A stretch of DNA of 63,923 nt, taken from assembly GCA_024711005.1 (NCBI GenBank), contig JANJTQ010000229.1, forward strand, positions 1-63,923. The letters run 5' to 3'. The notes under the pieces are model-generated. The model worked only from the letters and a program-made list of their open reading frames with translations, made no database searches and was not told the origin of the DNA. Positions 1-63,923 of the stretch are shown here, piece after piece. Every line of letters starts with the position of its first letter. The stretch's first letter is position 1. A program made the position numbers and the translations under genes. The DNA is from Opitutaceae bacterium (GTDB lineage Bacteria > Verrucomicrobiota > Verrucomicrobiia > Opitutales > Opitutaceae).

Positions 1-1009
1 TCTCCAGCGCCTTCACGTGCCCGAGCGATGGGAACGGCATGTGCGCACCGAAGACGCGCAGACGGTCCGCCGCCGCGCGGTCGAAGAGTTTGCGCCGGGT
101 CGCCTCGGCCATCTCCGGATTCACGTCAAACGCGATCACCCATTCCGGATGCATGAACGTGATCGCGTGATGATGCGCCGCGTCCACGAAGTGCAACAAC
201 TGCTCGCCGCCCGACGAAATCAAAAACGCCAGATGTCCCGGCGTATGACCGGGCGCGTCGATGATCTCCAAACCGTCGATCAACCGTTCGCCCGCCGCGA
301 TGAAATGCCACTTGCTTCGCAACGCCTCCAGCGCGCCCCGGGCACCCGCGATCATGCCTTTGCGGCCTTCCTCCGGCTGGCGCAGCTCCGAGACATCCGG
401 ACTCGCTCCCGTCCAGAAATCGAACTCCCGCTTTCCGACATAATGAGTGGCATTCCTAAAGACCGGCGTCTTCGACTCGGCGTCGAGCAGGCCGCCGAAA
501 TGGTCGCCATGCGCATGGCTGAGGAAGACCGCGGTGATCTGGTCCGGCTTCACACCCGCCGCGGCGAACTGCCCCATCAATCGCCCGCCGGCCGCTCCGA
601 AGAGCTGCCCACATCCCGAGTCAAACAACACCCACTCCGAGCCCATGCGCACGAGCAGCACGTTGAATTGCAGGTTCACGTGGGTAATGGGCAGATACGC
701 CTCGCGCAGCACCGCCACTTTGTTCTCCACCGGCTCGCCCACACCAAAGGGCGACTGCGCAACCGGCGGATTCATCCCGCCATCGTTGAATGCAATGGCG
801 TCCAACGCCCCGATCTTGAATCGATAGAATGCCGGCTGCTCTCCGGTCAGCGAAGGAGGAACCGCCAGCCCGTCCGCTACGCGGTCTTCCGCCCAAGTCG
901 TGCCACCGGCCAGTGCCACGCCGAAACCGGCCAGGCCCAGTTTAATCAAAGCCTCACGGCGGGAGATTCCGGCAACGCGCGAAGTAACAGGAAAATTTGA
1001 GGGGATCAT
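1..1009 (-). CDS. MBL-fold metallo-hydrolase, Tat-exported (3' end cut by window edge)
   Basis: Reading the minus strand from the ATG at 1009 gives an open frame of about 336 codons that runs off the left edge without a stop, so the C-terminus is missing. The N-terminus carries a twin-arginine signal (SRREALIKLGLAGFG, about residues 15-30) followed by an Ala/Gly-rich hydrophobic stretch, so the enzyme should be exported folded. The metal motif SHAHGDH (about residues 163-169) fits the HxHxDH signature of the metallo-beta-lactamase fold, and DAPGHTPGHL further on is the second conserved His region. The family includes lactonases and other hydrolases; the substrate cannot be read from the sequence. 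The upstream ATG at 1017 is closed by a stop after three codons, which fixes 1009 as the start. It follows lutC on the same strand after 170 bp. Confidence 0.88.
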   Translation of the reverse strand, partial: MIPSNFPVTSRVAGISRREALIKLGLAGFGVALAGGTTWAEDRVADGLAVPPSLTGEQPAFYRFKIGALDAIAFNDGGMNPPVAQSPFGVGEPVENKVAVLREAYLPITHVNLQFNVLLVRMGSEWVLFDSGCGQLFGAAGGRLMGQFAAAGVKPDQITAVFLSHAHGDHFGGLLDAESKTPVFRNATHYVGKREFDFWTGASPDVSELRQPEEGRKGMIAGARGALEALRSKWHFIAAGERLIDGLEIIDAPGHTPGHLAFLISSGGEQLLHFVDAAHHHAITFMHPEWVIAFDVNPEMAEATRRKLFDRAAADRLRVFGAHMPFPSLGHVKALE

Positions 1010-1179
1010 GCTCGCATGGAGTTCATTTCCGATGGGTTCGCAAGCATCGGCCGGCACCGCCGTCGCGGGGCTTGCAGGCACCACGGCCGGCGGCCGGGAT
1101 CCTAGGAGCGATGCGACGAGTCACATCGTCCAAAGCGGCGACAAGTCTCCGCACTCCAAAACAGGGCCCTTCCGTCAGA

Positions 1180-1797
1180 TCACTCCAGCAGCAGCGCCAC
1201 CTGCTGGCCGGGGCCATGCACGCCTTCGATCAAGATGCCTTCCACGTCCGCCGTTTTCGACGGTCCGGTGCAGAAGACGATGTTGGAATCGTCAGCCAGT
1301 GACGTCACCGCGCTCTGAAGATCGACGTGGATCTGCGCGCGTTGAAGCACCGCAATGTGCACCCACGGCGCCAGCGCGGCCAGCCGGCTGGATGTCGCTC
1401 CGTCGGTGAGAATCAGCGTGCCAGTCTCAGCAACCGCTCCGGCAGCCCGGGTGATGCCGAATTGATAATCGTCCACTCTCCCGCGATCGAAGGTCGTCTC
1501 AACCGTGAACGTCGCAGGGAACGCCGCTTGGAGCCGGGGCCAGAGCTCGGGATCGCAGTAGCCCCGGGTCCAGCCGTTTTGCTCCAGCCAGGTAACCAGC
1601 GAGGCCGCGCCTTCAAGCGGGAGGCCGTTGACCAGCCGAAGGCGTTCTTGAAACAACGCCCACGCATCAACGTCGCCGCGGCGGGTGCGCATGTGGATGA
1701 GCTCCGTCTCCCAATCGGGCAGCGGCGCGCGACGCGGCAACGGCGCGAGGGCGCCGCGAACGCGGGAGAGAATGGCTTCGCGATCGGTGGTATTCAT
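1180..1797 (-). CDS. lutC: LutC-like lactate utilization protein (LUD domain)
   Basis: A 205-residue protein of the LUD/YkgG family, the third member of the LutABC complex that oxidises L-lactate to pyruvate in the cytoplasm. The body has the family's DGATSSRLAALAPWVHIAVL-type region and the conserved C-terminal FCTGPSKTADVEG segment. The start was placed at the ATG at 1797 because that ATG overlaps the lutB stop (ATGA), a translational coupling; a longer in-frame extension upstream lies wholly inside lutB. It is the last gene of lutABC and sits after lutB exactly as in Bacillus subtilis. Nothing is truncated. The role of LutC itself in the complex is not well defined in the family. Confidence 0.92.
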   Translation of the reverse strand: MNTTDREAILSRVRGALAPLPRRAPLPDWETELIHMRTRRGDVDAWALFQERLRLVNGLPLEGAASLVTWLEQNGWTRGYCDPELWPRLQAAFPATFTVETTFDRGRVDDYQFGITRAAGAVAETGTLILTDGATSSRLAALAPWVHIAVLQRAQIHVDLQSAVTSLADDSNIVFCTGPSKTADVEGILIEGVHGPGQQVALLLE

Positions 1798-3221
1798 CGG
1801 GTGTTCTCCGGCGTATCGAGCGCGGGGTTCGGACGTGGGCGGTTCTTCATCCATTTGCGGAACTCGCCGCCCTTCCAATCGGGCAGCGTGCGTTTGCCGG
1901 TCCAGGCTTGCAGCGCGGGGACGGGGATAAACTTATGCGGCAGGTGGTCGATGATCTTGCCGCCGATGAGCGCGAATTTCCACGCGGCCGGTTGCGAGGC
2001 CATCACCGCCCAGCCGCCCATCGGGGGGGTCGCGGCGGCCGCGGCCTCGGACTTCTCCAACTTGCCCTTGTTGCGCAGACGCAGAAGCAGGTCGGGGATG
2101 GGAATGTTGACCGGACACACTTCGTTGCACGCGCCGCAGAGGGTCGAGGCTTTCGGCAGGTCGGCGAGTTCGGGAAATTTCTTGCCGGCGAGCAGCGGCG
2201 AAAGCACCGCGCCGACCGGCCCCGGATAAACGCTGCGATAGGCGTGTCCGCTGGCCTGGCGATAAACCGGGCAAACATTAAGACACGCGCCGCAACGAAT
2301 GCAGCGAAGGATGTCACGACAGTCGCTGGCGAGCACATCGGTGCGTCCGTTGTCCACGAGGATGACATGCATCTCTTCCGGGCCGTCGGGCTGCGCGGGG
2401 GACTTCGGGCCGGAAATAAACTCGGTGTAAACCGTGAGTTGCTGGCCGGTGCCGGATCGGGCGAGTAGGTTGAGCAACAACGCGAGGTCGCGATCGCGCG
2501 GGAGGATCTTCTCGATGCCGACCATTGCGATGTGGCACTTGGTGGCGGCGAGACAGAAGCGGGAGTTGCCCTCGTTGGTCACGAGCACCAAACGACCGCT
2601 CTCGGCGGAGATGAAGTTGGCTCCCGTCAGACCAACGTCGGCCTCCAGGTATTTGTTTCGCAGGTGCGCGCGGGCGCGGCGGGTGATCGTCTGCGGGTCG
2701 TCGTTATAGGCGCCGAGTCCGTGTTTCTCGAAGGACGTCGCGATCTCGCGGCGGTTTTTGTGGATGATCGGCTTGACGATGTGCGAAGGATGGTCGCCAT
2801 CGATCTGAATGATGAACTCGCCGAGGTCCGTCTCCACACATTCGATACCTTCCTTTTCGAGGAAGTGGGCGAGCTCGGTTTCCTCGGAGACCATGGTCTT
2901 GGCCTTGACCATCTTCTTCGCGTTACGGGCGCGCATGATCGAGAGCACGGCCTGATTGGCGGCTTCGGCGGTCGCGGCCCAGTGAACGATGACGCCGTTG
3001 GCGCGGAGCTTCGCCTCGACCTGCGGGAGGTAGGTGTCGAGGTTTTCAACCACGTGCTGCTTGATCTCGCCGGCGACGCGGCGAAGGCGATCCGGATCCT
3101 CGAAATGGTCGAAGAGCGTCTTCGTGCGCGCGTCGTAGCCTTTTTTCGAGCCGTCGTAAACCGACGCCCGGGTCTCTTTGCGAAGACCGGCCGCGAACTG
3201 GTCGATTTGCTGAAATTTCAT
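1794..3221 (-). CDS. lutB: LutB-like iron-sulfur lactate utilization protein
   Basis: A 475-residue protein with an N-terminal LUD domain (about residues 60-290) and a ferredoxin-like C-terminal part. Two 4Fe-4S cysteine clusters are visible: CIRCGACLNVCP near residues 306-317 and CGACNEVCPVNIP near residue 362. This is the domain order of LutB, the electron-transferring subunit of the LutABC lactate oxidase. The start ATG at 3221 lies 31 bp after lutA, and the stop overlaps the lutC ATG. Length and both cysteine motifs are intact, so the complex is expected to be functional. The same domain layout occurs in other LUD-domain ferredoxins, but the flanking lutA and lutC genes make LutB the clear reading. 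Confidence 0.95.
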   Translation of the reverse strand: MKFQQIDQFAAGLRKETRASVYDGSKKGYDARTKTLFDHFEDPDRLRRVAGEIKQHVVENLDTYLPQVEAKLRANGVIVHWAATAEAANQAVLSIMRARNAKKMVKAKTMVSEETELAHFLEKEGIECVETDLGEFIIQIDGDHPSHIVKPIIHKNRREIATSFEKHGLGAYNDDPQTITRRARAHLRNKYLEADVGLTGANFISAESGRLVLVTNEGNSRFCLAATKCHIAMVGIEKILPRDRDLALLLNLLARSGTGQQLTVYTEFISGPKSPAQPDGPEEMHVILVDNGRTDVLASDCRDILRCIRCGACLNVCPVYRQASGHAYRSVYPGPVGAVLSPLLAGKKFPELADLPKASTLCGACNEVCPVNIPIPDLLLRLRNKGKLEKSEAAAAATPPMGGWAVMASQPAAWKFALIGGKIIDHLPHKFIPVPALQAWTGKRTLPDWKGGEFRKWMKNRPRPNPALDTPENTR

Positions 3222-3252
3222 GAAGCGAAAGAGAGGATGACGCGGGTCGCGG

Positions 3253-4020
3253 TCAGAGCAGTCCGGCGTTCTTCAACGAGTCGCGGAGTACTTGGGCAAA
3301 GTGCCGTGTCTTGATGGGACGGCCCTCTTTTTCGGCGAGGCCGGCGAGATGCATCATGCAGCTCATGTCCAACGAAACGAGCAGGTCGGGGTTGACGGCC
3401 TGGATGTGGTCGAGCTTGAGGTCGCCCATGCTCGCCGAGACGTGCGGGAAGGCCACCGAGAACGTGCCGCCGAAGCCGCAACATTGCTCGCCTTCGCCGA
3501 AGGGAATCACCGTGAGCCCCTCGATCGAGCCGAGCAGCGCGACGATCGCCGGTCCGCTGTTGGTTCCGCGCGAATGGCAGGAACGGTGAAAGGCGATCTT
3601 CGCGTCATAACGGCCGGGCCACGTTTTCACACCGAGACCATTGAAGATATAGTCCCCCAACTCCCATGTGCGACGCCCCAGCGCCTCGACCTCCGGCAAG
3701 TCGTTCTCTTTTTCAAACTCTAAAAGCGCTCCGTGAAACATCATCGCCGCACAGGAACCGCTTGGCACCACGACCGGAGCATCGCCCGCAAAGGTTTTCA
3801 CCGTGTGACGCACAACCTTGCGCGAGGCCACCCAGTCGCCGCCGTTGAATGCCGGCTGCCCGCAACAGGTCTGCCCCTCCGGAAACTCCACCGTGCACCC
3901 CAAATACTCCAGTACCTCCACCGTCGCCCGGGCCACGTCATCGTAAAATGCATCGCAAAGGCACGTCGCCATGAGCTGCACACGTTTGCCTGATGGACGG
4001 AGGGGGTCGTGATTGAGCAT
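3253..4020 (-). CDS. lutA: LutA-like (Fe-S)-binding lactate utilization protein
   Basis: A protein of about 255 residues with two CCG (cysteine-rich) domains, seen as GQTCCGQPAFN near residue 54 and GEQCCGFGGTF near residue 180; these bind an unusual iron-sulfur centre in glycolate/lactate oxidases and heterodisulfide reductases. In lutABC it is the first subunit. The chosen ATG (4020) gives MLNHDPLRPSGK before the conserved VQLMATCLCDAFYDD strand; a longer frame begins further upstream and a shorter start (MATCLC) is possible, so the exact start is uncertain by some 15 residues. It is transcribed divergently from the rhamnulokinase gene, with phased direct repeats in the gap (see the regulatory entry). 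Confidence 0.93.
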   Translation of the reverse strand: MLNHDPLRPSGKRVQLMATCLCDAFYDDVARATVEVLEYLGCTVEFPEGQTCCGQPAFNGGDWVASRKVVRHTVKTFAGDAPVVVPSGSCAAMMFHGALLEFEKENDLPEVEALGRRTWELGDYIFNGLGVKTWPGRYDAKIAFHRSCHSRGTNSGPAIVALLGSIEGLTVIPFGEGEQCCGFGGTFSVAFPHVSASMGDLKLDHIQAVNPDLLVSLDMSCMMHLAGLAEKEGRPIKTRHFAQVLRDSLKNAGLL

Positions 4021-4073
4021 AACAGAGATTCGAACCACCCTGCCCGTCAGCGACCACAGAGCAATCCCGAACA

Positions 4074-4112
4074 TGATAGATTGCGCTCGTTTCTGATAGA
4101 TTTTGACAGATC
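4074..4112. promoter_or_regulatory. Helically phased direct repeats between lutA and rhaB (candidate operator)
   Basis: The 122-bp gap between the divergent lutA and rhaB genes contains TGATAGATT at 4074, an identical TGATAGATT at 4094 and the variant TGACAGATC at 4104. Start-to-start distances of 20 and 10 bp place all three on the same face of the helix, as expected for cooperative binding of a regulator. Linking the two operons makes metabolic sense because rhamnulose-1-phosphate cleavage yields lactaldehyde and then lactate. That a protein binds here is inferred. Confidence 0.45.
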
Positions 4113-4142
4113 AAGTCTCCAGCATTTCCCCCAATTCATCCT

Positions 4143-5624
4143 ATGCCTTCCGCCAACCCCCTCCACCTCGCCGCCATCGATCTCGGCGCCACCAGCGGCC
4201 GCGTCATACTTGGCACTTGGTCGAAAAACAAACTCTCGCTAAAGGAGGTCCATCGCTTCCCCAATGCCTTCCAGTCCATTGGCGGACACGACTACTGGAA
4301 CATCGCCGGACTCTGGAACGAAATCCTCGCCGGCCTGCGCGCCGCCGTCGCGGCTCTTCCGCGCGGTGCAACGCTCGCCTCCGTCGGCGTCGACACGTGG
4401 GGCGTGGATTACGCTCTCGTCAACGATGCCGGCCGTCTCGTGTATCCAGTCCACGCCTACCGCGACGATCGCACGCAGGCCGGCCTCCACCGCCTCGCCA
4501 ACACTCGGGCCGCGCTCGAACGCATCTACGCCACCACCGGCATTCCCAACGTCTTCTACAACTCCTCGTTGCAGCTCGAAGAGACCGTCGCCTCCTGTCC
4601 CGCAATCACGGATCTCGCCACACGCTGCCTGTTCCTCCCGGACTATTTCAACTTTCTCCTCTCCGGCCGCATGGCCAACGAGCTGACCATCGCCAGCACG
4701 ACCCAGCTCCTCGACGTGCACTCGACCGACTGGTCCCGCGCCGCGCTCGACCATTTCCGTGTCCCCGCCCAATGGCTTTCCAAGCCCGTCCTCGCCGGCA
4801 CCAAACTCGGCAAGGTCCGCGGCATCGACGCCCTTAAAACCACCCAGGTTATCGCCGTCCCCGGTCACGACACCGCCTGCGCCTATGACGCGATGCCTGC
4901 CTCGCCCGACGGCACCGACCTCTTCCTGAGCTCCGGCACCTGGTCCCTCGTCGGCTTCGAGAGCGACACGCCCCTCCTCGGCGCCGAGGCGCTCGCCGCA
5001 CGCATTTCAAACGAACGTATCGGCGACGGTCGTTATCGTCCGCTGACGAATGTCATTGGGCTCTGGCTGCTCGAAGGGATCATGAAGGACTTCGCCTCGC
5101 GCCCGAAGACCGACGCCGACTGGGCAAAGCTTGTCACCGCTGCGGAAAAACTCCGACGTGGGAACGTTTCGAGCGCAAGCGACCGTCCGCCACTTGCTCG
5201 CGATCTCCTCGACGTGACCGACCCCGCGCTCACCAATCCGAAGTCGATGAAGGCCGCGATCGACGCACAGTTGAAAAAACGGCGCATCACCCCGCCGAAA
5301 AACCTCGCCGGTTACACCCGCCTGATTTGCGACTCGCTGGGCCGCGGACACGCCGACGCCAAGACCGCCTTCGAGCGTATGAGCGGCCGCATCTTCAAAC
5401 GCATTCTCATCGTCGGAGGCGGCTCGAAGAACCGCCTGCTCTGTCAGGCCACCGCCGATGCCGCCGGCGTCCCCGTGGTGAGTTTCGCGCTTGAAGGCAC
5501 CGCCGTGGGCAACCTCGCCCGCCAGTTGATCGCGCTCCGGGCCGTCAAAGATCTGACAACCTTCCGCGCACTGCTCGGCAAGTCCCTCAAGCAGACAATC
5601 TACACGCCGAAAGACGCTGCTTAA
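4143..5624 (+). CDS. rhaB: Rhamnulokinase (FGGY kinase family)
   Basis: A 493-residue FGGY carbohydrate kinase that phosphorylates L-rhamnulose. The N-terminal phosphate-binding motif AAIDLGATSGRVI, the VGVDTWGVDYAL segment near residue 85 and the region GHDTACAYDAMPA/FLSSGTWSL near residues 240-265 match RhaB rather than xylulose or glycerol kinases. The C-terminal FGGY domain ends with GTAVGNLARQLIALRAV. Length fits the family (about 480-500). No rhaA or rhaD lies in the window, so the rest of the rhamnose pathway must be elsewhere. The ATG is preceded by a pyrimidine-rich stretch without a clear Shine-Dalgarno sequence. The stop overlaps the stop of the convergent reductase gene by four bases. 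Confidence 0.92.
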   Translation: MPSANPLHLAAIDLGATSGRVILGTWSKNKLSLKEVHRFPNAFQSIGGHDYWNIAGLWNEILAGLRAAVAALPRGATLASVGVDTWGVDYALVNDAGRLVYPVHAYRDDRTQAGLHRLANTRAALERIYATTGIPNVFYNSSLQLEETVASCPAITDLATRCLFLPDYFNFLLSGRMANELTIASTTQLLDVHSTDWSRAALDHFRVPAQWLSKPVLAGTKLGKVRGIDALKTTQVIAVPGHDTACAYDAMPASPDGTDLFLSSGTWSLVGFESDTPLLGAEALAARISNERIGDGRYRPLTNVIGLWLLEGIMKDFASRPKTDADWAKLVTAAEKLRRGNVSSASDRPPLARDLLDVTDPALTNPKSMKAAIDAQLKKRRITPPKNLAGYTRLICDSLGRGHADAKTAFERMSGRIFKRILIVGGGSKNRLLCQATADAAGVPVVSFALEGTAVGNLARQLIALRAVKDLTTFRALLGKSLKQTIYTPKDAA

Positions 5625-6541
5625 CGACCCACCCTCTTGAGCACTTCGTAGAGCGCCTCCAACCGCGGAACAGGAACGCCCTTCGCCTGCGCCCGTCGCA
5701 ACGGCTCGCCCCAAATCGGCTCCACCTCAAGTGGCTTGCCCGCGATGTAATCAAGCATCGTCGAGGGTTTGTAAGCTCCCATCGGCCGCGTGCGCTCCAC
5801 CTGATCCACCACGAAGTCTTCGGGGATCATCACGCCATGCGCCGCCGCGGTGGCCTGCACTTCGCGCATCAGCGCCCACACCTCGGCCTCCATCTCGGGC
5901 GACTGCAAAATATCTTCCGTCGTGATGCCGCCGCCGGCCACGGCGAGCCCGTTGAACGGCACGTTCCACACCAGCTTGCGCCACCGCACCTCGGCGAGAT
6001 GGTCGCTCACCGACATCTGCACGCCCGCCTCAACAAACAATTTTGTCAGCGCCCGCGTACGTTCCTGCGCCGGCCCGGCGAATTCGCCCGCGACGATGTG
6101 CCCGGCCATTGTGCACTCGGCCACGCCCACCGCGACGCGGTTGACGCATACAAAACATAACCCCCCCACCGTTCGTTCCTCGCCGGCGACCTCCGCGACC
6201 GCTTCATCCACGCCCATCCCGTTCTGCAAATTAAGCACCACCGTGCGCTCGTGCAGCAATGGCGGCAGCAGCCGTCCGAGTTGATCGTTGGCCGTGGCCT
6301 TAAGCGTGATCACCACCAAGTCGACCGGGCCGATCTCCTCCGATTTTGCGGCAACCTTCACCTTGGACAGCGTAAAATCACCGTCCGGAGCTTTCACCGT
6401 GATTCCCTGGGCGCGCAGGGCCTCAAGGTCGCTGCGTGCAAGAAACGTCACATCATTGCCCGCTCGCGCCAGACGTCCGCCATAATAAAGCCCGAGGGCG
6501 CCCGCCCCGACAATGGCGATGGTTTTGAACTGCGATGACAT
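5621..6541 (-). CDS. 2-dehydropantoate 2-reductase family protein
   Basis: A 306-residue protein with an N-terminal Rossmann nucleotide site (IAIVGAGALGLYYGGRLA, GxGxxG) and the ApbA/PanE C-terminal domain containing WRKLVWNVPFNGLAV, the conserved Lys-Asn region of ketopantoate reductases. The family makes pantoate for coenzyme A using NADPH, but many paralogues act on other 2-keto acids, so the name panE is not assigned. It is 8 bp downstream of the DUF4038 glycosidase gene on the same strand and probably co-transcribed with it; its tail meets rhaB tail to tail. All core motifs are present. Confidence 0.85.
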   Translation of the reverse strand: MSSQFKTIAIVGAGALGLYYGGRLARAGNDVTFLARSDLEALRAQGITVKAPDGDFTLSKVKVAAKSEEIGPVDLVVITLKATANDQLGRLLPPLLHERTVVLNLQNGMGVDEAVAEVAGEERTVGGLCFVCVNRVAVGVAECTMAGHIVAGEFAGPAQERTRALTKLFVEAGVQMSVSDHLAEVRWRKLVWNVPFNGLAVAGGGITTEDILQSPEMEAEVWALMREVQATAAAHGVMIPEDFVVDQVERTRPMGAYKPSTMLDYIAGKPLEVEPIWGEPLRRAQAKGVPVPRLEALYEVLKRVGR

Positions 6542-6549
6542 GCTCGAAA

Positions 6550-7905
6550 TTACGCGGGATTCCTCCTCGCCGCGAAAGCCAATTTTCCAGGGGCTTCATA
6601 AGCCTGCGATGCCTGATCGAGCACCAACACCCAATCGAGCAGTTCACCCGGCGTCGGCGGCGTAAACGCGCGCTCTCCTTCATTCGGAAACTCCCCGGCC
6701 GGCACCGCGTCGCCCGTCCGCGGATCGAACCACCACGCCTTCACCGAGGGTCCGGCGAGCTTGTCCATACGCACCGAAAAATTCCGGCCCACCGGCACGT
6801 AGATCATCGCGTAACGGCCGTCCGCATCGCGGGTCGCCGCAAAGCGATAGGCCCCCGATCCCGGCACCGCACTTGGCGGAGTGGTCGGCACAAGCAGGTC
6901 TTCGTCCGGCACGCGCGTGAGCATCGGACGCGACTCCATCAACCGCCGTCCGTGTCGCATCTGTCCCGCACCCGGCTGATCGAGCGCCTCCCTCCACGAC
7001 ATCAGCGGCGCGTTCTTCGGTTCGCGCCCTTCGTCGTAAAACTGCCATATCGAATGATGCCCATAAGCATGCCCGCAGGCCCCGGCGAACACGTCCCAAT
7101 AAAACGCGCGCCGCACATCGGCCGCCACCGAGTGGCCGTTCTTTCCGGCGTCGAACGCCATCGGATGATCCTCGTAAATCGGCTCGGCATCGATCACCGG
7201 CAACACCGGCGTGCGGTCGTAATCCGTCCGCGTCTGGGCATAGCGCGCATGCATCCATTCGTGCCCATTCTGACGCGTATTGAAGTCCAGGATACCGGTT
7301 CCGTGAAACCAGTCGGCCGATCCGGTGCCTCCCCAGGTGTGCGCGGTCATGAGGTGCGCCCCGCCATCGCCACGCCGAAGCCCGCGGGCCATCGCGCGAA
7401 GAATCGCCATGTGCGTCTCCGTTTCCGGCGCCCGGTCTCCCGCCAACACCCAAATGACCGAACTCTCGCGGTAGCGGCGGCCTATCCACTCGCCGAACGT
7501 CTCCGCGTTGTCCGGCGTAAAGACTTCGGGACCGATGCCCCACCGGACGTTCCACTTGTCGCCCCATGTCGGCAGCAACGCGACATACAGGCCGAGTGAC
7601 TCCGCCTTCGCGATCACCCAATCGACGTGCTCGAAATACGCCTCGTCGGGACGCGCCGGATCGAGATCATGCAACGGCAGCGCTCCGTATGGATTCGGTG
7701 TGCGTAACCCGTCTCGCTCGGCGAGGACCACCGCCTGAATCACATTGAAGCCCTTGGCGGCGCGGTTCTCGAGGTAGACCGTGGCCTCTTCGCGATTCAA
7801 GACGTGAAACAATTCCCACGCCGTGTCGGCCAGATAGAAGAAGGGCGCGCCGTCGGCGGTGACAAGACAACGACGGCAGGAGCTGACTTTGAGCGAGGGC
7901 AACAT
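6550..7905 (-). CDS. DUF4038 apiosidase-like glycoside hydrolase
   Basis: A 451-residue protein whose N-terminus [23 protein letters not shown] is the hallmark start of DUF4038 (GH140-like) TIM barrels. Further family segments are [23 protein letters not shown] and [10 protein letters not shown]; the C-terminal 90 residues ([15 protein letters not shown] ... [19 protein letters not shown]) match the beta-sandwich domain usually fused to it, which begins after residue about 350. Family members cleave plant pectin side chains or related glycans. No signal peptide is evident at the chosen ATG, which lies 36 bp after the upstream FecR-like gene; the true start could vary slightly. Placement near rhaB fits use of rhamnose-rich plant polysaccharides. 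Confidence 0.85.
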
Positions 7906-7941
7906 GGGGAAAGACGCGGCAAAGACAAAACGCGCATCGCG

Positions 7942-8709
7942 TCACTTTTCCTTCGGCACGGCAATCTCGAATCCCTTCTCGTCAGGCGCGCCGGCCACCA
8001 ACGCGTTGGTGACTCCCTTGAGTTGCTCGCGCTGGGCGATGCCAAGATTCCGCAAGCGGCGCAGTTCCGTCAGCGGCTCGGGAAACGCGTTCACCAAGCG
8101 ACTCGTTGCCAGCAGCTCCTCCAAATAAATCGTCATGATCGGCCCGAACGCCTTTCCACCCGGACGCAAAAACACGAGTTCGCCCGGCCGTAATTTTATG
8201 CGCACCGTCGACGCGTCGTCGGAGTCGGACGCCCCACTCCCGCCCAACGCATCGACCTCCGCGGGTCCGTCCAGGCACACCAGCTTCAAGCCTTCGTTAT
8301 CCACAGCCTGGATGATCCACAATCCCTTGCCCAGGCGCACCGCGCCCCGGGCGCTTTCCACCCGCCAGCCCGCCTCGGTCGGCACACGCACCAAGGCCGT
8401 GCCGGCCGTGAGACTTCCACCGTCCACGCGCGGGACAAATACCGCACGACGACCCACGCGCCACATGCCCTCCTCGCCGACACGCAGCTCCAAACGCGCC
8501 TGATTTCCCGTGATCAAAACGCCGCCCTCGACAAGCGTGCGGCCGATCCTGGGAAACTCCATGCGCGGACTCTCCGCCGACCGCAACATGACACGTCCAT
8601 CCACATGCGTGACCGTGATCCCCGAGGACGACTCGCTCGCCTGAAGCACGGTCAACACAAGTACCATCAAGAGCGTCATCCCGGACCCGCGTGACATCGA
8701 TCGCATCAT
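7942..8709 (-). CDS. Small FecR-like exported protein
   Basis: A 255-residue protein with a hydrophobic N-terminus (about residues 10-24) typical of a Sec signal, then a beta-rich region ITVTHVDGRVMLRS ... GRTLVEGGVLITG ... ARLELRVGE resembling the FecR fold, in which a periplasmic domain carries tandem strands. The rest (ELLATSRLVNAFPEPLTELRR) is helical and unassigned. Its ATG overlaps the stop of the upstream CHASE2 cyclase gene (ATGA), so the two proteins are made together. FecR-type domains normally relay or sense envelope state; here there is no sigma factor next to it, so the classic FecIR arrangement does not apply. Function beyond this is unknown. Confidence 0.75.
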   Translation of the reverse strand: MMRSMSRGSGMTLLMVLVLTVLQASESSSGITVTHVDGRVMLRSAESPRMEFPRIGRTLVEGGVLITGNQARLELRVGEEGMWRVGRRAVFVPRVDGGSLTAGTALVRVPTEAGWRVESARGAVRLGKGLWIIQAVDNEGLKLVCLDGPAEVDALGGSGASDSDDASTVRIKLRPGELVFLRPGGKAFGPIMTIYLEELLATSRLVNAFPEPLTELRRLRNLGIAQREQLKGVTNALVAGAPDEKGFEIAVPKEK

Positions 8710-10958
8710 TTGGTCGTCATCCGATAAACACCATCCCAGTCGGCGCCGGGGGGATCCAGTTTCAACTTCCGACAGCGTTCCTGCATGAGCAACGAAGGAT
8801 TGGACTCCACGCCCGCGTCACGTTCGGGCTGAAGCGGCTCAAGCGGCGCCGCCTCCTCAAAACACCGCAGCGCCGCGTCCCACTCCTGCTTTAAATAAAG
8901 CGCGCGACCTTCGGCGAACAACGCCAGGCAACGCTCCGCGCCTTCGGGCAGATGCGCAGGCGAGAGCGCGACGATCTCGAAAATCTCCACCGGCTCGCGA
9001 CGCCCCTGCACCACGATGCAATCCAGCGCACGGAACACGCATTCGCAGCCTGCGGCTTTCGCGGCCGAAACGGTGTTCTCGGTCGCCAGCGAATACACGC
9101 CAAACGTCTTCGCGCCGCTTTCGCATCGGGCCGCGAGATTCACGACATCGCCCATCATGGTGTAAGTCAGGCGATGGTGGGACCCCATATTCCCCACGGC
9201 CGCGCGACCGGAGTTAAGTCCGATACGCGTACGCATCGCATGGACGAGCGAAGGCCAGCGATCTCCTTCGGACTTCCACTTGGCACGCAGCTCGGCTTGT
9301 CGCTCTTGTATCCGCGCGGCCGCCTCGCAGGCGCGGCGCGCATGATCGGACAACGGGACCAAACCACCGAACATCGCGACGATTGCATCGCCGATGTACT
9401 TATCGAGCGCGCCGTGCTCCACGTAGATCATGTCCGTCATCGCCCCCAGGTATTCGTTCAGTAAAAGCGCCAGATCGTTGGCTGAAAGAATCTCGGAGAA
9501 TTGGGAAAAGCCCTGAATGTCGCTGAAAAACGCCGTGATCTCGTCTTCGTGGCCGCCGAGTTCCGGCTCCACGCGCATTTCCACCATCCGGCGCACCAAT
9601 TGAGGGGGCACATACGAGCTGAACATCCGGCGGATTCGATCCCGCTGCGCCTGCTCCTCGCGCAGTTTGTGCATTGTGATCGCCGCCTGTTGCATTCCAA
9701 AGGCCACCAGCGGCACCGCAATGGGCACCATCAAGTTACCATATGCCAACAGTCCCCATGCAATCGCCACCGCCATTAGGGAAAGAAGCGCGATAGCGAT
9801 GAAATAGAATATGCGTTTGCGATCCAACACCCACGCCGCGCCCAAGCCCCCCACGAGCAAGAGCACAAGCACCGGCCAAGTCGGAGCGCGCGTCAGGTAA
9901 TCTCCCCGCAGGATGTTTTCGATCGCATTGAGATGAACCAACACCTTGCCGCTTTGGCTGCGCAATGAACTGGGACCGATATCGCTCAAGCCCGTGGCCG
10001 TCTCCCCGACAACCAGAATTCGTCCTGCGACGGACAGCGGCTCCGGCTCGCCACCAAACGAAGCCCACGAAGCCAGCGACTCGAATACATCTTGATAGGA
10101 AACCGACTCGATTCCCTTCGCCACATTCGGGTCATGAAGTTCGTACCTGTAGTTGATGTGATAGTACCCGAATGCGTCCACCGGGATGCGGCGATCGCCC
10201 AAACGCGTCTCGATCACAACCGCGTCGCCCGATGACATCCCCACCGTATTCACGTCCCAATACGCCATGAGAGTCGCCAGGACCAGGCTCGGGTAAACCC
10301 GATCCCCGACACGTACAAGCAACGGAATCTTGCGGATGATCCCGTCGGCGTCCGCCTTCGCATCCAGCAGCGCAAAATAACTCACGTCCAACAAGGAATG
10401 GATGGGTACTTGCATGCCACGCGCGTCCGGCAACCGGCGAACAACCGCATCCGGCACCGCCAGCGGTTGCGTTAATCCCAGACGAACGGCCGGCTTGCCT
10501 TGAGACCAGATTCCGGTCGCCGCCGGATCCGTGAATGCACCCATGACGATGGGGTATCCCGCCTTGCCCAAAGGGGCTGAAAACATCTCGTCGAGCCGGG
10601 GATCATAGGTCTCATCGGCAAAGACAAAGTCCCAGCTTAGGACCTTGGGACGCACCGCCGCGTCTTTGCCCAGCCACTCCATAAGCAATCCGTGCACGGA
10701 CCGCATAAAGGGCCACTGACCCTGCGTAGCCAGTGACTTTTCATCAATCGCCAACAACACCACCTCTCCCGTCGGCGGGACGAACGCCCACTTCTCCCGC
10801 AATTGCAGGCGCAGATCCTCCGTCAGCCACTCCAACCGCCTCAACGGCAACAAGTCCGACGCCACCGCCAGCATCACCCCGGCCACCAGCGTCATGCCCA
10901 AACGAGCCCGCCACGCGGCCGGAATTTTTTCTAAAAGTGCGGGGGTCGGAAATTTCAC
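8706..10958 (-). CDS. CHASE2-domain class III adenylate/guanylate cyclase
   Basis: A 750-residue membrane protein. Order: N-terminal transmembrane helix (about 20-38), extracytoplasmic CHASE2 sensor (about 40-345, with VVLLAIDEKSLATQGQWPF and GRILVVGETATGLSD), three transmembrane helices (about 356-430), then a class III cyclase domain (about 475-650) and a tail with a TPR-like segment. Catalytic features are present: metal-binding AFFSDIQGFSQFSE, KYIGDAIVAMFGG and the transition-state motif MMGDVVNLAARCES. It should make cAMP (or cGMP) in the cytoplasm in response to an envelope signal. It heads a two-gene unit with the small FecR-like gene and is divergent from the large FecR gene over only 61 bp, so the two units may share control. 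Confidence 0.93.
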   Translation of the reverse strand: MKFPTPALLEKIPAAWRARLGMTLVAGVMLAVASDLLPLRRLEWLTEDLRLQLREKWAFVPPTGEVVLLAIDEKSLATQGQWPFMRSVHGLLMEWLGKDAAVRPKVLSWDFVFADETYDPRLDEMFSAPLGKAGYPIVMGAFTDPAATGIWSQGKPAVRLGLTQPLAVPDAVVRRLPDARGMQVPIHSLLDVSYFALLDAKADADGIIRKIPLLVRVGDRVYPSLVLATLMAYWDVNTVGMSSGDAVVIETRLGDRRIPVDAFGYYHINYRYELHDPNVAKGIESVSYQDVFESLASWASFGGEPEPLSVAGRILVVGETATGLSDIGPSSLRSQSGKVLVHLNAIENILRGDYLTRAPTWPVLVLLLVGGLGAAWVLDRKRIFYFIAIALLSLMAVAIAWGLLAYGNLMVPIAVPLVAFGMQQAAITMHKLREEQAQRDRIRRMFSSYVPPQLVRRMVEMRVEPELGGHEDEITAFFSDIQGFSQFSEILSANDLALLLNEYLGAMTDMIYVEHGALDKYIGDAIVAMFGGLVPLSDHARRACEAAARIQERQAELRAKWKSEGDRWPSLVHAMRTRIGLNSGRAAVGNMGSHHRLTYTMMGDVVNLAARCESGAKTFGVYSLATENTVSAAKAAGCECVFRALDCIVVQGRREPVEIFEIVALSPAHLPEGAERCLALFAEGRALYLKQEWDAALRCFEEAAPLEPLQPERDAGVESNPSLLMQERCRKLKLDPPGADWDGVYRMTTK

Positions 10959-11019
10959 CTAGAGGAAAACCCCCTTGTATCGGAGCGGAAATTAGAAGAT
11001 TCAATCCATCATATTTCCT

Positions 11020-14004
11020 ATGCGATTTTCTACCCTGTTCGCGATATTCGGACTGGCGTTCGTCATGACCCTGGCCCTCCCCGCGCAGACGGTGCGCGTT
11101 ATTTTCGTAAGCGGTGAAGCCTCCCTGCAACGGCCCGATGAAGCGGCCCTGCGTCCCGCCGTCAAAGGCGAGACCGTAATCATCGGCACGCGCATCGTCA
11201 CCGGCGCCGATGGGCGCCTCGTCCTCACGCCGATGCCGGGGGTTAAATCCATCATCACGCCCAACACCACGCTGCTCCTCGAAAGCGTCTCCGAAACCCG
11301 CACGTCGGCCACGGAGGTCAACCATCACGCGATGCTCGATCTGAAGGAAGGCGCCGTCGTCTCCGACCTCCAAAAACCCGAGGGCGTCACCTACGATTAC
11401 AGCATCCGCACCGCCCGCGGCGTCGCCGGCGCCCGAGGCACCACCTTTACCGTCGGCATCAACTCGGCCGGCATCCAGACCATCGTCGTCGCCCACGGGT
11501 CGATCACCATCAGCTTTGCCGACGGCCGCGAAGCGGTCCTTTCACCCGGCCAGCTCTCCATCACCCAGGCAACCGGGGAGACCCAAAGCGTGAACAACAT
11601 CGGCGAACTCCCCGAAGCCGATCAGCAAGTCGCCCAGAACTGGACTGAGACCACAATCAACGCCATCGCCACCGCCTTGGAGTCCGGCATCGAACTTGAC
11701 CCCACCGCTCTGAACAACGCCCTCGAAACCTCCGCGAGCCTCGGCATCACCCTCTCGCCGGAAACTCAGACTGCGGTGGACCGCGCGCTCATCACCACCC
11801 CTCAGACGGACACGACGCTTTTTAATATTATAGAGACAGCCGACCCCCTGAAAAACGTAACGGACAACAAAGAGGAAGAAGACGAGGAAATCATTACCCA
11901 AGACGAAAACGACAATGAAATCGTCACGCCTCCGCCGCCCGAACCCACTGCGTTCGATCTCTTCCGCAATCAGCTCACCACCGATCAAGTCACCGTCTTC
12001 GATACGCTCCCGTCCGACATTCAATCCCAGCTCGTCACCCTCAACGACCTCACCATCACCGGCGTCGCCCTCGCCCCCGATCAGGAAAGCGGCCTGCACC
12101 ACACGTACCAAGATCTGCGTTTCCACCTAACCGCTTTCACGCAGCTCTCCCCCGAAGCACTCGCGTTCCTCAAGACCTTGGGCGGCTCCGACCTCGAAAA
12201 CGCCCCCAGTCCCGTCGAGTGGAGCCCCGAGGCATTCCAGCGCACCTTGAGCAGTTGGAGCGCCCTCACCTCCACCGAACAAAACCTGATCACCACGCTC
12301 GGCGCCGGCGAAGCGATCATGGACACCAGCGCCGGCTACATCTCCGCCCTCCTCGACGGGCTCGATTCCAGCCAGCGCACCTTGATCGCCAATGCCGGCT
12401 GGGGCGCCTACTTGGATGACCTCTCGGGCAAGCCGACCAGCCAAAGCATCTTCCAAAATGCCGGCAACCTGAGCCCCGCCGGCCTCGCCGCGGTGAAGTT
12501 CTTCGGAATCGACCCGTATTACTTTAACGAATACAACGCTCCCGACACGCTCGCGTTGCTCGGCGCGCTCACCGCCGGCGACATCGATGCCACCGAGCAG
12601 CAGATCTTGCGTCAACTGGGCATCGGTCACATCGCGCTTGAGTCCCGATTTAAAAATAACGAGAGCGCCACACTCGAGGTCACCGCAATCGAATCCCCCG
12701 ACTACAGCGGCGCCATCGACAACACGCTCACCTTCTATGCGAGCCTGTCCATCGACGAACAGGCCGCCGCCCGCGCCCTCGGCCTCGGATCGCTTCTCTA
12801 TCACCACGCCCCCGATGAAATTTTGGGCGACAGCAGCATGACCGCTCTCCAACGGGTTCAACAGCTGGCCCAGTTCTACAACGATCACCCCGAGCTCCAA
12901 CAGGCACTGCAAGACAGCCAACTGTTCTCCGACGACGATTTCCTCGGCGACCCGGACCCGCTCGATTCCACGCTCATCACCGACACGCTTACCAAATACC
13001 GAAATCTGCCGGAGCGCACCCGCACGTTTCTTTCGGTGCAGCACCACTCCCTCTCCTTCTTCGTCTTGGCCAACCCCGAGGATTTCATCAACGACGGCCC
13101 GCCCCTTCGCTCGTTGGCCGATATTAATGCCCTGCTCGGAGGCCTCACCTCCACCGAGTTCTCCACGCTCATGGATCTCGATATCGGCGAAGCGATCATC
13201 CTGAGCGGCTATTATGAATACGTCGCGGATTCCTATACGTTCGTCGACAACCTCGGCACCGATCCGCTTCAAACGCTCAAGATCACCATCGGCTACTACA
13301 GCCAGCTTTCGACGCTCAAGAAGAACGTCCTCCGCGAACTCGGCATCATCGGCAAAGGAAACATCGCCGTGATCGGAGCCGACACCGAAGGGCTCTCCCG
13401 CCTGCTCACCGCCTATGGAGCCCTCCCGGGCACCCTGCGCGCCAGCACCGAAAAACTCGACGAATACGGCGTCTTCAACGGCGTCACCTACGGCGTCGTC
13501 GACGGGGACGTTAGCTTCTTTTTCCCCCGCGGTTATCGCAAAGACACCATCATGGTTGGGGTTGGCTTTCAATCCACCGGCGATCTCCATGTCGGCGCCA
13601 CCCGTTATCTGCGCATCGACGGTTCCTTCCGTGATGGAGACACGTTCGTGGCCGGTGCGAACAAAGACATCTACCTGCACGCGGCCGATTTGATCGACCT
13701 CAATTCGACCGGCTTCTCTGCCGGCATCCGCAGCATCACGATGGCCGCCCACACCATCAACCTGGCCAACATTGTCTTCCCCGAAGGCTCGGTGGCATCG
13801 CTCAATTCCAAGCTGGGCATCCTGAACTTCGGCTCCTCCTCCAGCAATGGCAAGGTCAACTTCGACAACGTCCGCTACGGGACCGGCGCCGTTCTGGATG
13901 CGATCAACTTCGCCGACGAATCCCGTGGCAACATCGCCATCGGCACCCTCGCGAACCCGGCGGCGTTGCCGACCTACACGGCCCGCACGGCTCCCCCTCA
14001 ATAA
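11020..14004 (+). CDS. Large secreted FecR-domain protein with internal helical repeats
   Basis: A 994-residue protein with a Sec signal (residues 1-22, ending LPAQ). Residues about 24-185 form a FecR domain (VRVIFVSGEASLQRP, GTRIVTGADGRLVLTP, YSIRTARGVAGARGTTFTV). After an acidic linker (about 280-310) residues about 315-820 contain a degenerate repeat of 40-60 residues with the core pattern Y/W-x2-L-S/T-x6-L-x2-LGIG (for example around 424-430, 530-536, 585-590, 770-776). Residues about 845-975 are beta-rich, like a surface adhesin stalk. It precedes an outer-membrane barrel gene by 60 bp on the same strand. Role unknown; the layout suggests a periplasmic or surface sensor/scaffold. Its start has no Shine-Dalgarno sequence (ttcctATG). 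Confidence 0.85.
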   Translation: MRFSTLFAIFGLAFVMTLALPAQTVRVIFVSGEASLQRPDEAALRPAVKGETVIIGTRIVTGADGRLVLTPMPGVKSIITPNTTLLLESVSETRTSATEVNHHAMLDLKEGAVVSDLQKPEGVTYDYSIRTARGVAGARGTTFTVGINSAGIQTIVVAHGSITISFADGREAVLSPGQLSITQATGETQSVNNIGELPEADQQVAQNWTETTINAIATALESGIELDPTALNNALETSASLGITLSPETQTAVDRALITTPQTDTTLFNIIETADPLKNVTDNKEEEDEEIITQDENDNEIVTPPPPEPTAFDLFRNQLTTDQVTVFDTLPSDIQSQLVTLNDLTITGVALAPDQESGLHHTYQDLRFHLTAFTQLSPEALAFLKTLGGSDLENAPSPVEWSPEAFQRTLSSWSALTSTEQNLITTLGAGEAIMDTSAGYISALLDGLDSSQRTLIANAGWGAYLDDLSGKPTSQSIFQNAGNLSPAGLAAVKFFGIDPYYFNEYNAPDTLALLGALTAGDIDATEQQILRQLGIGHIALESRFKNNESATLEVTAIESPDYSGAIDNTLTFYASLSIDEQAAARALGLGSLLYHHAPDEILGDSSMTALQRVQQLAQFYNDHPELQQALQDSQLFSDDDFLGDPDPLDSTLITDTLTKYRNLPERTRTFLSVQHHSLSFFVLANPEDFINDGPPLRSLADINALLGGLTSTEFSTLMDLDIGEAIILSGYYEYVADSYTFVDNLGTDPLQTLKITIGYYSQLSTLKKNVLRELGIIGKGNIAVIGADTEGLSRLLTAYGALPGTLRASTEKLDEYGVFNGVTYGVVDGDVSFFFPRGYRKDTIMVGVGFQSTGDLHVGATRYLRIDGSFRDGDTFVAGANKDIYLHAADLIDLNSTGFSAGIRSITMAAHTINLANIVFPEGSVASLNSKLGILNFGSSSSNGKVNFDNVRYGTGAVLDAINFADESRGNIAIGTLANPAALPTYTARTAPPQ

Positions 14005-14064
14005 CTTCGCCCCGCGCCCTATCCCGCCCCCCCCCTTTCCTTCGCTTCACCTGATCTCTCCGGC

Positions 14065-15069
14065 ATGAAACACCTCCCCCTGCTCGCGCTCGTCCTCGCG
14101 CCCGCCGCTTTCCTCTCCGCCCAGACCGAACAAACCATCATCGAGCGCGCCCAGCAGCCTGTCGCTCCGTCGGTGCCGTCCGCCCAGTCGCCCGTCACCG
14201 TCAGCCCGGGTGACGCCGATGCCGGCAATCAGCGCATCGCCGAACCGCGCAAGCTCCCCTTCAAGCTCTACCTCGCCTACGACGCGCAGGTTTACCACAC
14301 CGACAACGTCAACCTCGTGCCGTCCAGCCAGACCGAGGACTACGCACTCGTCGTCGCCAACACCCTCGCCCTTCGCGCCGAGTTCAAATCGTGGGCCGTC
14401 GGCAACGGCCTGCTGACTCCCTCGATCGGCTTCAGCTTCCAACGCTTCTACCACGGCGTCGGCAGCAACGATCACGAGGACCTCGACTTCGACTCCTACA
14501 GCCTCCCTCTCTCGCTGCGCTACCGTTTCGGCGCCAACTGGGAAGCGACGCTCGGTCTCGCCACCAGCGCGATCTACAGCTTGGAAGGCCCGCCCAAATA
14601 CAACCGTATTTTCCGCTCCTACACACCCTCGCTTTCCCTGCGCAAGCTCGTCTCCGTCGGGGAAAACCGCATCCTCAGCCTCGGCGCCAGCACCAGCTAC
14701 TCGTTCACCAAAGCCGACCGCGACGGAATCCCCGCACTCTTTTCGTTCCGCGACGATCGCAACGACAAATGGGATTTCTCCACCGATGTCGCCTACTACT
14801 ACCTCCACGGCAAATGGGTCGTCGGCCCCTACGCCCGCCTTTCGTATTCCGACTACAGCCACTATCAGGAAGGCGCATTCAACGACGTCGACCGTCGCGA
14901 CATCACCGGATCGGTCGGCCTGAGTGTAAGCCACAACTTCACGCCTTGGAGCTCTGCCCGCGTCTTCACCAGCTACGACTGGCGCAACCCGCAAGGCGAC
15001 TCACCCGTCGACTACAGCTACAAGACGACCAACGCCGGCGTCGGCGTCACCCTCAGCGCCAGCTTCTGA
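14065..15069 (+). CDS. Outer-membrane beta-barrel protein
   Basis: A 334-residue protein with a Sec signal (about residues 1-19, FLSAQ) and a long run of alternating hydrophobic/polar strands with many Tyr, Phe and Ser residues: AYDAQVYHTDNVNLVPS, LSLRYRFGANWEATLGLATS, DVAYYYLHGKWVVGPYARLSYSD (read in parts). It ends in GVTLSASF, with the C-terminal Phe that barrel proteins use for outer-membrane assembly. It lies 60 bp after the FecR repeat protein and is probably co-transcribed. No enzyme motif is visible. It resembles generic surface-lipid or polysaccharide-export barrel families but cannot be assigned to one. Confidence 0.8.
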   Translation: MKHLPLLALVLAPAAFLSAQTEQTIIERAQQPVAPSVPSAQSPVTVSPGDADAGNQRIAEPRKLPFKLYLAYDAQVYHTDNVNLVPSSQTEDYALVVANTLALRAEFKSWAVGNGLLTPSIGFSFQRFYHGVGSNDHEDLDFDSYSLPLSLRYRFGANWEATLGLATSAIYSLEGPPKYNRIFRSYTPSLSLRKLVSVGENRILSLGASTSYSFTKADRDGIPALFSFRDDRNDKWDFSTDVAYYYLHGKWVVGPYARLSYSDYSHYQEGAFNDVDRRDITGSVGLSVSHNFTPWSSARVFTSYDWRNPQGDSPVDYSYKTTNAGVGVTLSASF

Positions 15070-15090
15070 TCTCGTCGGCGCGATCGAAAC

Positions 15091-15157
15091 GTAGCGCGGA
15101 GCTTCAGCCCGCATCCGAGTCGCATCCCAAATGCGGGCTGAAGCACCGCACTCCTAC
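15091..15157. repeat. Intergenic imperfect inverted repeat (REP-like)
   Basis: Arm one at 15091-15114 begins GTAGCGCGGAGCTTCAGCCC and ends GCAT; arm two at 15131-15157 begins ATGCGGGCTGAAGCACCGCA and ends CTCCTAC. The arms pair across a 16-bp centre with one 3-base gap. It lies just after the barrel gene, between convergent transcripts, and resembles REP/BIME-type palindromes more than a terminator because no T-run follows. Confidence 0.75.
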
Positions 15158-15163
15158 GACCCA

Positions 15164-15202
15164 TAAAAAAACAACCGCCCGGAAGCGTGAGCTCCCGGGC
15201 GG
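15164..15202 (-). terminator. Rho-independent terminator of the small minus-strand gene
   Basis: A 12-bp GC-rich stem (15175-15186 with 15191-15202, one mismatch, GTGA loop) is followed on the minus strand by seven or eight T residues. It ends transcription coming from 15459-15232. Confidence 0.85.
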
Positions 15203-15231
15203 CGTTATTTACTGATTTAACCGCGGTCCGC

Positions 15232-15459
15232 TTAGAACCGCAGGTGCGACGACATCTCGCGGCCGATCACCCCGTTGAGGCGGGCGGTCTGAGCCGGCGT
15301 CGCGGCTTCATACTGGATCCGATACACGTCCGAAACCCGCTTGCTTGCCCGGGATCTGGACTTCCGAAAGAAGCCCGAGGAGGCAAACGCGCTGAGGACG
15401 CCCAACGGAAACCCGTTGTTTGTCTTGTTCATGGTCAGATGGAGACGCCGGACGCTCAT
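15232..15459 (-). CDS. Small hypothetical protein, 75 aa
   Basis: A short gene read from the ATG at 15459 (GGGAG with about 10-nt spacing upstream), giving MSVRRLHLTMNKTNNGFPLG and ending REMSSHLRF; an internal ATG at 15432 would give 66 residues. It is basic (FFRKSRSRASKRVSD) and followed directly by a strong terminator, which supports it being a real transcript. No family was recognised and no membrane helix or metal motif is visible. Confidence 0.55.
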   Translation of the reverse strand: MSVRRLHLTMNKTNNGFPLGVLSAFASSGFFRKSRSRASKRVSDVYRIQYEAATPAQTARLNGVIGREMSSHLRF

Positions 15460-15637
15460 CGCCCGATTTCTCCCGGCTGACCACGGACTGCCAAAGAACG
15501 CGCCCAGCAAAACGCTCCGACCCAAAACGTCAACAGTACCGCCCCATCGACACCGCAATGTAACGTTTCCCTTACCCTTTCGGAATACGCGGAATCGTCA
15601 CCTTGCTTGACGGCGAGTTCGCTCGCCCCATCGCCGC

Positions 15638-16588
15638 TCACCATACGCCCTGCGCCCGCTTGGCCTCCAACGCGGTCTCCGCGGCGTCTTCGATTTCATG
15701 AAGGAAATCCAGCCCGGTCCTCCGCTCCACCTCGTCGATGGACGTCAAAAATCGCTCCAATTCGGCCCCCGTCGACGTCTCCTGCGGGAAAAGAAACGCC
15801 TGTGTCCGCACCCGCCCGTCGCTTTCGTCGACCACGATCATAAAAAACGCGTCCGGCACCGCCGTGCCATTGGGCAGCAGCGACGGACGCGCCCCGAACA
15901 CCGGCCCGGCCAGCACCCACACTTCGCCGAAACGCCCCGGATAACTCGCGGCGATTTTCATCTCCATCTCCTTCCACGCGCCCGCGTTGAGCCCATGCCG
16001 CTGAGGCACGATGTTCGACATAAGAAACGTCTCACGCTGCGCAGCCTCGCCGTAACGCGTCGCGATCGCATGGTTCGGCGCCAGGTGTCCGCGGTCGTAT
16101 CCACTGTTCGTATACGCCGACGAGGGCACGCGCGCCGCCGTTCGTACGTCGGTCTCGAAATTTTCCGGCCGCGGTGCCGGCGGCTCCAGCCGCTCCATGT
16201 CGGCCACCCGATACGCCACCCACAACGGATTCTCCAGCACCTCGGAATACCCGGTTACATACCCCGTGTTCTTCAGCACTCGAATCGCCTGCGAATCCAT
16301 CGCCGACCGGGGCGCTCCACCATAAACATGCGTGCGGTCTCCTTGGGCGACCGTCTGGACAAAGTCCGGGCTGTAATACAACCGGTAAACATCCCGAACG
16401 ACATCGATCAGTTCGATGCGCTTGTTCTTCTCAAAGTAGTTTTCAACGAGCTTCGCCACCTCCGCGCGACGCAAGGGCGGTTGCATCACGAACCAACCGC
16501 CCAGCACCGCCAGCAGGATCAGGTTGCACCAGAAAACCGCCTTGATCCGCCCACCACGCCCCGCTCGCTTCCGGCCCCGCGCACTCAT
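15638..16588 (-). CDS. DNA/RNA non-specific endonuclease (NucA/EndoG type), membrane-anchored
   Basis: A 316-residue protein with a basic N-terminus and one transmembrane segment (VFWCNLILLAVLGGWFV, about residues 18-34), then a beta-beta-alpha-Me nuclease domain. The catalytic signature YDRGHLAPNHA is present, followed by the SNIVPQRHGLN segment carrying the metal-binding Asn and by WKEME. Enzymes of this family cut DNA and RNA without sequence preference, usually outside the cytoplasm or in defence/nutrition roles. The start was set at 16588 because that ATG overlaps the stop of the upstream pRiA4b ORF-3-like gene (ATGA). A domain of about 80 residues between the helix and the nuclease core is unassigned. 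Confidence 0.87.
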   Translation of the reverse strand: MSARGRKRAGRGGRIKAVFWCNLILLAVLGGWFVMQPPLRRAEVAKLVENYFEKNKRIELIDVVRDVYRLYYSPDFVQTVAQGDRTHVYGGAPRSAMDSQAIRVLKNTGYVTGYSEVLENPLWVAYRVADMERLEPPAPRPENFETDVRTAARVPSSAYTNSGYDRGHLAPNHAIATRYGEAAQRETFLMSNIVPQRHGLNAGAWKEMEMKIAASYPGRFGEVWVLAGPVFGARPSLLPNGTAVPDAFFMIVVDESDGRVRTQAFLFPQETSTGAELERFLTSIDEVERRTGLDFLHEIEDAAETALEAKRAQGVW

Positions 16589-17178
16589 TTGCCGCACTTT
16601 CTGAGCGCCTTGTTGATGGCCTCCAAATCGCACCGCTCCACGTCGTGCCGCGGGCCGAGCCAGGCGACCCACTCCCGCCCCAACTCCGTATTCGGTTCCT
16701 GGATGCACGCCAGCATGTCGTGGTAGGCATCGACCCCGCCGCAGTCCTCCGGCGGCCCCGCCCGTTCGCCCGCCACGCATTGCGGATAAAATTCGCCCTT
16801 CATCAAAGGAATCACCTTCTCGACGCGAATATCCACGCGCCAGCCCTCGCCGAAGTGATAGTCGTAAATCATCCCGCCCCGCTTCGCCAGTTCGAGCTCG
16901 GCCAGGGTCATGTCACGGTCATCTTCCACGAACAGGTCATCGCGTTTCGCCGGGTTGCCCAACCGCAGATCCTCAAGCGTGAACATGTGCGTCTGATAAT
17001 CGAACCAGTCGAACGCCACTTGGATCGAGTCATGCAGCCGCGCGAGCCACATGGTTTCCTTGACGATCAGCCGCCGCCAGATCCGCGACGCGCAACCGGC
17101 GACCGTCAGTCCCAGCACGAGCGCCTGCGCCGTTGGCTTCTTAACCCGGGCCCCCCGGCCTTCGTGCAGCGAAATCAT
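16585..17178 (-). CDS. Plasmid pRiA4b ORF-3-like (IS1096 TnpR-like) family protein
   Basis: About 197 residues from the ATG at 17178 (longer non-ATG starts exist upstream). The sequence ASRIWRRLIVKETMWLARLH followed by DSIQVAFDWFDYQTHMF matches the start of the PF07929 domain, and GWRVDIRVEKVIP and GGVDAYHDMLACI are its later conserved blocks. The family was first seen as a passenger gene of mobile elements (pRiA4b, IS1096) but is now common on chromosomes; its biochemical role is not established. It is translationally coupled to the endonuclease gene (ATGA). A Cys pair near the end (PQCVAGERAGPPEDCGG) matches the metal-site region seen in relatives. Confidence 0.8.
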   Translation of the reverse strand: MISLHEGRGARVKKPTAQALVLGLTVAGCASRIWRRLIVKETMWLARLHDSIQVAFDWFDYQTHMFTLEDLRLGNPAKRDDLFVEDDRDMTLAELELAKRGGMIYDYHFGEGWRVDIRVEKVIPLMKGEFYPQCVAGERAGPPEDCGGVDAYHDMLACIQEPNTELGREWVAWLGPRHDVERCDLEAINKALRKCGK

Positions 17179-17510
17179 CGCGTCACACAAACAGCCGCCC
17201 TTGACCACGCGACAAAAAAGCCGGGCACGCCACATCCGGCCCGAGTTCCCCCGCAATCCTCGATTTCGGACACACAAAAGCCGCCTCGTGAGAAGCGGCT
17301 TTTGTGACCTAACACCAAGTAAACCTTAAGAACTATAAACTGACTACATGGGGATAGACGCGCTCACCGCCGAAACGCTCAAAAAAAACGAAAGGAAAAA
17401 AGCCGGCGGCTAAAAAAGACATAACAACTTAAAATCTAATGGATACCGAGATTAACCCATTTCAATCCGCCTCCGCTGCCCCTCGCCTGCGTAGCCAGGC
17501 GCCATCCCCC
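17179..17510. other. Gene-free stretch between kamA and the pRiA4b ORF-3-like gene
   Basis: About 330 bp without a convincing gene. It holds the hairpin terminator at 17273-17306, and an A-rich, low-GC part at 17380-17450 that stands out from its GC-rich surroundings; no promoter was confidently recognised there. Confidence 0.6.
17273..17306. terminator. Strong hairpin, probable terminator downstream of kamA
   Basis: A perfect 12-bp stem CACAAAAGCCGC / GCGGCTTTTGTG encloses a loop of about 10 nt. T-runs lie within the stem on either strand, so it can work in both directions; kamA transcripts come from the right. Confidence 0.7.
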
Positions 17511-18728
17511 TCATCCGTGTAACTCTTCGTGGAATTTCACCGGTTTTCCGACTTCGGGATCATCCCCGTCGGCATTGTGGTTTTCGCCAACTGGCGTCGC
17601 CTTGAGCGGATACACAAAGGACCGGCCTTCGTAGTTTTTGAACACCACCTCGTCGTCGGTGATCTTTTCCACGTAATGAGGATTGATCGGCACCTTTCCG
17701 CCGCCGCCCGGCGCATCGATCACGTATTGCGGAACCGCATAACCGGTGGTGTGACCGCGCAGCGCCTCGATGATTTCCAAGCCTTTGCGAACATCGACTT
17801 TGAAATGGGCACCTCCGGTGATGAGGTCCATTTGGTAAAGATAATAGGGTCGCACCCGCATGCGTAGCAGACGGTGAACCAATGACTTCATGATCTCAGC
17901 GTCGTCATTCACCCCTTTGAGCAACACGCTTTGGTTGCCCAACGGCACCCCTGCGAACGCGAGCCGTTCGCAGGCGTCCCTCAACTCCGCAGTGGCCTCC
18001 TTCGGATGATTCACATGAATGCTCATCCAGATCGGCCCGTGCTTCTTTAAGATCCCGCACAACTCCGGGGTAATCCGCTGCGGCAGAAACACCGGGATGC
18101 GCGAACCGATCCGAATAAACTCCACGTGTTTAATCGCACGCAGCCGCCCCAAGAGATGATCGAGCTTGCGGTCGGAGAGCAGCAACGGGTCGCCTCCCGA
18201 CAGCAAAACGTCGCGCACTTCCGGGTGTGACTCGATGTATCGCAAACCCTGCTCGTATTCAGGGTGGAAATTGTAGTCCTGGGCATTCGAGACCAACCGG
18301 CTGCGTGTGCAGTAACGGCAGTATGACGCGCATCGATCCGTCACCAGAAACAGGACCCGATCCGGGTATCGATGCACCAAACCCGGCACCGGCGAATGTT
18401 CATCCTCACCCAACGAATCGAGCATTTCTTCGGCGTGAAGCACCCCTTCCCCGGCCCGCGGAATCATCTGCAAACGAATCGGACAATGGGGATTGTTGCG
18501 GTCGATCAGGTTAAAAAAATAGGGCGTGATCGCCATCGCCAGCTTTTGCCCGGCAAAGAGCACACCCGCCCGCTCGTCCGGCGTCAGAACCATGTAGCGT
18601 TCCAAGTCCTCAAGCTTCGTAAGCCGATTCTTGAGCTGCCACGTCCAGTCCTTCCAATCGCTCTCGGGAACGTGCTGCCAAAGTCCCTGGCCTTCAAACC
18701 AAGTGGAACGATCATCAATGTAAGCCAT
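17511..18728 (-). CDS. kamA: Lysine 2,3-aminomutase (radical SAM, PLP)
   Basis: A 405-residue radical SAM enzyme. The cluster-binding motif is C133-C137-C140 in TDRCASYCRYCTRSR; GGDPLLL follows as the SAM-binding stretch, and the PLP-binding region is DAPGGGGKVPINP near residue 335. Together these fit KamA, which converts L-lysine to L-beta-lysine; EpmB, the shorter relative that modifies EF-P, is usually near 340 residues. The N-terminal region (TWFEGQGLWQHVPESDWKDW) matches the aminomutase rather than EpmB. No ablB acetyltransferase lies next to it, so whether beta-lysine is an osmolyte, antibiotic part or catabolic step is unknown. The chosen ATG at 18728 fits; the upstream frame is unlike the family. 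Confidence 0.9.
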   Translation of the reverse strand: MAYIDDRSTWFEGQGLWQHVPESDWKDWTWQLKNRLTKLEDLERYMVLTPDERAGVLFAGQKLAMAITPYFFNLIDRNNPHCPIRLQMIPRAGEGVLHAEEMLDSLGEDEHSPVPGLVHRYPDRVLFLVTDRCASYCRYCTRSRLVSNAQDYNFHPEYEQGLRYIESHPEVRDVLLSGGDPLLLSDRKLDHLLGRLRAIKHVEFIRIGSRIPVFLPQRITPELCGILKKHGPIWMSIHVNHPKEATAELRDACERLAFAGVPLGNQSVLLKGVNDDAEIMKSLVHRLLRMRVRPYYLYQMDLITGGAHFKVDVRKGLEIIEALRGHTTGYAVPQYVIDAPGGGGKVPINPHYVEKITDDEVVFKNYEGRSFVYPLKATPVGENHNADGDDPEVGKPVKFHEELHG

Positions 18729-18820
18729 GGGAAGGAATCGCCGCACGGTAAAACCCTCCCCCGCCCTGTCAAACCACCCGTCCCTTTTCCCCGTCAACCC
18801 CCCATTCCACCCGATCCCGC

Positions 18821-18841
18821 TTGTCACTTATTAAGTGACAA
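18821..18841. repeat. Perfect 21-bp palindrome TTGTCACTTA-T-TAAGTGACAA
   Basis: Two 10-bp arms around a single T lie between the divergent kamA and carA genes. Near-identical copies occur inside two coding genes (27528-27558 and 47143-47165). Taken alone it could be an operator; the coding copies argue for a dispersed element (see findings). Confidence 0.8.
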
Positions 18842-18952
18842 ACATCCGTTTCGCACTTCATGCGAGCTACTTAAGTTTCTCCGAAAATTCCCGCTGTTTT
18901 TCTTAAAAACCCCCTTGGCAGGCGTGACCCTACGCCTTTTCGTTCTTCTTTA

Positions 18953-20125
18953 ATGTCCACGTTCAAGCCCGCAGTCCTCGCTCTCGAAGATGGTTCCGTG
19001 TTTCGCGGTCGCGCCTTTGGCGCCGATGCCACGATCGCGGGTGAATGCGTGTTCAACACCTCGATGACCGGCTATCAGGAGATCATCACCGATCCGTCCT
19101 ACTTCGGCCAGATCGTCACGATGACCACGCCGATGATCGGCAACTACGGCGTCAACGACGAGGACACCGAGGCGACCACGCCCAAGGCCAGCGGTCTGGT
19201 CGTGCGCGAACTCTCTCCCATCGTCAGCAACTGGCGCAGCCAGTCCTCCCTCGAAGACTACCTTCGCAAATACGGCATCCCCGGTATCAGCGAAGTCGAT
19301 ACACGCGCCATCACCAAAAAGCTCCGCGTCGACGGCGCCCTTAAGTGCTGCCTTTCCACCCTCCCGCTCACCGACGCCGAGGCAGTCGCCAACGCCAAGG
19401 GCTGGCGCGACATGGCCGGCAGCGACTACGTCAAGGACACCACCTGCAAGGAACCTTACATCTGGAGCGGACAGGATCCGGCCAATCACAACGCCGTTTA
19501 TGTCCCCGCCGGCACCACCCTCGGCCTGCCCCATACGCCCGCAAAACGCTTCCGCATCGCGGCCTTCGACTTCGGTGCCAAACACTCCATTTTCCGCAAG
19601 CTCATCAACCATGGCTTCGATGTGCAGGTGTTTCCCGCCACCGCGACCGCCGAGCAAATCAAGGCCTACGCCCCCGACGGAGTTTTCCTCTCCAACGGTC
19701 CCGGCGATCCCGCCGCCCTGCCCTATATCCACAAAACGGTTACTGGCCTGATTCCCGATTTCCCGATGTTCGGCATCTGCCTCGGCCATCAGATGCTCAC
19801 CCACGCCTTGGGCGGCACCACCTTCAAGCTCAAGTTCGGCCATCGCGGCGGCAACCAGCCGGTCAAAAACCTGGAGACCGGAAAAGTCTCCATCACCGCG
19901 CAGAACCACGGCTTCGCCACCGACCCCAAATCCCTCGAAAAAGGCGGCGCCATCGTCACCGAAATCAATCTCAACGACAATACGGTCGAGGGCCTGCGCC
20001 ATAAGGAGCTCCCGATCTTCTCGGTTCAGTACCACCCCGAGGCCGCCCCCGGCCCGAACGACGCGGACCCGCTCTTTCTCGACTTCTACAAGCTGATCGA
20101 AAAGCGCAAGGCCGGCAAAATCTGA
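18953..20125 (+). CDS. carA: Carbamoyl-phosphate synthase small subunit
   Basis: A 390-residue CarA that hydrolyses glutamine to feed ammonia to the CarB subunit for arginine and pyrimidine synthesis. The N-terminal CPSase small-chain domain (ALEDGSVFRGRAFGADATI, NTSMTGYQEIITDPSY) is followed by a class I glutamine amidotransferase domain with the nucleophile motif MFGICLGHQML (about residue 268), FLSNGPGDP, and the catalytic His-Glu in SVQYHPEAAPGP. Length equals the family norm. The ATG has no Shine-Dalgarno sequence (cttctttaATG), and a small hairpin with four T residues sits at 18921-18940 just before it. It stands alone here; carB is not in the window. A terminator follows. Confidence 0.97.
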   Translation: MSTFKPAVLALEDGSVFRGRAFGADATIAGECVFNTSMTGYQEIITDPSYFGQIVTMTTPMIGNYGVNDEDTEATTPKASGLVVRELSPIVSNWRSQSSLEDYLRKYGIPGISEVDTRAITKKLRVDGALKCCLSTLPLTDAEAVANAKGWRDMAGSDYVKDTTCKEPYIWSGQDPANHNAVYVPAGTTLGLPHTPAKRFRIAAFDFGAKHSIFRKLINHGFDVQVFPATATAEQIKAYAPDGVFLSNGPGDPAALPYIHKTVTGLIPDFPMFGICLGHQMLTHALGGTTFKLKFGHRGGNQPVKNLETGKVSITAQNHGFATDPKSLEKGGAIVTEINLNDNTVEGLRHKELPIFSVQYHPEAAPGPNDADPLFLDFYKLIEKRKAGKI

Positions 20126-20157
20126 GCCCGCCCGCAACAGCCATCGCCATTCCGACC

Positions 20158-20184
20158 AAGCCACTCCACTGCGAGTGGCTTTTT
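20158..20184 (+). terminator. Rho-independent terminator of carA
   Basis: A 9-bp stem AAGCCACTC / GAGTGGCTT with a 6-nt loop is followed by a T-rich tail, 32 bp after the carA stop. Confidence 0.88.
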
Positions 20185-20199
20185 CCTTTCCGCCTTCCG

Positions 20200-21180
20200 A
20201 TGCCTGCCCCCCAACGCACCCCGGCCTGGTCACTTCACGGCGTCGCCGACGCCGCTCTCTGGCTCGGTTGGATAGGCGGCTTCGGCCTGTGCCTGCTCAC
20301 GTTGACGGCGTTCGCCGGCGAAACCCACTGGTTGCTCGAAGTCACGAGTCATTTCCATCCGCACTACGCCGCCGGCCTGACCGTCTACGCTGTCATCTAC
20401 GCGGTGGCGCGGCGCTTTCGTGGCACGGCGGTATTTGCCGCATTCGCGCTGCTCAATGTCATCATGCTCGCGCCTCGGTTCGCGCCGCGCGAGACCGCCC
20501 CCGCCGGATCCACGGAGATCAACCTTCTCCTCTTTAACGTCCTCACCTCCAATCGCGACCACGCCGCCTTGCTCGCCCTCGTCGAAAGTGAACAACCGGA
20601 TTTCATCGCGCTGCTCGAAGTGAACGACGCATGGCTCACCGCACTCGCGCCCCTCTCGACCACCCATCCTTATTCCCGCCGCGTGGCGCGTTCGGACAAC
20701 TTCGGAATCGCCCTCTTCAGTCGACTGCCTCTCACCGATATCAAAACCGTTTATTTCGGTCCGGCCGAGGTCCCGTCGATTCGCGCAACACTCAGCCTCG
20801 CCGGTCGACCGGTCAGCGTGCTCGCGACTCATCCACTCCCGCCGGGAGACTCCGAGAACCTGATTCTGCGCGACCGACAACTCGCCGAGATCGCCGACTG
20901 GTCGTCGACTTCGCCCGTCCCGGTCATCGTACTGGGCGACCTCAACTGCGCGCCTTGGTCGCCCGCGTTCCGAAAGTTGCTCAAAGACGGCTCGCTCCAT
21001 GACACCGGACGCGGGCTCAACCCCACCTGGCCGGTAAAGCCGTGGTGGTTGCGCATTCCACTCGACCATTGCCTCGCGAGTGGGCCGTTTGTCGCGGTGG
21101 AACATCGTATCGGCCCCGACATTGGCTCGGACCACTTCCCCGTTCTCGTGACCCTGACCTTGCCTCCGGCGGCCCAATGA
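20200..21180 (+). CDS. Membrane-anchored endonuclease/exonuclease/phosphatase (EEP) family protein
   Basis: A 326-residue protein. Two or three transmembrane helices occupy residues about 14-90 (GWIGGFGLCLLTLTAFAG, AAGLTVYAVIYAVA, AVFAAFALLNVIMLAP). The rest is an EEP catalytic domain: LLFNVLTSNRDHAAL, IALLEVNDAW (the Glu metal ligand), ILATHPLPP-type segment, VIVLGDLNCAPWSP (Asp-Leu-Asn) and the final GSDHFPVLVTL His. EEP enzymes cut phosphodiesters in nucleic acids, lipids or nucleotides; the multi-helix N-terminus with a short lumenal enzyme domain resembles bacterial membrane EEP proteins of unknown substrate. It is 18 bp before the next gene, likely co-transcribed. Confidence 0.85.
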   Translation: MPAPQRTPAWSLHGVADAALWLGWIGGFGLCLLTLTAFAGETHWLLEVTSHFHPHYAAGLTVYAVIYAVARRFRGTAVFAAFALLNVIMLAPRFAPRETAPAGSTEINLLLFNVLTSNRDHAALLALVESEQPDFIALLEVNDAWLTALAPLSTTHPYSRRVARSDNFGIALFSRLPLTDIKTVYFGPAEVPSIRATLSLAGRPVSVLATHPLPPGDSENLILRDRQLAEIADWSSTSPVPVIVLGDLNCAPWSPAFRKLLKDGSLHDTGRGLNPTWPVKPWWLRIPLDHCLASGPFVAVEHRIGPDIGSDHFPVLVTLTLPPAAQ

Positions 21181-21198
21181 CGCTCTGCTGACACCGAG

Positions 21199-21789
21199 AT
21201 GAAAAAACTCCTCGTGCTCATCTTCTTGGCCGCCGCCGGCTGGTTTTGGCTGCACGAACCCGAGGCCGACTGGCGCGGCATGCCCGCCGCTCACGATCCC
21301 GTCCAGACCGACGCCAGGCAACCGGCCTTCCAACAGGGCGATTACACCATCACTTCGCTTGCCGACTATCACATCAAAGCCGTCGTACTGTCGCGCGAGC
21401 GCTATCGAAACGACCGCGGAGCCACGCTTGCGCCCGTCGACCTCGCCCTCGGATGGGGACCGATGTCCACCGCAACCGTCATCAATGACCTGAAGATTTC
21501 CCAATCCGGACGCTGGTATGAATACTCGTGGTCGGACGAACCGCCGCTCGATCCGGACCTCATCGCGACCCATTCCGCCAACACGCACTGCCTGCCTGCG
21601 ACACCCGAAATCCGCCGGCAACTGCTGGCCGTCAACCGTCTCGATGTCGTCACTCTCAAGGGACATCTCGTCGAAGTCGCCGGCCCCAAAGGCTATCGCT
21701 GGCGCTCGTCGCTCAGTCGCACCGACACCCGTGGCGGAGCATGCGAAGTGATGTGGATTACCGGCGTCGACGTCACTCAAGCAAAGTAG
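21199..21789 (+). CDS. Exported hypothetical protein
   Basis: A 196-residue protein with an N-terminal signal or anchor (MKKLLVLIFLAAAGWFWLH). The mature part has the recognisable blocks PAFQQGDYTITSLADYHIKA, LGWGPMSTATVINDLKISQS, YEYSWSD and THSANTHCLPAT, and near the C-terminus LVEVAGPKGYRWRSSLSRTD; these recur in small periplasmic proteins of many bacteria but no function is known to me. It directly follows the EEP gene (18-bp gap). The two Cys residues could form a disulfide. Confidence 0.75.
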   Translation: MKKLLVLIFLAAAGWFWLHEPEADWRGMPAAHDPVQTDARQPAFQQGDYTITSLADYHIKAVVLSRERYRNDRGATLAPVDLALGWGPMSTATVINDLKISQSGRWYEYSWSDEPPLDPDLIATHSANTHCLPATPEIRRQLLAVNRLDVVTLKGHLVEVAGPKGYRWRSSLSRTDTRGGACEVMWITGVDVTQAK

Positions 21790-21808
21790 ATGCCGCCGTC
21801 GGCGCACC

Positions 21809-24013
21809 TCATGCCCACCCCAACATCAGGGCGATTTGCGCGCGTGAAAAAGGTTTGGGAAGCAGGTGATCCACCTTCAGCGACTTCAGCTCCGTCTCGT
21901 GCTCACGCGAAAAGTAGCCGCTATAAATCACCACCCGGCCCTTGTACCCGATATCGCGCAACCGATGCACCAGCTCCACGCCGGAAATTCCCGGCAGGTT
22001 AAGATCGGTGAAGACGAGATCGTAACACTCGGGCCGCGCCGACAACACCGCCCAAGCCGCCAGCCCGTCGCCAACGAGTTCAACTTGGTGGCCAAAGGAA
22101 TCGATCATCTGCTCCGTTGCATGGGCGACCATCTCGCAATCCTCCACGAGCAACACACGCATGCGCTGCTTCACCCGCCCTCCGCACGCAACCGTCGCGG
22201 CGGGCGGCGCCATGTCGGTCAGGGAGCGGGGAGTCACCATGGTGTTGTCGGCCGCGGCACGTAGAAAAACATGGAACGTCGTGCCTTCGCCCGGCCGTGA
22301 TTCAACCTCGACCCAGCCTCCAAGCGAGGTGCTCACATGCCACACCGTGGCCAACCCGAGCCCGGTTCCCTGCCCGACCATCTTCGTCGTAAAAAACGGT
22401 TCGAAAGCGCGCTCGCGCACATCGTCGTTCATGCCCAGACCGTTGTCGCGGACCGTAAGACGGCGCCAGCACTGCGGCATGTGACGCCCCCCGCCGTCAC
22501 GCGCCCCGGAGACGCGAACGACCGACTCCAACGAAATCTCGATCTGCGGCGCCCAATCCGGTGGCGATATTCCGGCGGTTTTTTCAAGCAGAGTATCCCG
22601 GGCGTTGAGGACGAGATTGACGACAAGCTGATTGAGATCCGAACGATTGGCCCAGACCACCGCCGTCGCGTCGGCCGGATGAGTCGTGATTTGAATACGG
22701 CTATCGATCGTCGATGCGAGGAAGTCGAGATTCTCGCGCACCACCGCCTCCAGATCGACAAACTCGCACGCCTCCGCCGATCGACGACCAAAGGTGAGGA
22801 TGCGCTGGGTCAGTTCACGGGCGCGATTGATCCCGATGCGAATCGGTCCCAAATGAACGGCCAGCATCCGGTCATGCTCGTTCTCCATCCCGAGCATCTC
22901 CGCATGCAGCAACATCGGGGTGAGCAGATTATTGAACTCATGAGCGATGCCTCCGACCATTTCGCCCACCGCCCGCAGCTTGCGGCTCTGCAAGAGCTCG
23001 GCATCGATGCGTTTCAGTTCCGTGATATCGGTGCGGCATCCCACCATGCGGATCGGTCGGTGTTCGCCATCGAACAGGGTGATCCCCCGGCTGATGATCC
23101 ACCGCCAGGTGCCATCTTTATGCCGGGCCCGAAACTGATAGACATAGGGCGCATTCTCCTCCCAATGACGGCGCAATACACCCGGGCGTCGCAATGCATC
23201 CTCGGGATGGATGAGTTCCAGCCACGATGAATGGTTGTCCGGCAATTCGTCCGCGGCGTAGCCCAACATCTCCCGGCTGCGATCGCTGAAAGTAATCCGG
23301 TCCTTGGTCACGTCCCAATCCCAAACACCGTCGTTGGAGGCGCGCAGCACGAGTTGGTTGAGCTCCGCCGAACGATTCAACTGCTCCTCGCTCGCCCGGC
23401 GCGCCCGATCCACCGAAAGATCGCGATCCACCCCGATCATGTATTCGCGCCCGTCGATGATCACCAACCGGGCGATGTATTCGATAAAAAATACAGATCC
23501 ATCCTTCCGCTTGTGCGGATTCTCTCCCCGGCAGATACCCCGCCGGAGCCGGGCAAGGAACTGCTGCGCGCCCTCATAGCTCGGCACCAGGGGCGTGAGC
23601 ACTTCCATGCCGTACCCGATGAGTTCCTCCCGGGTCCGCCCATGCAGATCGCAGGCGTATTGGTTGCACTCGACGATCCGAAAAGGGATCTCCCGATCAT
23701 TGGGATCGAACACGCAAATGCTCAGCGGGGAATCGTCGAACAGCGCCCGTAATCGATCATTGGCCGAGCTCAGTTGCGCCTGGGCACGTCGCCGTGCGCG
23801 ATGTTCCCACCACCAGGCCGCGGCAAGTCCGATCACCAGCAACATGGGCACTCCACCCGTCCACCCTGCACCCGTGGACATTTCACCCGAACCCGCGGCG
23901 GCGGTCATCCGCGTGGTCATGCAAAGGCCGCCGAAAAGCACAAAACCGGCGCGTGTGAAACGCACCCGCCGCCGACGCAAACCGTCGCAGAGGTAACGCA
24001 TGGAGATTTTCAT
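21809..24013 (-). CDS. Hybrid sensor histidine kinase with two PAS domains and a receiver
   Basis: About 734 residues from the ATG at 24013. Order: two hydrophobic segments in the first 72 residues; PAS (about 85-205, DSPLSICVFDPNDRE); PAS/PAC (about 215-340, VYQFRARHKDGTWRWI); HisKA with GGIAHEFNNLLTPML (about 357, phospho-acceptor His); HATPase with N-box LVLNARDTL, G1 DNGLGM, G2 GQGTGLGLATVW (about 440-595); a C-terminal receiver (about 617-734) with VLLVEDCE, FTDLNLPG and KPF. It is a self-contained phosphorelay kinase, with no response regulator gene nearby. The frame continues upstream to 24085 into kdsB; 24013 was chosen because it avoids the overlap. Confidence 0.9.
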   Translation of the reverse strand: MKISMRYLCDGLRRRRVRFTRAGFVLFGGLCMTTRMTAAAGSGEMSTGAGWTGGVPMLLVIGLAAAWWWEHRARRRAQAQLSSANDRLRALFDDSPLSICVFDPNDREIPFRIVECNQYACDLHGRTREELIGYGMEVLTPLVPSYEGAQQFLARLRRGICRGENPHKRKDGSVFFIEYIARLVIIDGREYMIGVDRDLSVDRARRASEEQLNRSAELNQLVLRASNDGVWDWDVTKDRITFSDRSREMLGYAADELPDNHSSWLELIHPEDALRRPGVLRRHWEENAPYVYQFRARHKDGTWRWIISRGITLFDGEHRPIRMVGCRTDITELKRIDAELLQSRKLRAVGEMVGGIAHEFNNLLTPMLLHAEMLGMENEHDRMLAVHLGPIRIGINRARELTQRILTFGRRSAEACEFVDLEAVVRENLDFLASTIDSRIQITTHPADATAVVWANRSDLNQLVVNLVLNARDTLLEKTAGISPPDWAPQIEISLESVVRVSGARDGGGRHMPQCWRRLTVRDNGLGMNDDVRERAFEPFFTTKMVGQGTGLGLATVWHVSTSLGGWVEVESRPGEGTTFHVFLRAAADNTMVTPRSLTDMAPPAATVACGGRVKQRMRVLLVEDCEMVAHATEQMIDSFGHQVELVGDGLAAWAVLSARPECYDLVFTDLNLPGISGVELVHRLRDIGYKGRVVIYSGYFSREHETELKSLKVDHLLPKPFSRAQIALMLGWA

Positions 24014-24072
24014 GACCGTATCTCTCGGCTTTTTCCGAGAGAAGCCGCAAACGACCGGATATATCGGCCGAT

Positions 24073-24819
24073 TCAGCCCAGCCACCGCTCAAACTTGACC
24101 GCGTCTTCCTGCGTATCCACGCCGATGGTGGGATCGTCCGTCACCCCGCAAAGAATATCGTACCCGTTCTCCAACACACGAAGTTGCTCCAGCTTTTCGA
24201 TCTGCTCGTAACGACCGGCGGGAAGCTTCGCGAACCGCTCGATCAAGTCCGCCTTGTACGCATAGAGTCCGAGGTGCTTGAAGCACGGAGTCGCCCGTAC
24301 CCAAGCGTCATCGACCTGCCCGGAGCGATCACGCGCATAGGGGATCGGCGCCCGCGAAAAATACAGCGCCCGACCTCCGCCCGGAGCGAAGACCACCTTG
24401 ACCTGGTTCGGGTTGCTAAAATCCTCCGCCGTCGTGAACGGGGTGGCCAGCGTCGCCATCGCCGCCGAACCGCCAATCAATTCCGCCAGCGTAAGAATCT
24501 GCGCGCGCGTCACCAACGGTTCGTCCGCCTGCACATTGATCACCCGCTCCGCCTTCACGATTCGATTGGCTTCGGCAATACGGTCCGTGCCGCTCTGATG
24601 CTGCACGCCGGTGAGGATCGCCTCGAAGCCCGCTCGGCGCAGCGGCTCCGCCAGCAACGTGTCGTCTACCGCAAAGAAAAGCGGAAACTCAGGTGCCTCT
24701 TTTTTGATCCGCTCGGCCACCCAAAGCAAAAGCGGACGCCCCTTGATGACGTGTAACAATTTGCGGGGGAAGCGGGTGGATTCGAGCCGGCAGGGAACGA
24801 TGATCGCGGTCGTAGGCAT
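24073..24819 (-). CDS. kdsB: 3-deoxy-manno-octulosonate cytidylyltransferase
   Basis: A 248-residue KdsB: activates Kdo as CMP-Kdo for lipopolysaccharide inner-core synthesis. The start [19 protein letters not shown] carries the nucleotide-binding R-x-S-x-R-x-P-x-K pattern, and later blocks [36 protein letters not shown] and IGVDTQEDA match the family throughout. Length is normal. The chosen ATG at 24819 removes a poorly conserved N-terminal extension. Its presence indicates an LPS-bearing Gram-negative. The histidine kinase gene follows on the same strand; HPr is divergent. Confidence 0.96.
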
Positions 24820-24896
24820 TGTGCCGCAAACGCTGTGCGACCGGTTTTTGGGTTGCAAGCCGTCCCCTCTCGCCGGACTTTTCGAGGCTCACTGCA

Positions 24897-25193
24897 ATGG
24901 AAAAGAACGACACGACCGCGATTGGCCAGCACATCAAAGAACTGGTGGTGCAAAACAAGATGGGAATCCACGCCCGCCCGGCGGCCATGATCGTGCGCAT
25001 CACCAACAAATTCAAAGCCGACGTCTTCGTTGAAAAGGATGAGGAGCAGGTGAACGGCAAATCCATCATGGGCCTGATGATGCTCGCCGCGGGCAAAGGC
25101 TCGAAGGTCAAGTTCCTCGCCACCGGCGACGACGCCCCCCAGATGCTCGGCGAACTCGAACAGCTTTTTACCCGCAAGTTCGACGAGGCCTGA
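24897..25193 (+). CDS. HPr family phosphocarrier protein
   Basis: A 98-residue protein with a roughly 12-residue N-terminal extension before the HPr fold. GIHARPAAMIV (phospho-His about residue 25) is the PTS site, and GKSIMGLMMLAAGKGSKV contains the regulatory Ser of the Ser46 type, which HPr kinase could modify. No ptsI or EII gene is near. In Verrucomicrobiota HPr is often a regulator without a full sugar PTS; that may apply here but is inference. The gene is divergent from kdsB with a short gap of 77 bp and ends before a terminator. Confidence 0.92.
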   Translation: MEKNDTTAIGQHIKELVVQNKMGIHARPAAMIVRITNKFKADVFVEKDEEQVNGKSIMGLMMLAAGKGSKVKFLATGDDAPQMLGELEQLFTRKFDEA

Positions 25194-25207
25194 GCAGCCC
25201 GATCTCT

Positions 25208-25297
25208 CAACGCAAAGACGCCAAGGCGCCAAGGTCGCAAAGACCCGGCGCCTTTTTCATGTCTTCTTTGCGTCCTTACCGTCGTTGCGTCTTTGCG
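25208..25297. repeat. Dispersed-type repeat (CGCAAAGACG / CGTCTTTGCG inverted) with terminator
   Basis: CGCAAAGACG at 25211-25220 pairs with CGTCTTTGCG at 25288-25297, around a second GGCGCC / GGCGCC stem (25223-25254) followed by five T residues that should terminate HPr transcription. The outer motif is a low-complexity CGCAAAGACGC sequence of the kind found dispersed in many bacterial genomes. Confidence 0.65.
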
Positions 25298-25302
25298 CTA
25301 GA

Positions 25303-26169
25303 CTAAATTCCGAAAAAAACCCGCGCCGTCTTCGTCGTCACCTCCGCCAACTCCTCCAGACTCACCCCGAACATCGCCGCCGCATACTCCGCGGTGTGAC
25401 GCATAAATCCCGGCTCGTTGGGTTTTCCGCGATGCGGCACGGGTGTGAGATACGGCGCATCCGTCTCCAACATCAGCCGCTCGAGGCCTTGAACCTTCGC
25501 TGCTTCCCGCACGTTCTCGGCGTTCTTATACGTCAGAACCCCGGTGAACGACCCGTAGGCACCGCGTTTTAGCAGTTCGTTCATTTCCGCCGGACCTTCA
25601 CTGAAACAGTGAAACACCACGCGCGTCCAATCCACTCCGCTCGCGTCAATCATCGCCACCGACTCGGCGAACGCGCCGCGTGAATGTACGACCAGCGGAC
25701 AGCTCAACCGCTTCGCGATGACCAACTGCGCGTCGAACGCAGCCCGCTGCCAGGCGAACACCTGCTCCGCCCGCGCCGCATCGTCCTTCGGCAGATGAAA
25801 CCGATCCAATCCGCATTCGCCGAGGGCAACGGGCAGGGAGATCGGCCTCGTGGCATGGGCGTACCGCCCCTGATTCCGAACCTCCGATCCCTCGGACAGA
25901 ATGCGCGTGCCACTTTCCGACCAAAACGCCTCGATCTTTGCGATTTCGTCCGCCCAGTTTTCGCGCACGCAGCAGGGATGCAGCCCGACCGAGTAACGCA
26001 CGCCCGGGTGCGTCGCCGCGAGATCGCGAATCAGCGCCCAATCGTCGCTGTCCGTGCCGATGGAGATCATCTCCGTGACGCCGGCTTCGCGCGAACGCGC
26101 CAGCACCGCGTCAAGCGTACCGGAGCGGGCAAAACCATCGAGATGGGTATGAGTGTCGATCAGGGTCAT
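25303..26169 (-). CDS. tatD: TatD family hydrolase carrying an in-frame palindromic insert
   Basis: A 288-residue TatD/YcfH metal-dependent hydrolase (3'-5' DNase activity in characterised members). Metal ligands: IDTHTHLDGFA (His-x-His), ALGECGLDRF (Glu), PLVVHSRGAF (His), VVFHCFSEG (His), MLETDAPYLTP (Asp). Residues about 86-107 (GTRILSEGSEVRNQGRYAHA) are not part of the family pattern: they correspond to the 64-bp element at 25850-25913 and sit just before the conserved VALGECGLD strand, lengthening the loop between it and the preceding helix. The insert leaves all ligands intact. The start is an ATG at 26169. Confidence 0.93.
   Translation of the reverse strand: MTLIDTHTHLDGFARSGTLDAVLARSREAGVTEMISIGTDSDDWALIRDLAATHPGVRYSVGLHPCCVRENWADEIAKIEAFWSESGTRILSEGSEVRNQGRYAHATRPISLPVALGECGLDRFHLPKDDAARAEQVFAWQRAAFDAQLVIAKRLSCPLVVHSRGAFAESVAMIDASGVDWTRVVFHCFSEGPAEMNELLKRGAYGSFTGVLTYKNAENVREAAKVQGLERLMLETDAPYLTPVPHRGKPNEPGFMRHTAEYAAAMFGVSLEELAEVTTKTARVFFGI
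25850..25913. repeat. 64-bp GTGGC...GCCAC palindromic element inside tatD
   Basis: Ends are GTGGCATGGGC and GCGTGCCAC (inverted). It aligns without gaps over 64 bp with the element in hrpA at 35567-35630, including the shared cores TGATTCCGAA and TCCGATCC. In tatD it is read as peptide GTRILSEGSEVRNQGRYAHA. Confidence 0.88.
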
Positions 26170-26256
26170 GATAAAGGCATTTGATTCCCTCGTTTTCGTA
26201 ATCGCGATCTTCCGTGTTTCACTACGACCTGACGGAAGAGAACAAAGAATCAGACA

Positions 26257-27864
26257 TCAGAGATACAGCGGCGCATACCGTTCCTCCAGGTATCGCAACA
26301 GATACTTCGGCGTGAGTTCCTCGCCCGTTACGCGCCGCACAAGTTCCAAGGTTTCGTAGCGCCGTCCTTGCCGGTGGATACCCGTGCGCAACCAGCCCAG
26401 CAGACGCGAAAAATCCCCTCGCGCGAAGTCGTCCTCAATATCCGGATACGTCTTGAGCGCCGTCGCCCACAACTGCGCGGCGATCATGTTGCCCAGGCAG
26501 TAACTCGGAAAATAACCGAACGCCCCGCCCGACCAGTGCACGTCCTGCAACACGCCCTGGCTGTCCGCCGGCGGTGTGAGCCCGAGCAGTTCCTGCGACA
26601 ACGCATTCCACGCCGCCGGTAGATCGCGCACCTCCAGCTCGCCGGCGAAGAGCCGCCGCTCCAACTCGAAGCGGAGCAGGATATGGAGGTTGTAGTGCAC
26701 CTCGTCGGAATCGACACGGATGAGGGTCGGTGCGACTTCATTGACCGCCAAATAAAGATCGTCCGAGGAAACCGCGGCGAGTTGCGCAGGGAATCGTTCG
26801 CGAAAGCGCGGTTCAAAGAATTTCCAGAACGCTCGACTGCGTGACACTTGGTTTTCCCAAAGGCGGCTCTGCGATTCATGCACGCCCATGCCGGCGTTTT
26901 GACCCAAGGGGGTTCCTTGCGCGGCAAGCGGCAGGCCTTGTTCGTAAAGCCCGTGTCCCGTCTCATGAATCGACGAAAAGAGCGAGTCGAGCGGGTTGTC
27001 GGCGTCGAAGCGCGTAGTCATGCGGATGTCCGCGCCCGAGCCTTCACAAAACGGGTGCAGCGAAACATCGATGCGGCCCCGGCGATAATTGAAGCCGAGA
27101 CGTTCCGTGACGTCGCGAAGAAACGCCCGCTGCGCCTCCACGGGAAAACCTTTGAAAATCCCGTTCTTCGCTCGCACCGGTGACTCGGCGATACGACGCA
27201 CGAGTGGAACCAGACCGGTCTTCAGTTCGGTGAACAACCCGGTGAGCTTCGCCGCGGTCATGCCGGGATCATGTTTATCGATCGCGTAGTCGTAGGCCCG
27301 GTCGGCCCAGCCGAGATAGGCGGCTTCCTGCTTGGCCAACGCGAGGTGCTTTTCCAGAAACGGTGCAAAGGCCACAAAATCGGATTTTCCCTTGGCCGCG
27401 GCCCACGCGTGATAGGCGGCGCTGGAGAGCCGGGCTTTCTCGGCGACGAATTCCGCGGGCAGTTTGACGACCCGATCATAGTCACGCCGGGCCTCACGCA
27501 TGACCACCGCCCGGTCCGCCTGCACCGCCGGTTTGTCACTTATTAAGTGACAAACCGGCTCGACCGTCAGCGACGGGGTCGGGGTGGCTTGGGAGGAACG
27601 CCCCCGATCTTTTGCGTTTTCCAATGGATCGGCGGGCGAAATCCCAAGGCCGCTCTCCAACTCCGTTAGCAGCGTGCCGATTTCCGGATCGGCGGCGGCT
27701 GCGTGCTGGAGTTCGGCGAGGAGCGCAAGTTGCTCGGCGCGCTGGTCGGCGCTGTCGGGAGGGAGGTTCACCTGCTCGTCCCACCCTAGAAGGCCGGCGA
27801 CAGTACTCAGATAGTGGGCTCGTTTAAGTTTTGCGACGAGACGCTCGTAGGAATCGGCAGACAT
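26257..27864 (-). CDS. Carboxypeptidase M32 (Taq type), with in-frame palindromic insert
   Basis: A 535-residue thermostable carboxypeptidase 1 family enzyme, a zinc metalloprotease acting on peptide C-termini in the cytoplasm. The zinc motif is SIHETGHGLYEQGLP (HExxH), and HESQSRLWENQV is the conserved downstream block. Residues about 70-110 (DPLENAKDRGRSSQATPTP through PVCHLISDKPAVQ) fill a region that in the family is a short linker before VREARRDYDR-type sequence. Its core is the palindrome at 27528-27558. The ATG at 27864 is the first sensible start (MSADSYERLVAKLKRA). The downstream tatD gene follows after 87 bp. Confidence 0.93.
   Translation of the reverse strand: MSADSYERLVAKLKRAHYLSTVAGLLGWDEQVNLPPDSADQRAEQLALLAELQHAAAADPEIGTLLTELESGLGISPADPLENAKDRGRSSQATPTPSLTVEPVCHLISDKPAVQADRAVVMREARRDYDRVVKLPAEFVAEKARLSSAAYHAWAAAKGKSDFVAFAPFLEKHLALAKQEAAYLGWADRAYDYAIDKHDPGMTAAKLTGLFTELKTGLVPLVRRIAESPVRAKNGIFKGFPVEAQRAFLRDVTERLGFNYRRGRIDVSLHPFCEGSGADIRMTTRFDADNPLDSLFSSIHETGHGLYEQGLPLAAQGTPLGQNAGMGVHESQSRLWENQVSRSRAFWKFFEPRFRERFPAQLAAVSSDDLYLAVNEVAPTLIRVDSDEVHYNLHILLRFELERRLFAGELEVRDLPAAWNALSQELLGLTPPADSQGVLQDVHWSGGAFGYFPSYCLGNMIAAQLWATALKTYPDIEDDFARGDFSRLLGWLRTGIHRQGRRYETLELVRRVTGEELTPKYLLRYLEERYAPLYL
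27528..27558. repeat. Perfect 31-bp palindrome inside the carboxypeptidase gene
   Basis: Arms CCGGTTTGTCACTTA and TAAGTGACAAACCGG flank a single T, so all 15 bases pair. It holds the same core as the 18821-18841 palindrome and is coding here (peptide PVCHLISDKP, residues about 103-112). Confidence 0.9.
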
Positions 27865-27988
27865 GTGGAAAAGTTTCCATGCAATCACACCGGTCAACCG
27901 GTGCGAAGCGAAGAATCATTCGCCGTAACACAGCTTCATTGGCGCGCCCACTTGGATCGACTCACGCCCCGGGCTGCCCCGAGGATCT

Positions 27989-28975
27989 TTACTCGTTGCC
28001 CTGTTCCGTACGCGCGGAGGGAAACGGTTCCACGCCGCGTAAGATGACATTCCCCCCGCTGGCCCGAGCCACGATGACCGGCCCCCCGCCGTTGAGAGTC
28101 GCTTTCAGGCGGGACCGCCGATCACCGTCGCCGACCACCTTGAGGGGAAGCTCGTCCGCCACGGCCACCTTGCCAAACAGCGAAGAGCGCAAGTTCAGCG
28201 TGCAGGCGCTGTTGGTCTCCAAGACCAAGGACAGGTCGCCACCCGAGAGCATGATATCCGCGGGATGCCTGACCGGTGATACAAAACCCACGCCGGCATC
28301 GGAACCACTGCCGCGGACCACGACCTCGCCACTCGCTTGTTGCAGCTCGATATAACCGCCCCGACTGGAAAGCCGCGTATGGTCCGTCGCTCGTCCCACC
28401 GTGAGGGCGCCCGTCAAGGTGGACGCGATGATCGGACCGGAGGCGGCGGTAATGGCGACCCTGCCGGTGTGGCTGCGGGCGGTAACCGGCCCATTGATCT
28501 CACCCGTAAAAATGTCCCCCGACTCGCTATTGAGCACGACCGAACCTTCCAGCGAACCGATCACAATGCCTCCGGTCAGGGTGTCGACTTGCACGTCGCA
28601 GCGCCGTGGCACCTTGATTTCATAGACCAAACTCACCGGTGCCCACGTATGCCAGGACCACCCCACCCGCTTACGCTGACGCGCAGTCAACGTCACCGCG
28701 CCATTCCGCTGATCCATACTGAGCTCAAGCGAGGCGAGAAGCGCATCCATCGCCGCCTCGGTATCGACCTCCGCCGTTTGAACCACAACCACGTCGATGG
28801 TTTTGCCTTCCGCGACTTCGGTAATGCGCACGGCACCATCAAAGGTATCCACCTTCAGGACTGCATCCATCGGCACATCAAACTGACGCTCAATCCGACG
28901 CTCGATCACCGCAATCGCCGGTACGGTCACAAGCGCCCAAGTTATTGCCAGAAAGTATAAAAATATCCGGGACAT
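27989..28975 (-). CDS. DUF4097-type exported beta-strand repeat protein
   Basis: A 328-residue protein with a Sec signal (IFLYFLAITWALVTVPAIA). Its body is a chain of short beta strands with the DUF4097 pattern: VDTFDGAVRITE, VSLVYEIKVPRRCDVQVDTL, GGIVIGSLEGSVVLNSESGDI, NGPVTARSHTGRVAI, IIASTLTGALTVG and LSSRGGYIELQQASGEVVVRG, the G-x-[IV]-x repeats of a right-handed beta helix. Such proteins are often found in the envelope and sometimes with anti-sigma factors, but none lies here. Function is unknown. No partner gene is obvious; neighbours are on the same strand but separated. Confidence 0.85.
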   Translation of the reverse strand: MSRIFLYFLAITWALVTVPAIAVIERRIERQFDVPMDAVLKVDTFDGAVRITEVAEGKTIDVVVVQTAEVDTEAAMDALLASLELSMDQRNGAVTLTARQRKRVGWSWHTWAPVSLVYEIKVPRRCDVQVDTLTGGIVIGSLEGSVVLNSESGDIFTGEINGPVTARSHTGRVAITAASGPIIASTLTGALTVGRATDHTRLSSRGGYIELQQASGEVVVRGSGSDAGVGFVSPVRHPADIMLSGGDLSLVLETNSACTLNLRSSLFGKVAVADELPLKVVGDGDRRSRLKATLNGGGPVIVARASGGNVILRGVEPFPSARTEQGNE

Positions 28976-29051
28976 AGCGCGAAGTTGGAATAAGCACCTC
29001 CACCTTCAAGCCAGCATTTGGCAAAACCAAATCTCCCGGGACCAAGTCCAA

Positions 29052-29315
29052 TCAGGTCTTCTGCGCATTATTACACACGTAATGCGCCAACGAGCGGTTC
29101 ATTGTATAGGCTTTCAGGGACGCGTCACCGGCCTTGTCGTTGCGCTCGATCAGAAAGCGCGGCGGACGACGGAGGGCGATTTCCTCCTGCTCGGCGGCGG
29201 TTGCGATGAGCAACAATACCTCGGCCCGCGCAGGCAGACGCGCCGCCGGGAAGTTCGCATGCATGGCGAGCCAGCGGAGGGTTTGTTGCAGCGGTGTGGG
29301 AACGGGAGCGGTCAC
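29052..29315 (-). CDS. Small hypothetical protein, 87 aa
   Basis: A reading frame from a GTG at 29315 (TAPVPTPLQQTLRWLAMHAN). The peptide is mixed and has a hydrophobic start to PARAEVLLLIATAAE, then RRPPRFLIERNDKAGD. It lies between the DUF4097 gene and an ArsC-like gene. No Shine-Dalgarno sequence is visible and no family was recognised, so the start and the reality of the gene are uncertain; codon-position GC bias is consistent with coding but the length is short. Confidence 0.4.
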   Translation of the reverse strand: MTAPVPTPLQQTLRWLAMHANFPAARLPARAEVLLLIATAAEQEEIALRRPPRFLIERNDKAGDASLKAYTMNRSLAHYVCNNAQKT

Positions 29316-29424
29316 GCTGCAGACTGTGCAGGAAGAATCCGGCGGGAGTCAACGGGCGGAAGTGAAAAGGCATCAGCCGGAGAAAAGGAGATCGGACGGT
29401 CTTCGTCCCTCCCGTTCTCGGGAC

Positions 29425-29811
29425 TCAAGGTTTCAAGGCCGCCGTCCACGTCTTTTCGTCGAAACCGACCAAGGCCACGCCGTTCACTCCGGAGCCGATC
29501 GCGAAGGGGCGCTTTACCAGATTGCCGTTGCCGGCCAGCAGCGCGAGCGCCTCGGACTCGGTCATCGAGGGAAGCTTATCGCCCAGCTTGAGCGCTCGAT
29601 AGTCCACGCCCGATGTATTGAAAAGTTTGCGCAACGCTCCCGCACCTCCGAGGCGGGCGAGCATCGCGCGCAACTCGGCGGCGGTCGGCGGAGTCTCGCG
29701 AATGGGTTTTTCGTCGAATGCGATCCGATGCGCCCGCAACCACTTCACGGCGCGGCGGCACGTATCGCATTTCGCGTAGGTGTAGACCGTAAGCGTATTC
29801 GTCGTTGTCAT
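29425..29811 (-). CDS. ArsC/Spx-like thioredoxin-fold protein (arsenate reductase family)
   Basis: A 128-residue protein of the ArsC/Spx/MgsR group. The motif YAKCDTCRRAVKWLR is the CxxC start typical of the Spx-like branch rather than the single-Cys ArsC, and PIRETPPTAAELRAMLARL and FNTSGVDYRAL are the later conserved blocks; the LVKRPFAIG segment holds the cis-Pro region. Members include arsenate reductases and redox-sensing transcription partners; which applies here cannot be told. The gene begins immediately after the EEP protein gene (4-bp gap), so both are in one unit. Confidence 0.85.
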   Translation of the reverse strand: MTTTNTLTVYTYAKCDTCRRAVKWLRAHRIAFDEKPIRETPPTAAELRAMLARLGGAGALRKLFNTSGVDYRALKLGDKLPSMTESEALALLAGNGNLVKRPFAIGSGVNGVALVGFDEKTWTAALKP

Positions 29812-29814
29812 ACG

Positions 29815-31335
29815 TTATTTGACCCACTCTTTGGCCTTCACGAGGAACTGCCAATTACCTTTGTAGGTGCCGAGTTCGCCGTAAAACGAGAGTTTCCCGT
29901 CCTGCTCGCGTCGCTGAGTGTAGAGGAGATTTCGAATCTCCTTCCGCGGCCCATAGACATCATAGGTCCCGCCGTGCACTTCGATCTTGAGGAAACGATC
30001 GTCGAGGGCTTTCGCCTCCACGCGGAAAAATTTCCCGGTCCACGTTCCGTCGCGCAGGTCCACGTCCGCGGGCAGATCGGCGAGCACCACGGCGGAAGCG
30101 AAGTCGGTCTTCGACAAATCGACTTTGTTGGCCCGGCCATTTCCGTCGTCTTCGCTCCCCGACTCGCGGGTAAGCGGCATGAATTTGCCCGGCAGGTTGT
30201 CCGCCACGGTCCGAAACCGCGCCAGAATGGGAAAGTGGTCCGAAAAACCGAAACCGCCCTCCCCCTCCTTGGTGTTCCAGCGCACCGGCAGGCCCGCCGG
30301 ATCGGCGTTAAGACCAGGGCGTTTCACCACGGCAAAGGAGTTGTCGACGTACTGCACACCGCGCTGATCGTAGAGGCCGCGCGACACAATGAGGTGCATC
30401 AGCGTGCCCCATTCTCCGCGAAACACATCGCTACCCCGGTCGTCCTCGGGAAGCTCAAACCAAAGGTTGTAGAGGTCGCGCGCCGGACCACGGATCGCGA
30501 GTTCGTTGCCTTGGGATCCGAGAATATCGTTGATCGCGGTGACGGGCATTTTCCGGTATCGGCGCCTTTGATTGTAGTGCGAATTGAGGTCTCCGCCGAC
30601 GAGGATATCGGCATGGGGATCTGCTTCGAGAAGGGCATCGAGCCGCTTGCGGAGCACCCCCGCATTTTCGATGCGGGTCAGCTCCGTCGTCGCGTCAGTC
30701 GCGCCCGATTTCCAATGATTGCCAAACACCGTCAACGGATGGCCCGCCACGTCGAGTTTCACCTCAAGGATGTTGCGCGCCGAACTCGTTGGATGATTGC
30801 GCACGTCGGTGACGGGAAACCGGGTGAAGATCACGCATTTGATCGCCTTCGCCGGCCGGCCGTCATCTTGCAGCACACCGTCGTTGCCGTCGGAGCCGGC
30901 GACCACCGTGTAGCCGGCCATTCCACGATCAGCAAACGCCTTTAACAACAGCGCCTCGGCCGGCAGGTCGCCCACCTCGGTGGTGAAATCGACGCCGAGC
31001 ATTTTATCGATGGTCGTGTTGGTATAACGCCTGAGAATGCCGGTGTAGTCGGGCGGCGTTTTTCCCGGCGTATGATCAATCTCGATCTCCTGAAAAAGAA
31101 TGATGTCGGGCCCGCGGCCTTCCTCCATCCCGGCAACAACCCGCGTAATGTTCACCACCTTGGTCAGCACATGGGCCCGCGTGTAGACTGCCGGCTGAAA
31201 ATCGTCGTAGGCCGCCACGCCGTCCGCGTCGTGCAGATTTTGGACATTGAAGACCAGGACCGTGAACGGCTTTGCCACCAGCCACACCGGAGCCAGAACC
31301 AGCAGGATCAACGTTCCATAAAGCCGCATGCGCAT
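29815..31335 (-). CDS. Secreted endonuclease/exonuclease/phosphatase family protein
   Basis: A 506-residue protein with a signal peptide (LYGTLILLVLAPVWLVAKP) followed by an EEP domain: FTVLVFNVQNLHD, FQEIEIDHTP (Glu ligand), LTVFGNHWKSGATD, DILVGGDLNSHYNQRRRY (Asp-Leu-Asn) and GFSDHFPILARF (final His). Residues about 375-500 form an extra C-terminal domain (VVLADLPADVDLRDGTW) not typical of the core enzyme. Secreted relatives include extracellular nucleases. The ATG at 31335 (MRMRLYG) precedes the signal peptide; a longer frame upstream is less likely. Confidence 0.87.
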   Translation of the reverse strand: MRMRLYGTLILLVLAPVWLVAKPFTVLVFNVQNLHDADGVAAYDDFQPAVYTRAHVLTKVVNITRVVAGMEEGRGPDIILFQEIEIDHTPGKTPPDYTGILRRYTNTTIDKMLGVDFTTEVGDLPAEALLLKAFADRGMAGYTVVAGSDGNDGVLQDDGRPAKAIKCVIFTRFPVTDVRNHPTSSARNILEVKLDVAGHPLTVFGNHWKSGATDATTELTRIENAGVLRKRLDALLEADPHADILVGGDLNSHYNQRRRYRKMPVTAINDILGSQGNELAIRGPARDLYNLWFELPEDDRGSDVFRGEWGTLMHLIVSRGLYDQRGVQYVDNSFAVVKRPGLNADPAGLPVRWNTKEGEGGFGFSDHFPILARFRTVADNLPGKFMPLTRESGSEDDGNGRANKVDLSKTDFASAVVLADLPADVDLRDGTWTGKFFRVEAKALDDRFLKIEVHGGTYDVYGPRKEIRNLLYTQRREQDGKLSFYGELGTYKGNWQFLVKAKEWVK

Positions 31336-31445
31336 ACCCCTGCACAATTCCACGCACAGGTAAAAAGCGAAACCGGTGCGCATGCCGATTTATCTCAACA
31401 GCGGTGTGATTGACGCCCTCTTCTCTTGAACCAAGCGTGCCGCGA

Positions 31446-32246
31446 ATGTCGTCTGCGCGTTCCAGTCTCCCATTGCTCCAAGTCTCCGGCCTCACCGTGA
31501 TGCGAGACCGGACGACGCTGCTCAACAACGTGGGCTGGCGGGTGGAACGGGGCGAACACTGGGTGATCATCGGTCCGAACGGCTGTGGCAAAACCTCGCT
31601 CCTTCGGGCGCTCACCGGCTACCTCACGCCCAGCGCCGGCGAGATTGATCTGCTGGGTGAACGTTACGGCGAGAGCGACTGGCGGGACCTGCGCCTGCAC
31701 GTCGGCCTCGTCACGAGTGCGCTGCAAGCCAGCGTGCCGCCGGACGAACCCGCGCTTGAAACCGTCATCAGTGGCAAATACGCCCAGCTCGATCTCTGGG
31801 TGAAACCACTCGCCGTCGACCGGACGGCCGCGCTCCGACTGTTGCGTCAAAGTGGCGCCGGTGCGTTATCCGACCGGCTGTGGGGCCAGCTTTCCCAAGG
31901 CGAACGTCAGCGTGTGCTCATCGCCCGCGCGCTCATGGCCAAACCGAAGCTTCTCATTCTCGACGAGCCTTGCGCAGGTCTCGACCCGGTGGCCCGGACG
32001 CGGTTTCTCCGCTTCATCACCGAACTCTCCCGGACACCACGCGGACCTGCGCTGGTACTCGTAACCCATCACGTGGAGGAAATCACTCCCGCCTTCACCC
32101 ATGCTCTGGTGTTGAGAGCAGGCGAGGTCATCGACGCCGGACCGGTCGGCGCAACTCTTACCACGCGCACCCTGTCGCGCGCATTCGACGCAAACCTGCG
32201 GCTGACGCGAACGCGCCAAGGGTTTCAGCTCACCGTCCACGCATGA
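31446..32246 (+). CDS. ABC transporter ATP-binding protein
   Basis: A 266-residue ABC ATPase. Walker A is IGPNGCGKTSLLRAL, the signature is WGQLSQGERQRVLIARAL, Walker B is LLILDEPCAGLDPVAR and the H-loop is VLVTHHVEEI. It resembles ModF-type or iron-chelate ATPases with a single nucleotide domain. No permease gene is adjacent: the next gene encodes an exchanger-like membrane protein overlapping by the ATGA junction, which may not be its partner. Start at the ATG (31446) in MSSARSSLPLLQVSGL. Confidence 0.9.
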   Translation: MSSARSSLPLLQVSGLTVMRDRTTLLNNVGWRVERGEHWVIIGPNGCGKTSLLRALTGYLTPSAGEIDLLGERYGESDWRDLRLHVGLVTSALQASVPPDEPALETVISGKYAQLDLWVKPLAVDRTAALRLLRQSGAGALSDRLWGQLSQGERQRVLIARALMAKPKLLILDEPCAGLDPVARTRFLRFITELSRTPRGPALVLVTHHVEEITPAFTHALVLRAGEVIDAGPVGATLTTRTLSRAFDANLRLTRTRQGFQLTVHA

Positions 32247-33265
32247 ACCCGATCCCCGGCTGGTTTTCTCTGTTTGGCCTGGATCATCCCGCGACGTACG
32301 CGGTGCTGTTCCTGGCCACTTCGTTTTTTATTCTCTGGCGGTTGGAAGCCATCATGGATCGCGGCTTCGAGGGGACCGCGCTCGGCACGCTCGTGATGCC
32401 CTTGTGCTCGGGTCTGGGCAACTTGCTCTTCGTCTTCATCGTGGCGCGCAGCGACACACCGGCGCAGGAGGTGATGACCAACGCGCTCGTCAACAACGTC
32501 ACCAATCTCACCCTGCTGCTCGGCCTGCCCGCCATTTTCTGGGGACTGGCCGTCATGCCGGCCGCCACCCCCGCGAAAAGCCCGCGCCGGGGCCGCGCCA
32601 AGGCCGGCGCCGACGGAGACATGCCTCAGCGGATCAATCGCCTCGCGCTCTTCCTCACATTGATCGCGGTGGTGTTCTTCTCCGGTATCACGTGGGCGCT
32701 GGGATCGGACGGCGATCTTGATTTCTCAGACGGCCTCGTGCTCGTGGGACTCTTTGTCTTCTGGCAGAGTTTTCAGGTCTACGACGTGCTCAAACACAAC
32801 GTGCGGAAACGCATCTCGCTCGGCGTGGGCTTTTGGCTGGACGTGCTGCTCGTGCTGCTGGGCGCCGTCGGACTCTTTACCAGTATCGACGAACTGGTGA
32901 CATGGATGACACGCCAGGAAACCGGTTTTTTCCGTGTCGATAATCTCGGCTGGCTGACCGGCTGGCTGATGGTTTTGCCTAATGCACTGCTCGCGTTCTT
33001 TTACGCCGCGCGCAAACGCGCCGAGGTCGTCTATTCATCACAAATCGGCGACGGCCACATCTGCATTCCGCTCGGGATCGGGCTGTTCGCGATCATGAAA
33101 CCACTGCCCATACCGCCTCAGACAGACATGGGACTGACGTTGCTCATGGCGGGCGCTGGACTGCACCTACTCTGCCTGCTTTTCACGGGAGGCCTGCCTC
33201 GCGTCATGGGCTGGGTGCTCGTGGCGGGCTACGCGGTGTTCGTGTTCACCGGCTGGGCCGGGTGA
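32243..33265 (+). CDS. Sodium/calcium exchanger (CaCA) family-like membrane protein
   Basis: A 340-residue protein of about nine or ten transmembrane helices. Two internally related halves are visible: MTNALVNNVTNLTLLLGLP near residue 90 and YSSQIGDGHICIPLGIGLFA near residue 265, the alpha-repeat positions of calcium/cation exchangers, though without the exact Glu consensus of well-studied members. It starts inside the stop of the ABC ATPase gene (ATGA), a coupled pair. Substrate may be Ca2+, Na+ or another cation; the assignment is by repeat pattern, not by biochemistry. Confidence 0.75.
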   Translation: MNPIPGWFSLFGLDHPATYAVLFLATSFFILWRLEAIMDRGFEGTALGTLVMPLCSGLGNLLFVFIVARSDTPAQEVMTNALVNNVTNLTLLLGLPAIFWGLAVMPAATPAKSPRRGRAKAGADGDMPQRINRLALFLTLIAVVFFSGITWALGSDGDLDFSDGLVLVGLFVFWQSFQVYDVLKHNVRKRISLGVGFWLDVLLVLLGAVGLFTSIDELVTWMTRQETGFFRVDNLGWLTGWLMVLPNALLAFFYAARKRAEVVYSSQIGDGHICIPLGIGLFAIMKPLPIPPQTDMGLTLLMAGAGLHLLCLLFTGGLPRVMGWVLVAGYAVFVFTGWAG

Positions 33266-33291
33266 AAAAAAAAGCGCATGGTCTTACCCGA

Positions 33292-33375
33292 GGTAGGGCG
33301 GGACCGCTGGGACCGCCGAGCATGATCAGAGGCATGCGTACGCCGAACCGGACGGCCCGGCGGTCCGTCCCTACC
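33292..33375. repeat. Intergenic 84-bp palindrome (GGTAGGG...CCCTACC)
   Basis: Arm one (33292-33317) begins GGTAGGGCGGGACCGCTGGG; arm two (33349-33375) ends CGGTCCGTCCCTACC. The arms pair with a few mismatches around a 30-nt centre. It lies in the convergent gap between the exchanger and the 142-aa gene and has no T-run of its own. Confidence 0.75.
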
Positions 33376-33388
33376 CGCCTGGCAATCC

Positions 33389-33817
33389 TCACACCAAGGG
33401 GTCGGCGCGAAATCGCTCGCTGAGGCCAAACCAGGCCACCTGCGCCTTGAGCCAATGCGGCCGTGAACGGATTTCCTCCATCGAACGCCCCGTGTGATTG
33501 GCCAGCATGTATGCCGCCGGCCCGATGCGCATCGCCGCGTCATAGGTGTTTCCGTGTGTTCCCGAGCCAAACGTGAAACCGCCCACATCCAACTCTTGCT
33601 TGGCCAGCTCGGCGCGCAACGCCGCGATGTCCTCCGAAAAGGAGGACATATATTCGATCGCTCGCGGACCTTCATAGCGCTGGACCGCACCGCTGCCGTC
33701 GGCGAGCGCAACCAATATCCATTCATCGAAGGCCGGCTCGCCATAAAGCGAGGTCATACGTTTGAAGCAGGAGCGGATTTCCGAGGTGGCGGACTCTAAA
33801 TTCATTGTTGGCTCCAT
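33389..33817 (-). CDS. Conserved hypothetical protein, 142 aa
   Basis: A soluble mixed alpha/beta-looking protein (MNLESATSEIRSCFKRMTSL, YGEPAFDEWILVALADGSGA, YEGPRAIEYMSSFSEDIAAL, FTFGSGTHGNTYDAAMRIG, YMLANHTGRSMEEIRSRPHWL). No enzyme or binding motif is evident. It stands as a single gene between repeats and hrpA; its stop is 14 bp from the palindrome. Family unknown to me. Confidence 0.7.
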   Translation of the reverse strand: MEPTMNLESATSEIRSCFKRMTSLYGEPAFDEWILVALADGSGAVQRYEGPRAIEYMSSFSEDIAALRAELAKQELDVGGFTFGSGTHGNTYDAAMRIGPAAYMLANHTGRSMEEIRSRPHWLKAQVAWFGLSERFRADPLV

Positions 33818-33936
33818 TCAGCCGGGGCCACCTCGTCCGCCAAGCGAAATGACGATTTCACTGCCTTTGTTCAAAGCAGGTTCAATAAATTTTTACCACA
33901 GGACTGACGTGCTCCGGCGTGCCCGGGATTCCTTTC

Positions 33937-36900
33937 TCAGCGTTTAAACAATGCATCAAGCGAACCAAAGCTCTTCAGCGGAGCCTTCGGTTTCGTGGTC
34001 GTCACCGGCAGCGGAGTCGTTTCGCGTGGCTTGGCCGGCTCGGGAGCGGGCGTAGGCGGAACGGCGGACGCCGCGGCGCCCGACTCCCGCCGCCCTCCTT
34101 GTTTTATCTCGGCCAGCGCACGCTCCAGCTTCTGCACCGACACCGGTTCCGCCGTGCCCAGTTCTTGGGCGAACAAGCTCACGCGCAACTCTTCGACCTG
34201 CCAGCGCAACTCCGGCACACCCATGAACACCACCAGCTGTTTCGCGCGCTCGGCATCCTTGAGTTGGTTCTGTTTCCAGCGGTCTGCGCGCAGTTTCATC
34301 GCCTTCAAATAACGCGGGAAATGCGCGAGCCGCTCATAGGGCGTGACACGTAAAAAGTCTTTCGGCACCAGCGCCGCGAGGTCCGGGCCTTGTCCACGAT
34401 AGGGCTGCGGATGCACCAGCAGCGCCTGCCGCAACGTGAGGATTTCGCGCAGCAGATCGACGAGTCGCGGCACCAGTCCCTGCAAGTCGGCCTTGGCCTT
34501 CATGACTGCGGCGGCAAACGCGACCGCCGTAAGGTGCTTCACCCGATCCGCCGCAAGAACCCACCGGCTCACCGAGACATAAGCGTCCTCGCGTAGGGTG
34601 TCCGTCGTACCGATTGTCGCGAGCAACGCACCCAGTTCGCGGAGTTGTTTCAAATCCTTGTGCAGACACGCGAGCGGATGCGTCAATTGCCACTCCAGCA
34701 GACGCGCCAGCGCGGGAGCGTTCGACGCGGCGGCCTCCTCGGGTGTTTTGAAAAGACGCAACAATACGCCGCCACCGGGGCCGTTCTTCAGTCCGGGGTA
34801 GGCATAAACCGCCACACCCGCCTGATCGCACACATGAACGCGCTCGGGCACATCGCCGAATTTCCACTCGGTCTGCTCCGACATTTCGTGCTTGGCGCGG
34901 GCGCGCCGCCAGGCATCCGGATCTTCGCGGGACACGCTCACGCTCGCTTCGCGATGATGCGCCGCGAGCGCTGTCTCAATTTCCGACAACTCGCGACTTG
35001 CACAGATTTCCCGACCTTCATCATCGACGACGCGCACCCGCACTCGCAGGTGATCGGGCAACGGGCGGTCCTCGGCGAACACACTCGGATCGAGTTTCAG
35101 CTTCAGCCGTTCACCGATGAGAATCGCGAGAGTTTCGGGCAGCGTGTGGCGCTGCGCGGTGAGACGTGACTGTTGCGCGGCCGCCTTGGCGAGCTGGCGT
35201 GCGGCATCGGCCAGCGGAACGAAATCACGGCGCAGTTCCTTGGGCAACGCACGCAGGTAATGTTCAACCTTGGCGGCGAGGTGGCCGGGCACCGCCCAAT
35301 CGAGCGCGGCGGGCGTGAGCGCGGCGGCGGTTCCAACGGGCACGTCGAGCGTGACACCGTCATCGACCTGGCCGGGCTTGTAGGCATAGGCGAGCGGAAG
35401 TGCGGTCTGCTGCAACGGCAACGCCTCGGGATACGCCTCGGTGTCGGCCTGCAACTCCTCCGGATCGCGCAGGTCGTCGGCCTCCATCATGAGGAAGCGC
35501 GGCTCGGCAGCTGTGCGCTCCCGCACAAGATCGACGAGCTCGGCGACGGATGAGATGGCTTGGAAAGTGGCACGGGCATCCTGCCCATGATTCCGAATGT
35601 CCGATCCCAGGGGCATCCTGGCCGCGCCACCTTCCGGCAACAACCGCGCCGCATAGAACCGGTAGATTCCTTCGTCGAGATTGAGGTATCCGCGGTCGCG
35701 AGTGCGCGTGAGCAGGTTCTCGATCTCTTCGCGCACCGCCCGGTTGTGCGCGATGAAATCCAACGGCCAGGTAACGGTGTCATTGACCAGGCCCTCGCGG
35801 ATAAAAATCTCCGTCGCATGCACCGGATCGATCTTGCCGTAACTCACGGCGCGCGACTCCAGTTCAAGTCCGTAAAGCCGCGTTCGCTGCTTCACCATCA
35901 CGCGGCCGGCGTCCTGATTCCAGAAGGGCTCGCTGTGCGCGACCCTCGCGATGTGCGCACCGAGATCGAGCGCCCAAAGCGGATCGAGCCGCGCCGATGT
36001 GCGAGCGAAAAGACGCGACGTTTCCATGATCTCGGCCGACATGATCCACCTGGGCGCCTTGCCCTCCTTCCGAGGTGGACGGTGACCTCCGGGCGCGTTT
36101 TTTTTCTTCGGCTCGTCGCGCACAAACAGCACCGACCCCGGGAACAACGTCACTCGACGATCATGCGTCGCCTTGTAACCGCCATTCTCGTCGTCCCGCA
36201 CCGCGATGTTGCCCAACAGGCCGGCGAGAATGCTCCGATGAATCGCCCGGTAGGCCGGCGAGGCGAAGGCGGTCTTGTCGTCATTGATCTTGTCCGGCGG
36301 CAGCCCATCGAACACCGACGTCAGCTGAAAATCCTTCCGCTGCTCCATCACATCGAGCAACTGGGAATGCACGTCGCGCCACTCACGCATGCGCGTGTAA
36401 CTCAAAAAATGCTCTTTGCAGAAACGGCGCAGCTTCGCCTGCGAGAGGCGCTCGAATTCGTCGTGAAACGCATCCCAGATATTGAGCAACGACAGGAAAT
36501 CCGAATCCCGATGATTGAATCGACGGTGTGCCGCATCCGCTTTCTCCCGCGCGTCCATCGGACGTTCGCGCGGGTCCTGGATACTCAGGCCCGACGCGAT
36601 CACGAGCACCTCGCGCAGGGCTTTCTCTGTGCGCGCCTGCAAGATCATCCGACCGACGGTCGGGTCGACCGGGAGGCGGGCAAGTTCGCGACCGATCGGA
36701 GTGAGCTCGCGCAGGTAGGGCGAGGCATCCCCGCCGGGCCGCGCCTCATCGGACCGGTTCGCCCTGCCTTCGGCCAGAGCACCGATCTCCTCCAACAACG
36801 CATAGCCTGCGCGAATGGACTTCGCCGCCGGCATGTTGATGAAGGGGAACCGTTCGATATCGCCGAGGCCGAAGGCCTTCATGCGCAAAATGACGTCCGC

Positions 36901-38139
36901 CAGGTTGGCGCGTTGAATCTCGGGCTGGGTGAAGCGCGAACGCTCGTTGTAATCTTTTTCCGAATACAGACGGATGCACACGCCGTCGGACACGCGGCCG
37001 GCTCGACCTTTGCGTTGATCGGCGCTGGATTGGGCGACCGCCTCGATGGGCAGGCGACGCGTGCGGGCTTGCGGCGAGTAGCGACTGATGCGCGCCAGTC
37101 CGGTGTCCACCACGTAGCGAATGCCGGGAATCGTCAGCGACGTTTCGGCAATGTTGGTCGCGAGGATCAGTTTGCGGCGTTGCGACGTGGCGAAAACGCG
37201 TTGTTGCTCGGCATTGGAAAGGCGGCCGAAAAGCGGGACGACCTCGGTGTTCGGCAGGCGGCGGCCCTCGAGGAGTTCGCGGGTTTCGCGTATGTCCCGT
37301 TCGGCCGGCATGAAGACGAGGATGTCGCCGGAGTCGCTCTCGCGAACGATGCGTTCGACCGCCTCGACCGCGCCATCGATGTAATGCAACGCCTCGGATT
37401 TCGCGGAGCCCTCATCGCCTTCGGCGGCATCGCTGCCGAACTCATCGAGCGGAGCATAGATCACCTCGACCGGATATGTGCGGCCGGACACCTCGACGAC
37501 CGGAGCACCGTCGAAGGCCTTGGAAAAGGCCTCGGTGTCGATCGTGGCCGAAGTGACGATGATCTTAAGCTCGGGACGCTTGTGACGCAGCGTGCGCAGG
37601 TGTCCGAGGAGGAAATCGATGTTGAGCGAACGCTCGTGCGCTTCATCCAGAATGACGGTGTCGTAGGCACGAAGCATCGGGTCGCTCTGCACCTCGGCGA
37701 GCAGCATACCGTCGGTCATGAACTTGATGACGGTGTTGCGCGAGGTGCGGTCGTCGAAACGGATTTTGCAGCCGACGGGTCCACCCCACTCGACATTCAA
37801 TTCCTCGGCGACGCGGCGTGAAACCGACAACGCGGCGACGCGACGGGGTTGGGTACAGGCGATCAGTCCTCGGCGCCCGCGACCGGCGGCGAGACACATC
37901 TTCGGAATTTGCGTGGTTTTGCCGGAGCCGGTTTCGCCTGCCAGGATGATGACTTGTTCGGCCGCAATCAGGTCCACGATTTCCCCGGCGCGACTGCTGA
38001 TGGGCAGTTCGGGTGGAAAATCGATACGGAAAGCGGGCAAAACGGTGTCGTCGGAACGGGCCACGAGGAAAAGAGGCGGCACCGTGGCACCGAAGCCGCG
38101 CGCTCGCGAGGGGTTTTTTACACCAACTCCGTCAGACAC
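33937..38139 (-). CDS. hrpA: ATP-dependent RNA helicase HrpA with two in-frame palindromic inserts
   Basis: A 1400-residue DEAH-box helicase. Walker A GETGSGKTTQIPK (about 67-80), QPRRVAALSVSRRVAEE, VILDEAHERSLN (about 165), SATID, and the motif VI region QRKGRAGRVSDG are all present; HA2 and OB-fold regions follow, and the long C-terminal half (LAKAAAQQSRLTAQ, KDFLRVTPYERLAHFPRYLKA) is the HrpA-specific DUF3418. Two stretches do not match the family: residues about 458-475 (EGRANRSDEARPGGDASPYL) from the 36714-36768 repeat, and about 837-858 (MPLGSDIRNHGQDARATFQ) from the 35567-35630 element. The GTG at 38139 is the earliest start; a later one is possible. Confidence 0.95.
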   Translation of the reverse strand: MSDGVGVKNPSRARGFGATVPPLFLVARSDDTVLPAFRIDFPPELPISSRAGEIVDLIAAEQVIILAGETGSGKTTQIPKMCLAAGRGRRGLIACTQPRRVAALSVSRRVAEELNVEWGGPVGCKIRFDDRTSRNTVIKFMTDGMLLAEVQSDPMLRAYDTVILDEAHERSLNIDFLLGHLRTLRHKRPELKIIVTSATIDTEAFSKAFDGAPVVEVSGRTYPVEVIYAPLDEFGSDAAEGDEGSAKSEALHYIDGAVEAVERIVRESDSGDILVFMPAERDIRETRELLEGRRLPNTEVVPLFGRLSNAEQQRVFATSQRRKLILATNIAETSLTIPGIRYVVDTGLARISRYSPQARTRRLPIEAVAQSSADQRKGRAGRVSDGVCIRLYSEKDYNERSRFTQPEIQRANLADVILRMKAFGLGDIERFPFINMPAAKSIRAGYALLEEIGALAEGRANRSDEARPGGDASPYLRELTPIGRELARLPVDPTVGRMILQARTEKALREVLVIASGLSIQDPRERPMDAREKADAAHRRFNHRDSDFLSLLNIWDAFHDEFERLSQAKLRRFCKEHFLSYTRMREWRDVHSQLLDVMEQRKDFQLTSVFDGLPPDKINDDKTAFASPAYRAIHRSILAGLLGNIAVRDDENGGYKATHDRRVTLFPGSVLFVRDEPKKKNAPGGHRPPRKEGKAPRWIMSAEIMETSRLFARTSARLDPLWALDLGAHIARVAHSEPFWNQDAGRVMVKQRTRLYGLELESRAVSYGKIDPVHATEIFIREGLVNDTVTWPLDFIAHNRAVREEIENLLTRTRDRGYLNLDEGIYRFYAARLLPEGGAARMPLGSDIRNHGQDARATFQAISSVAELVDLVRERTAAEPRFLMMEADDLRDPEELQADTEAYPEALPLQQTALPLAYAYKPGQVDDGVTLDVPVGTAAALTPAALDWAVPGHLAAKVEHYLRALPKELRRDFVPLADAARQLAKAAAQQSRLTAQRHTLPETLAILIGERLKLKLDPSVFAEDRPLPDHLRVRVRVVDDEGREICASRELSEIETALAAHHREASVSVSREDPDAWRRARAKHEMSEQTEWKFGDVPERVHVCDQAGVAVYAYPGLKNGPGGGVLLRLFKTPEEAAASNAPALARLLEWQLTHPLACLHKDLKQLRELGALLATIGTTDTLREDAYVSVSRWVLAADRVKHLTAVAFAAAVMKAKADLQGLVPRLVDLLREILTLRQALLVHPQPYRGQGPDLAALVPKDFLRVTPYERLAHFPRYLKAMKLRADRWKQNQLKDAERAKQLVVFMGVPELRWQVEELRVSLFAQELGTAEPVSVQKLERALAEIKQGGRRESGAAASAVPPTPAPEPAKPRETTPLPVTTTKPKAPLKSFGSLDALFKR
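35567..35630. repeat. 64-bp GTGGC...GCCAC palindromic element inside hrpA
   Basis: Ends GTGGCACGGGC and GCGCCAC; contains TGATTCCGAA, TCCGATCC and two copies of a GGGCATCCTG motif. It aligns gaplessly with the tatD copy and is read in the same frame (GSDIRNHG here against GSEVRNQG in tatD). Confidence 0.9.
36714..36768. repeat. 55-bp GGTAGGGCGAGGC palindromic element inside hrpA
   Basis: The arm GGTAGGGCGAGGC at 36714 is inverted as GGTTCGCCCTGCC at 36756-36768. The 28-base head (beginning GGTAGGGCGAGGCATCCCCG) is repeated nearly unchanged at 49870 in an intergenic site. In hrpA it is read as about 18 residues. Confidence 0.85.
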
Positions 38140-38195
38140 AGGCAGCTGGCTTGGAACGTGCTATTAGTAACTTTCACCGGCCGACCACCTTAACC

Positions 38196-38501
38196 ATGAT
38201 GACCATTCTCGACAGCCGCAAGCTGCTCGCCTTCACGATACTTGCACGAGTTGGCAGCTTCACCCTCGCCGCACGCGAACTCCACCTCACCCAATCCGCC
38301 ATCAGCCACGCCATCAAGTCGCTCGAAGACGACCTTGAGTGCCGCCTCTTCGACCGCCTGGGCCGCCGAGTGACATTGACCGCGTCGGGCCAACACCTGC
38401 TGGATCACGCGAGCAAGATCATCGCCGAGATGCAAATGGCCCGTGAAGATCTCGCCTCCATGGGCAAATTGGTCCGCCTAGACCGACCGGAATCGCATTG
38501 A
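38196..38501 (+). CDS. HTH-only LysR-type transcription factor (101 aa)
   Basis: From the ATG at 38196 a 101-residue protein that matches only the winged-helix DNA-binding part of LysR regulators: LAFTILARVGSFTLAARELH, LTQSAISHAIKSLEDDLEC and RLFDRLGRRVTLTASGQHLL, then a coiled helix ending RLDRPESH. The usual 200-residue sugar-/ligand-binding domain is absent and there is no frameshift relic after the stop, so it is either a stand-alone DNA-binding protein or a decayed regulator. It is divergent from hrpA over 56 bp and its tail meets the rpsI terminator. Confidence 0.85.
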   Translation: MMTILDSRKLLAFTILARVGSFTLAARELHLTQSAISHAIKSLEDDLECRLFDRLGRRVTLTASGQHLLDHASKIIAEMQMAREDLASMGKLVRLDRPESH

Positions 38502-38555
38502 GCCGCCCGCCGCCGGCGTCACTGACAAGCCGGTGCGCCCCGCCGGGCGCGCCAC

Positions 38556-38587
38556 AAAAAAACCACCCTCTCGCGAAGGGTGGTTTT
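38556..38587. terminator. Bidirectional terminator between the LysR-like gene and rpsI
   Basis: Stem AAAACCACCCT / AGGGTGGTTTT (38559-38587) with a 7-nt loop. T-runs follow on both strands, longer on the minus strand, where it should end the rplM-rpsI message. Confidence 0.9.
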
Positions 38588-38609
38588 GAATGAAAACGTT
38601 CCTGACAAC

Positions 38610-39008
38610 TCAGCGCTTGGAGAACTGGAAGCGCTTGCGGGCACCGGGCTGGCCGGGCTTCTTGCGCTCTTTCTCGCGCGGGTCGCGCTTGAGGTGACCG
38701 GCCTTTTTGAGGGCGGCGCGAAGCTCGGGATTGAGCTTCTGGAGAGCACGGGCGATGCCGTGAGCGGTCGCGCCGGCCTGGCCGGTGACGCCGCCGCCGG
38801 CGACGTTCACGTCGACGTCGACCTTGTCACGAAGCTCAACGGTGAGCAGCGGGCGAAAAGCCTGCTTGGCAAAATTCTCATGGGAAAAGTAAACCTCGAA
38901 GTCGCTGCCATTGGCAGTGAGCTTGCCGGTGCCTTCGGAAAGGCGAACGCGGGCGGTGGAGGTCTTGCGGCGGCCGGTGCCGAGGAAAATGGTCTTTTCA
39001 GCGCTCAT
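38610..39008 (-). CDS. rpsI: 30S ribosomal protein S9
   Basis: A 132-residue S9 with the expected LGTGRRKTSTARVRLSEGTG opening, VTGQAGATAHGIARAL and the basic C-terminus ERKKPGQPGARKRFQFSKR whose KR tail reaches the P site. It follows rplM after 5 bp, the same pair as in E. coli. Length is normal and nothing is unusual. Confidence 0.98.
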   Translation of the reverse strand: MSAEKTIFLGTGRRKTSTARVRLSEGTGKLTANGSDFEVYFSHENFAKQAFRPLLTVELRDKVDVDVNVAGGGVTGQAGATAHGIARALQKLNPELRAALKKAGHLKRDPREKERKKPGQPGARKRFQFSKR

Positions 39009-39013
39009 GGTAA

Positions 39014-39442
39014 TCAGACGGAAATCTTGATCGGGTTCTGGGCCTCGTGGGTGTGGGTCGGACCGGCAAACACGCGAAGTTTGGTGAGCATCTGGCGGGC
39101 AATGCGGTTCTTGGGCAGCATGCCCTTGACCGCGTGCTCGATAATGAACTCGGGGTGGCGCTCGCGCTGCTCGGAGAGCTTGCGGTAGCTTTCGCCGCCA
39201 ACATAGCCGGAGAAGAACATATAGCTGTTCTGCTCTTCCTTCTTACCGGTGAGGACAACCTTCTCGGCGTTAATGATGACAACGAAGTCGCCGTTATCGA
39301 CGCTCGGGGTGTAGGAAGCTTTGTGACGGCCGCGGATAAGATTGGCGGCTTTGACCGCAAGACGGCCAAGGACCTGACCCTCAGCATCGATCAGATGCCA
39401 CTTGGGTTGTACGGTCTCTTTTTTGGCGAGGAACGTTTTCAT
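39014..39442 (-). CDS. rplM: 50S ribosomal protein L13
   Basis: A 142-residue L13: WHLIDAEGQVLGRLAVKAAN, RGRHKASYTPSVDNGDFVVI, KLSEQRERHPEFIIEHAVKG and MLPKNRIARQMLTKLRVFAG all match. First gene of the two-gene S9/L13 operon. The ATG at 39442 sits about 65 bp from the terminator of the next-upstream barrel gene, so this gene has its own promoter in that gap. Confidence 0.98.
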   Translation of the reverse strand: MKTFLAKKETVQPKWHLIDAEGQVLGRLAVKAANLIRGRHKASYTPSVDNGDFVVIINAEKVVLTGKKEEQNSYMFFSGYVGGESYRKLSEQRERHPEFIIEHAVKGMLPKNRIARQMLTKLRVFAGPTHTHEAQNPIKISV

Positions 39443-39506
39443 GAGAAAAGAGGCGAAGTCCGAAGGCTTGGCCGTTGGGTGTCAACCCCTCTTTTGGGCT
39501 TGTGAA

Positions 39507-39546
39507 TAAAAAAAGCCCGCTCCGCCGACGAGGGCGAAGCGGGCTT
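39507..39546 (-). terminator. Rho-independent terminator of the TorF-like gene
   Basis: A long stem AAGCCCGCTCCGCC paired with GGGCGAAGCGGGCTT (39513-39546), followed on the minus strand by a run of T residues. It ends the 40293-39580 message. Confidence 0.9.
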
Positions 39547-39579
39547 CAAATCCTAGGTCAGGCGATTGCTCGAATCAGC

Positions 39580-40293
39580 TTAGAAGCCGACAGCGAGGCC
39601 AACCGAGAAGACAACCTGATCCTGGTCGTGATCAGCTTGGTTGATGTAGTTGCTGCGATCAATGCTCGTGTAGTTCACGGCAGCGGTCAGCACGGCATTG
39701 TCGTTCAGCTTGTAGGGAACGGCGGCACCGACGCCCCAGTAGACGTAGTCGCCACCGGACGACTTCGGGACTTGGATGTAACCAACGGTCGCCGAGAGAT
39801 CGACGGACAGACCGACCTGCTCGATCGGGAGGCTGTGGCCAACCGAAGCGATGTAGGAGGAGACCTCGAGATCGAAGTCGTAGTAGTAGTAGACGCTCGG
39901 GCTGAGGAGAACGTCGGCCTTGAGACCCACGAACACTTCAGTGGTGTCGTCTTGGCTGCCACCATTGTAGGTGTAACGGGTCACACCGAGATCAACCGAG
40001 AAGGTCTCGTCGATCGCCATGTTAACACCGGCATAAAGGTCGGTCTCGGAGCCGGAGAAGTTGGCGGCACCATCGCTGATGGCGTCGGAATGCCAGAGAC
40101 CGGCGTAAAAGTCGCCATAGGAGGCTTCGATCGAAGGCTGAACGGAAGCGTCGGCAAGGCGGAGGCCGCGGAAAACGTAATCACTCACATACGTAACATC
40201 GAGGGTCAGCGAGAGAGGCGAGCTGGCAGCCTCCTGAGCGGAAGCGGAAACGCCGGTGGCGAGGGCCACAAGGGCGAGGATCGTCTTTTTCAT
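39580..40293 (-). CDS. TorF-like outer-membrane barrel (putative porin)
   Basis: A 237-residue protein with a Sec signal (MKKTILALVALATGVSASAQ) then LSLTLDVTYVSDYVFRGL and SVQPSIEASYGDFYAGLWHS, the start of the TorF family of small porins; eight or more strands follow, and the last residue is Phe (SVGLAVGF). YNGGSQDDTTEVFVGLKADV and YYYYDFDLEVSSYIA are typical strand pairs. Proteins of this type are thought to pass small solutes; the solute here is unknown. A leader with a perfect 7-bp hairpin (40336-40351) precedes the ATG. Single-gene unit with its own terminator. Confidence 0.87.
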   Translation of the reverse strand: MKKTILALVALATGVSASAQEAASSPLSLTLDVTYVSDYVFRGLRLADASVQPSIEASYGDFYAGLWHSDAISDGAANFSGSETDLYAGVNMAIDETFSVDLGVTRYTYNGGSQDDTTEVFVGLKADVLLSPSVYYYYDFDLEVSSYIASVGHSLPIEQVGLSVDLSATVGYIQVPKSSGGDYVYWGVGAAVPYKLNDNAVLTAAVNYTSIDRSNYINQADHDQDQVVFSVGLAVGF

Positions 40294-40335
40294 GGGTAGT
40301 GGTTCTGTAGTGTGTTGTAGTTCTCTGTCAGGTTT

Positions 40336-40351
40336 GCCGAGAGGTCTCGGC
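40336..40351 (-). promoter_or_regulatory. Leader hairpin upstream of the TorF-like gene
   Basis: GCCGAGA-GG-TCTCGGC, a perfect 16-bp palindrome 42 bp before the ATG of the outer-membrane protein gene. It could be a leader stem or a regulator site; nothing more is shown. Confidence 0.35.
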
Positions 40352-40485
40352 GCGCTGGATGGAACGAATTACGACCCACACTTCAAGACTTTACTCGGAT
40401 GTAACCACCGCGGCGATATTGAGCTAAAATTCGCCCGCCTTCAGAAGTCGGTGGCAACCCCCGAACCATTCCTCAAATTCCTCTT

Positions 40486-40881
40486 ATGCGAAAACACCTG
40501 TATTCAGCCGCAATCGCCGGTGCGATCGGAGTCGCCGCGGGTGCCTTCGGAGCGCATGCCCTGAAGGCCCCTCTCACGGAAAGCGAGATGCTATCCACCT
40601 GGAACACCGCGGTGTTGTATAATCTCATCCACGCACCCGCCCTGCTCGGAGCAGGGCTTTTTTCATTCACGGATCGGCCGGCGGTCGCCACTTGGCTGGC
40701 CCGAGCCAGCACCTGCTGGGGAATCGGCATCGCCCTGTTTTCCGGGTCCCTTTACTGGCTGTCCTTGGGCGGTCCTCGATGGCTGGGACCGGTCACACCG
40801 CTGGGCGGAATTTTTTTAATAGCAGGATGGCTTTGCGTCGTCGGCGCGGCCAGGAAGCTCCGTCCTGACGCGAACAAATAA
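40486..40881 (+). CDS. DUF423 small membrane protein
   Basis: A 131-residue protein with four predicted transmembrane helices and the DUF423 (YwdK-like) hallmark: SAAIAGAIGVAAGAFGAHAL at the N-terminus, WNTAVLYNLIHAPALL, and GIGIALFSGSLYWLSL. Membrane location is clear; function is not known. It precedes cca by 8 bp and could be read with it. The ATG has only a pyrimidine-rich leader (caaattcctcttATG). Confidence 0.9.
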   Translation: MRKHLYSAAIAGAIGVAAGAFGAHALKAPLTESEMLSTWNTAVLYNLIHAPALLGAGLFSFTDRPAVATWLARASTCWGIGIALFSGSLYWLSLGGPRWLGPVTPLGGIFLIAGWLCVVGAARKLRPDANK

Positions 40882-40889
40882 GCCCGTCC

Positions 40890-42293
40890 ATGCAATTGCC
40901 ACCGGATCTCCGTTCCGTGCTGGAGGCCATTCGACCGGTTGCCCGACCACGTCTGGCCGGCGGTTGCGTGAGAGACTGGCTGGCGGGATTGAGTCCGAAG
41001 GATTTCGATATCGAGGTGCAGGGCACCTCGTTCGATGAACTGCACGCCATCCTCGCTCCGTTTGGCGCGACCGATGTGGTGGGCCGCAGCTTTGGGGTCA
41101 TCAAGCTCCGTCTGGGCGCGACCGAATACGACTTCAGCCTGCCTCGTCGCGAATCCAAGACCGGCAACGGACATCGTGGTTTTGCCGTCACGCCGGATCC
41201 GCTGCTGAGCGACGCCGACGCCGCCTCCCGGCGCGACTTCACCATCAACTCGATCACCTGCGACCCGTTTACAGGTGAAATTTTTGACCCGCACGGCGGC
41301 CAGCAGGACCTGCGCAATCGCATTCTCCGGCACACCGGGCCGGCCTTTGTCGAAGATCCGCTCCGGGTGCTGCGCGCCTTCCAATTCGCCGCACGCTTCG
41401 ACCTCACTCTCGCTCCCGAGACCGCAGCCCTGTGCCGCAGCATGGTCGGGACCTACCATGAATTGCCGGTCGAACGCATCTGGGGCGAATGGGACAAATG
41501 GGCGGCCCAATCCATCCGCCCGTCCCGCGGGCTTGCGGTCCTGGAGGAAACCGGCTGGCTGGTCCATTTCCCGGAGATCGCCGCCTTGCGTGGCTGTCCA
41601 CAGGACCCCGAATGGCACCCCGAGGGTGACGTGTTTACCCATACCCAGCATTGCTGCGATGCGCTGGTGAAACTGCCGGAATGGCGCGAGTCCGCTCCTG
41701 CCCGGCGACGCATCCTGCTCTTGGCCGTGCTGGCCCACGATTTCGGCAAGCCGCCCACAACCAGCCAATCCGAACACCGGGGCCGCCTTCGCTGGCGCAG
41801 CCTTGGACACGAATCCGCTGGCGGCCCGATCTCGGAGAGCTTCCTGCGCCGCATCGGGGCTCCGCGTTCTATTATAGACGCCGTCCGCCCCCTGGTCGTT
41901 CTCCACCTCGCCCATCACCACGGCCCCGGCGATCCCACCGACAGCCAGATCCGTCGCCTGGCCCGCAAGCTCTTTCCCGCCACCATCGACGACCTGTGCG
42001 CGGTCATGAGTGCCGACAGCCTCGGCCGCCCGCCGCTCGACGGGGCGGATGCGCTCGCACTTATCGAAAAACTCCGTTCGCGCGCCCACGAACTCTCTCT
42101 TCGCAAAGCCCCGCCCCGCCCCATCTTGCTTGGCCGCCATTTGATCGCGCTCGGGCAGAAGCCGGGACCTCATTTCACCGATCTGCTCGCCCTCGCCTTC
42201 GAAGCCCAGCTCGACGGAGCGTTCTCCGATGAAGAAACCGCGCTCATCTGGTTGAGAAATTATTTGCGAAACAATCCGAGTCCGAACCCGTGA
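40890..42293 (+). CDS. cca: CCA tRNA nucleotidyltransferase / poly(A) polymerase family, HD type
   Basis: A 467-residue class II nucleotidyltransferase that adds or repairs the tRNA 3' CCA. N-terminal GGCVRDWLAGLSPKDFDIEV gives the GG and DxD motifs, RRDFTINSI and DPLRVLRAFQFAARF follow (motifs B/C, D), and an HD phosphohydrolase domain with LAVLAHDFGKP and GHESAG occupies about residues 260-330; HHHGPGDP lies further along. Length and the HD domain match bacterial CCA enzymes of the HD subgroup. Confidence 0.92.
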   Translation: MQLPPDLRSVLEAIRPVARPRLAGGCVRDWLAGLSPKDFDIEVQGTSFDELHAILAPFGATDVVGRSFGVIKLRLGATEYDFSLPRRESKTGNGHRGFAVTPDPLLSDADAASRRDFTINSITCDPFTGEIFDPHGGQQDLRNRILRHTGPAFVEDPLRVLRAFQFAARFDLTLAPETAALCRSMVGTYHELPVERIWGEWDKWAAQSIRPSRGLAVLEETGWLVHFPEIAALRGCPQDPEWHPEGDVFTHTQHCCDALVKLPEWRESAPARRRILLLAVLAHDFGKPPTTSQSEHRGRLRWRSLGHESAGGPISESFLRRIGAPRSIIDAVRPLVVLHLAHHHGPGDPTDSQIRRLARKLFPATIDDLCAVMSADSLGRPPLDGADALALIEKLRSRAHELSLRKAPPRPILLGRHLIALGQKPGPHFTDLLALAFEAQLDGAFSDEETALIWLRNYLRNNPSPNP

Positions 42294-42341
42294 CAACCGT
42301 CCCGGTCTCCGCATAGATATTCGGTTCTTTTCTCTTTAACC

Positions 42342-43286
42342 ATGCCCACCCAACTCGACCAACTGAAGCAGTTCACCACGGTTGTCGCCGACACCGGCGA
42401 TTTCGCGACCATCAAGGAATTCACGCCGCACGACGCGACGACCAACCCGTCGCTCATTCTGAAGGCGGCCGGACTTCCCGCTTATGCTCCGCTCGTGGAC
42501 CAAGCCATCTCCGAAGCCGGTTCCTCCGCCTCGCTCTCCGAGGTCATCGACCGCCTGCTGGTTCTCTTCGGCCTCGAAATTCTCAAGATCGTCCCGGGTC
42601 GCGTGTCCACCGAAGTCGATGCCCGCCTCTCCTTCGACACCGAAGGCACGCTCGCGAAGGCCCGTGAGATCATCGCCCTTTACGAAAAAGCCGGCATCTC
42701 GCGCAATCGCATCCTCATCAAAATCGCCTCCACCTGGGAGGGCATCAAGGCCGCCGAGATCCTCGCGAAGGAAGGCATCAACTGTAACCTCACCCTGCTC
42801 TTCTCCTTCGCCCAAGCCGTCGCCTGCGCCGATGCCGGCGTGAAACTCATCTCGCCTTTCGTGGGCCGCATCCTCGACTGGCACAAAAAAAACAGCGGCA
42901 AGGATTTCGTCGGCGCCGAAGATCCCGGCGTGATCTCCGTCACCCAGATCTACACCTACTACAAAAAATTCGGCTACAAGACCGAGGTCATGGGCGCGTC
43001 CTTCCGTAACACCGGCGAGATCGTCGAACTCGCCGGCTGCGACTTGCTCACCATCTCCCCTCAGCTCCTGGCCGAGCTCAATTCCTCCAGCGCCCCGATC
43101 GTGCGCAAACTGGACCCCGCCAAGGCCGCCTCCTCCGATCTGCGGAAGATCAGCTTCGACGAAAAGTCCTTCCGCTTCGCCCTGAACGACGACGCCATGG
43201 CCACCGAAAAGACCGCCGAGGGAATCCGCGTCTTCTCGGCTGACATCGAGAAACTCGAACAACTCATCGCCAAGAAGCGCGGCTGA
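42342..43286 (+). CDS. tal: Transaldolase
   Basis: A 314-residue class I aldolase of the pentose phosphate pathway. Blocks [44 protein letters not shown] (Schiff-base lysine near residue 130), [20 protein letters not shown] and [21 protein letters not shown] all match. It follows cca by 48 bp and ends before a terminator. The leader (ttctctttaaccATG) has no Shine-Dalgarno sequence. Confidence 0.97.
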
Positions 43287-43309
43287 GTTCTTTCAACGCG
43301 GTCCCCCAC

Positions 43310-43341
43310 AGCCCGGTGCCTTGATTGGCGCCGGGCTTTTT
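43310..43341 (+). terminator. Rho-independent terminator of tal
   Basis: An 11-bp stem AGCCCGGTGCC / GGCGCCGGGCT (one mismatch pair) with a 6-nt loop is followed by five T residues. Confidence 0.9.
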
Positions 43342-43472
43342 CGTCCGCAAAGCACTGGAGTCACGTTGACAACCCGTACAAGCCGGCCTGCCTTCAGCTC
43401 CGGCCTCGGAACGCGCATGCCCAATCGGTCGATTCGGGTCATCGGCACCGACGCCGGGACGGTATTTTTCCC

Positions 43473-45815
43473 ATGGACGGCACCAATTTAATCCAAGACC
43501 TTGCCATCGTGCTGCTCGCGGCCGGCTTTGCCGGTTCCCTCTGCAAACGCGTCGGCCTCTCCGTGATCGTCGGCTACCTCGCGGCCGGCATGCTCATCGG
43601 CCCTTACACGCCGCCCTTTTCGTTCATCTCGGACGTCGATCGCATCCAAACCCTCTCACAGGTTGGTCTCGTCTTCCTGATGTTTGCCATCGGGCTCGGT
43701 CTCAGCCTCACCAAACTGCGCCGGATGGGGCTCCCCGCGCTCATCGCCACCGGCCTCGGAGCGTTTTTGATGCTGAACCTCACGCAGTTGCTCGGCGTGT
43801 TCGTCGGATGGACGTTCATGCAAAGCATGTTTGTCGCGAGCATGTTCGTGGTCTCGAGTTCCGCCGTCATCGCGAAGATCGTGAACGAGCTGAAACTCAG
43901 CCACGAGGGCTCCGCCCAACGCGCCGTCGCGATCACCGTCATGGAAGACGTGGTCGCCGTCGTCATGCTCACGATCCTCGCCAGTCAGACGCAATCCGGC
44001 GGCGAGGGAGCCAATGTCGGCAGTCTTCTCGCAACCATGAGCGCCTTCGTCGTGCTGCTCGTCGGCGCCGGCCTCCTCCTCGTTCCCCGGCTCCTCCGCC
44101 GCCTCGAAGCGCGCGCCGATCCCGAGCTGCAGACGATCATCGTCGCCGGCGTGCTCTTCCTCCTCGCCTTCAGCGCGGCCAAAGCCGGCTACTCACTCGC
44201 GCTCGGGGCGTTTCTCCTCGGCGCCATCGTCGCCGAAATGCCTCAGAAGGGCCGCGTGGAAAAAGCCTTCGCCGGCATGCGCGACCTTTTCAGCAGCGTG
44301 TTCTTCGTTTCCATCGGCATGATGATCGACGTCCGCCTCCTCCTGGATGTCTGGCCGCTGATTCTCGGGCTCTTTGCCTTCGTCATGATCTGCCGACCGC
44401 TGGCCTGCGGCATGGCGATGATCGTCTGCGGAACGCACCCGCGTGAAGCCCGCAGGGCCGGACTCCTGCTCACCCCTCTCGGCGAATTTTCATTCATCAT
44501 CGCCCAGTTGGGCGTCAGCACCTCCGTGCTCCCTCCCGAGTATTACCCGCTCGCCGTCGGCACCTCCATTCTCACGGTGCTCGCGACTCCGCTCATCAAC
44601 CGAAATGCGGAACCCCTGCTTCGGGTAATTGAACGAATCGAACCTCGCTGGCTCGTGCGCGCCCTCGAAGCGTATCATGGCTGGCTCCAGCAGGCGCAAA
44701 ATGGAACCTCCTCTCCGCTCGCCTGGAAACTCATTCGCGGCCGTCTCCCCCAAATCGGCATCGAGATGCTCCTGATCTCCGGATTGATGATCTTTTCAGG
44801 ACAGATCCTAAAGGCCGTCGAGTCCTCGTTCGCGACCGGCTGGATTGAAGGCACACGCTTCGACTACGTCTTCTGGGGCGTCATCGGTTTCGTCATTCTC
44901 ATCCTGCTCGTCGCCCTGTGGCGCAACGTCAGCATCGTCATCATGATCCTCGCCGAAAGCCTTGGTCAGGGCACCCGGCTTCCCGCCCCCATCGTCGAAA
45001 AAAGCCTTCGCGCACTCTCCGGGATCGGCCTCGGCTACTGGCTCTACGCAATCCTTCCCATCGAGGCTCTTCCCGGCTGGGGATGGATCGTCATCGGCGT
45101 CGCCGCACTGGTCGTCGCCGTCGTGTTTTCCCGCCGGCTGGTTTATTGGCACAGCACGTGGCAATCCTCCGTGCAAGATGTCCTCAATGAAGATCCCGAC
45201 GGCGCCGTCGGCGTCCGCGCCACGGCGCGCACGGCCCTCGATCGCGGACTGGAAGGCTGGGACATGCAGTTGGATGAAAACATCGTCCCCGACGACGCGG
45301 GCTACGCGGGCAACAATCTCGCCCAACTCGCCATTCCCTCCCGCTTCGGCTGCTCGGTGATCGAAGTCGAACGCAACGGCTATGTCATCACCCGCACCGG
45401 CCCGGATCTCCGCGTTTATCCCGGCGACAAACTCCTTCTTCTCGGCAACGCCCAAGGTCTCTCGGCCGCTCGCGAGTTCCTGCTTGGCGAAAAGAAAACC
45501 GCCGGGGAAACCACCGAGGAATTCAGCGGATCCATCCTGCAAACCCACGTTCTTCCCGAAGGCCCCCACGCCGGAAAAACCCTCGCCGAACTTCAGGTCG
45601 CCCGCGAAACCGGCGTGCGCATCGTCGGTATCCATCGCGATGGTACAAAGATCATCAACCCCGACGGGGCCCAGCGTTTGAACGCCAATGACAGCCTGCT
45701 GGTCGTCGGCACCTTCGAGGAACTTCGCAACTTCCGCCGCTGGCTGAAGGGTGGCGGAGAAACCACGCCGCCCTTCCCGACCAATCCCGCCCCAGGCTTG
45801 CCGGCGCGCTCCTAA
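43473..45815 (+). CDS. CPA2 cation:proton antiporter with two TrkA-C (RCK_C) domains
   Basis: A 780-residue membrane protein. About 12 helices span residues 1-395 (VGYLAAGMLIGPYTPP, MFAIGLGLSLTKLRRMG, TVMEDVVAVVMLTIL, SLALGAFLLGAIVAEMP, SSVFFVSIGMMIDVRLLL), as in KefB/KefC-type Na+(K+)/H+ antiporters, followed by an extra two to three helices (about 430-570) and two C-terminal TrkA-C domains (about 590-650 and 690-760) that bind nucleotide or c-di-AMP. No Rossmann (TrkA-N) domain is present. The ATG at 43473 follows a region with a weak TTGACA box at about 43364. Confidence 0.92.
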   Translation: MDGTNLIQDLAIVLLAAGFAGSLCKRVGLSVIVGYLAAGMLIGPYTPPFSFISDVDRIQTLSQVGLVFLMFAIGLGLSLTKLRRMGLPALIATGLGAFLMLNLTQLLGVFVGWTFMQSMFVASMFVVSSSAVIAKIVNELKLSHEGSAQRAVAITVMEDVVAVVMLTILASQTQSGGEGANVGSLLATMSAFVVLLVGAGLLLVPRLLRRLEARADPELQTIIVAGVLFLLAFSAAKAGYSLALGAFLLGAIVAEMPQKGRVEKAFAGMRDLFSSVFFVSIGMMIDVRLLLDVWPLILGLFAFVMICRPLACGMAMIVCGTHPREARRAGLLLTPLGEFSFIIAQLGVSTSVLPPEYYPLAVGTSILTVLATPLINRNAEPLLRVIERIEPRWLVRALEAYHGWLQQAQNGTSSPLAWKLIRGRLPQIGIEMLLISGLMIFSGQILKAVESSFATGWIEGTRFDYVFWGVIGFVILILLVALWRNVSIVIMILAESLGQGTRLPAPIVEKSLRALSGIGLGYWLYAILPIEALPGWGWIVIGVAALVVAVVFSRRLVYWHSTWQSSVQDVLNEDPDGAVGVRATARTALDRGLEGWDMQLDENIVPDDAGYAGNNLAQLAIPSRFGCSVIEVERNGYVITRTGPDLRVYPGDKLLLLGNAQGLSAAREFLLGEKKTAGETTEEFSGSILQTHVLPEGPHAGKTLAELQVARETGVRIVGIHRDGTKIINPDGAQRLNANDSLLVVGTFEELRNFRRWLKGGGETTPPFPTNPAPGLPARS

Positions 45816-45852
45816 CCCGAGCGCGCAGGCGGACCGTCCGACTCTCCTTTCC

Positions 45853-47808
45853 ATGATCCGCGCCTTCCAATGGGACCTCGCCCGCCAGGTAGAACGGCTC
45901 GATTTCCTGATCGCCCAGCTCCCTCGCTACGCCGACTGGGGCTACGAGGAACTCTACCTGCACCTTGAGGACGCGGTCGAATACCCGAGCCTGCCTGGCG
46001 TTGCCCGCGCCGACGCCTACCGCACACGCGACTTCACGAAACTCGTCACGGCCGCCACCCGCGCCGGCATCAAGGTCGTCCCCATCGTCAATCTCCTCGG
46101 ACACACCCAGTACCTCATCAAGACCCCCGCGCTGCGCGACTTGAACGAACTCCGCGCGGCGGACGACTCCCCGCTCGAACGCGGACAGCTTTGCCCGCTT
46201 CACCCGCGCACGTTGGAGGTCACTGAAAAGCTCCTGCGCGACATGGCTCCGTTCTGCACCGCGGGCAAGGTTCACGTCGGACTCGACGAATCCTTCCACC
46301 TCGGCAAGCACCCGCTTTCCCGCGCCGAAATCAAACGCATAGGACTCGCGTCACATTTTTCCGGATACGTCAACCGGCTCCATTCGCTCGTCCAGCCGCT
46401 CGGCCTGCGCATGGGCATGTGGGCCGACATGCTCGCGCTCCTGCCCGACGCCATCTCGCAACTCCCTCGCGGCCTCATCGCCTACGACTGGTACTACTAC
46501 CCCTTTCCGCGTCACCCGCGGATGGAGTTGCACAACTTCGCCGACTACGACCTCGCGCCCGCGCTCGCCAGGCAAGGCGTCGAATACTGGGGTTGCCCGA
46601 TGAACGGCGGCTTCCGTCACGAGCCGCTTCCCGTCTTTGGCGACCGCCTCGCCAACATCCAGTCCTGGTGGCGTCGCTGCCGTCAGACCCACGCCGGCGG
46701 GTTCCTCGTCACTGGCTGGGAGCCGCAACGTCTCGCCTTCGAAATGCCCATGGTGGTCGATGCCGCCGCCGCCAGTCTCTGGCTCGACCCGCAGATCGAC
46801 GATCATGCCGGCCTGCTCGCCAAAGGCTTCGAGCGCGTCTTCGGCAAAACCGGATCGCGCCAGGCCGCCCGAGTCGCGCTGGCGTGTGACGAACACGCCT
46901 TCGCCGGCTACGCGAAGTGGGAAGTCAACGACCGCTGGGACGGCCTCGCCGGCCCCGAAGGCCCCGCCCGCGCCGACCGCAGCGCACGTTTCTTCGCCCG
47001 CGCCGCGAAACAAAACCTCCCGCCTCCCTTCACCGCCAGCGCCGCCTTCAACGCCTACCTCGCCGCCCGCGAGTCCTTTATCCGCCACGCCGCCCGGACC
47101 GTCCAAAAAATCCGCCGCCGCCACGTCACCGGCCAAGCCCGGTTTGTCACTTATTACGTGACAAACGCGCGAAGCGCCGCGGACGCGTTTGGCGCCGAAA
47201 TCGAGGCCGGGCGCGCCGCCGCGCGCGCCATGTGGGCGCGTACTCGCAGCTCGCGAGTACGGTCTCCCAACGAGGCCATTCTCGATCAGGACGCCGGGCG
47301 CTTGAAGGCTTGGAAAACGTGGCTCGTCGCCGTCGCCAAAGACTCCGCGCGCGCCCTCGACGCCTCGCCGGTACACGGACGCTGGCAGCTCACATTCACC
47401 GTTCACAACCCCGCCCCCGCGCTGCAAAAAATCCTCGTCGAGCAACAAACCGTCGATGGAGCGTGGAGGACGCTCGCCGAGCGTTTCACGATCGAGTTCC
47501 GGGCGCGGGCGGCGCGCCCTCGCACGAACAGTCGTCGTGAGTTTTCGGTCTCCGTCGACACCCCTGCGCGCAGGTTGCGGATCGCCCTGCGCGGAGTCGG
47601 AGAAGTCGCGGTCAGCCAAGTCATACTGACCGATGGAGTGATCACCTTGCATCCGACCGATTGGCCGGTGCGTGAACGCCGCCCGCTCGGAACCGCCGCG
47701 CCAACATCCGGTCTTCCCGACCTCCATCTCGCATGCAACGTCGGCGTTCTAGACCTTTTGTTTCACCACGCGGCGGATCTGGCGACCATCCCGCCTGTTC
47801 AGAGCTGA
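45853..47808 (+). CDS. GH20-like glycosidase with two palindromic elements in the gene
   Basis: A 651-residue protein of the GH20 (beta-hexosaminidase-type) barrel. Start MIRAFQWDLARQVERLDFLI; KVVPIVNLLGHTQYLIK, FCTAGKVHVGLDESFHLG (catalytic Asp-Glu pair region) and LIAYDWYYYPFPRHP match its barrel strands. No signal peptide is seen at this ATG, which overlaps no gene. Residues about 431-438 (FVTYYVTN) come from the 47143-47165 palindrome and residues about 463-470 from the 47239-47261 palindrome; both sit in a helical, weakly conserved region after the barrel (residues 400-520). The C-terminal 170 residues form a beta-rich domain of unknown type. Confidence 0.82.
   Translation: MIRAFQWDLARQVERLDFLIAQLPRYADWGYEELYLHLEDAVEYPSLPGVARADAYRTRDFTKLVTAATRAGIKVVPIVNLLGHTQYLIKTPALRDLNELRAADDSPLERGQLCPLHPRTLEVTEKLLRDMAPFCTAGKVHVGLDESFHLGKHPLSRAEIKRIGLASHFSGYVNRLHSLVQPLGLRMGMWADMLALLPDAISQLPRGLIAYDWYYYPFPRHPRMELHNFADYDLAPALARQGVEYWGCPMNGGFRHEPLPVFGDRLANIQSWWRRCRQTHAGGFLVTGWEPQRLAFEMPMVVDAAAASLWLDPQIDDHAGLLAKGFERVFGKTGSRQAARVALACDEHAFAGYAKWEVNDRWDGLAGPEGPARADRSARFFARAAKQNLPPPFTASAAFNAYLAARESFIRHAARTVQKIRRRHVTGQARFVTYYVTNARSAADAFGAEIEAGRAAARAMWARTRSSRVRSPNEAILDQDAGRLKAWKTWLVAVAKDSARALDASPVHGRWQLTFTVHNPAPALQKILVEQQTVDGAWRTLAERFTIEFRARAARPRTNSRREFSVSVDTPARRLRIALRGVGEVAVSQVILTDGVITLHPTDWPVRERRPLGTAAPTSGLPDLHLACNVGVLDLLFHHAADLATIPPVQS
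47143..47165. repeat. 23-bp near-palindrome TTTGTCACTTA.../...GTGACAAA inside the GH20-like gene
   Basis: TTTGTCAC-TTATTAC-GTGACAAA: the same core as at 18821-18841 and 27528-27558, with a single C for A change in the centre. Coding (peptide FVTYYVTN). Confidence 0.85.
47239..47261. repeat. 23-bp palindrome CGTACTCGC-AGCTC-GCGAGTACG inside the GH20-like gene
   Basis: Perfect 9-bp arms around a 5-base centre, coding. Different in sequence from the TTGTCAC family but inserted in the same protein region. Confidence 0.8.
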
Positions 47809-47886
47809 GGGTCTCCTACGGAATCGACGGTGGGACAAGATCCTGCGCAACAGCCGCGGCCCCGCAGGGCATGTCGGCAACCTGAT

Positions 47887-49032
47887 ATGAACTTGAAACG
47901 GTTACTCGATCGGGTCTCGAAGCGTGAACCCCGGAGCGTTCTGTCCGTTCCCGTCAGCGCCCCGAACGGGGAATCGCCGTACAACCATCTTCCTCCTGAG
48001 CGGTTTTGGCGGACCGGAGTTGTGAAGGCCGATCCCCTTTCGATCAGCGATCTCTATCATCCCAAGTTCGAGCTGACTCAACAGGACCCCATCGCCTGCG
48101 CCGGGAGTTGCTTCGCCCAGCACATCTCCGCCCAGCTGCGCGCACGGAATTTTAATGTGATCGACAAGGAGCCTCCCCCCGACGGCTTGACCAAGGAGAG
48201 CGCGCTCCGGTTTGGCTACGGCACTTTCTCGGCTCGCTACGCAAACATCTATGTCGTGCGCCAACTCCTGCAGTTGGCCAAAGAGGCGTTGTTGAAAGAA
48301 CCTCGAAGCGCACGGGAGATCGTGTGGATGCAGGACGGACGTTATTTCGACGCCCTCCGTCCGTCCGTCGAGCCCGAGGGCTTCGCCACCGCGGACGAGG
48401 TCCTTTTCCACAGAGCGGTTCATCTCCAAAAAGTCCGGGAGCTTCTCTTGGAAATGAAGGTTCTGGTCTTCACACTCGGCCTCACCGAGTGCTGGGAGAA
48501 TACGGAAACGGGCCTGGTCTACCCTACCTGCCCCGGAACGATCGCCGGGTGTTTCGATTCGAGTGCGTATCGTTTTCGCAACCTCGGTTTCGGTGAAATT
48601 TATTCCGACTTCATCGAACTCAAAAACCTCATTCAGCGCAGGAATCCCGGGGTGAAGTTCATCCTCACCGTGTCGCCGGTGCCGCTTACCGCGACGGCCA
48701 CAAGCGATCATATTCTGGTGGCGACCACCTATTCCAAATCCGTCTTGCGAGCGGTCGCAGGCGCGCTGTCCAACGAGTTCCCGGAGATAGATTACTTCCC
48801 GTCCTACGAGATCATCACCGGCCCTCAGGCCAAGGGACGCTTTTACGAGCGCAACCTTCGCGTAGTGACGCCCGAGGGAGTAACCGCGGTCATGAACACC
48901 TTTTTCGCCTCTCGCGCCACGGTGTCAGATACGGCCGCGAACGTCGATCCGGCCAACCCCTCCACAAAGGCCGATTCCGAGGACGACGTCGTCTGTGAAG
49001 AAGCCCTCCTCGAAGCCTTCGCCAAAAAATGA
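47887..49032 (+). CDS. GSCFA domain protein
   Basis: A 381-residue protein with the GSCFA signature CAGSCFAQHISAQL near residue 75, then the family's VFTLGLTECWENTETGLVYP, AYRFRNLGFGEIYSDFIELK and ILTVSPVPLTATA blocks. The family is a SGNH-like fold often tied to polysaccharide or lipid modification, but no substrate is proven. The start was set at the ATG (47887); an upstream frame exists. The next gene starts inside the stop (ATGA), so the two are coupled. Confidence 0.9.
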   Translation: MNLKRLLDRVSKREPRSVLSVPVSAPNGESPYNHLPPERFWRTGVVKADPLSISDLYHPKFELTQQDPIACAGSCFAQHISAQLRARNFNVIDKEPPPDGLTKESALRFGYGTFSARYANIYVVRQLLQLAKEALLKEPRSAREIVWMQDGRYFDALRPSVEPEGFATADEVLFHRAVHLQKVRELLLEMKVLVFTLGLTECWENTETGLVYPTCPGTIAGCFDSSAYRFRNLGFGEIYSDFIELKNLIQRRNPGVKFILTVSPVPLTATATSDHILVATTYSKSVLRAVAGALSNEFPEIDYFPSYEIITGPQAKGRFYERNLRVVTPEGVTAVMNTFFASRATVSDTAANVDPANPSTKADSEDDVVCEEALLEAFAKK

Positions 49033-49841
49033 CCCGGTTCTCGTTATGCTGTTGGGGTAACTCGCACTTGGCGGCGCTCAAAATCGCCTGGGACAAACAC
49101 CGGTCGGAATACCCGGGAATCACGCTTGGTTTCTTCGGCGCCCCCGGGAAGCAACTGCGCGAGATCGAGATCAAAAATGGCAAGGCGACGCCGCAAAATC
49201 CTCAGCTGGCACGCGCTCTCAGATTGGTGTCGGGCGGAGCCGAGTCGGTGGACCTTGAGGCGCATGACGCGTTCGCGCTCGTTGGCCTCGAACTCGGGTT
49301 CCGGGTCTTTTTAACCACCCTGCGTGGACATCTCGCCACGCCTGAATTCAAAACCGCCCGCAAGCAGCAGGACCTTATTTCGGACACCTGCCTCCGTCAT
49401 TGTTTGAAAGACCTGCTCACCCACTCGGTGTCCGTTAAGCTTCTTAAAAAACTGAAGCGGGACACGCCAAAGCCCGTGTACATCATCACTGAGCCGCACC
49501 TCTCGGAAGCGGCATTAAATCAGAAAGCCACCGATCATCTGCCCCGGCTTAAACGGACCGGTGCGTTGCCCCGGATGCATGGACTGTACTCCGAGTTTCT
49601 GGAGCGCATCGTGCTGGAGGCTGGAGGCATTTTGGTCCCGCAGCCTTCGGATACGCTGACCGATGATGGCTTCACCCGGAAAAAGTTCAGCAGAGGATCC
49701 TCCCGCCTTTTGGCAGCCGATGAGCAACACGACGGGGATGACGCGCGCCACATGAACGAAGCGTACGGCAACCGGGTCCTGAAGGATCTTTTCACCCGGA
49801 TCGAGGCCGACCTGCCACTACAAGGCCGGCCTGGAGGATAG
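49029..49841 (+). CDS. SGNH-hydrolase-like protein paired with GSCFA
   Basis: A 270-residue protein beginning TRFSLCCWGNSHLAALKIAW; GNSHL with an upstream Trp is the block I serine-like site of an SGNH/GDSL hydrolase variant (Asn-Ser-His), and DARHMNEAYGNRVLKDLF near the C-terminus holds the block V Asp-x-x-His pair. No signal peptide. The gene overlaps the GSCFA stop, suggesting that the two form a working pair acting on an ester or acyl group of a glycan; that function is inference. Confidence 0.72.
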   Translation: MTRFSLCCWGNSHLAALKIAWDKHRSEYPGITLGFFGAPGKQLREIEIKNGKATPQNPQLARALRLVSGGAESVDLEAHDAFALVGLELGFRVFLTTLRGHLATPEFKTARKQQDLISDTCLRHCLKDLLTHSVSVKLLKKLKRDTPKPVYIITEPHLSEAALNQKATDHLPRLKRTGALPRMHGLYSEFLERIVLEAGGILVPQPSDTLTDDGFTRKKFSRGSSRLLAADEQHDGDDARHMNEAYGNRVLKDLFTRIEADLPLQGRPGG

Positions 49842-49869
49842 GACCCAGGCCGGGTCGATGCAGCCGGAA

Positions 49870-49897
49870 GGTAGGGCGAGGCGTCCCACCGAGCCGC
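49870..49897. repeat. Second copy of the GGTAGGGCGAGGC element (intergenic)
   Basis: The 28 bases starting GGTAGGGCGAGGCGTCCCAC differ at a few positions from the head of the element in hrpA at 36714. It lies between the SGNH-like gene and the end of purK. Confidence 0.75.
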
Positions 49898-49911
49898 TTT
49901 CGGACCACGTA

Positions 49912-51051
49912 TCAGAGCCGCGCCTTCAACGCGCGCGCCGCTTCCAAGGCCGCGTCCGCCGTGGCTGCGGTCACGGTGAAGTGGCCCATTTTGCGGCCGA
50001 TGCGCGGCTCCTTTTTTCCGTAGAGGTGCAGCTTGGCCCGCGGTTCGGCGAGAATCGCCGCCCAGTTGGGCTCGTCCGCGAGATACCCGTTATCCCACTT
50101 CCACGCGTCGCCGAGGATGTTGACCATCACGACCGGTGAAACCACCGAGACATCGCCCAGCGGCAGTCCGCACACGGCGCGCACGTGCTGCTCGAACTGC
50201 GAGGTCACACAGGCGTCGAGCGTCCAGTGTCCGGAGTTGTGCGGCCGCGGCGCGAGTTCGTTGACGAGAATTCCGCCGCGATCCGTGAGAAACAACTCGA
50301 TCGCCAACAGGCCGACGAGGTTGAGCTTTTCCGCGATCGCGAGGCCGAGCTTCTCCGCATCGCTGCGGACGGCGTCGCTGATGCGCGCGGGAACGATTGA
50401 AAAATCGAGGATGTGCTTCGTGTGAATGTTCTCCGCGACCGGAAACACCTTCACTTCGCCCGTGCTGGAGCGGGCCACCAGAACCGACAACTCGCATTTG
50501 AAATCGATGAACTTCTCGATCACGCAACGCTGCTTCGCAAAGGCGGCGACCGCGGTGGCGATGGAAGTCTCGTCGGAGACCTTGACCTGGCCCTTGCCGT
50601 CGTAGCCAAAGTCGGCGGTCTTCACCACGCAGGGCAGGCCTACCCGGCGAATGGCGGCGGCAAGGTCGTCGGTCGCCTCGACTTCGGCAAATGGCACGTG
50701 AGGGAAGTCGTTTTTGCGCAGCCAGTTTTTTTCCCGCATGCGGTTCTGACACACTTCGAGCACGCTGGAATGCGGATGCAGCGGAACCAGGTTTTCGATT
50801 TTCCAGAGAGGTTCGGCCGGGATGTTTTCGAACTCGTAAGTCACCACGTCGACACTGCGGGCGAAGGCCGTAAGCGCATCGATGTCGGTATAGGCCCGAT
50901 TGGTCTCCGTCGCGGACACCTCGCCCGCCGGTCCGTTGGGCTCCGGCTCGTAAACATGCACGCGATAACCGAGACGCTCCGCCGCATGGGCGAACATGCG
51001 GCCAAGCTGGCCGCCACCGAGAACACCGATCGTTTTGCCGGGATGAATCAT
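49912..51051 (-). CDS. purK: N5-carboxyaminoimidazole ribonucleotide synthase
   Basis: A 379-residue ATP-grasp enzyme converting AIR, ATP and bicarbonate into N5-CAIR in purine synthesis. GKTIGVLGGGQLGRMFAHAA opens the preATP-grasp domain; VVKTADFGYDGKGQVKV is the ATP loop, and LVNELAPRPHNSGHWTLDA holds the PurK signature. It follows purE on the same strand after 91 bp; together they replace the single-step PurE class II route. Length is normal. Confidence 0.97.
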   Translation of the reverse strand: MIHPGKTIGVLGGGQLGRMFAHAAERLGYRVHVYEPEPNGPAGEVSATETNRAYTDIDALTAFARSVDVVTYEFENIPAEPLWKIENLVPLHPHSSVLEVCQNRMREKNWLRKNDFPHVPFAEVEATDDLAAAIRRVGLPCVVKTADFGYDGKGQVKVSDETSIATAVAAFAKQRCVIEKFIDFKCELSVLVARSSTGEVKVFPVAENIHTKHILDFSIVPARISDAVRSDAEKLGLAIAEKLNLVGLLAIELFLTDRGGILVNELAPRPHNSGHWTLDACVTSQFEQHVRAVCGLPLGDVSVVSPVVMVNILGDAWKWDNGYLADEPNWAAILAEPRAKLHLYGKKEPRIGRKMGHFTVTAATADAALEAARALKARL

Positions 51052-51142
51052 GAAAGGAGAAATCGCAGAGAACAGAGAGGCGGATCACGGGGGTCAAACC
51101 CGCGTTTGCCGGGAGGCGGACAGCGGGTCGGCCCGCTGCTGT

Positions 51143-51631
51143 TTACGGCAATTTTGCGGCCAGCACTTTACCCGTCTGTTCGGCGCGGAAGGCATCGAGC
51201 GCCTTCTTGACCTTTTTGTCGCCGCCCGTGGCGAGAATCGCCGCCGCAAAGAGCGCGGCGTTGATCGCCCCGGCCTTGCCGATCGCAAACGTGGCCACGG
51301 GAATCCCCCCGGGCATCTGCACAATCGAGTAAAGCGAATCCACGCCTTTGAGCGTGTGCGATTCGACCGGCACGCCGAGCACGGGCAACGGTGTGAGCGC
51401 GGCCGTCATCCCCGGCAAGTGAGCCGCACCGCCGGCGCCGGCGATGATGACCTTAAGCCCGCGCGCTTCGGCCGACTTGGCGTAATCATACATCTTGTCG
51501 GGCGTGCGGTGCGCGCTGACAACGTGACACTCCGCGGCAACCCCCAGTGCTTTGAGGGTCTGCGCGGCATGTTCCATCGTGCTCCAGTCCGAGGTGCTGC
51601 CCATAATAATGCCGACAAGTGGCTTGGCCAT
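51143..51631 (-). CDS. purE: N5-carboxyaminoimidazole ribonucleotide mutase (PurE class I)
   Basis: A 162-residue PurE class I enzyme that moves the carboxyl group of N5-CAIR to give CAIR. Blocks [51 protein letters not shown] and [20 protein letters not shown] match along the protein. A frame continues upstream of the chosen ATG (51631) but is not PurE-like. It is the first gene of purEK. Confidence 0.97.
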
Positions 51632-51736
51632 AGGATCGAAGCGATACACGAAGCCGCAGTCATCCCGCAAACCGGTTTTCACGGTGACAGCGGGAACCTG
51701 CATCCTATCGTCGCATCCCTGATGATCTTTTCCCGT

Positions 51737-52147
51737 ATGAAAACTCCGCACATGCTCACCCGCTCCACTCTTCTCGCCGCCTCCGCACTCACGATGGCGC
51801 TGTCCGGTTGCAGCACGGTGAGGCTCGACCCGGGCGGCGACTCCGCGGCGGTTTACCAACTCAACGAGTTCCGCATGTTGGTGAATGCCACCGCTCCCGC
51901 CACCTTCGACGCCACCCAAAAGGCGTTCCGCGAACTCGATCTCTTCGAAACCAAGAGCAAGTTGGAGACCTTCGAAGGCGAACTCTCCGCCCGCTCGCGC
52001 AGGGACGAGAAAATCCACGTCGGCATTGCCGAGGTAAACAGCCGCCAGACGATGCTCAAAATCCGCTGGGGCACGATGGGGGATAAAAAGAACTCCAAGG
52101 CCCTCTACGATTTGATCGAGCGCAACCTGCGCCCGGGCGGCCCGTAA
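51737..52147 (+). CDS. Exported lipoprotein (DUF3568-like)
   Basis: A 136-residue protein with a lipoprotein signal: [15 protein letters not shown] has the lipobox LSGC with Cys near residue 25. The mature part has the pattern [18 protein letters not shown] and [21 protein letters not shown], which resembles the small DUF3568 periplasmic lipoproteins. Function unknown. It is divergent from purE and ends before a bidirectional terminator. Confidence 0.8.
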
Positions 52148-52210
52148 GCTCACGGCGTTTTCGCCCGTCCCACTCGACGCACGAGTCGGCGCATGGGACA
52201 CCTCACAAAC

Positions 52211-52243
52211 AAAAAACCGCGGACTTCTGGTCCGCGGTTTTTT
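52211..52243. terminator. Bidirectional terminator between lipoprotein and amt genes
   Basis: A 12-bp stem AAAACCGCGGAC / GTCCGCGGTTTT with a 5-nt loop and T-runs on both strands. Confidence 0.92.
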
Positions 52244-52280
52244 CTTGGTCCGTCTGCGAGCGATGGACGCTCGGGTTTGC

Positions 52281-53687
52281 TTAAAGGATATAACCTTCTT
52301 CGCCGTGCTCGGCAGTATCGAGACCGGCGGACTCGACCTCGGGGGCGACACGCAGGCCGACCAATCCTTTGACAATATAGGCGATGATAACCGTGGCGAC
52401 GATGCTCCACACCGCGGTCACAGCCACAGCCTTGAGCTGCTCGGCCAGCAGATTGACTCCCTCGGCCTCCAAGCCGGCCACAAGGCCGTTGACCTTCCCA
52501 TCGGCAAACACGCCGGTGAGAACGGCCCCCACCGTGCCGCCCACCCCGTGCACGCCAAACGTGTCGAGCGCGTCGTCATAGCCGAAGATTTTCTTCAAGT
52601 ACGCCACCGCGATGAACGGCACCAAGCCGCCGAGCACGCCGAAGACGATCGACGATCCCACGGTGACAAAACCCGCGGCGGGCGTGATCGCCACCAAGCC
52701 ACCGATCACACCGGAGCTAAAACCGAGCACGCTCGGACGGCCCTTGAACACCCATTCGGCAAAACCCCAGGTAAGACCGCCGATGGCCGCCGCGAACGTC
52801 GTCGTGGCAAACGCGTTGCCGGCAATGCCGTCCGCCGCGCCGGCCGAACCCGCGTTAAAGCCATACCAACCGACCCACAGCATCCCCGTGCCGACCGCGG
52901 TCAGCACCACGCTGTGCGGCGCCATTGGCTCCTTGTTGTGACCGTTGCGCTTGCCGAGGATGATCGCCAACACCAGCGCCGAGTAGCCCGACGTCATGTG
53001 CACCACGGTGCCACCGGCGAAATCGATCGCCTTGATCTGCGTGGCGAGAAATCCGCCGCCCCACACCATGTGCGCGAACGGGAAATACACCGCAAACAAC
53101 CACAGCGTCACAAAGAGCAACACCGCCGCGAACTTCATGCGTTCCGCCACCGCACCGATGATCAGCGCCGGAGTGATGATCGCGAAGGTCAGCTGAAACA
53201 TCGCAAAGATGTTCTGCGATACCGTCGGCAACGTCCCCGGCTCACCGTCGACTCCGGCGAAGAAGGCATTCTTAAGCCCGCCGAGGAACGCGTTGCCCTC
53301 TGAGAACGCCAGACTGAAGCCGACCGCCCACCAAGAGATGGCCGCGATGCCGGCGATGGCGAAGATCTGCGCAAAAACGGACAATACGTTTTTTTTGCGC
53401 ACAATGCCTCCGTAGAAGAGCGCCAAACCGGGCAGCGACATGAAGATCACCAGCGCGGAACTCGTGAGCATCCATGCATTGTCGCCCGAATCGATTCCGC
53501 CCTTTTTCGCCATGGCCGCGTCAACCGCCGCAGCAATACGCTGATCCAGAGTTAGTTCTGCGGTTACAGTCTCAGGAGAGGGTTCGACAGCCGCCTCTTG
53601 TGCATGCCCCGACGGCGCACACGCGAGACCGACCATTAAGACTGCCCCGAAAACCAGGGACTTAATACGAGTGAGTAATCTTAACAT
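52281..53687 (-). CDS. amt: Ammonium transporter (Amt)
   Basis: A 468-residue protein with a cleavable signal at the N-terminus ([20 protein letters not shown]) followed by 11 membrane helices of the Amt/MEP family. The twin-His pore residues are in [19 protein letters not shown] and [29 protein letters not shown] and [15 protein letters not shown] are conserved helices. No glnK gene lies downstream, unlike most Amt loci. Start ATG at 53687 ([10 protein letters not shown]); the frame runs further upstream but not with conserved sequence. A sigma-54-type promoter lies upstream at 53787-53803. Confidence 0.95.
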
Positions 53688-53786
53688 ATTATTAAATAAA
53701 CAGTTGGTTGCCGTTATCCACACCCTCAATGGGTGCCAGAGCTAGAAGTGGGATGCTTAGAATTCATAAGATGAACGAAACTAATG

Positions 53787-53803
53787 AAGCAGCCTGAATG
53801 CCA
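53787..53803 (-). promoter_or_regulatory. Candidate sigma-54 promoter of amt
   Basis: On the minus strand TGGCATTCAGGCTGCTT: GG (-24 element) and GC (-12 element) are 10 bp apart as sigma-54 requires, giving a 5'UTR of about 90 nt to the amt ATG. Sigma-54/NtrC control of amt is common in bacteria; a nitrogen regulator site was not identified. Confidence 0.6.
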
Positions 53804-53998
53804 CCGCTCTTCGGGGACCAAATTTTGATCGAAAATAAAATTATTCACAGAAGATGCTCATTACCGGGGTAATAAAAATATCACATCCGCCCCGTGTACG
53901 ATACCGCCGCGAGTGCCATCCAAACGAAGGCCCGAAGATGGGAGGTGAACCGATCTTTTCTGGTGAAAAGGAAGCCGAGAACTGAGTAGTTCCCCCTA

Positions 53999-54014
53999 TA
54001 TCAAAATTTTGATA
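53999..54014 (+). promoter_or_regulatory. Perfect 16-bp AT palindrome upstream of the hybrid kinase
   Basis: TATCAAAA / TTTTGATA, followed by more AT-rich sequence, 58 bp before the kinase ATG. A single half-site relative (CCAAATTTTGATC) is at 53818. Likely an operator or promoter element; regulator unknown. Confidence 0.45.
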
Positions 54015-54072
54015 AAAATTTTATATTCCCCGGTCCCCGCTGCGCCTGCCGTCAGGTCCCCTCGCCCCGGCC

Positions 54073-56304
54073 ATGATCCCCCCACCCCCCGCGGCTCCGC
54101 GCCGAATCCTCATCGTCGATGATAATCGCGCCATTCACGACGATTTTGCCAAGATATTGACTCCCAGCGGATCGGCCGTCGTCAGCGCGCAGTTGGATGC
54201 GGCCGAACAGGCGCTCTTCGACGATCTCGCCCCAGCTGTTGCAATCGATACCCCGCGCTACGAACTCGATTCCGCCTACCAGGGAACCGAGGCCGTCGCC
54301 AAAGTCCGCGCCGCCGTCGCCGCAGGCAAACCCTACGCCCTGGCCTTTCTCGATGTCCGCATGCCCCCGGGGATGGACGGCGTAAAAACCGCCGCGCAAC
54401 TCTGGCGGAACGACCCCGACCTCCAGGTGGTGCTCTGCACTGCCTATAACGACTATTCGTGGGAGGAAATGATCGCCGAACTCGGCCGCACCGATCGTTT
54501 CGTTATCCTCAAAAAGCCATTCGACTCGATCGAAGCCCTCCAGATTGCCTCCGCCCTCACCGAGAAAAGGATCCTCATCGAAGCCAACCGAGCCCACCGC
54601 GCCGGTTTGGAAGAAAAAGTGGCGGAGCGAACCGCCGAACTCGCCGCCACCAACGCCCGCCTGCTCGCCGAGATCGAAACCCGCCGCCGCGCGGAAAAAA
54701 GTCTGGCCGACGCCAAGGACGCCGCGGATCAGGCCAACCGCGCCAAAAGTATCTTCCTTGCCAACATGAGCCATGAGATTCGCACGCCGTTAAACGGCGT
54801 GATCGGCATGGCCAGCATCCTCCTCGACACCGGCCTGAATCCCGAGCAACGCGATCTCGCCGAGACCCTCTGCCACAGTGGCGACGCCCTCCTTTCCATC
54901 ATCAATGACGTTCTCGATTTCTCCAAAATCGAGGCCGGCTGCATGGAACTCGAATCCTGCGAATTCGACCTGTCCCTCCTCGTCGAACGGGCCATCGATC
55001 TCCAAGGCGCCCATGCCTCCCGCAAGCCGATCGAGCTTCTCTGGGAAATCGAGCCGAACACTCCGGTCCACCTCCGCGGCGATCCCACCCGGCTTCGTCA
55101 ACTCCTGCTCAATCTCGTCAGCAACGCCGTCAAATTCACGCTCGAAGGCGAGGTCTCCGTGCGCGTGTTCGAAGTCTCGCGCACCGATGACGTCGCCCGC
55201 ATCCGATTTGAAGTGCGCGACACGGGCGTCGGCATTCCGTCCGCCGCCCTCGAACGTATTTTTCACCCGTTCACCCAAGCCGACGAATCCACCACCCGGC
55301 GCTTCGGCGGCACCGGTCTCGGGCTCGCCATTTGCCAGCGGATCATCGATCTGATGGGCGGTGCCATCGGGGTCGAAAGCGAGGTGGGCCAGGGCTCCCT
55401 TTTCTGGTTCGAAAGCCCTCTCGCCATCGTTCAAGGCGTGCGACAACCGCCAGCCGTTATCGCCGATTTCGGACGCCTGCGCGCCCTCGTGGTCGACGAC
55501 AATGCCACCAATCGCAAACTCCTCCGACGTCTCCTCTCGCATTGGGGCCTGCCTGCCAATGAGGTTTCCGACGGCCCCTCCGCCCTCACCGCCATCCGTC
55601 GTGCCGCCGACGAGCATGCGCCTTTCGATGTCGTTTTGCTCGATTACCAGATGCCGGACATGGACGGTCTCGCGGTGGCCGCCGCGGTTCAAGCGCTTGC
55701 CTCCAGCGTTCCCCTGCCGGCGCTTGTCATGCTCACCTCCCATGGTGAACGAATCCATGGCCCCTCCCTCGCCCGGCACGGACTCGCGGCCTGTCAGCTC
55801 AAACCCATCCACCCCGCCGCACTCCGCGAATGCCTCGCCGAAGTCCTCGGCCGGCACACGCCCGCACCTGCACTGCCGCCCGTCGCTGAAACGATTCCTC
55901 CGATCCGCATTCTGGTCGCCGAGGACAACGCCGTAAATCGCAAGGTCGTCGACCGCCAACTCCACCGCATCGGCCTCACCGCCGATTTCGTCAACGACGG
56001 CAATGAAGCCGTCGCCGCGGTCCAGCGTGAGCCCTACGATTTGGTGCTCATGGACGCCTGCATGCCCGGCCTCGATGGCTTGGCCGCCACCCGGCGTATT
56101 CGCGAACTTCAAGCCTCCGTCGACGCCTCCATTCCCGCCCAACTCGTCATCATCGCCATGACCGCCAATGCCATGCCACGCGATCGCGCCGACTGCATCG
56201 CCGCCGGCATGGATGATTACATCGCCAAGCCCGTCACCCTCCAAGTCCTCCAAACCGCCCTGCTCCGCCATTTTCACGGCCCGTCCACCGCCATCGCAAA
56301 CTGA
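54073..56304 (+). CDS. Hybrid histidine kinase with one N-terminal and two C-terminal receivers
   Basis: A 743-residue soluble protein: receiver 1 (about 12-150, [26 protein letters not shown]); a coiled linker (about 165-220); HisKA with [16 protein letters not shown] (about 235); HATPase with [23 protein letters not shown] and [12 protein letters not shown] (about 340-455); receiver 2 (about 470-590, [16 protein letters not shown]); receiver 3 (about 615-735, [24 protein letters not shown]). No membrane segment, so it should sense a cytoplasmic state or a partner. The PAS kinase gene follows after 17 bp. Receiver 2 carries [11 protein letters not shown], so its Asp is kept. Confidence 0.93.
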
Positions 56305-56321
56305 GATCATCCCGACCGTCC

Positions 56322-57656
56322 ATGCCTCCATCCGATTCCGCCGGCACCGTTCCCGAAAGCACGCTCCGCAATCTCTTGCGGGCGTTTTTGGACAACATTC
56401 CGGAACATGTTTATTTCAAGGATCTCGATTCGCGGTTTCTGGCCGTCAGCGCCACCTTCGCCCAACGACACAAACTCACGTCGGCCGACTCGATGGTGGG
56501 GAAAACCGACTTCGATTTTTTCCCGGAGTCGCAGGCCCGCGTTTTCAGGGAAGACGAACAGGCGGTCATCCGAACCGGTGTCCCGGTCATCGAAAAACTT
56601 CAGAAGCAAGCCTGGCATGACGGCGCTTTCACCTGGAGCCTGACCACCAAACTGCCCCTCCGTGACGAAAACGGGACGATCATTGGCACGTTCGGCATCA
56701 GTCGCGACGTCACCGCTTCGCGCCGCCTGCAAGAGCAGCTCGAAACCACCCACAAGGACCTCGTCGACGCCTCTCGCAAAGCCGGCATGGCCGACGTCGC
56801 CACCGGCGTCCTTCACAACGTCGGCAACGTGCTCAACAGCGTGAACGTCGCGGCCGAAGTGCTCGCCGACGGCCTGCGTCGCAGTCGCATCGATGGGATC
56901 ACCCGGCTTGCCGCGCTCCTGTCCGAACATGCCTCCGACCTCCCGGCTTTTTTCGCCACCCCGAAAGGCGCAAAAGTCCCTTCCTACCTCGGACAACTCG
57001 CCGAACACCTGTCCGCCGAGCGTACCCGTCACCTCGAAGAGGTGGCCGAACTGCGCAAGTACATCGATCACATCAAGGATGTCGTTACGATGCAGCAGTC
57101 CTTCGCCGGCGCCCCGGGGCTGATTGAGCCGAATGATCCGGTCGCCCTCGCCGAAGATTCCCTTCGCCTCAACGCCGGCGCACTCGCTCGGCACGAGGTG
57201 CGGATTATCCGGGACTTCACCCCCACGCCCCACGTGCTCGCCGACCGCACCCGCGTGCTTCAGATTCTCGTCAACCTCGTGCGCAACGCCAAACACGCTT
57301 TGGACGAGGGTGCTCCCGCCGAAAAAAACCTCACGTTACGGATCGCGCCCGGCGCCCCCGGACGAGTGCGCATCAGCGTTACCGACAACGGCATTGGCAT
57401 CCCCGCCGAAAACCTCGACCGCATTTTCGCCCACGGCTTCACCACGCGTAAAAACGGTCACGGCTTCGGCCTGCATTCCGCCGCCAACGCTGCCGAAGAA
57501 CTGGGCGGCTCCATCACAGTCCATAGCGACGGCCCAGGCTGCGGAGCCACCTTTGCTCTTGAGCTGCCCGCCGTACCCGAAGCCACCGCTCCCGACCCGA
57601 CTGCGGCCTCCGGTACCGAAGCCGCCCTGATCCTCGCCGCCAGATTAAAAGTCTAG
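56322..57656 (+). CDS. PAS-domain histidine kinase (non-canonical H box)
   Basis: A 444-residue cytoplasmic kinase: PAS/PAC (about 20-140, AFLDNIPEHVYFKDLDSRFL, IGTFGISRDVTASR), then a phosphorylation helix with GVLHNVGNVLNSV (about 166) instead of the usual HExxxP box, and a HATPase with ILVNLVRNAKHAL, DNGIGIPA, and HGFTTRKNGHGFGLHSAA (about 300-420). The H box places it in the group of kinases whose His is followed by N. It lies 17 bp after the hybrid kinase and may feed phosphate to one of that protein's receivers; no separate regulator gene is near. Confidence 0.9.
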   Translation: MPPSDSAGTVPESTLRNLLRAFLDNIPEHVYFKDLDSRFLAVSATFAQRHKLTSADSMVGKTDFDFFPESQARVFREDEQAVIRTGVPVIEKLQKQAWHDGAFTWSLTTKLPLRDENGTIIGTFGISRDVTASRRLQEQLETTHKDLVDASRKAGMADVATGVLHNVGNVLNSVNVAAEVLADGLRRSRIDGITRLAALLSEHASDLPAFFATPKGAKVPSYLGQLAEHLSAERTRHLEEVAELRKYIDHIKDVVTMQQSFAGAPGLIEPNDPVALAEDSLRLNAGALARHEVRIIRDFTPTPHVLADRTRVLQILVNLVRNAKHALDEGAPAEKNLTLRIAPGAPGRVRISVTDNGIGIPAENLDRIFAHGFTTRKNGHGFGLHSAANAAEELGGSITVHSDGPGCGATFALELPAVPEATAPDPTAASGTEAALILAARLKV

Positions 57657-57682
57657 GAAGCGACATCCCGTCTTCTTTCCAA

Positions 57683-57756
57683 CCCCGGCGATGTTTTGCC
57701 GGGGAGCGGCGGCGATCATGCCGCCGTGAATCGCTCGTCGGCGGCAGGATTGCCGC
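57683..57756. repeat. Cluster of three short hairpins after the PAS kinase
   Basis: CCCCGGC-GCCGGGG (57683-57704), CGGCGGC-GCCGCCG (57707-57726) and GCGGCA-TGCCGC (57741-57756) are packed into 74 bp; no T-run follows. They may be part of a degraded palindromic repeat or a transcript end. Confidence 0.6.
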
Positions 57757-57925
57757 GCCTCGGAAGCGTTCACCCACATGAGCGCCCGGGAACGCATCGC
57801 CCCGAACACCGACACGCGATCCGTCCCAGGTTCCTTGATACCGGGAAATTCCTCCATGCATTCCTCAGCGTAGATGCGGCATTTTTGGAGTGCCTTTAAC
57901 GTTCCGCGCCTTGTCCTAGCCGCGT

Positions 57926-58591
57926 ATGTCCACGCACGCCTCCAATTCCCGGGTCAACACCGTGTTATCGTTTTCCGCCGCACTGCTGAGCGCCGGGCTC
58001 GGCGTCTGGCTGCTTCAACACGCCGATTCCACCCTTCGCATCGCCGGTGCCGTCGCACTCGTCGGCGCGGTCCTGGCCCTCGCCTCCGCACTCGTTCGCC
58101 GTTCCGCCCTCACCACCGCCACACCGGCACCGACATCACCTCCGGCCCCCGCCGTTCCGTCGCCCGGCGCGCCGAACGCGCCCGCATTTGATCCGGCCAC
58201 GGTTGCTGATGGCGGCGCGTTGCGACTGCTCGCCAAACTTCAGGAGCAAGGCCGCCTGATTGACTTTGTGATGGAGGACATCCGCACGGTGCCGGACAGC
58301 CAGGTCGCCGCCGTCGCCCGCGTGGTGCACACCGGTTGCCGCGCCACCTTGCAAAGCGCCTTCGCGCTCCAGCCCCTGCACGTCTCCGCCGAAGGCACCA
58401 CCGTCACACTTGAATCCGGCTTCGATCCCGAGGCCCACCGCCTGCTCGGCAAGGTTGCCGGCACTCCACCTTTCACGGGAACGCTCCTCCACCGCGGCTG
58501 GCGCAGCACGATGGTGAAACTCCCTCACGCCACCGATCCCGCCAAACCGCACAGCGGCATCGTCGCCCCCGCCGAAATCGAACTCCGCTAA
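57926..58591 (+). CDS. DUF2760 domain membrane protein of the Hsp70 cluster
   Basis: A 221-residue protein with two helices at the N-terminus (TVLSFSAALLSAGLGVWLLQ, TLRIAGAVALVGAVLALASA), a Pro-rich linker, and a C-terminal domain (about 95-220) of the DUF2760 type: LRLLAKLQEQGRLIDFVMED, VAAVARVVHTGCRATLQSAF, TLESGFDPEAHRLLGKVAGT. This domain is regularly encoded next to an atypical Hsp70 pair, as here; biochemical role is not known. It is 51 bp before the first Hsp70 gene. Confidence 0.88.
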   Translation: MSTHASNSRVNTVLSFSAALLSAGLGVWLLQHADSTLRIAGAVALVGAVLALASALVRRSALTTATPAPTSPPAPAVPSPGAPNAPAFDPATVADGGALRLLAKLQEQGRLIDFVMEDIRTVPDSQVAAVARVVHTGCRATLQSAFALQPLHVSAEGTTVTLESGFDPEAHRLLGKVAGTPPFTGTLLHRGWRSTMVKLPHATDPAKPHSGIVAPAEIELR

Positions 58592-58625
58592 CCTCTTTCT
58601 CTTTCCTCTTAATCTTTCTCCGTTC
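58591..58625 (+). repeat. Pyrimidine-rich (T/C) microsatellite-like repeat between genes
   Basis: ctctttctctttcctcttaatctttctc spans the gap after the DUF2760 gene and resembles the CGTTCTC repeats found in and after the second Hsp70 gene. Confidence 0.6.
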
Positions 58626-58642
58626 GCGCCGCCTTCCGCCTC

Positions 58643-60478
58643 ATGGACTCCGTCTGCACTTCCGCCCTCGGCATCGACCTCGGCACCAGCAACTCCGCCG
58701 TCGCGCTCGCCATCGGCACCGCGCCCGCCCGCATTCTTCCGCTCGTCCAATCCGCCGGACCCGGCGCGGTCGAGGCCCTGCCGCTCCTGCCGTCCGCGCT
58801 CTATCTTCCGCATCCCGACGAACAAGCTCCCGGCTCCTTCACGCTCCCGTGGACCGGCGGACAGGACGCCCCGGTCGTCGGTCGTTTCGCCCGCAGTCGC
58901 GGCGCCCTCGCCCCCGACCGTCTCGTCACCTCCGCCAAGTCCTGGTTGTGCAATCCTCGCGTGGATCGCACGTCGCCCATCCTCCCATGGCAATCCGAGG
59001 CCGTGCCTGCCTCCGACAAAGTTTCCCCGCTCGACGCTTCCACCCGTTTTCTCACTCACCTGCGCGCCGCCGCCGCGCATCCAGACCCGCTCGATTGGAA
59101 AACCACCCGCGTCGTCATCACCGTGCCCGCGTCCTTCGACGAGGCCGCGCGCAATCTCACTCGTGACGCCGCCACCCGCTCCGGCTTTGACGAACCGCTC
59201 CTCCTCGAAGAACCGCTCGCCGCTTTTTACGCCTGGCTCGAACACGCCGGCGACGACTGGCGCCGTCACGTGCGGCCCGGCGACATCGTGCTCGTGTGCG
59301 ATGTCGGCGGCGGCACGGCCGATTTCAGTCTCATCGCCGTCGGCGAAGACGCCGGTTCGCTCGCCCTCGACCGCATCAGCGTCGGGGAACACATCCTGCT
59401 CGGCGGCGACAACCTCGACCTCGCCCTTGCCCACGCCTTGCGCGCCCAACTCGAGGACAGCAGCCACCCCATCGATGACTGGCAATTCCTCGCCCTGATC
59501 CAAGCCGCGCGCGAAGGCAAAGAGGCCCTCTTCAACGACCCCGCGCTCGTCGAGGTGCCCGTGGCCGTGCCCACCCGCAGCGCGCGGCTCTTCGCCAAAA
59601 CCGTTTCCACTCGACTCGAACGCACCTTGCTCGAAACGCTCGCGCTCGACGGCTTCCTCCCTCTCACCAGTCCCGCCGAACGCCCCGCCGCTCGCACCGC
59701 CGGCGGCCTGCGCGAATTCGGACTCAACTACGCCGCCGACCCCGCGCTGAGCCGCCACCTCGCCCGCTTCCTCCACCGCAGCCATCAAAACGTCGCCTCG
59801 TCCGCCGACTTGCAGGCGCGCGTCGCGTCGGCCCTCTCCTCAAGCAAACACGACCTCCTCCGCCCGACCCACGTGTTGTTCAACGGCGGCGTCTTCAAAG
59901 CCGCCCCGATGCGCCGCCGCGTCCTCGACTTGCTCGCAGGTTGGTTCGGCACCGCCCCCGACGAACTCGCCGGAGCCGAGTACGATCTTGCCGTCGCCCG
60001 CGGAGCCGCCGCCTACGGACGCCTCCTCAACTCCGGCGCCGGCGTGCGCATCCGCGCCGGCACCGCCCGCTCCTACTATGTCGGCCTCGAATCCACCGTG
60101 CTCGCCGTGCCCGGACTCAAGCCCGCCATCAAAGCCGTTTGCGTCGCGCCCCAAGGCATGGAGGAAGGCACCACCGCGACGCTCGCCGAACGCGAGTTCG
60201 GCCTCGTGGTCGGCGAACCGGTTGAGTTCCGCCTCTTCAGCAGCACGGCCCGAGCGGGCGACACCACCGGCGCGCTCGTGCCCGACGCAATGCGCGACCT
60301 CGAGGAAACCGCCCGCGTCGAAACCGAACTCCCGCCCGGCGACGGCCTCAACGAGGGTGACATCGTGCCCGTGCGCCTCGTCTCCCGCGTCAACGAACTC
60401 GGCGTGCTCGAACTCCACCTCCGCCACGCCGAAACCGCCCGCACATGGAAACTGGAATTCAAAGTCCGCACCACCTGA
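58643..60478 (+). CDS. Hsp70-family protein (YegD-like)
   Basis: A 611-residue protein with the Hsp70 ATPase core: IDLGTSNSAVALAIG near the start (phosphate 1), VITVPASFDEAARNLTRDAA, EEPLAAFYAWLE, CDVGGGTADFSLIAVGED (phosphate 2), GEHILLGGDNLDLAL. Unlike DnaK it has no peptide-binding domain of normal type; after residue about 400 (NYAADPALSRHLARFLHRSH) it continues in a family-specific part and then a small C-terminal domain with LPPGDGLNEGDIVPVRLVSR. The protein works presumably with its neighbours; the client is unknown. It is followed by a 175-bp gap of dispersed repeats. Confidence 0.93.
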   Translation: MDSVCTSALGIDLGTSNSAVALAIGTAPARILPLVQSAGPGAVEALPLLPSALYLPHPDEQAPGSFTLPWTGGQDAPVVGRFARSRGALAPDRLVTSAKSWLCNPRVDRTSPILPWQSEAVPASDKVSPLDASTRFLTHLRAAAAHPDPLDWKTTRVVITVPASFDEAARNLTRDAATRSGFDEPLLLEEPLAAFYAWLEHAGDDWRRHVRPGDIVLVCDVGGGTADFSLIAVGEDAGSLALDRISVGEHILLGGDNLDLALAHALRAQLEDSSHPIDDWQFLALIQAAREGKEALFNDPALVEVPVAVPTRSARLFAKTVSTRLERTLLETLALDGFLPLTSPAERPAARTAGGLREFGLNYAADPALSRHLARFLHRSHQNVASSADLQARVASALSSSKHDLLRPTHVLFNGGVFKAAPMRRRVLDLLAGWFGTAPDELAGAEYDLAVARGAAAYGRLLNSGAGVRIRAGTARSYYVGLESTVLAVPGLKPAIKAVCVAPQGMEEGTTATLAEREFGLVVGEPVEFRLFSSTARAGDTTGALVPDAMRDLEETARVETELPPGDGLNEGDIVPVRLVSRVNELGVLELHLRHAETARTWKLEFKVRTT

Positions 60479-60520
60479 TCGGCGTATTTTAATATCAAAT
60501 ACATTCCACCCCATTCCGAC

Positions 60521-60680
60521 ATTGGTGATTATCGATGTTCATTAGTGGTTAAAGATCCGCTCTTCGCCGCGTCCCCTGCTTCCGCGTATTCCGTGTGTTC
60601 CGTGGGCAACAATCCCGTCCTCCGGGCTCTCTCCGATCTCTTCCGCCCATTTCGTGTATTTCGTGTCTTTCGTGGTTAAA
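60521..60680 (+). repeat. Cluster of dispersed GTGGTTAAA-type repeats upstream of the second Hsp70 gene
   Basis: attagtggttaaa ends one block (60521-60553), ccgcgtattccgtgtgttccgtgg is at 60580-60603, and tttcgtgtctttcgtggttaaa at 60651-60680 ends another. The blocks share the GTGGTTAAA terminus. The last block contains the start codon of the following gene. Confidence 0.7.
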
Positions 60681-63620
60681 AACCCCTCCCCCGCCCTCAG
60701 CATCGGCATCGATCTCGGCACGAGCAACTGCGCCCTCGCCGTGGTGCCCGCCGGTGCGCCCGACGGAGCCGCCCCGCCGCCACAAAGCGTCCCGATCACC
60801 CAGCCCGAAGAAGGCGGCACCACCCTCGCCGCCGACCTGCTGCCGTCGTTTCTTTATCATCCGCGCCCCGACGAACGCGCCTCGCTCGGAACCGCCCCCG
60901 TGCCCGGACTCCTCGCACGCCGCGCCGCATCGCGCACTCCGGGTCGTGTCACCCATGCCGCGAAGTCCTGGCTCTGCCACCGTCTCGTCGATCGCACACG
61001 CCCGATTCTTCCTTGGGCCAGCACCGAGGTCCCCGAAGCCGAACGCGTTTCCCCGGTCGGCGCCTCCGCCCATTTTCTGCGCCAAGTCTGGGCCAGCGCC
61101 CAACCGTTTCTCCCTGCAACGACAGGCTCTCCCACAAGCGAATGGTCCGACATCCCGATCATTCTCACAGTCCCCGCATCCTTCGCCCCTGACGCACAAG
61201 AGCTGACTCTCGCCGCCGCCCGCGAAGCCGGCCTCCCCAATCACGTCCGCCTCCTCGAGGAACCCCAGGCCGTCTTCTACGATTGGCTCGCCCGCCACGG
61301 CGGCCCCGCCGGCCTGCCCGCATGGATCACCGAACGCGCCCGCGCCCCGGAAGGCTTTCATCTCCTCGTCTGCGACCTCGGTGGCGGCACGTCCGACTTC
61401 AGTCTCTTCACCGCCCGACCCGCCGCACCCGACGATTCGTCCGGACTTCCCCGCCTCGAACGCATCGCCGTCGGCGAACACCTGCTGCTTGGCGGCGACA
61501 ATATCGACGCGGCCCTCGCCCACTGGATCGCAGCACGTCTCGGCGGCACACCCGATCCCCGCGCCTGGCCCGGACTCGTCGCCACCGCTCGCGATGCCAA
61601 GGAAGCCATCCTCGCCCGCGCACCCGACGACGACACGCCGCACACGCTCGCCGTCACGCTTCCCGGCGGCGCACTCTGGGGCTCCACCCGCTCCTTCACC
61701 CTTGAACCCGCCGATGTACGCGCACTGGTGATCGACGGGTTTTTCCCCGAGTGCGCCGCCGACGCGAGTCCCGAACGCCCCGCCGGCGGACTCCGCGAAC
61801 TCGGCCTGCCCTTCGCCGCCGACTCCGCCATCACCCGTCATCTCGCCGCCTTCCTGCAGGGGCGTCGCGTGGACGCCGTGCTCTATAATGGCGGCACCCT
61901 CGCCCCGCTCTTTCTACGCGAACGCCTCACCCGCCTGCTCACCACCTGGCAAGGTCATCCTGTCGTCGAACTCGACAACCCGCGCCCCGATCAAGCCGTC
62001 GCCCTCGGCGCCGCGTGGTTTGGCGCGCAACTCCGTCGCGGCACCCCGCTCATCGCCAGCCACGCCGCCCACGCCTTCTGGATCGAAACCGCCACGAGCA
62101 ACCGCCCCGCCTCTCAGCCTTCCGCCTCCGAACCTCAGGCCTCCTCAGTGCCGGCTCCGAGCCTCCTCTGTATCCTGCCCCACGGCACGCCCCTCGATCA
62201 ACCGGTGCGCGTTGCCCCGCCCGGACTGCTCGCGCGCGTGGACCAACCCATCGCGTTCCGGCTCTACTCGTCGGCCCGTCCCGCCGACGAACGCGCCGGC
62301 GAACTACGCCCGGCCGGCCCCGATCACACCGCGTTGCCCGAACTCACCGCGTTTCTCCAAATTCCACCCGGTGCTCCGCGTGCCGCCAACGGCGTCCTCC
62401 CCGTTGCCCTTGAAGCCACCATCAACGCCGTCGGCCTGCTCCGCGTGCGTTGCATCCCGCTGAATCCCCCCGCCGGCTACCCCGAAGCCTGGGACCTCCG
62501 CTTCCCCCTCCGCCCCAATCTTTCTCTTAATCGTTCTCTTTCTCCCTTCGAAGACCACTCCTGCTCCGATTCCGCCCCTCCGAATCGTTCTCGTTCTCAT
62601 ACTCGTTCTCTTTCTCCCGCTCCGGATTCCACCCCTCAGGTCCTCGCCCCCGCCCTCGCCGCCATCGAAGCCGTCTTCATTCCTGCCAAATCAGCGCCTT
62701 CCCCCTCCGAACCGCAGGTTTCAGGTCTCAAGTCTCAGGTTTCGGCCGAAGCCACGCCGCGCACTCTCTTCGCCGAACTCGAACGCCTCCTGGAAAAACC
62801 TCGCGCCGACTGGTCTCCCGAGATCCTCCGCGGACTCTGGCCCGCGCTCGCCGCCACGATCACACGACGTCAGCGCTCCCCCGATCACGAAGCAACCTGG
62901 CTCAGCCTCGCCGGATACTGCCTGCGCCCGGGTTGCGGCTGGCCGCTTGACGACACGCGCCTCAACGAACTCTGGCGCGTGCGCGAACTCGGCCTCGCTT
63001 TCCCCCGCGATCCCCGCGTGCAAACCCAGGAGTGGATCCTCTGGCGGCGCGTGGCCGGCGGACTCGACGCCAACCGGCAGACCACGCTCTGGCGACGTTG
63101 GGAAAATCCACTGCGCTCCGCCGAGGCGCCGCCCGAACTTGTCCGCGCCGCCGCCACGCTCGAACGCCTCCCTCAAGACACCCGTCGCCAACTCCTGCGG
63201 CGCTTGCTCGATCGCCTGCCGCGACTCATCAAAACCAAGTCAGGCCAACTCGAAGCCTCGCTCTGGGCCGTCGGTCGCCTTTGTTCACGTCGCGCGCTCT
63301 CCGGCGATCCGGCGGCCGTGCTGCCGCCCGATGTGTTGTCGGACCTGCTCGCCACGTTTGCACCGCTCAAATTCGGACCGCACACCGCGGCGGCTTGCGC
63401 CGCGCTCGCGCACGCCTTCCGCCGCACCGGCGAACGCACGCTCGATGCGTCCCCCGACGTTCAAGCCACCGCGCTTGAGTTGCTCACGCGTTGGCAGGCG
63501 ACCTCGGCGCAACTCGAACGCGTCCGCGATCTTCGCCCCGACGACGACGCGGCGGACTGGCAAGCCCTCGCCGGCGACCGCCTCCCGCCGGGTCTGATCT
63601 TCTCCGCCAAGAGCCGATGA
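60654..63620 (+). CDS. Hsp70-family protein with C-terminal DUF3731-like domain
   Basis: A 988-residue protein. The Hsp70 ATPase core (IGIDLGTSNCALAVVPAG, ILTVPASFAPDAQEL, EEPQAVFYDWLA, CDLGGGTSDFSLF, GEHLLLGGDNIDAALA) covers residues about 15-400; residues about 410-610 match the DUF3731-associated part; residues about 700-985 form a helical DUF3731-like domain (LRGLWPALAATITRRQRS, WRVRELGLAFPRDP). Residues about 620-700 contain repeat-derived sequence (NLSLNRSLSP, NRSRSHTRSLSP, QVSGLKSQVS). The GTG start at 60654 gives YFVSFVVKNP first and lies inside a dispersed repeat; starts at 60663 or 60672 are equally open. Probable partner of the first Hsp70. Confidence 0.9.
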   Translation: MYFVSFVVKNPSPALSIGIDLGTSNCALAVVPAGAPDGAAPPPQSVPITQPEEGGTTLAADLLPSFLYHPRPDERASLGTAPVPGLLARRAASRTPGRVTHAAKSWLCHRLVDRTRPILPWASTEVPEAERVSPVGASAHFLRQVWASAQPFLPATTGSPTSEWSDIPIILTVPASFAPDAQELTLAAAREAGLPNHVRLLEEPQAVFYDWLARHGGPAGLPAWITERARAPEGFHLLVCDLGGGTSDFSLFTARPAAPDDSSGLPRLERIAVGEHLLLGGDNIDAALAHWIAARLGGTPDPRAWPGLVATARDAKEAILARAPDDDTPHTLAVTLPGGALWGSTRSFTLEPADVRALVIDGFFPECAADASPERPAGGLRELGLPFAADSAITRHLAAFLQGRRVDAVLYNGGTLAPLFLRERLTRLLTTWQGHPVVELDNPRPDQAVALGAAWFGAQLRRGTPLIASHAAHAFWIETATSNRPASQPSASEPQASSVPAPSLLCILPHGTPLDQPVRVAPPGLLARVDQPIAFRLYSSARPADERAGELRPAGPDHTALPELTAFLQIPPGAPRAANGVLPVALEATINAVGLLRVRCIPLNPPAGYPEAWDLRFPLRPNLSLNRSLSPFEDHSCSDSAPPNRSRSHTRSLSPAPDSTPQVLAPALAAIEAVFIPAKSAPSPSEPQVSGLKSQVSAEATPRTLFAELERLLEKPRADWSPEILRGLWPALAATITRRQRSPDHEATWLSLAGYCLRPGCGWPLDDTRLNELWRVRELGLAFPRDPRVQTQEWILWRRVAGGLDANRQTTLWRRWENPLRSAEAPPELVRAAATLERLPQDTRRQLLRRLLDRLPRLIKTKSGQLEASLWAVGRLCSRRALSGDPAAVLPPDVLSDLLATFAPLKFGPHTAAACAALAHAFRRTGERTLDASPDVQATALELLTRWQATSAQLERVRDLRPDDDAADWQALAGDRLPPGLIFSAKSR
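62518..62640 (+). repeat. CGTTCTC/TTTCTC repeats inside the second Hsp70 gene
   Basis: aatctttctcttaatcgttctctttctc (62518-62545) and aatcgttctcgttctcatactcgttctctttctc (62583-62616) translate to serine/arginine-rich linkers (NLSLNRSLSP and NRSRSHTRSLSP) between the Hsp70 core and the C-terminal domain. The same repeat recurs just after the gene at 63627. Confidence 0.8.
62715..62743 (+). repeat. CAGGTTTCAGGTCTC microsatellite-like repeat inside the second Hsp70 gene
   Basis: caggtttcaggtctcaag followed by tctcaggtttc gives the peptide QVSGLKSQVS in the same linker; different unit from the CGTTCTC repeat nearby. Confidence 0.7.
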
Positions 63621-63923
63621 TGAGTCTCCCCCTTCTCGTTCTCGTAATCGTTCTCTTTCTCGTTCTCTCGGTTTTTAGTACCGCACCGTTCCGAAACGAG
63701 AACGAGAACGACCGGCTCGGAAATATAGGGGCTCGCTTGCGAACGATGGATCGAAACTCGCCGAAAAATTGGCCACAATTCCACCGAGCGGCAATCGACA
63801 CAAATCCGATCAGGACTGTGTTAACGGGCCGACGGTTTTCTGGTGTATGTTCATCGTGAGGTTACCCCGCCTCGCCGCGTGAAATCATCGCGCGGCAGAT
63901 CAAGCCCGCCCCCCCCCCCCCCC
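63621..63923. other. Terminal 303 bp: repeats, possible short ORF, poly-C end
   Basis: After the Hsp70 stop the sequence holds a CGTTCTC repeat (63627-63667) paired with an inverted GAGAACGAGAACG arm (63692-63711), then an uninformative stretch, and ends in a run of more than ten C residues (63906-63923), probably an assembly edge. A short reading frame (ATG 63617, hydrophobic start MSLPLLVLVIVLFLVLS) exists to 63859 but its sequence is made from the repeat, so it was not called. Confidence 0.6.

Follow-up and report, generated by a model that had tools for sequence, protein, structure and literature searches.

In-frame REP dimers in tatD and hrpA of an Opitutaceae bacterium and putative RAYT-bearing housekeeping genes in its relatives

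Two palindromic insertions in tatD and hrpA

Two genes on the minus strand of the window (the whole stretch of 63,923 nucleotides analysed here) were found to carry palindromic insertions that are read in frame. The first, tatD (25303–26169; 288 aa), encodes a TatD family DNA exonuclease, the open frame of which matched the NCBIfam model TIGR00010 above its cut-off (208.8 bits; cut-off 206), and hosts element 1 at 25850–25913 (minus strand; host residues about 85–107). The second, hrpA (33937–38139; 1400 aa), encodes the ATP-dependent RNA helicase HrpA, its frame likewise open and matching TIGR01967 (1197.8 bits; cut-off 722.75), and hosts element 2 at 35567–35630 (minus strand; host residues about 836–858). 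The original prediction had described both stretches as 64-bp segments that align without a gap and have inverted ends, and the coordinates proved exact: 48 of the 64 positions are identical, the next best gapless match to the hrpA copy on the same strand of the window reaching 34 of 64, and each stretch has GTGGC at its 5' end and GCCAC at its 3' end. Their reading in a common frame on the minus strand, as GSEVRNQG in TatD and GSDIRNHG in HrpA, was also confirmed.

Each 64-bp stretch consists of the palindrome GTGGCAYGGGCRTCCYGCCCRTG present twice in inverted order, the best-preserved REP arm of the window being located at 35567–35589 (plus strand; GTGGCACGGGCATCCTGCCCATG). Within the window, the core GATTCCGAA-N(1-3)-TCCGATC was found at exactly two places, and in 100 shuffles at none. 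Single-strand folding of the window copies gave only a modest gain over shuffled sequence (z of -1.8 for hrpA and -2.5 for tatD). Two inverted REPs separated by a spacer, the arrangement that defines a REPIN, were seen in both window elements and in many of 30 copies displayed; as this is the unit, 64 bp does not represent a fixed element length. Elements 1 and 2 are REPIN-like REP dimers with GTGG ends and belong to the GTAG-REP superfamily.

That the genes remain open and that the stretches lie outside conserved family sequence was borne out by the NCBIfam matches and by comparison with congeners. The tatD products of four aligned congeners are 265 aa in length and all are without the element, the insertion measured against them amounting to 24 codons (72 nt). 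A target duplication or flank adjustment, which had been thought necessary because 64 is not a multiple of three, is therefore not required to explain the frame. None was visible at tatD or hrpA when compared with the empty sites of congeners, the flanks being too diverged for exclusion, and the HUH/Y1 transposases are not a class known to leave such duplications. Element 2 was missing in 10 of the 11 congeners covering the hrpA site; in the eleventh (G152), this loop holds a different and longer array of REPs. The tatD, hrpA and menF sites were empty in the congeners examined, with the exception of G152, as had been anticipated for orthologues of tatD and hrpA.

A second in-frame REP-like insert, of another family, was present in hrpA at 36712–36768 (minus strand; GTAGGGCGAGGC... 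from 36715 on the plus strand; peptide GRANRSDEARPGGDASPYL). It was missing in all 11 congeneric HrpA proteins covering the site, and contains an exact GTAGGGCGAG, a 10-mer that by itself occurs in the window no more often than expected by chance.

The REP family and its association with RAYTs

A search for further copies, as originally proposed, was productive. With a 19-base REP pattern and up to three mismatches, the whole genome gave 99 matches against 4 for the reversed pattern, and the REP was detected in 39 of 150 genomes of the bacterial family. Alignment of 74 REPs revealed GTGG followed by GGGC..GCCC, with RTG conserved beyond the searched pattern; conservation of GTGG is partly by construction, because the pattern contains GTGG (up to two mismatches), and GTGG is present in both window elements and in the individual copies displayed. 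GTAG variants of the REP occur in relatives. The terminal tag beside a short stem-loop and the high, dispersed copy number are those of the GTAG-REP superfamily; its association with RAYTs was found in relatives and not in this genome. Dimer orientation counts at six mismatches were not used, being unreliable because the REP is itself palindromic.

In total, 54 REP elements were collected in this genome. Thirteen of these are not spanned by any ORF of 100 aa, and copies outside genes therefore exist; at least 9 of the 54 lie in frame in recognisable, unrelated genes. This lower bound was obtained by scanning 20 of the 29 displayed spanning ORFs (≥200 aa) with Pfam, of which nine gave a match above cut-off and seven were kept, tatD and hrpA bringing the number to nine. 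A LacI family ORF (L259) was dropped because the element is a single arm with two mismatches, and a helicase (L248) was left out because known domains lie on only one side of the element. The Pfam domains surrounding the element in the other hosts were RapA, GH38 mannosidase, ThiF-rhodanese, MenC, ABC transporter and SNF2, and a further host, isochorismate synthase (menF), was recognised through its congeners.

The suggestion that a transposase would accompany the elements held for relatives, five of which (G152, G080, G005, G024 and G060) possess RAYTs with this REP on both sides, and failed for this genome, in which two Y1_Tnp genes were found and rejected as sources. A different inverted repeat bounds the 319-aa frame L061 (by eye), and the decayed L062 adjoins another palindrome, GTAGGCCGCGAGCTTGCTCGCG (by eye); neither has the REP of the window elements within three mismatches. 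A profile of the menF-type RAYTs also gave no match in this genome at 1e-10. Probably no RAYT of the clade remains here, an absence that is not certain because the assembly consists of 351 contigs.

From these observations, the two elements are very probably REP dimers that were copied, presumably by a RAYT, into tatD and hrpA at lengths that keep the frame, each adding a tolerated and probably functionless loop. REP dimers would act as non-autonomous mobile hairpins, with a RAYT of the HUH/Y1 type, such as those flanked by this REP in relatives, presumably moving the tatD and hrpA copies. With no stop in any of the six frames of the REP consensus and with dimer spacers of variable length, a share of insertions would be readable. 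Selection would then retain those falling in surface loops, where the added peptide would be neutral.

Opitutus terrae also belongs to the Opitutaceae. The earlier statement that no equivalent was described in this lineage did not stand, as Di Nocera et al. 2013 (PMC3733652, excerpted text) reported intragenic GTAG REPs in O. terrae, some with GTGG ends, most copies of the GTAG-20 family being of the latter type and RNA helicase genes being among the hosts. Across all species in that text, dimer or group inserts add 20–30 aa, and two Xanthomonas species carry REPs at nearly the same position in recB. The O. terrae GTAG REPs and the window elements share the hairpin, the GTAG-type tag, dimers and intragenic copies, with GTAG-20 being set beside the present REP by the description of its ends and not by stem sequence. 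The window elements alone are therefore a further case of an already described phenomenon; the same excerpts make no mention, for the O. terrae REPs, of in-frame transposases in genes or of the TatD loop. In its inverted REP pair with spacer, its non-autonomy and its HUH/Y1 RAYT with the same REP on either side, the system also resembles the REPIN/RAYT systems of PMC8049555. In the excerpted part of that paper, the model takes any gene that receives a REPIN copy to be destroyed; the present copies, and in relatives even a RAYT, instead lie in frame in functional-looking genes.

The TatD loop and alternative origins of the window elements

Differing, often palindromic inserts were found in the same TatD loop of many Opitutaceae, and those of many genera have different REP sequences and unrelated peptides (by eye). 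Of 90 loci, 74 were parsed and the remaining 16 left out. Loops of at least 14 aa were present in 23 of 34 parsed loci of the first set, which is biased in that 30 of its supplied loci were the best matches to an insert-bearing query, and in 8 of 40 parsed loci of the second (51 supplied, L147–L197 of 58). Folding z values below -2 were obtained for 16 of the 31 long loops (28 distinct sequences) against none of 31 control means, with shuffles preserving base and not dinucleotide content; the other 15 loops, including that of this genome (z -0.5), did not reach this value. When 11 inserts were compared with the little further sequence available from their own genomes, a second copy was found for two and none for the other nine, one of which has no long insert. 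The insert in tatD of genome G043 has matches in the REPs on either side of a RAYT.

Because inserts recur in this TatD loop across many genera, the added peptide might be retained for a function, for instance in regulating the host enzyme or interacting with a partner. This would fit the emphasis on replication and repair genes as hosts in excerpts of PMC3733652, the hosts here including tatD, hrpA, rapA and an SNF2 gene. However, the inserts at the TatD site are made of different REPs with unrelated peptides, and the AlphaFold2 model predicts the element in TatD to be a disordered loop (pLDDT <50 at residues 88–105), so that an adaptive rather than tolerated peptide was considered improbable. 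The original prediction had likened the elements to the Rickettsia palindromic elements (RPE), which in the excerpted PMC10969869 are about 150 bp in length and form ten families. The likeness held for behaviour, in that both are mobile palindromes adding a peptide to unrelated proteins, here dispersed, multi-copy and inserted in frame at sites empty in relatives, and RPE-4 and RPE-6 are equated with CGTC REPs in the same excerpts of PMC3733652. It did not extend to identity, the element being a REP dimer with GTGG/GTAG rather than CGTC ends, a difference in tag drawn from description only. Copies also lie outside genes, as not expected of a palindrome specialised for proteins, and this REP flanks RAYT genes whereas CGTC repeats are, in those excerpts, unassociated with transposase genes; that the window elements are RPE or their direct relatives is thus very improbable. 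Finally, the two genes have a high GC content and their loops vary among relatives, as might be expected if the two stretches were ancestral protein sequence, alike by chance or codon bias. Such an origin has next to no likelihood against the 48/64 identity and the 99 genomic matches, and is contradicted by the absence of the stretches from close relatives.

RAYTs in frame within menF and alaS

In relatives, RAYTs themselves were found in frame and without a stop inside housekeeping genes, namely menF of five genera (plus one case cut by a contig end) and the alanyl-tRNA synthetase gene alaS of four genomes (plus one cut). The menF units carry the REP of the window and the alaS units carry another. 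No uninterrupted second host copy was seen for the RAYT-bearing menF and alaS genes, and no uninterrupted AlaRS match was obtained from any of the five genomes whose alaS holds a RAYT. Past the RAYT, host sequence returned in the same frame in 13 cases involving five unrelated genes. Five aligned menF RAYTs have NHVH and a catalytic-type Tyr (Y..NP type), and four alaS RAYTs have DHVH and YI..NP. Y1_Tnp was matched above the Pfam cut-off of 23 in 12 of 13 RAYT-bearing frames, and NF047646 (REP_Tyr_transpos) matched nine of nine at 38–78 bits, below its cut-off of 80. No Hint or intein model was among the matches listed for 13 such frames with Pfam and 9 with NCBIfam, one NCBIfam list comprising the best 25 of 28. 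We found no report of in-frame RAYTs.

The host flanks of in-gene RAYTs evolve under constraint as judged by pN/pS, for which there was no unconstrained control sequence, and RAYT and host sequences both look constrained, with silent sites near saturation in the menF RAYTs. RAYTs cluster by host gene, with a single group for each and the alaS group on a long branch. Silent divergence was higher for the RAYT than for menF, a comparison confounded by the lower GC3 of the RAYT; with the sparse distribution of in-gene RAYTs, this leaves both vertical inheritance and repeated insertion possible.

Judged from sequence, the RAYT takes the form of a domain inserted into the host protein, in which it appears to remain. 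We are inclined, with little more than even confidence, to the view that in Opitutaceae REP-RAYT-REP units are housed in frame in sole-copy housekeeping genes (alaS, menF and others), where a stopless transposase would be made as a domain of the host enzyme, and selection on the host would also guard its frame from stops and frameshifts. It was considered unlikely that the RAYTs have instead split or killed menF and alaS, with the frame open only as a consequence of high GC. At such a GC content, long frames often arise by chance, several of those around RAYTs look like antisense junk, and a methylase-like gene of G007 has a frame that stops soon past the RAYT; the same-frame return of host sequence in five unrelated genes, the constrained flanks and the lack of an uninterrupted AlaRS match in the alaS-RAYT genomes argue against this.

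In inteins and IStrons, too, a selfish enzyme resides within a host gene without loss of that gene's function. Housing within the host enzyme would be an intein-like shelter for the RAYT, differing from inteins in that no splicing domain was matched among the fusions scanned, and would help to explain the persistence of single-copy RAYTs. Beyond the described phenomenon, the transposase responsible for such elements would be carried along in frame by housekeeping genes of several genera, apparently within the only copy of the gene. If true at the protein level, this would be a new way for a host to shelter a selfish enzyme, and the idea is open to ordinary complementation and transposition assays. 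Recombination between the flanking REPs would remove the RAYT and leave an in-frame REP scar. The menF gene of congener G152 contains the transposase, the other congeners examined having empty menF sites, and menF of this genome contains a REP dimer of the variant common to the RAYT flanks in G080 and G005, which looks like the in-frame scar of a REP-RAYT-REP unit.

The repeat family of the tatD and hrpA elements

The two 64-bp stretches of the original prediction, 25850-25913 in tatD and 35567-35630 in hrpA (both minus strand), were confirmed at these positions and aligned without a gap, with 48 of 64 bases identical; the next-ranking ungapped alignment of the hrpA copy, on the same strand of the window, reached 34/64. 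The window contained exactly two occurrences of the core common to both, and none of 100 shuffles contained it. Host gene identities were provided by TIGR00010 (208.8 bits, cut-off 206) for tatD and TIGR01967 (1197.8 bits) for hrpA, and the minus-strand reading yielded the peptides GSEVRNQG (TatD) and GSDIRNHG (HrpA) as quoted. The two elements had been seen correctly, but the accompanying claim that no equivalent was described in this lineage fails, as a published study reports GTAG-type REPs (short palindromic hairpin repeats) inside genes of Opitutus terrae (PMC3733652). The elements, as originally presented, are an instance of an already described kind.

Each stretch consists of GTGGC, a hairpin (GGGC..GCCC), a spacer, the inverted hairpin and GCCAC, that is, two REPs placed face to face, with the second arm of each decayed. 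A 19-base REP pattern, allowing up to three mismatches, gave 52 forward and 47 reverse matches in the 5.0-Mb genome (351 contigs), against 3 and 1 for the same pattern read backwards; some copies sat at contig ends, as is usual for repeats. When 74 REPs were aligned, conservation within the searched pattern being partly by construction, A or G was favoured at the three bases 5' of GTGG and RTG was kept 3' of the pattern, while sequence further out was not conserved. Because of this anatomy and the aligned REPs, the family was assigned to the GTAG type, with a GTGG tag and often in inverted pairs. Direct reading of the REP consensus showed no stop codon in any of the six frames.

Within stretches fetched from this genome, 54 elements were gathered, 13 of them without a spanning ORF of 100 aa. 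A Pfam scan of 20 spanning ORFs placed domains on both sides of the element in six, namely an SNF2 gene (where the element is a single REP), a GH38 mannosidase, RapA, an ABC transporter, a ThiF-rhodanese protein and MenC; in a seventh gene, isochorismate synthase, comparison with congeners showed host sequence on both sides. Together with tatD and hrpA, at least 9 of the 54 elements lie within genes, a count that excludes a LacI-family match and a helicase with domains on one side only.

Empty sites in congeners and the TatD loop

The TatD stretch was absent from four congeneric proteins of 265 aa (288 aa here), which show a 24-codon gap in the alignment. At the HrpA site, 10 of 11 congeners covering it had no insert of such kind, a few loops being some residues longer, and G152, a genome of the same genus, carried a longer, different REP array in the same loop. 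This G152 array (loci L112 / L115) encodes about 70 residues of REP-derived peptide, the end of which, GSTDRNHGRDAHAT, resembles GSDIRNHGQDARAT of the present genome. A second HrpA insert, at 36712-36768 (minus strand), lies in frame about 380 residues before the 64-bp element, encodes the peptide GRANRSDEARPGGDASPYL, is built from another REP-like family, GTAGGGCGAGGC, and was missing from all 11 congeners covering it. Between two ORFs at 49871-49889 (plus strand), GTAGGGCGAGGCGTCCCAC may represent another full or half copy belonging to that family.

In an AlphaFold2 model of TatD (34 sequences; mean pLDDT 90.5), the insert forms a disordered loop between a helix and a core strand, with residues 88-105 below 50. 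Across 74 parsed loci, a sample enriched for inserts, this loop did not exceed 9 aa in 42 loci, measured 12 aa in a single locus and was 14-62 aa long in the remaining 31; in a less biased set, 8 of 40 reached at least 14 aa. Fold z was below -2 in 16 of the 31 long loops (mean -3.3), and control windows from the same tatD genes averaged +0.1, with no mean below -2. The loop of the present genome scored -0.5 in this survey and -2.5 as a 72-nt element folded as DNA. Inspection by eye traced the inserts to five or more REP sequences, whose ends are GTAG or GTGG. The G043 insert matches REPs flanking a gene for a REP-associated tyrosine transposase (RAYT; Pfam Y1_Tnp) on both sides, and that of G073 has its match in the DNA 55-80 bases 5' of menF (isochorismate synthase); nine other tests against same-genome DNA gave no match. 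The TatD loop is a recurrently used site.

Downstream of tatD, the stretch at 25212-25300 contains GCAAAGACGCCAAGG and inverted GCGTCTTTGCG, resembles a stretch in locus L062 and may be another dispersed palindrome. L062 itself (G000:C219) holds a decayed RAYT of this genome adjoining a different palindrome family, GTAGGCCGCGAGCTTGCTCGCG / CGCCTGCAAGCAGGCGGCCTAC, perhaps that RAYT's own REP.

RAYT genes in frame within menF, alaS and other hosts

The REP was present in 39 of 150 family genomes, with up to 213 matches in one. Y1_Tnp genes with this REP on both sides were found in G152, G080, G024, G005 and G060, where the RAYT is not intergenic: a stop-free frame runs from the start of menF through REPs, RAYT and REPs to the menF end. 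For comparison of linkers, menF loci were taken from the best 30 of 197 matching genomes (of 200) plus 13 chosen for split or weak matches. Among 39 distinct linkers with both halves, 34 measured 20-41 aa and five 256-374 aa, the latter being those of the five RAYT genomes, which represent five genera; a sixth case, in G217, is truncated by a contig end. Other menF matches in the five genomes were paralogues (30-37% identity), except for two menF-matching fragments in G060 (32-36 aa, 56%).

Within the genus, six congeners have MenF linkers of 20-24 aa and G152 has the RAYT, while the present genome has a 40-aa linker with a REP dimer. A profile of the five menF RAYTs had matches at 1e-10 in 136 of the 252 family genomes; the present genome gave no match at that threshold. 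Within the scanned stretches of this genome (354 kb, REP-selected, overlaps counted twice), the dimer's intact arm, GTGGCATGGGCTTCCAGCCCATG, was the one exact occurrence of its variant, and the same variant adjoins the RAYT within menF of G080 and G005. The dimer could possibly have arisen by an independent REPIN insertion; the favoured reading is that it is the scar of a lost RAYT.

Further hosts were sought among listed profile matches with unusually long frames. In-frame RAYTs were located in alaS (alanyl-tRNA synthetase, AlaRS) of G080, G027, G093 and G054, and of G002 (truncated by a contig end); in an Eco57I-type methylase (G105); in a creatininase-like protein (G051, G002); and in a Cas_NE0113/adenosine deaminase protein (G036). 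A methylase-like gene of G007, similar to that of G105, had no host-domain match and its frame stops soon after the RAYT; in a type I restriction subunit of G103 the RAYT stands at the end of the frame. Host sequence flanks the RAYT on either side in at least 13 cases (menF 5, alaS 4, creatininase 2, methylase 1, deaminase 1); at least four others are partial. The alaS RAYTs are flanked by other REP-like sequence (SARVPRAA...), unlike the REP of the window, and their inserts measure 194-222 aa; insert-free AlaRS loops measured 14-24 aa (15 parsed of the 20 best-scoring loci).

The five alaS-RAYT genomes each gave exactly two AlaRS model matches (best E 1e-132 to 1e-138), and listed AlaRS matches, nearly all full-length, had E-values of 1e-167 to 1e-182; judged by this number and the weaker E-values, no intact second AlaRS was seen in the five. 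Exactly two matches occurred in 47 of 236 genomes (best E 1e-104 to 1e-147), five of which were traced to a RAYT; in the other 42, this loop may likewise carry REPs or RAYTs, or the gene may be split by a contig end.

Both the HUH and the Tyr motif are preserved intact in each of the five RAYTs of menF and the four of alaS. Values of pN/pS were 0.26-0.42 for menF RAYT segments (10 pairs) and 0.21-0.39 for alaS segments (6 pairs), inside or close to the range of the host flanks. In a tree of 44 RAYTs, the menF RAYTs formed one group (6 rows, 98/90) and the alaS RAYTs another (4 rows, 100/100, on a long branch); the two methylase RAYTs likewise grouped together, as did the two from creatininase-like genes. 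Two histories fit this pattern: the RAYTs may be long-standing residents that were lost many times, or site-specific entry may have occurred repeatedly. The relatives' in-frame transposase, seen at the sequence level, is the part likely to surprise a specialist: no report of in-frame RAYTs within genes was found in the accessible literature searched, including passages of PMC6006769, PMC2817692, PMC8049555 and PMC10969869. G103 has 42 matches to Y1_Tnp, a burst of a different type of Y1 transposase; many of them lie in frames some 340-380 aa long.
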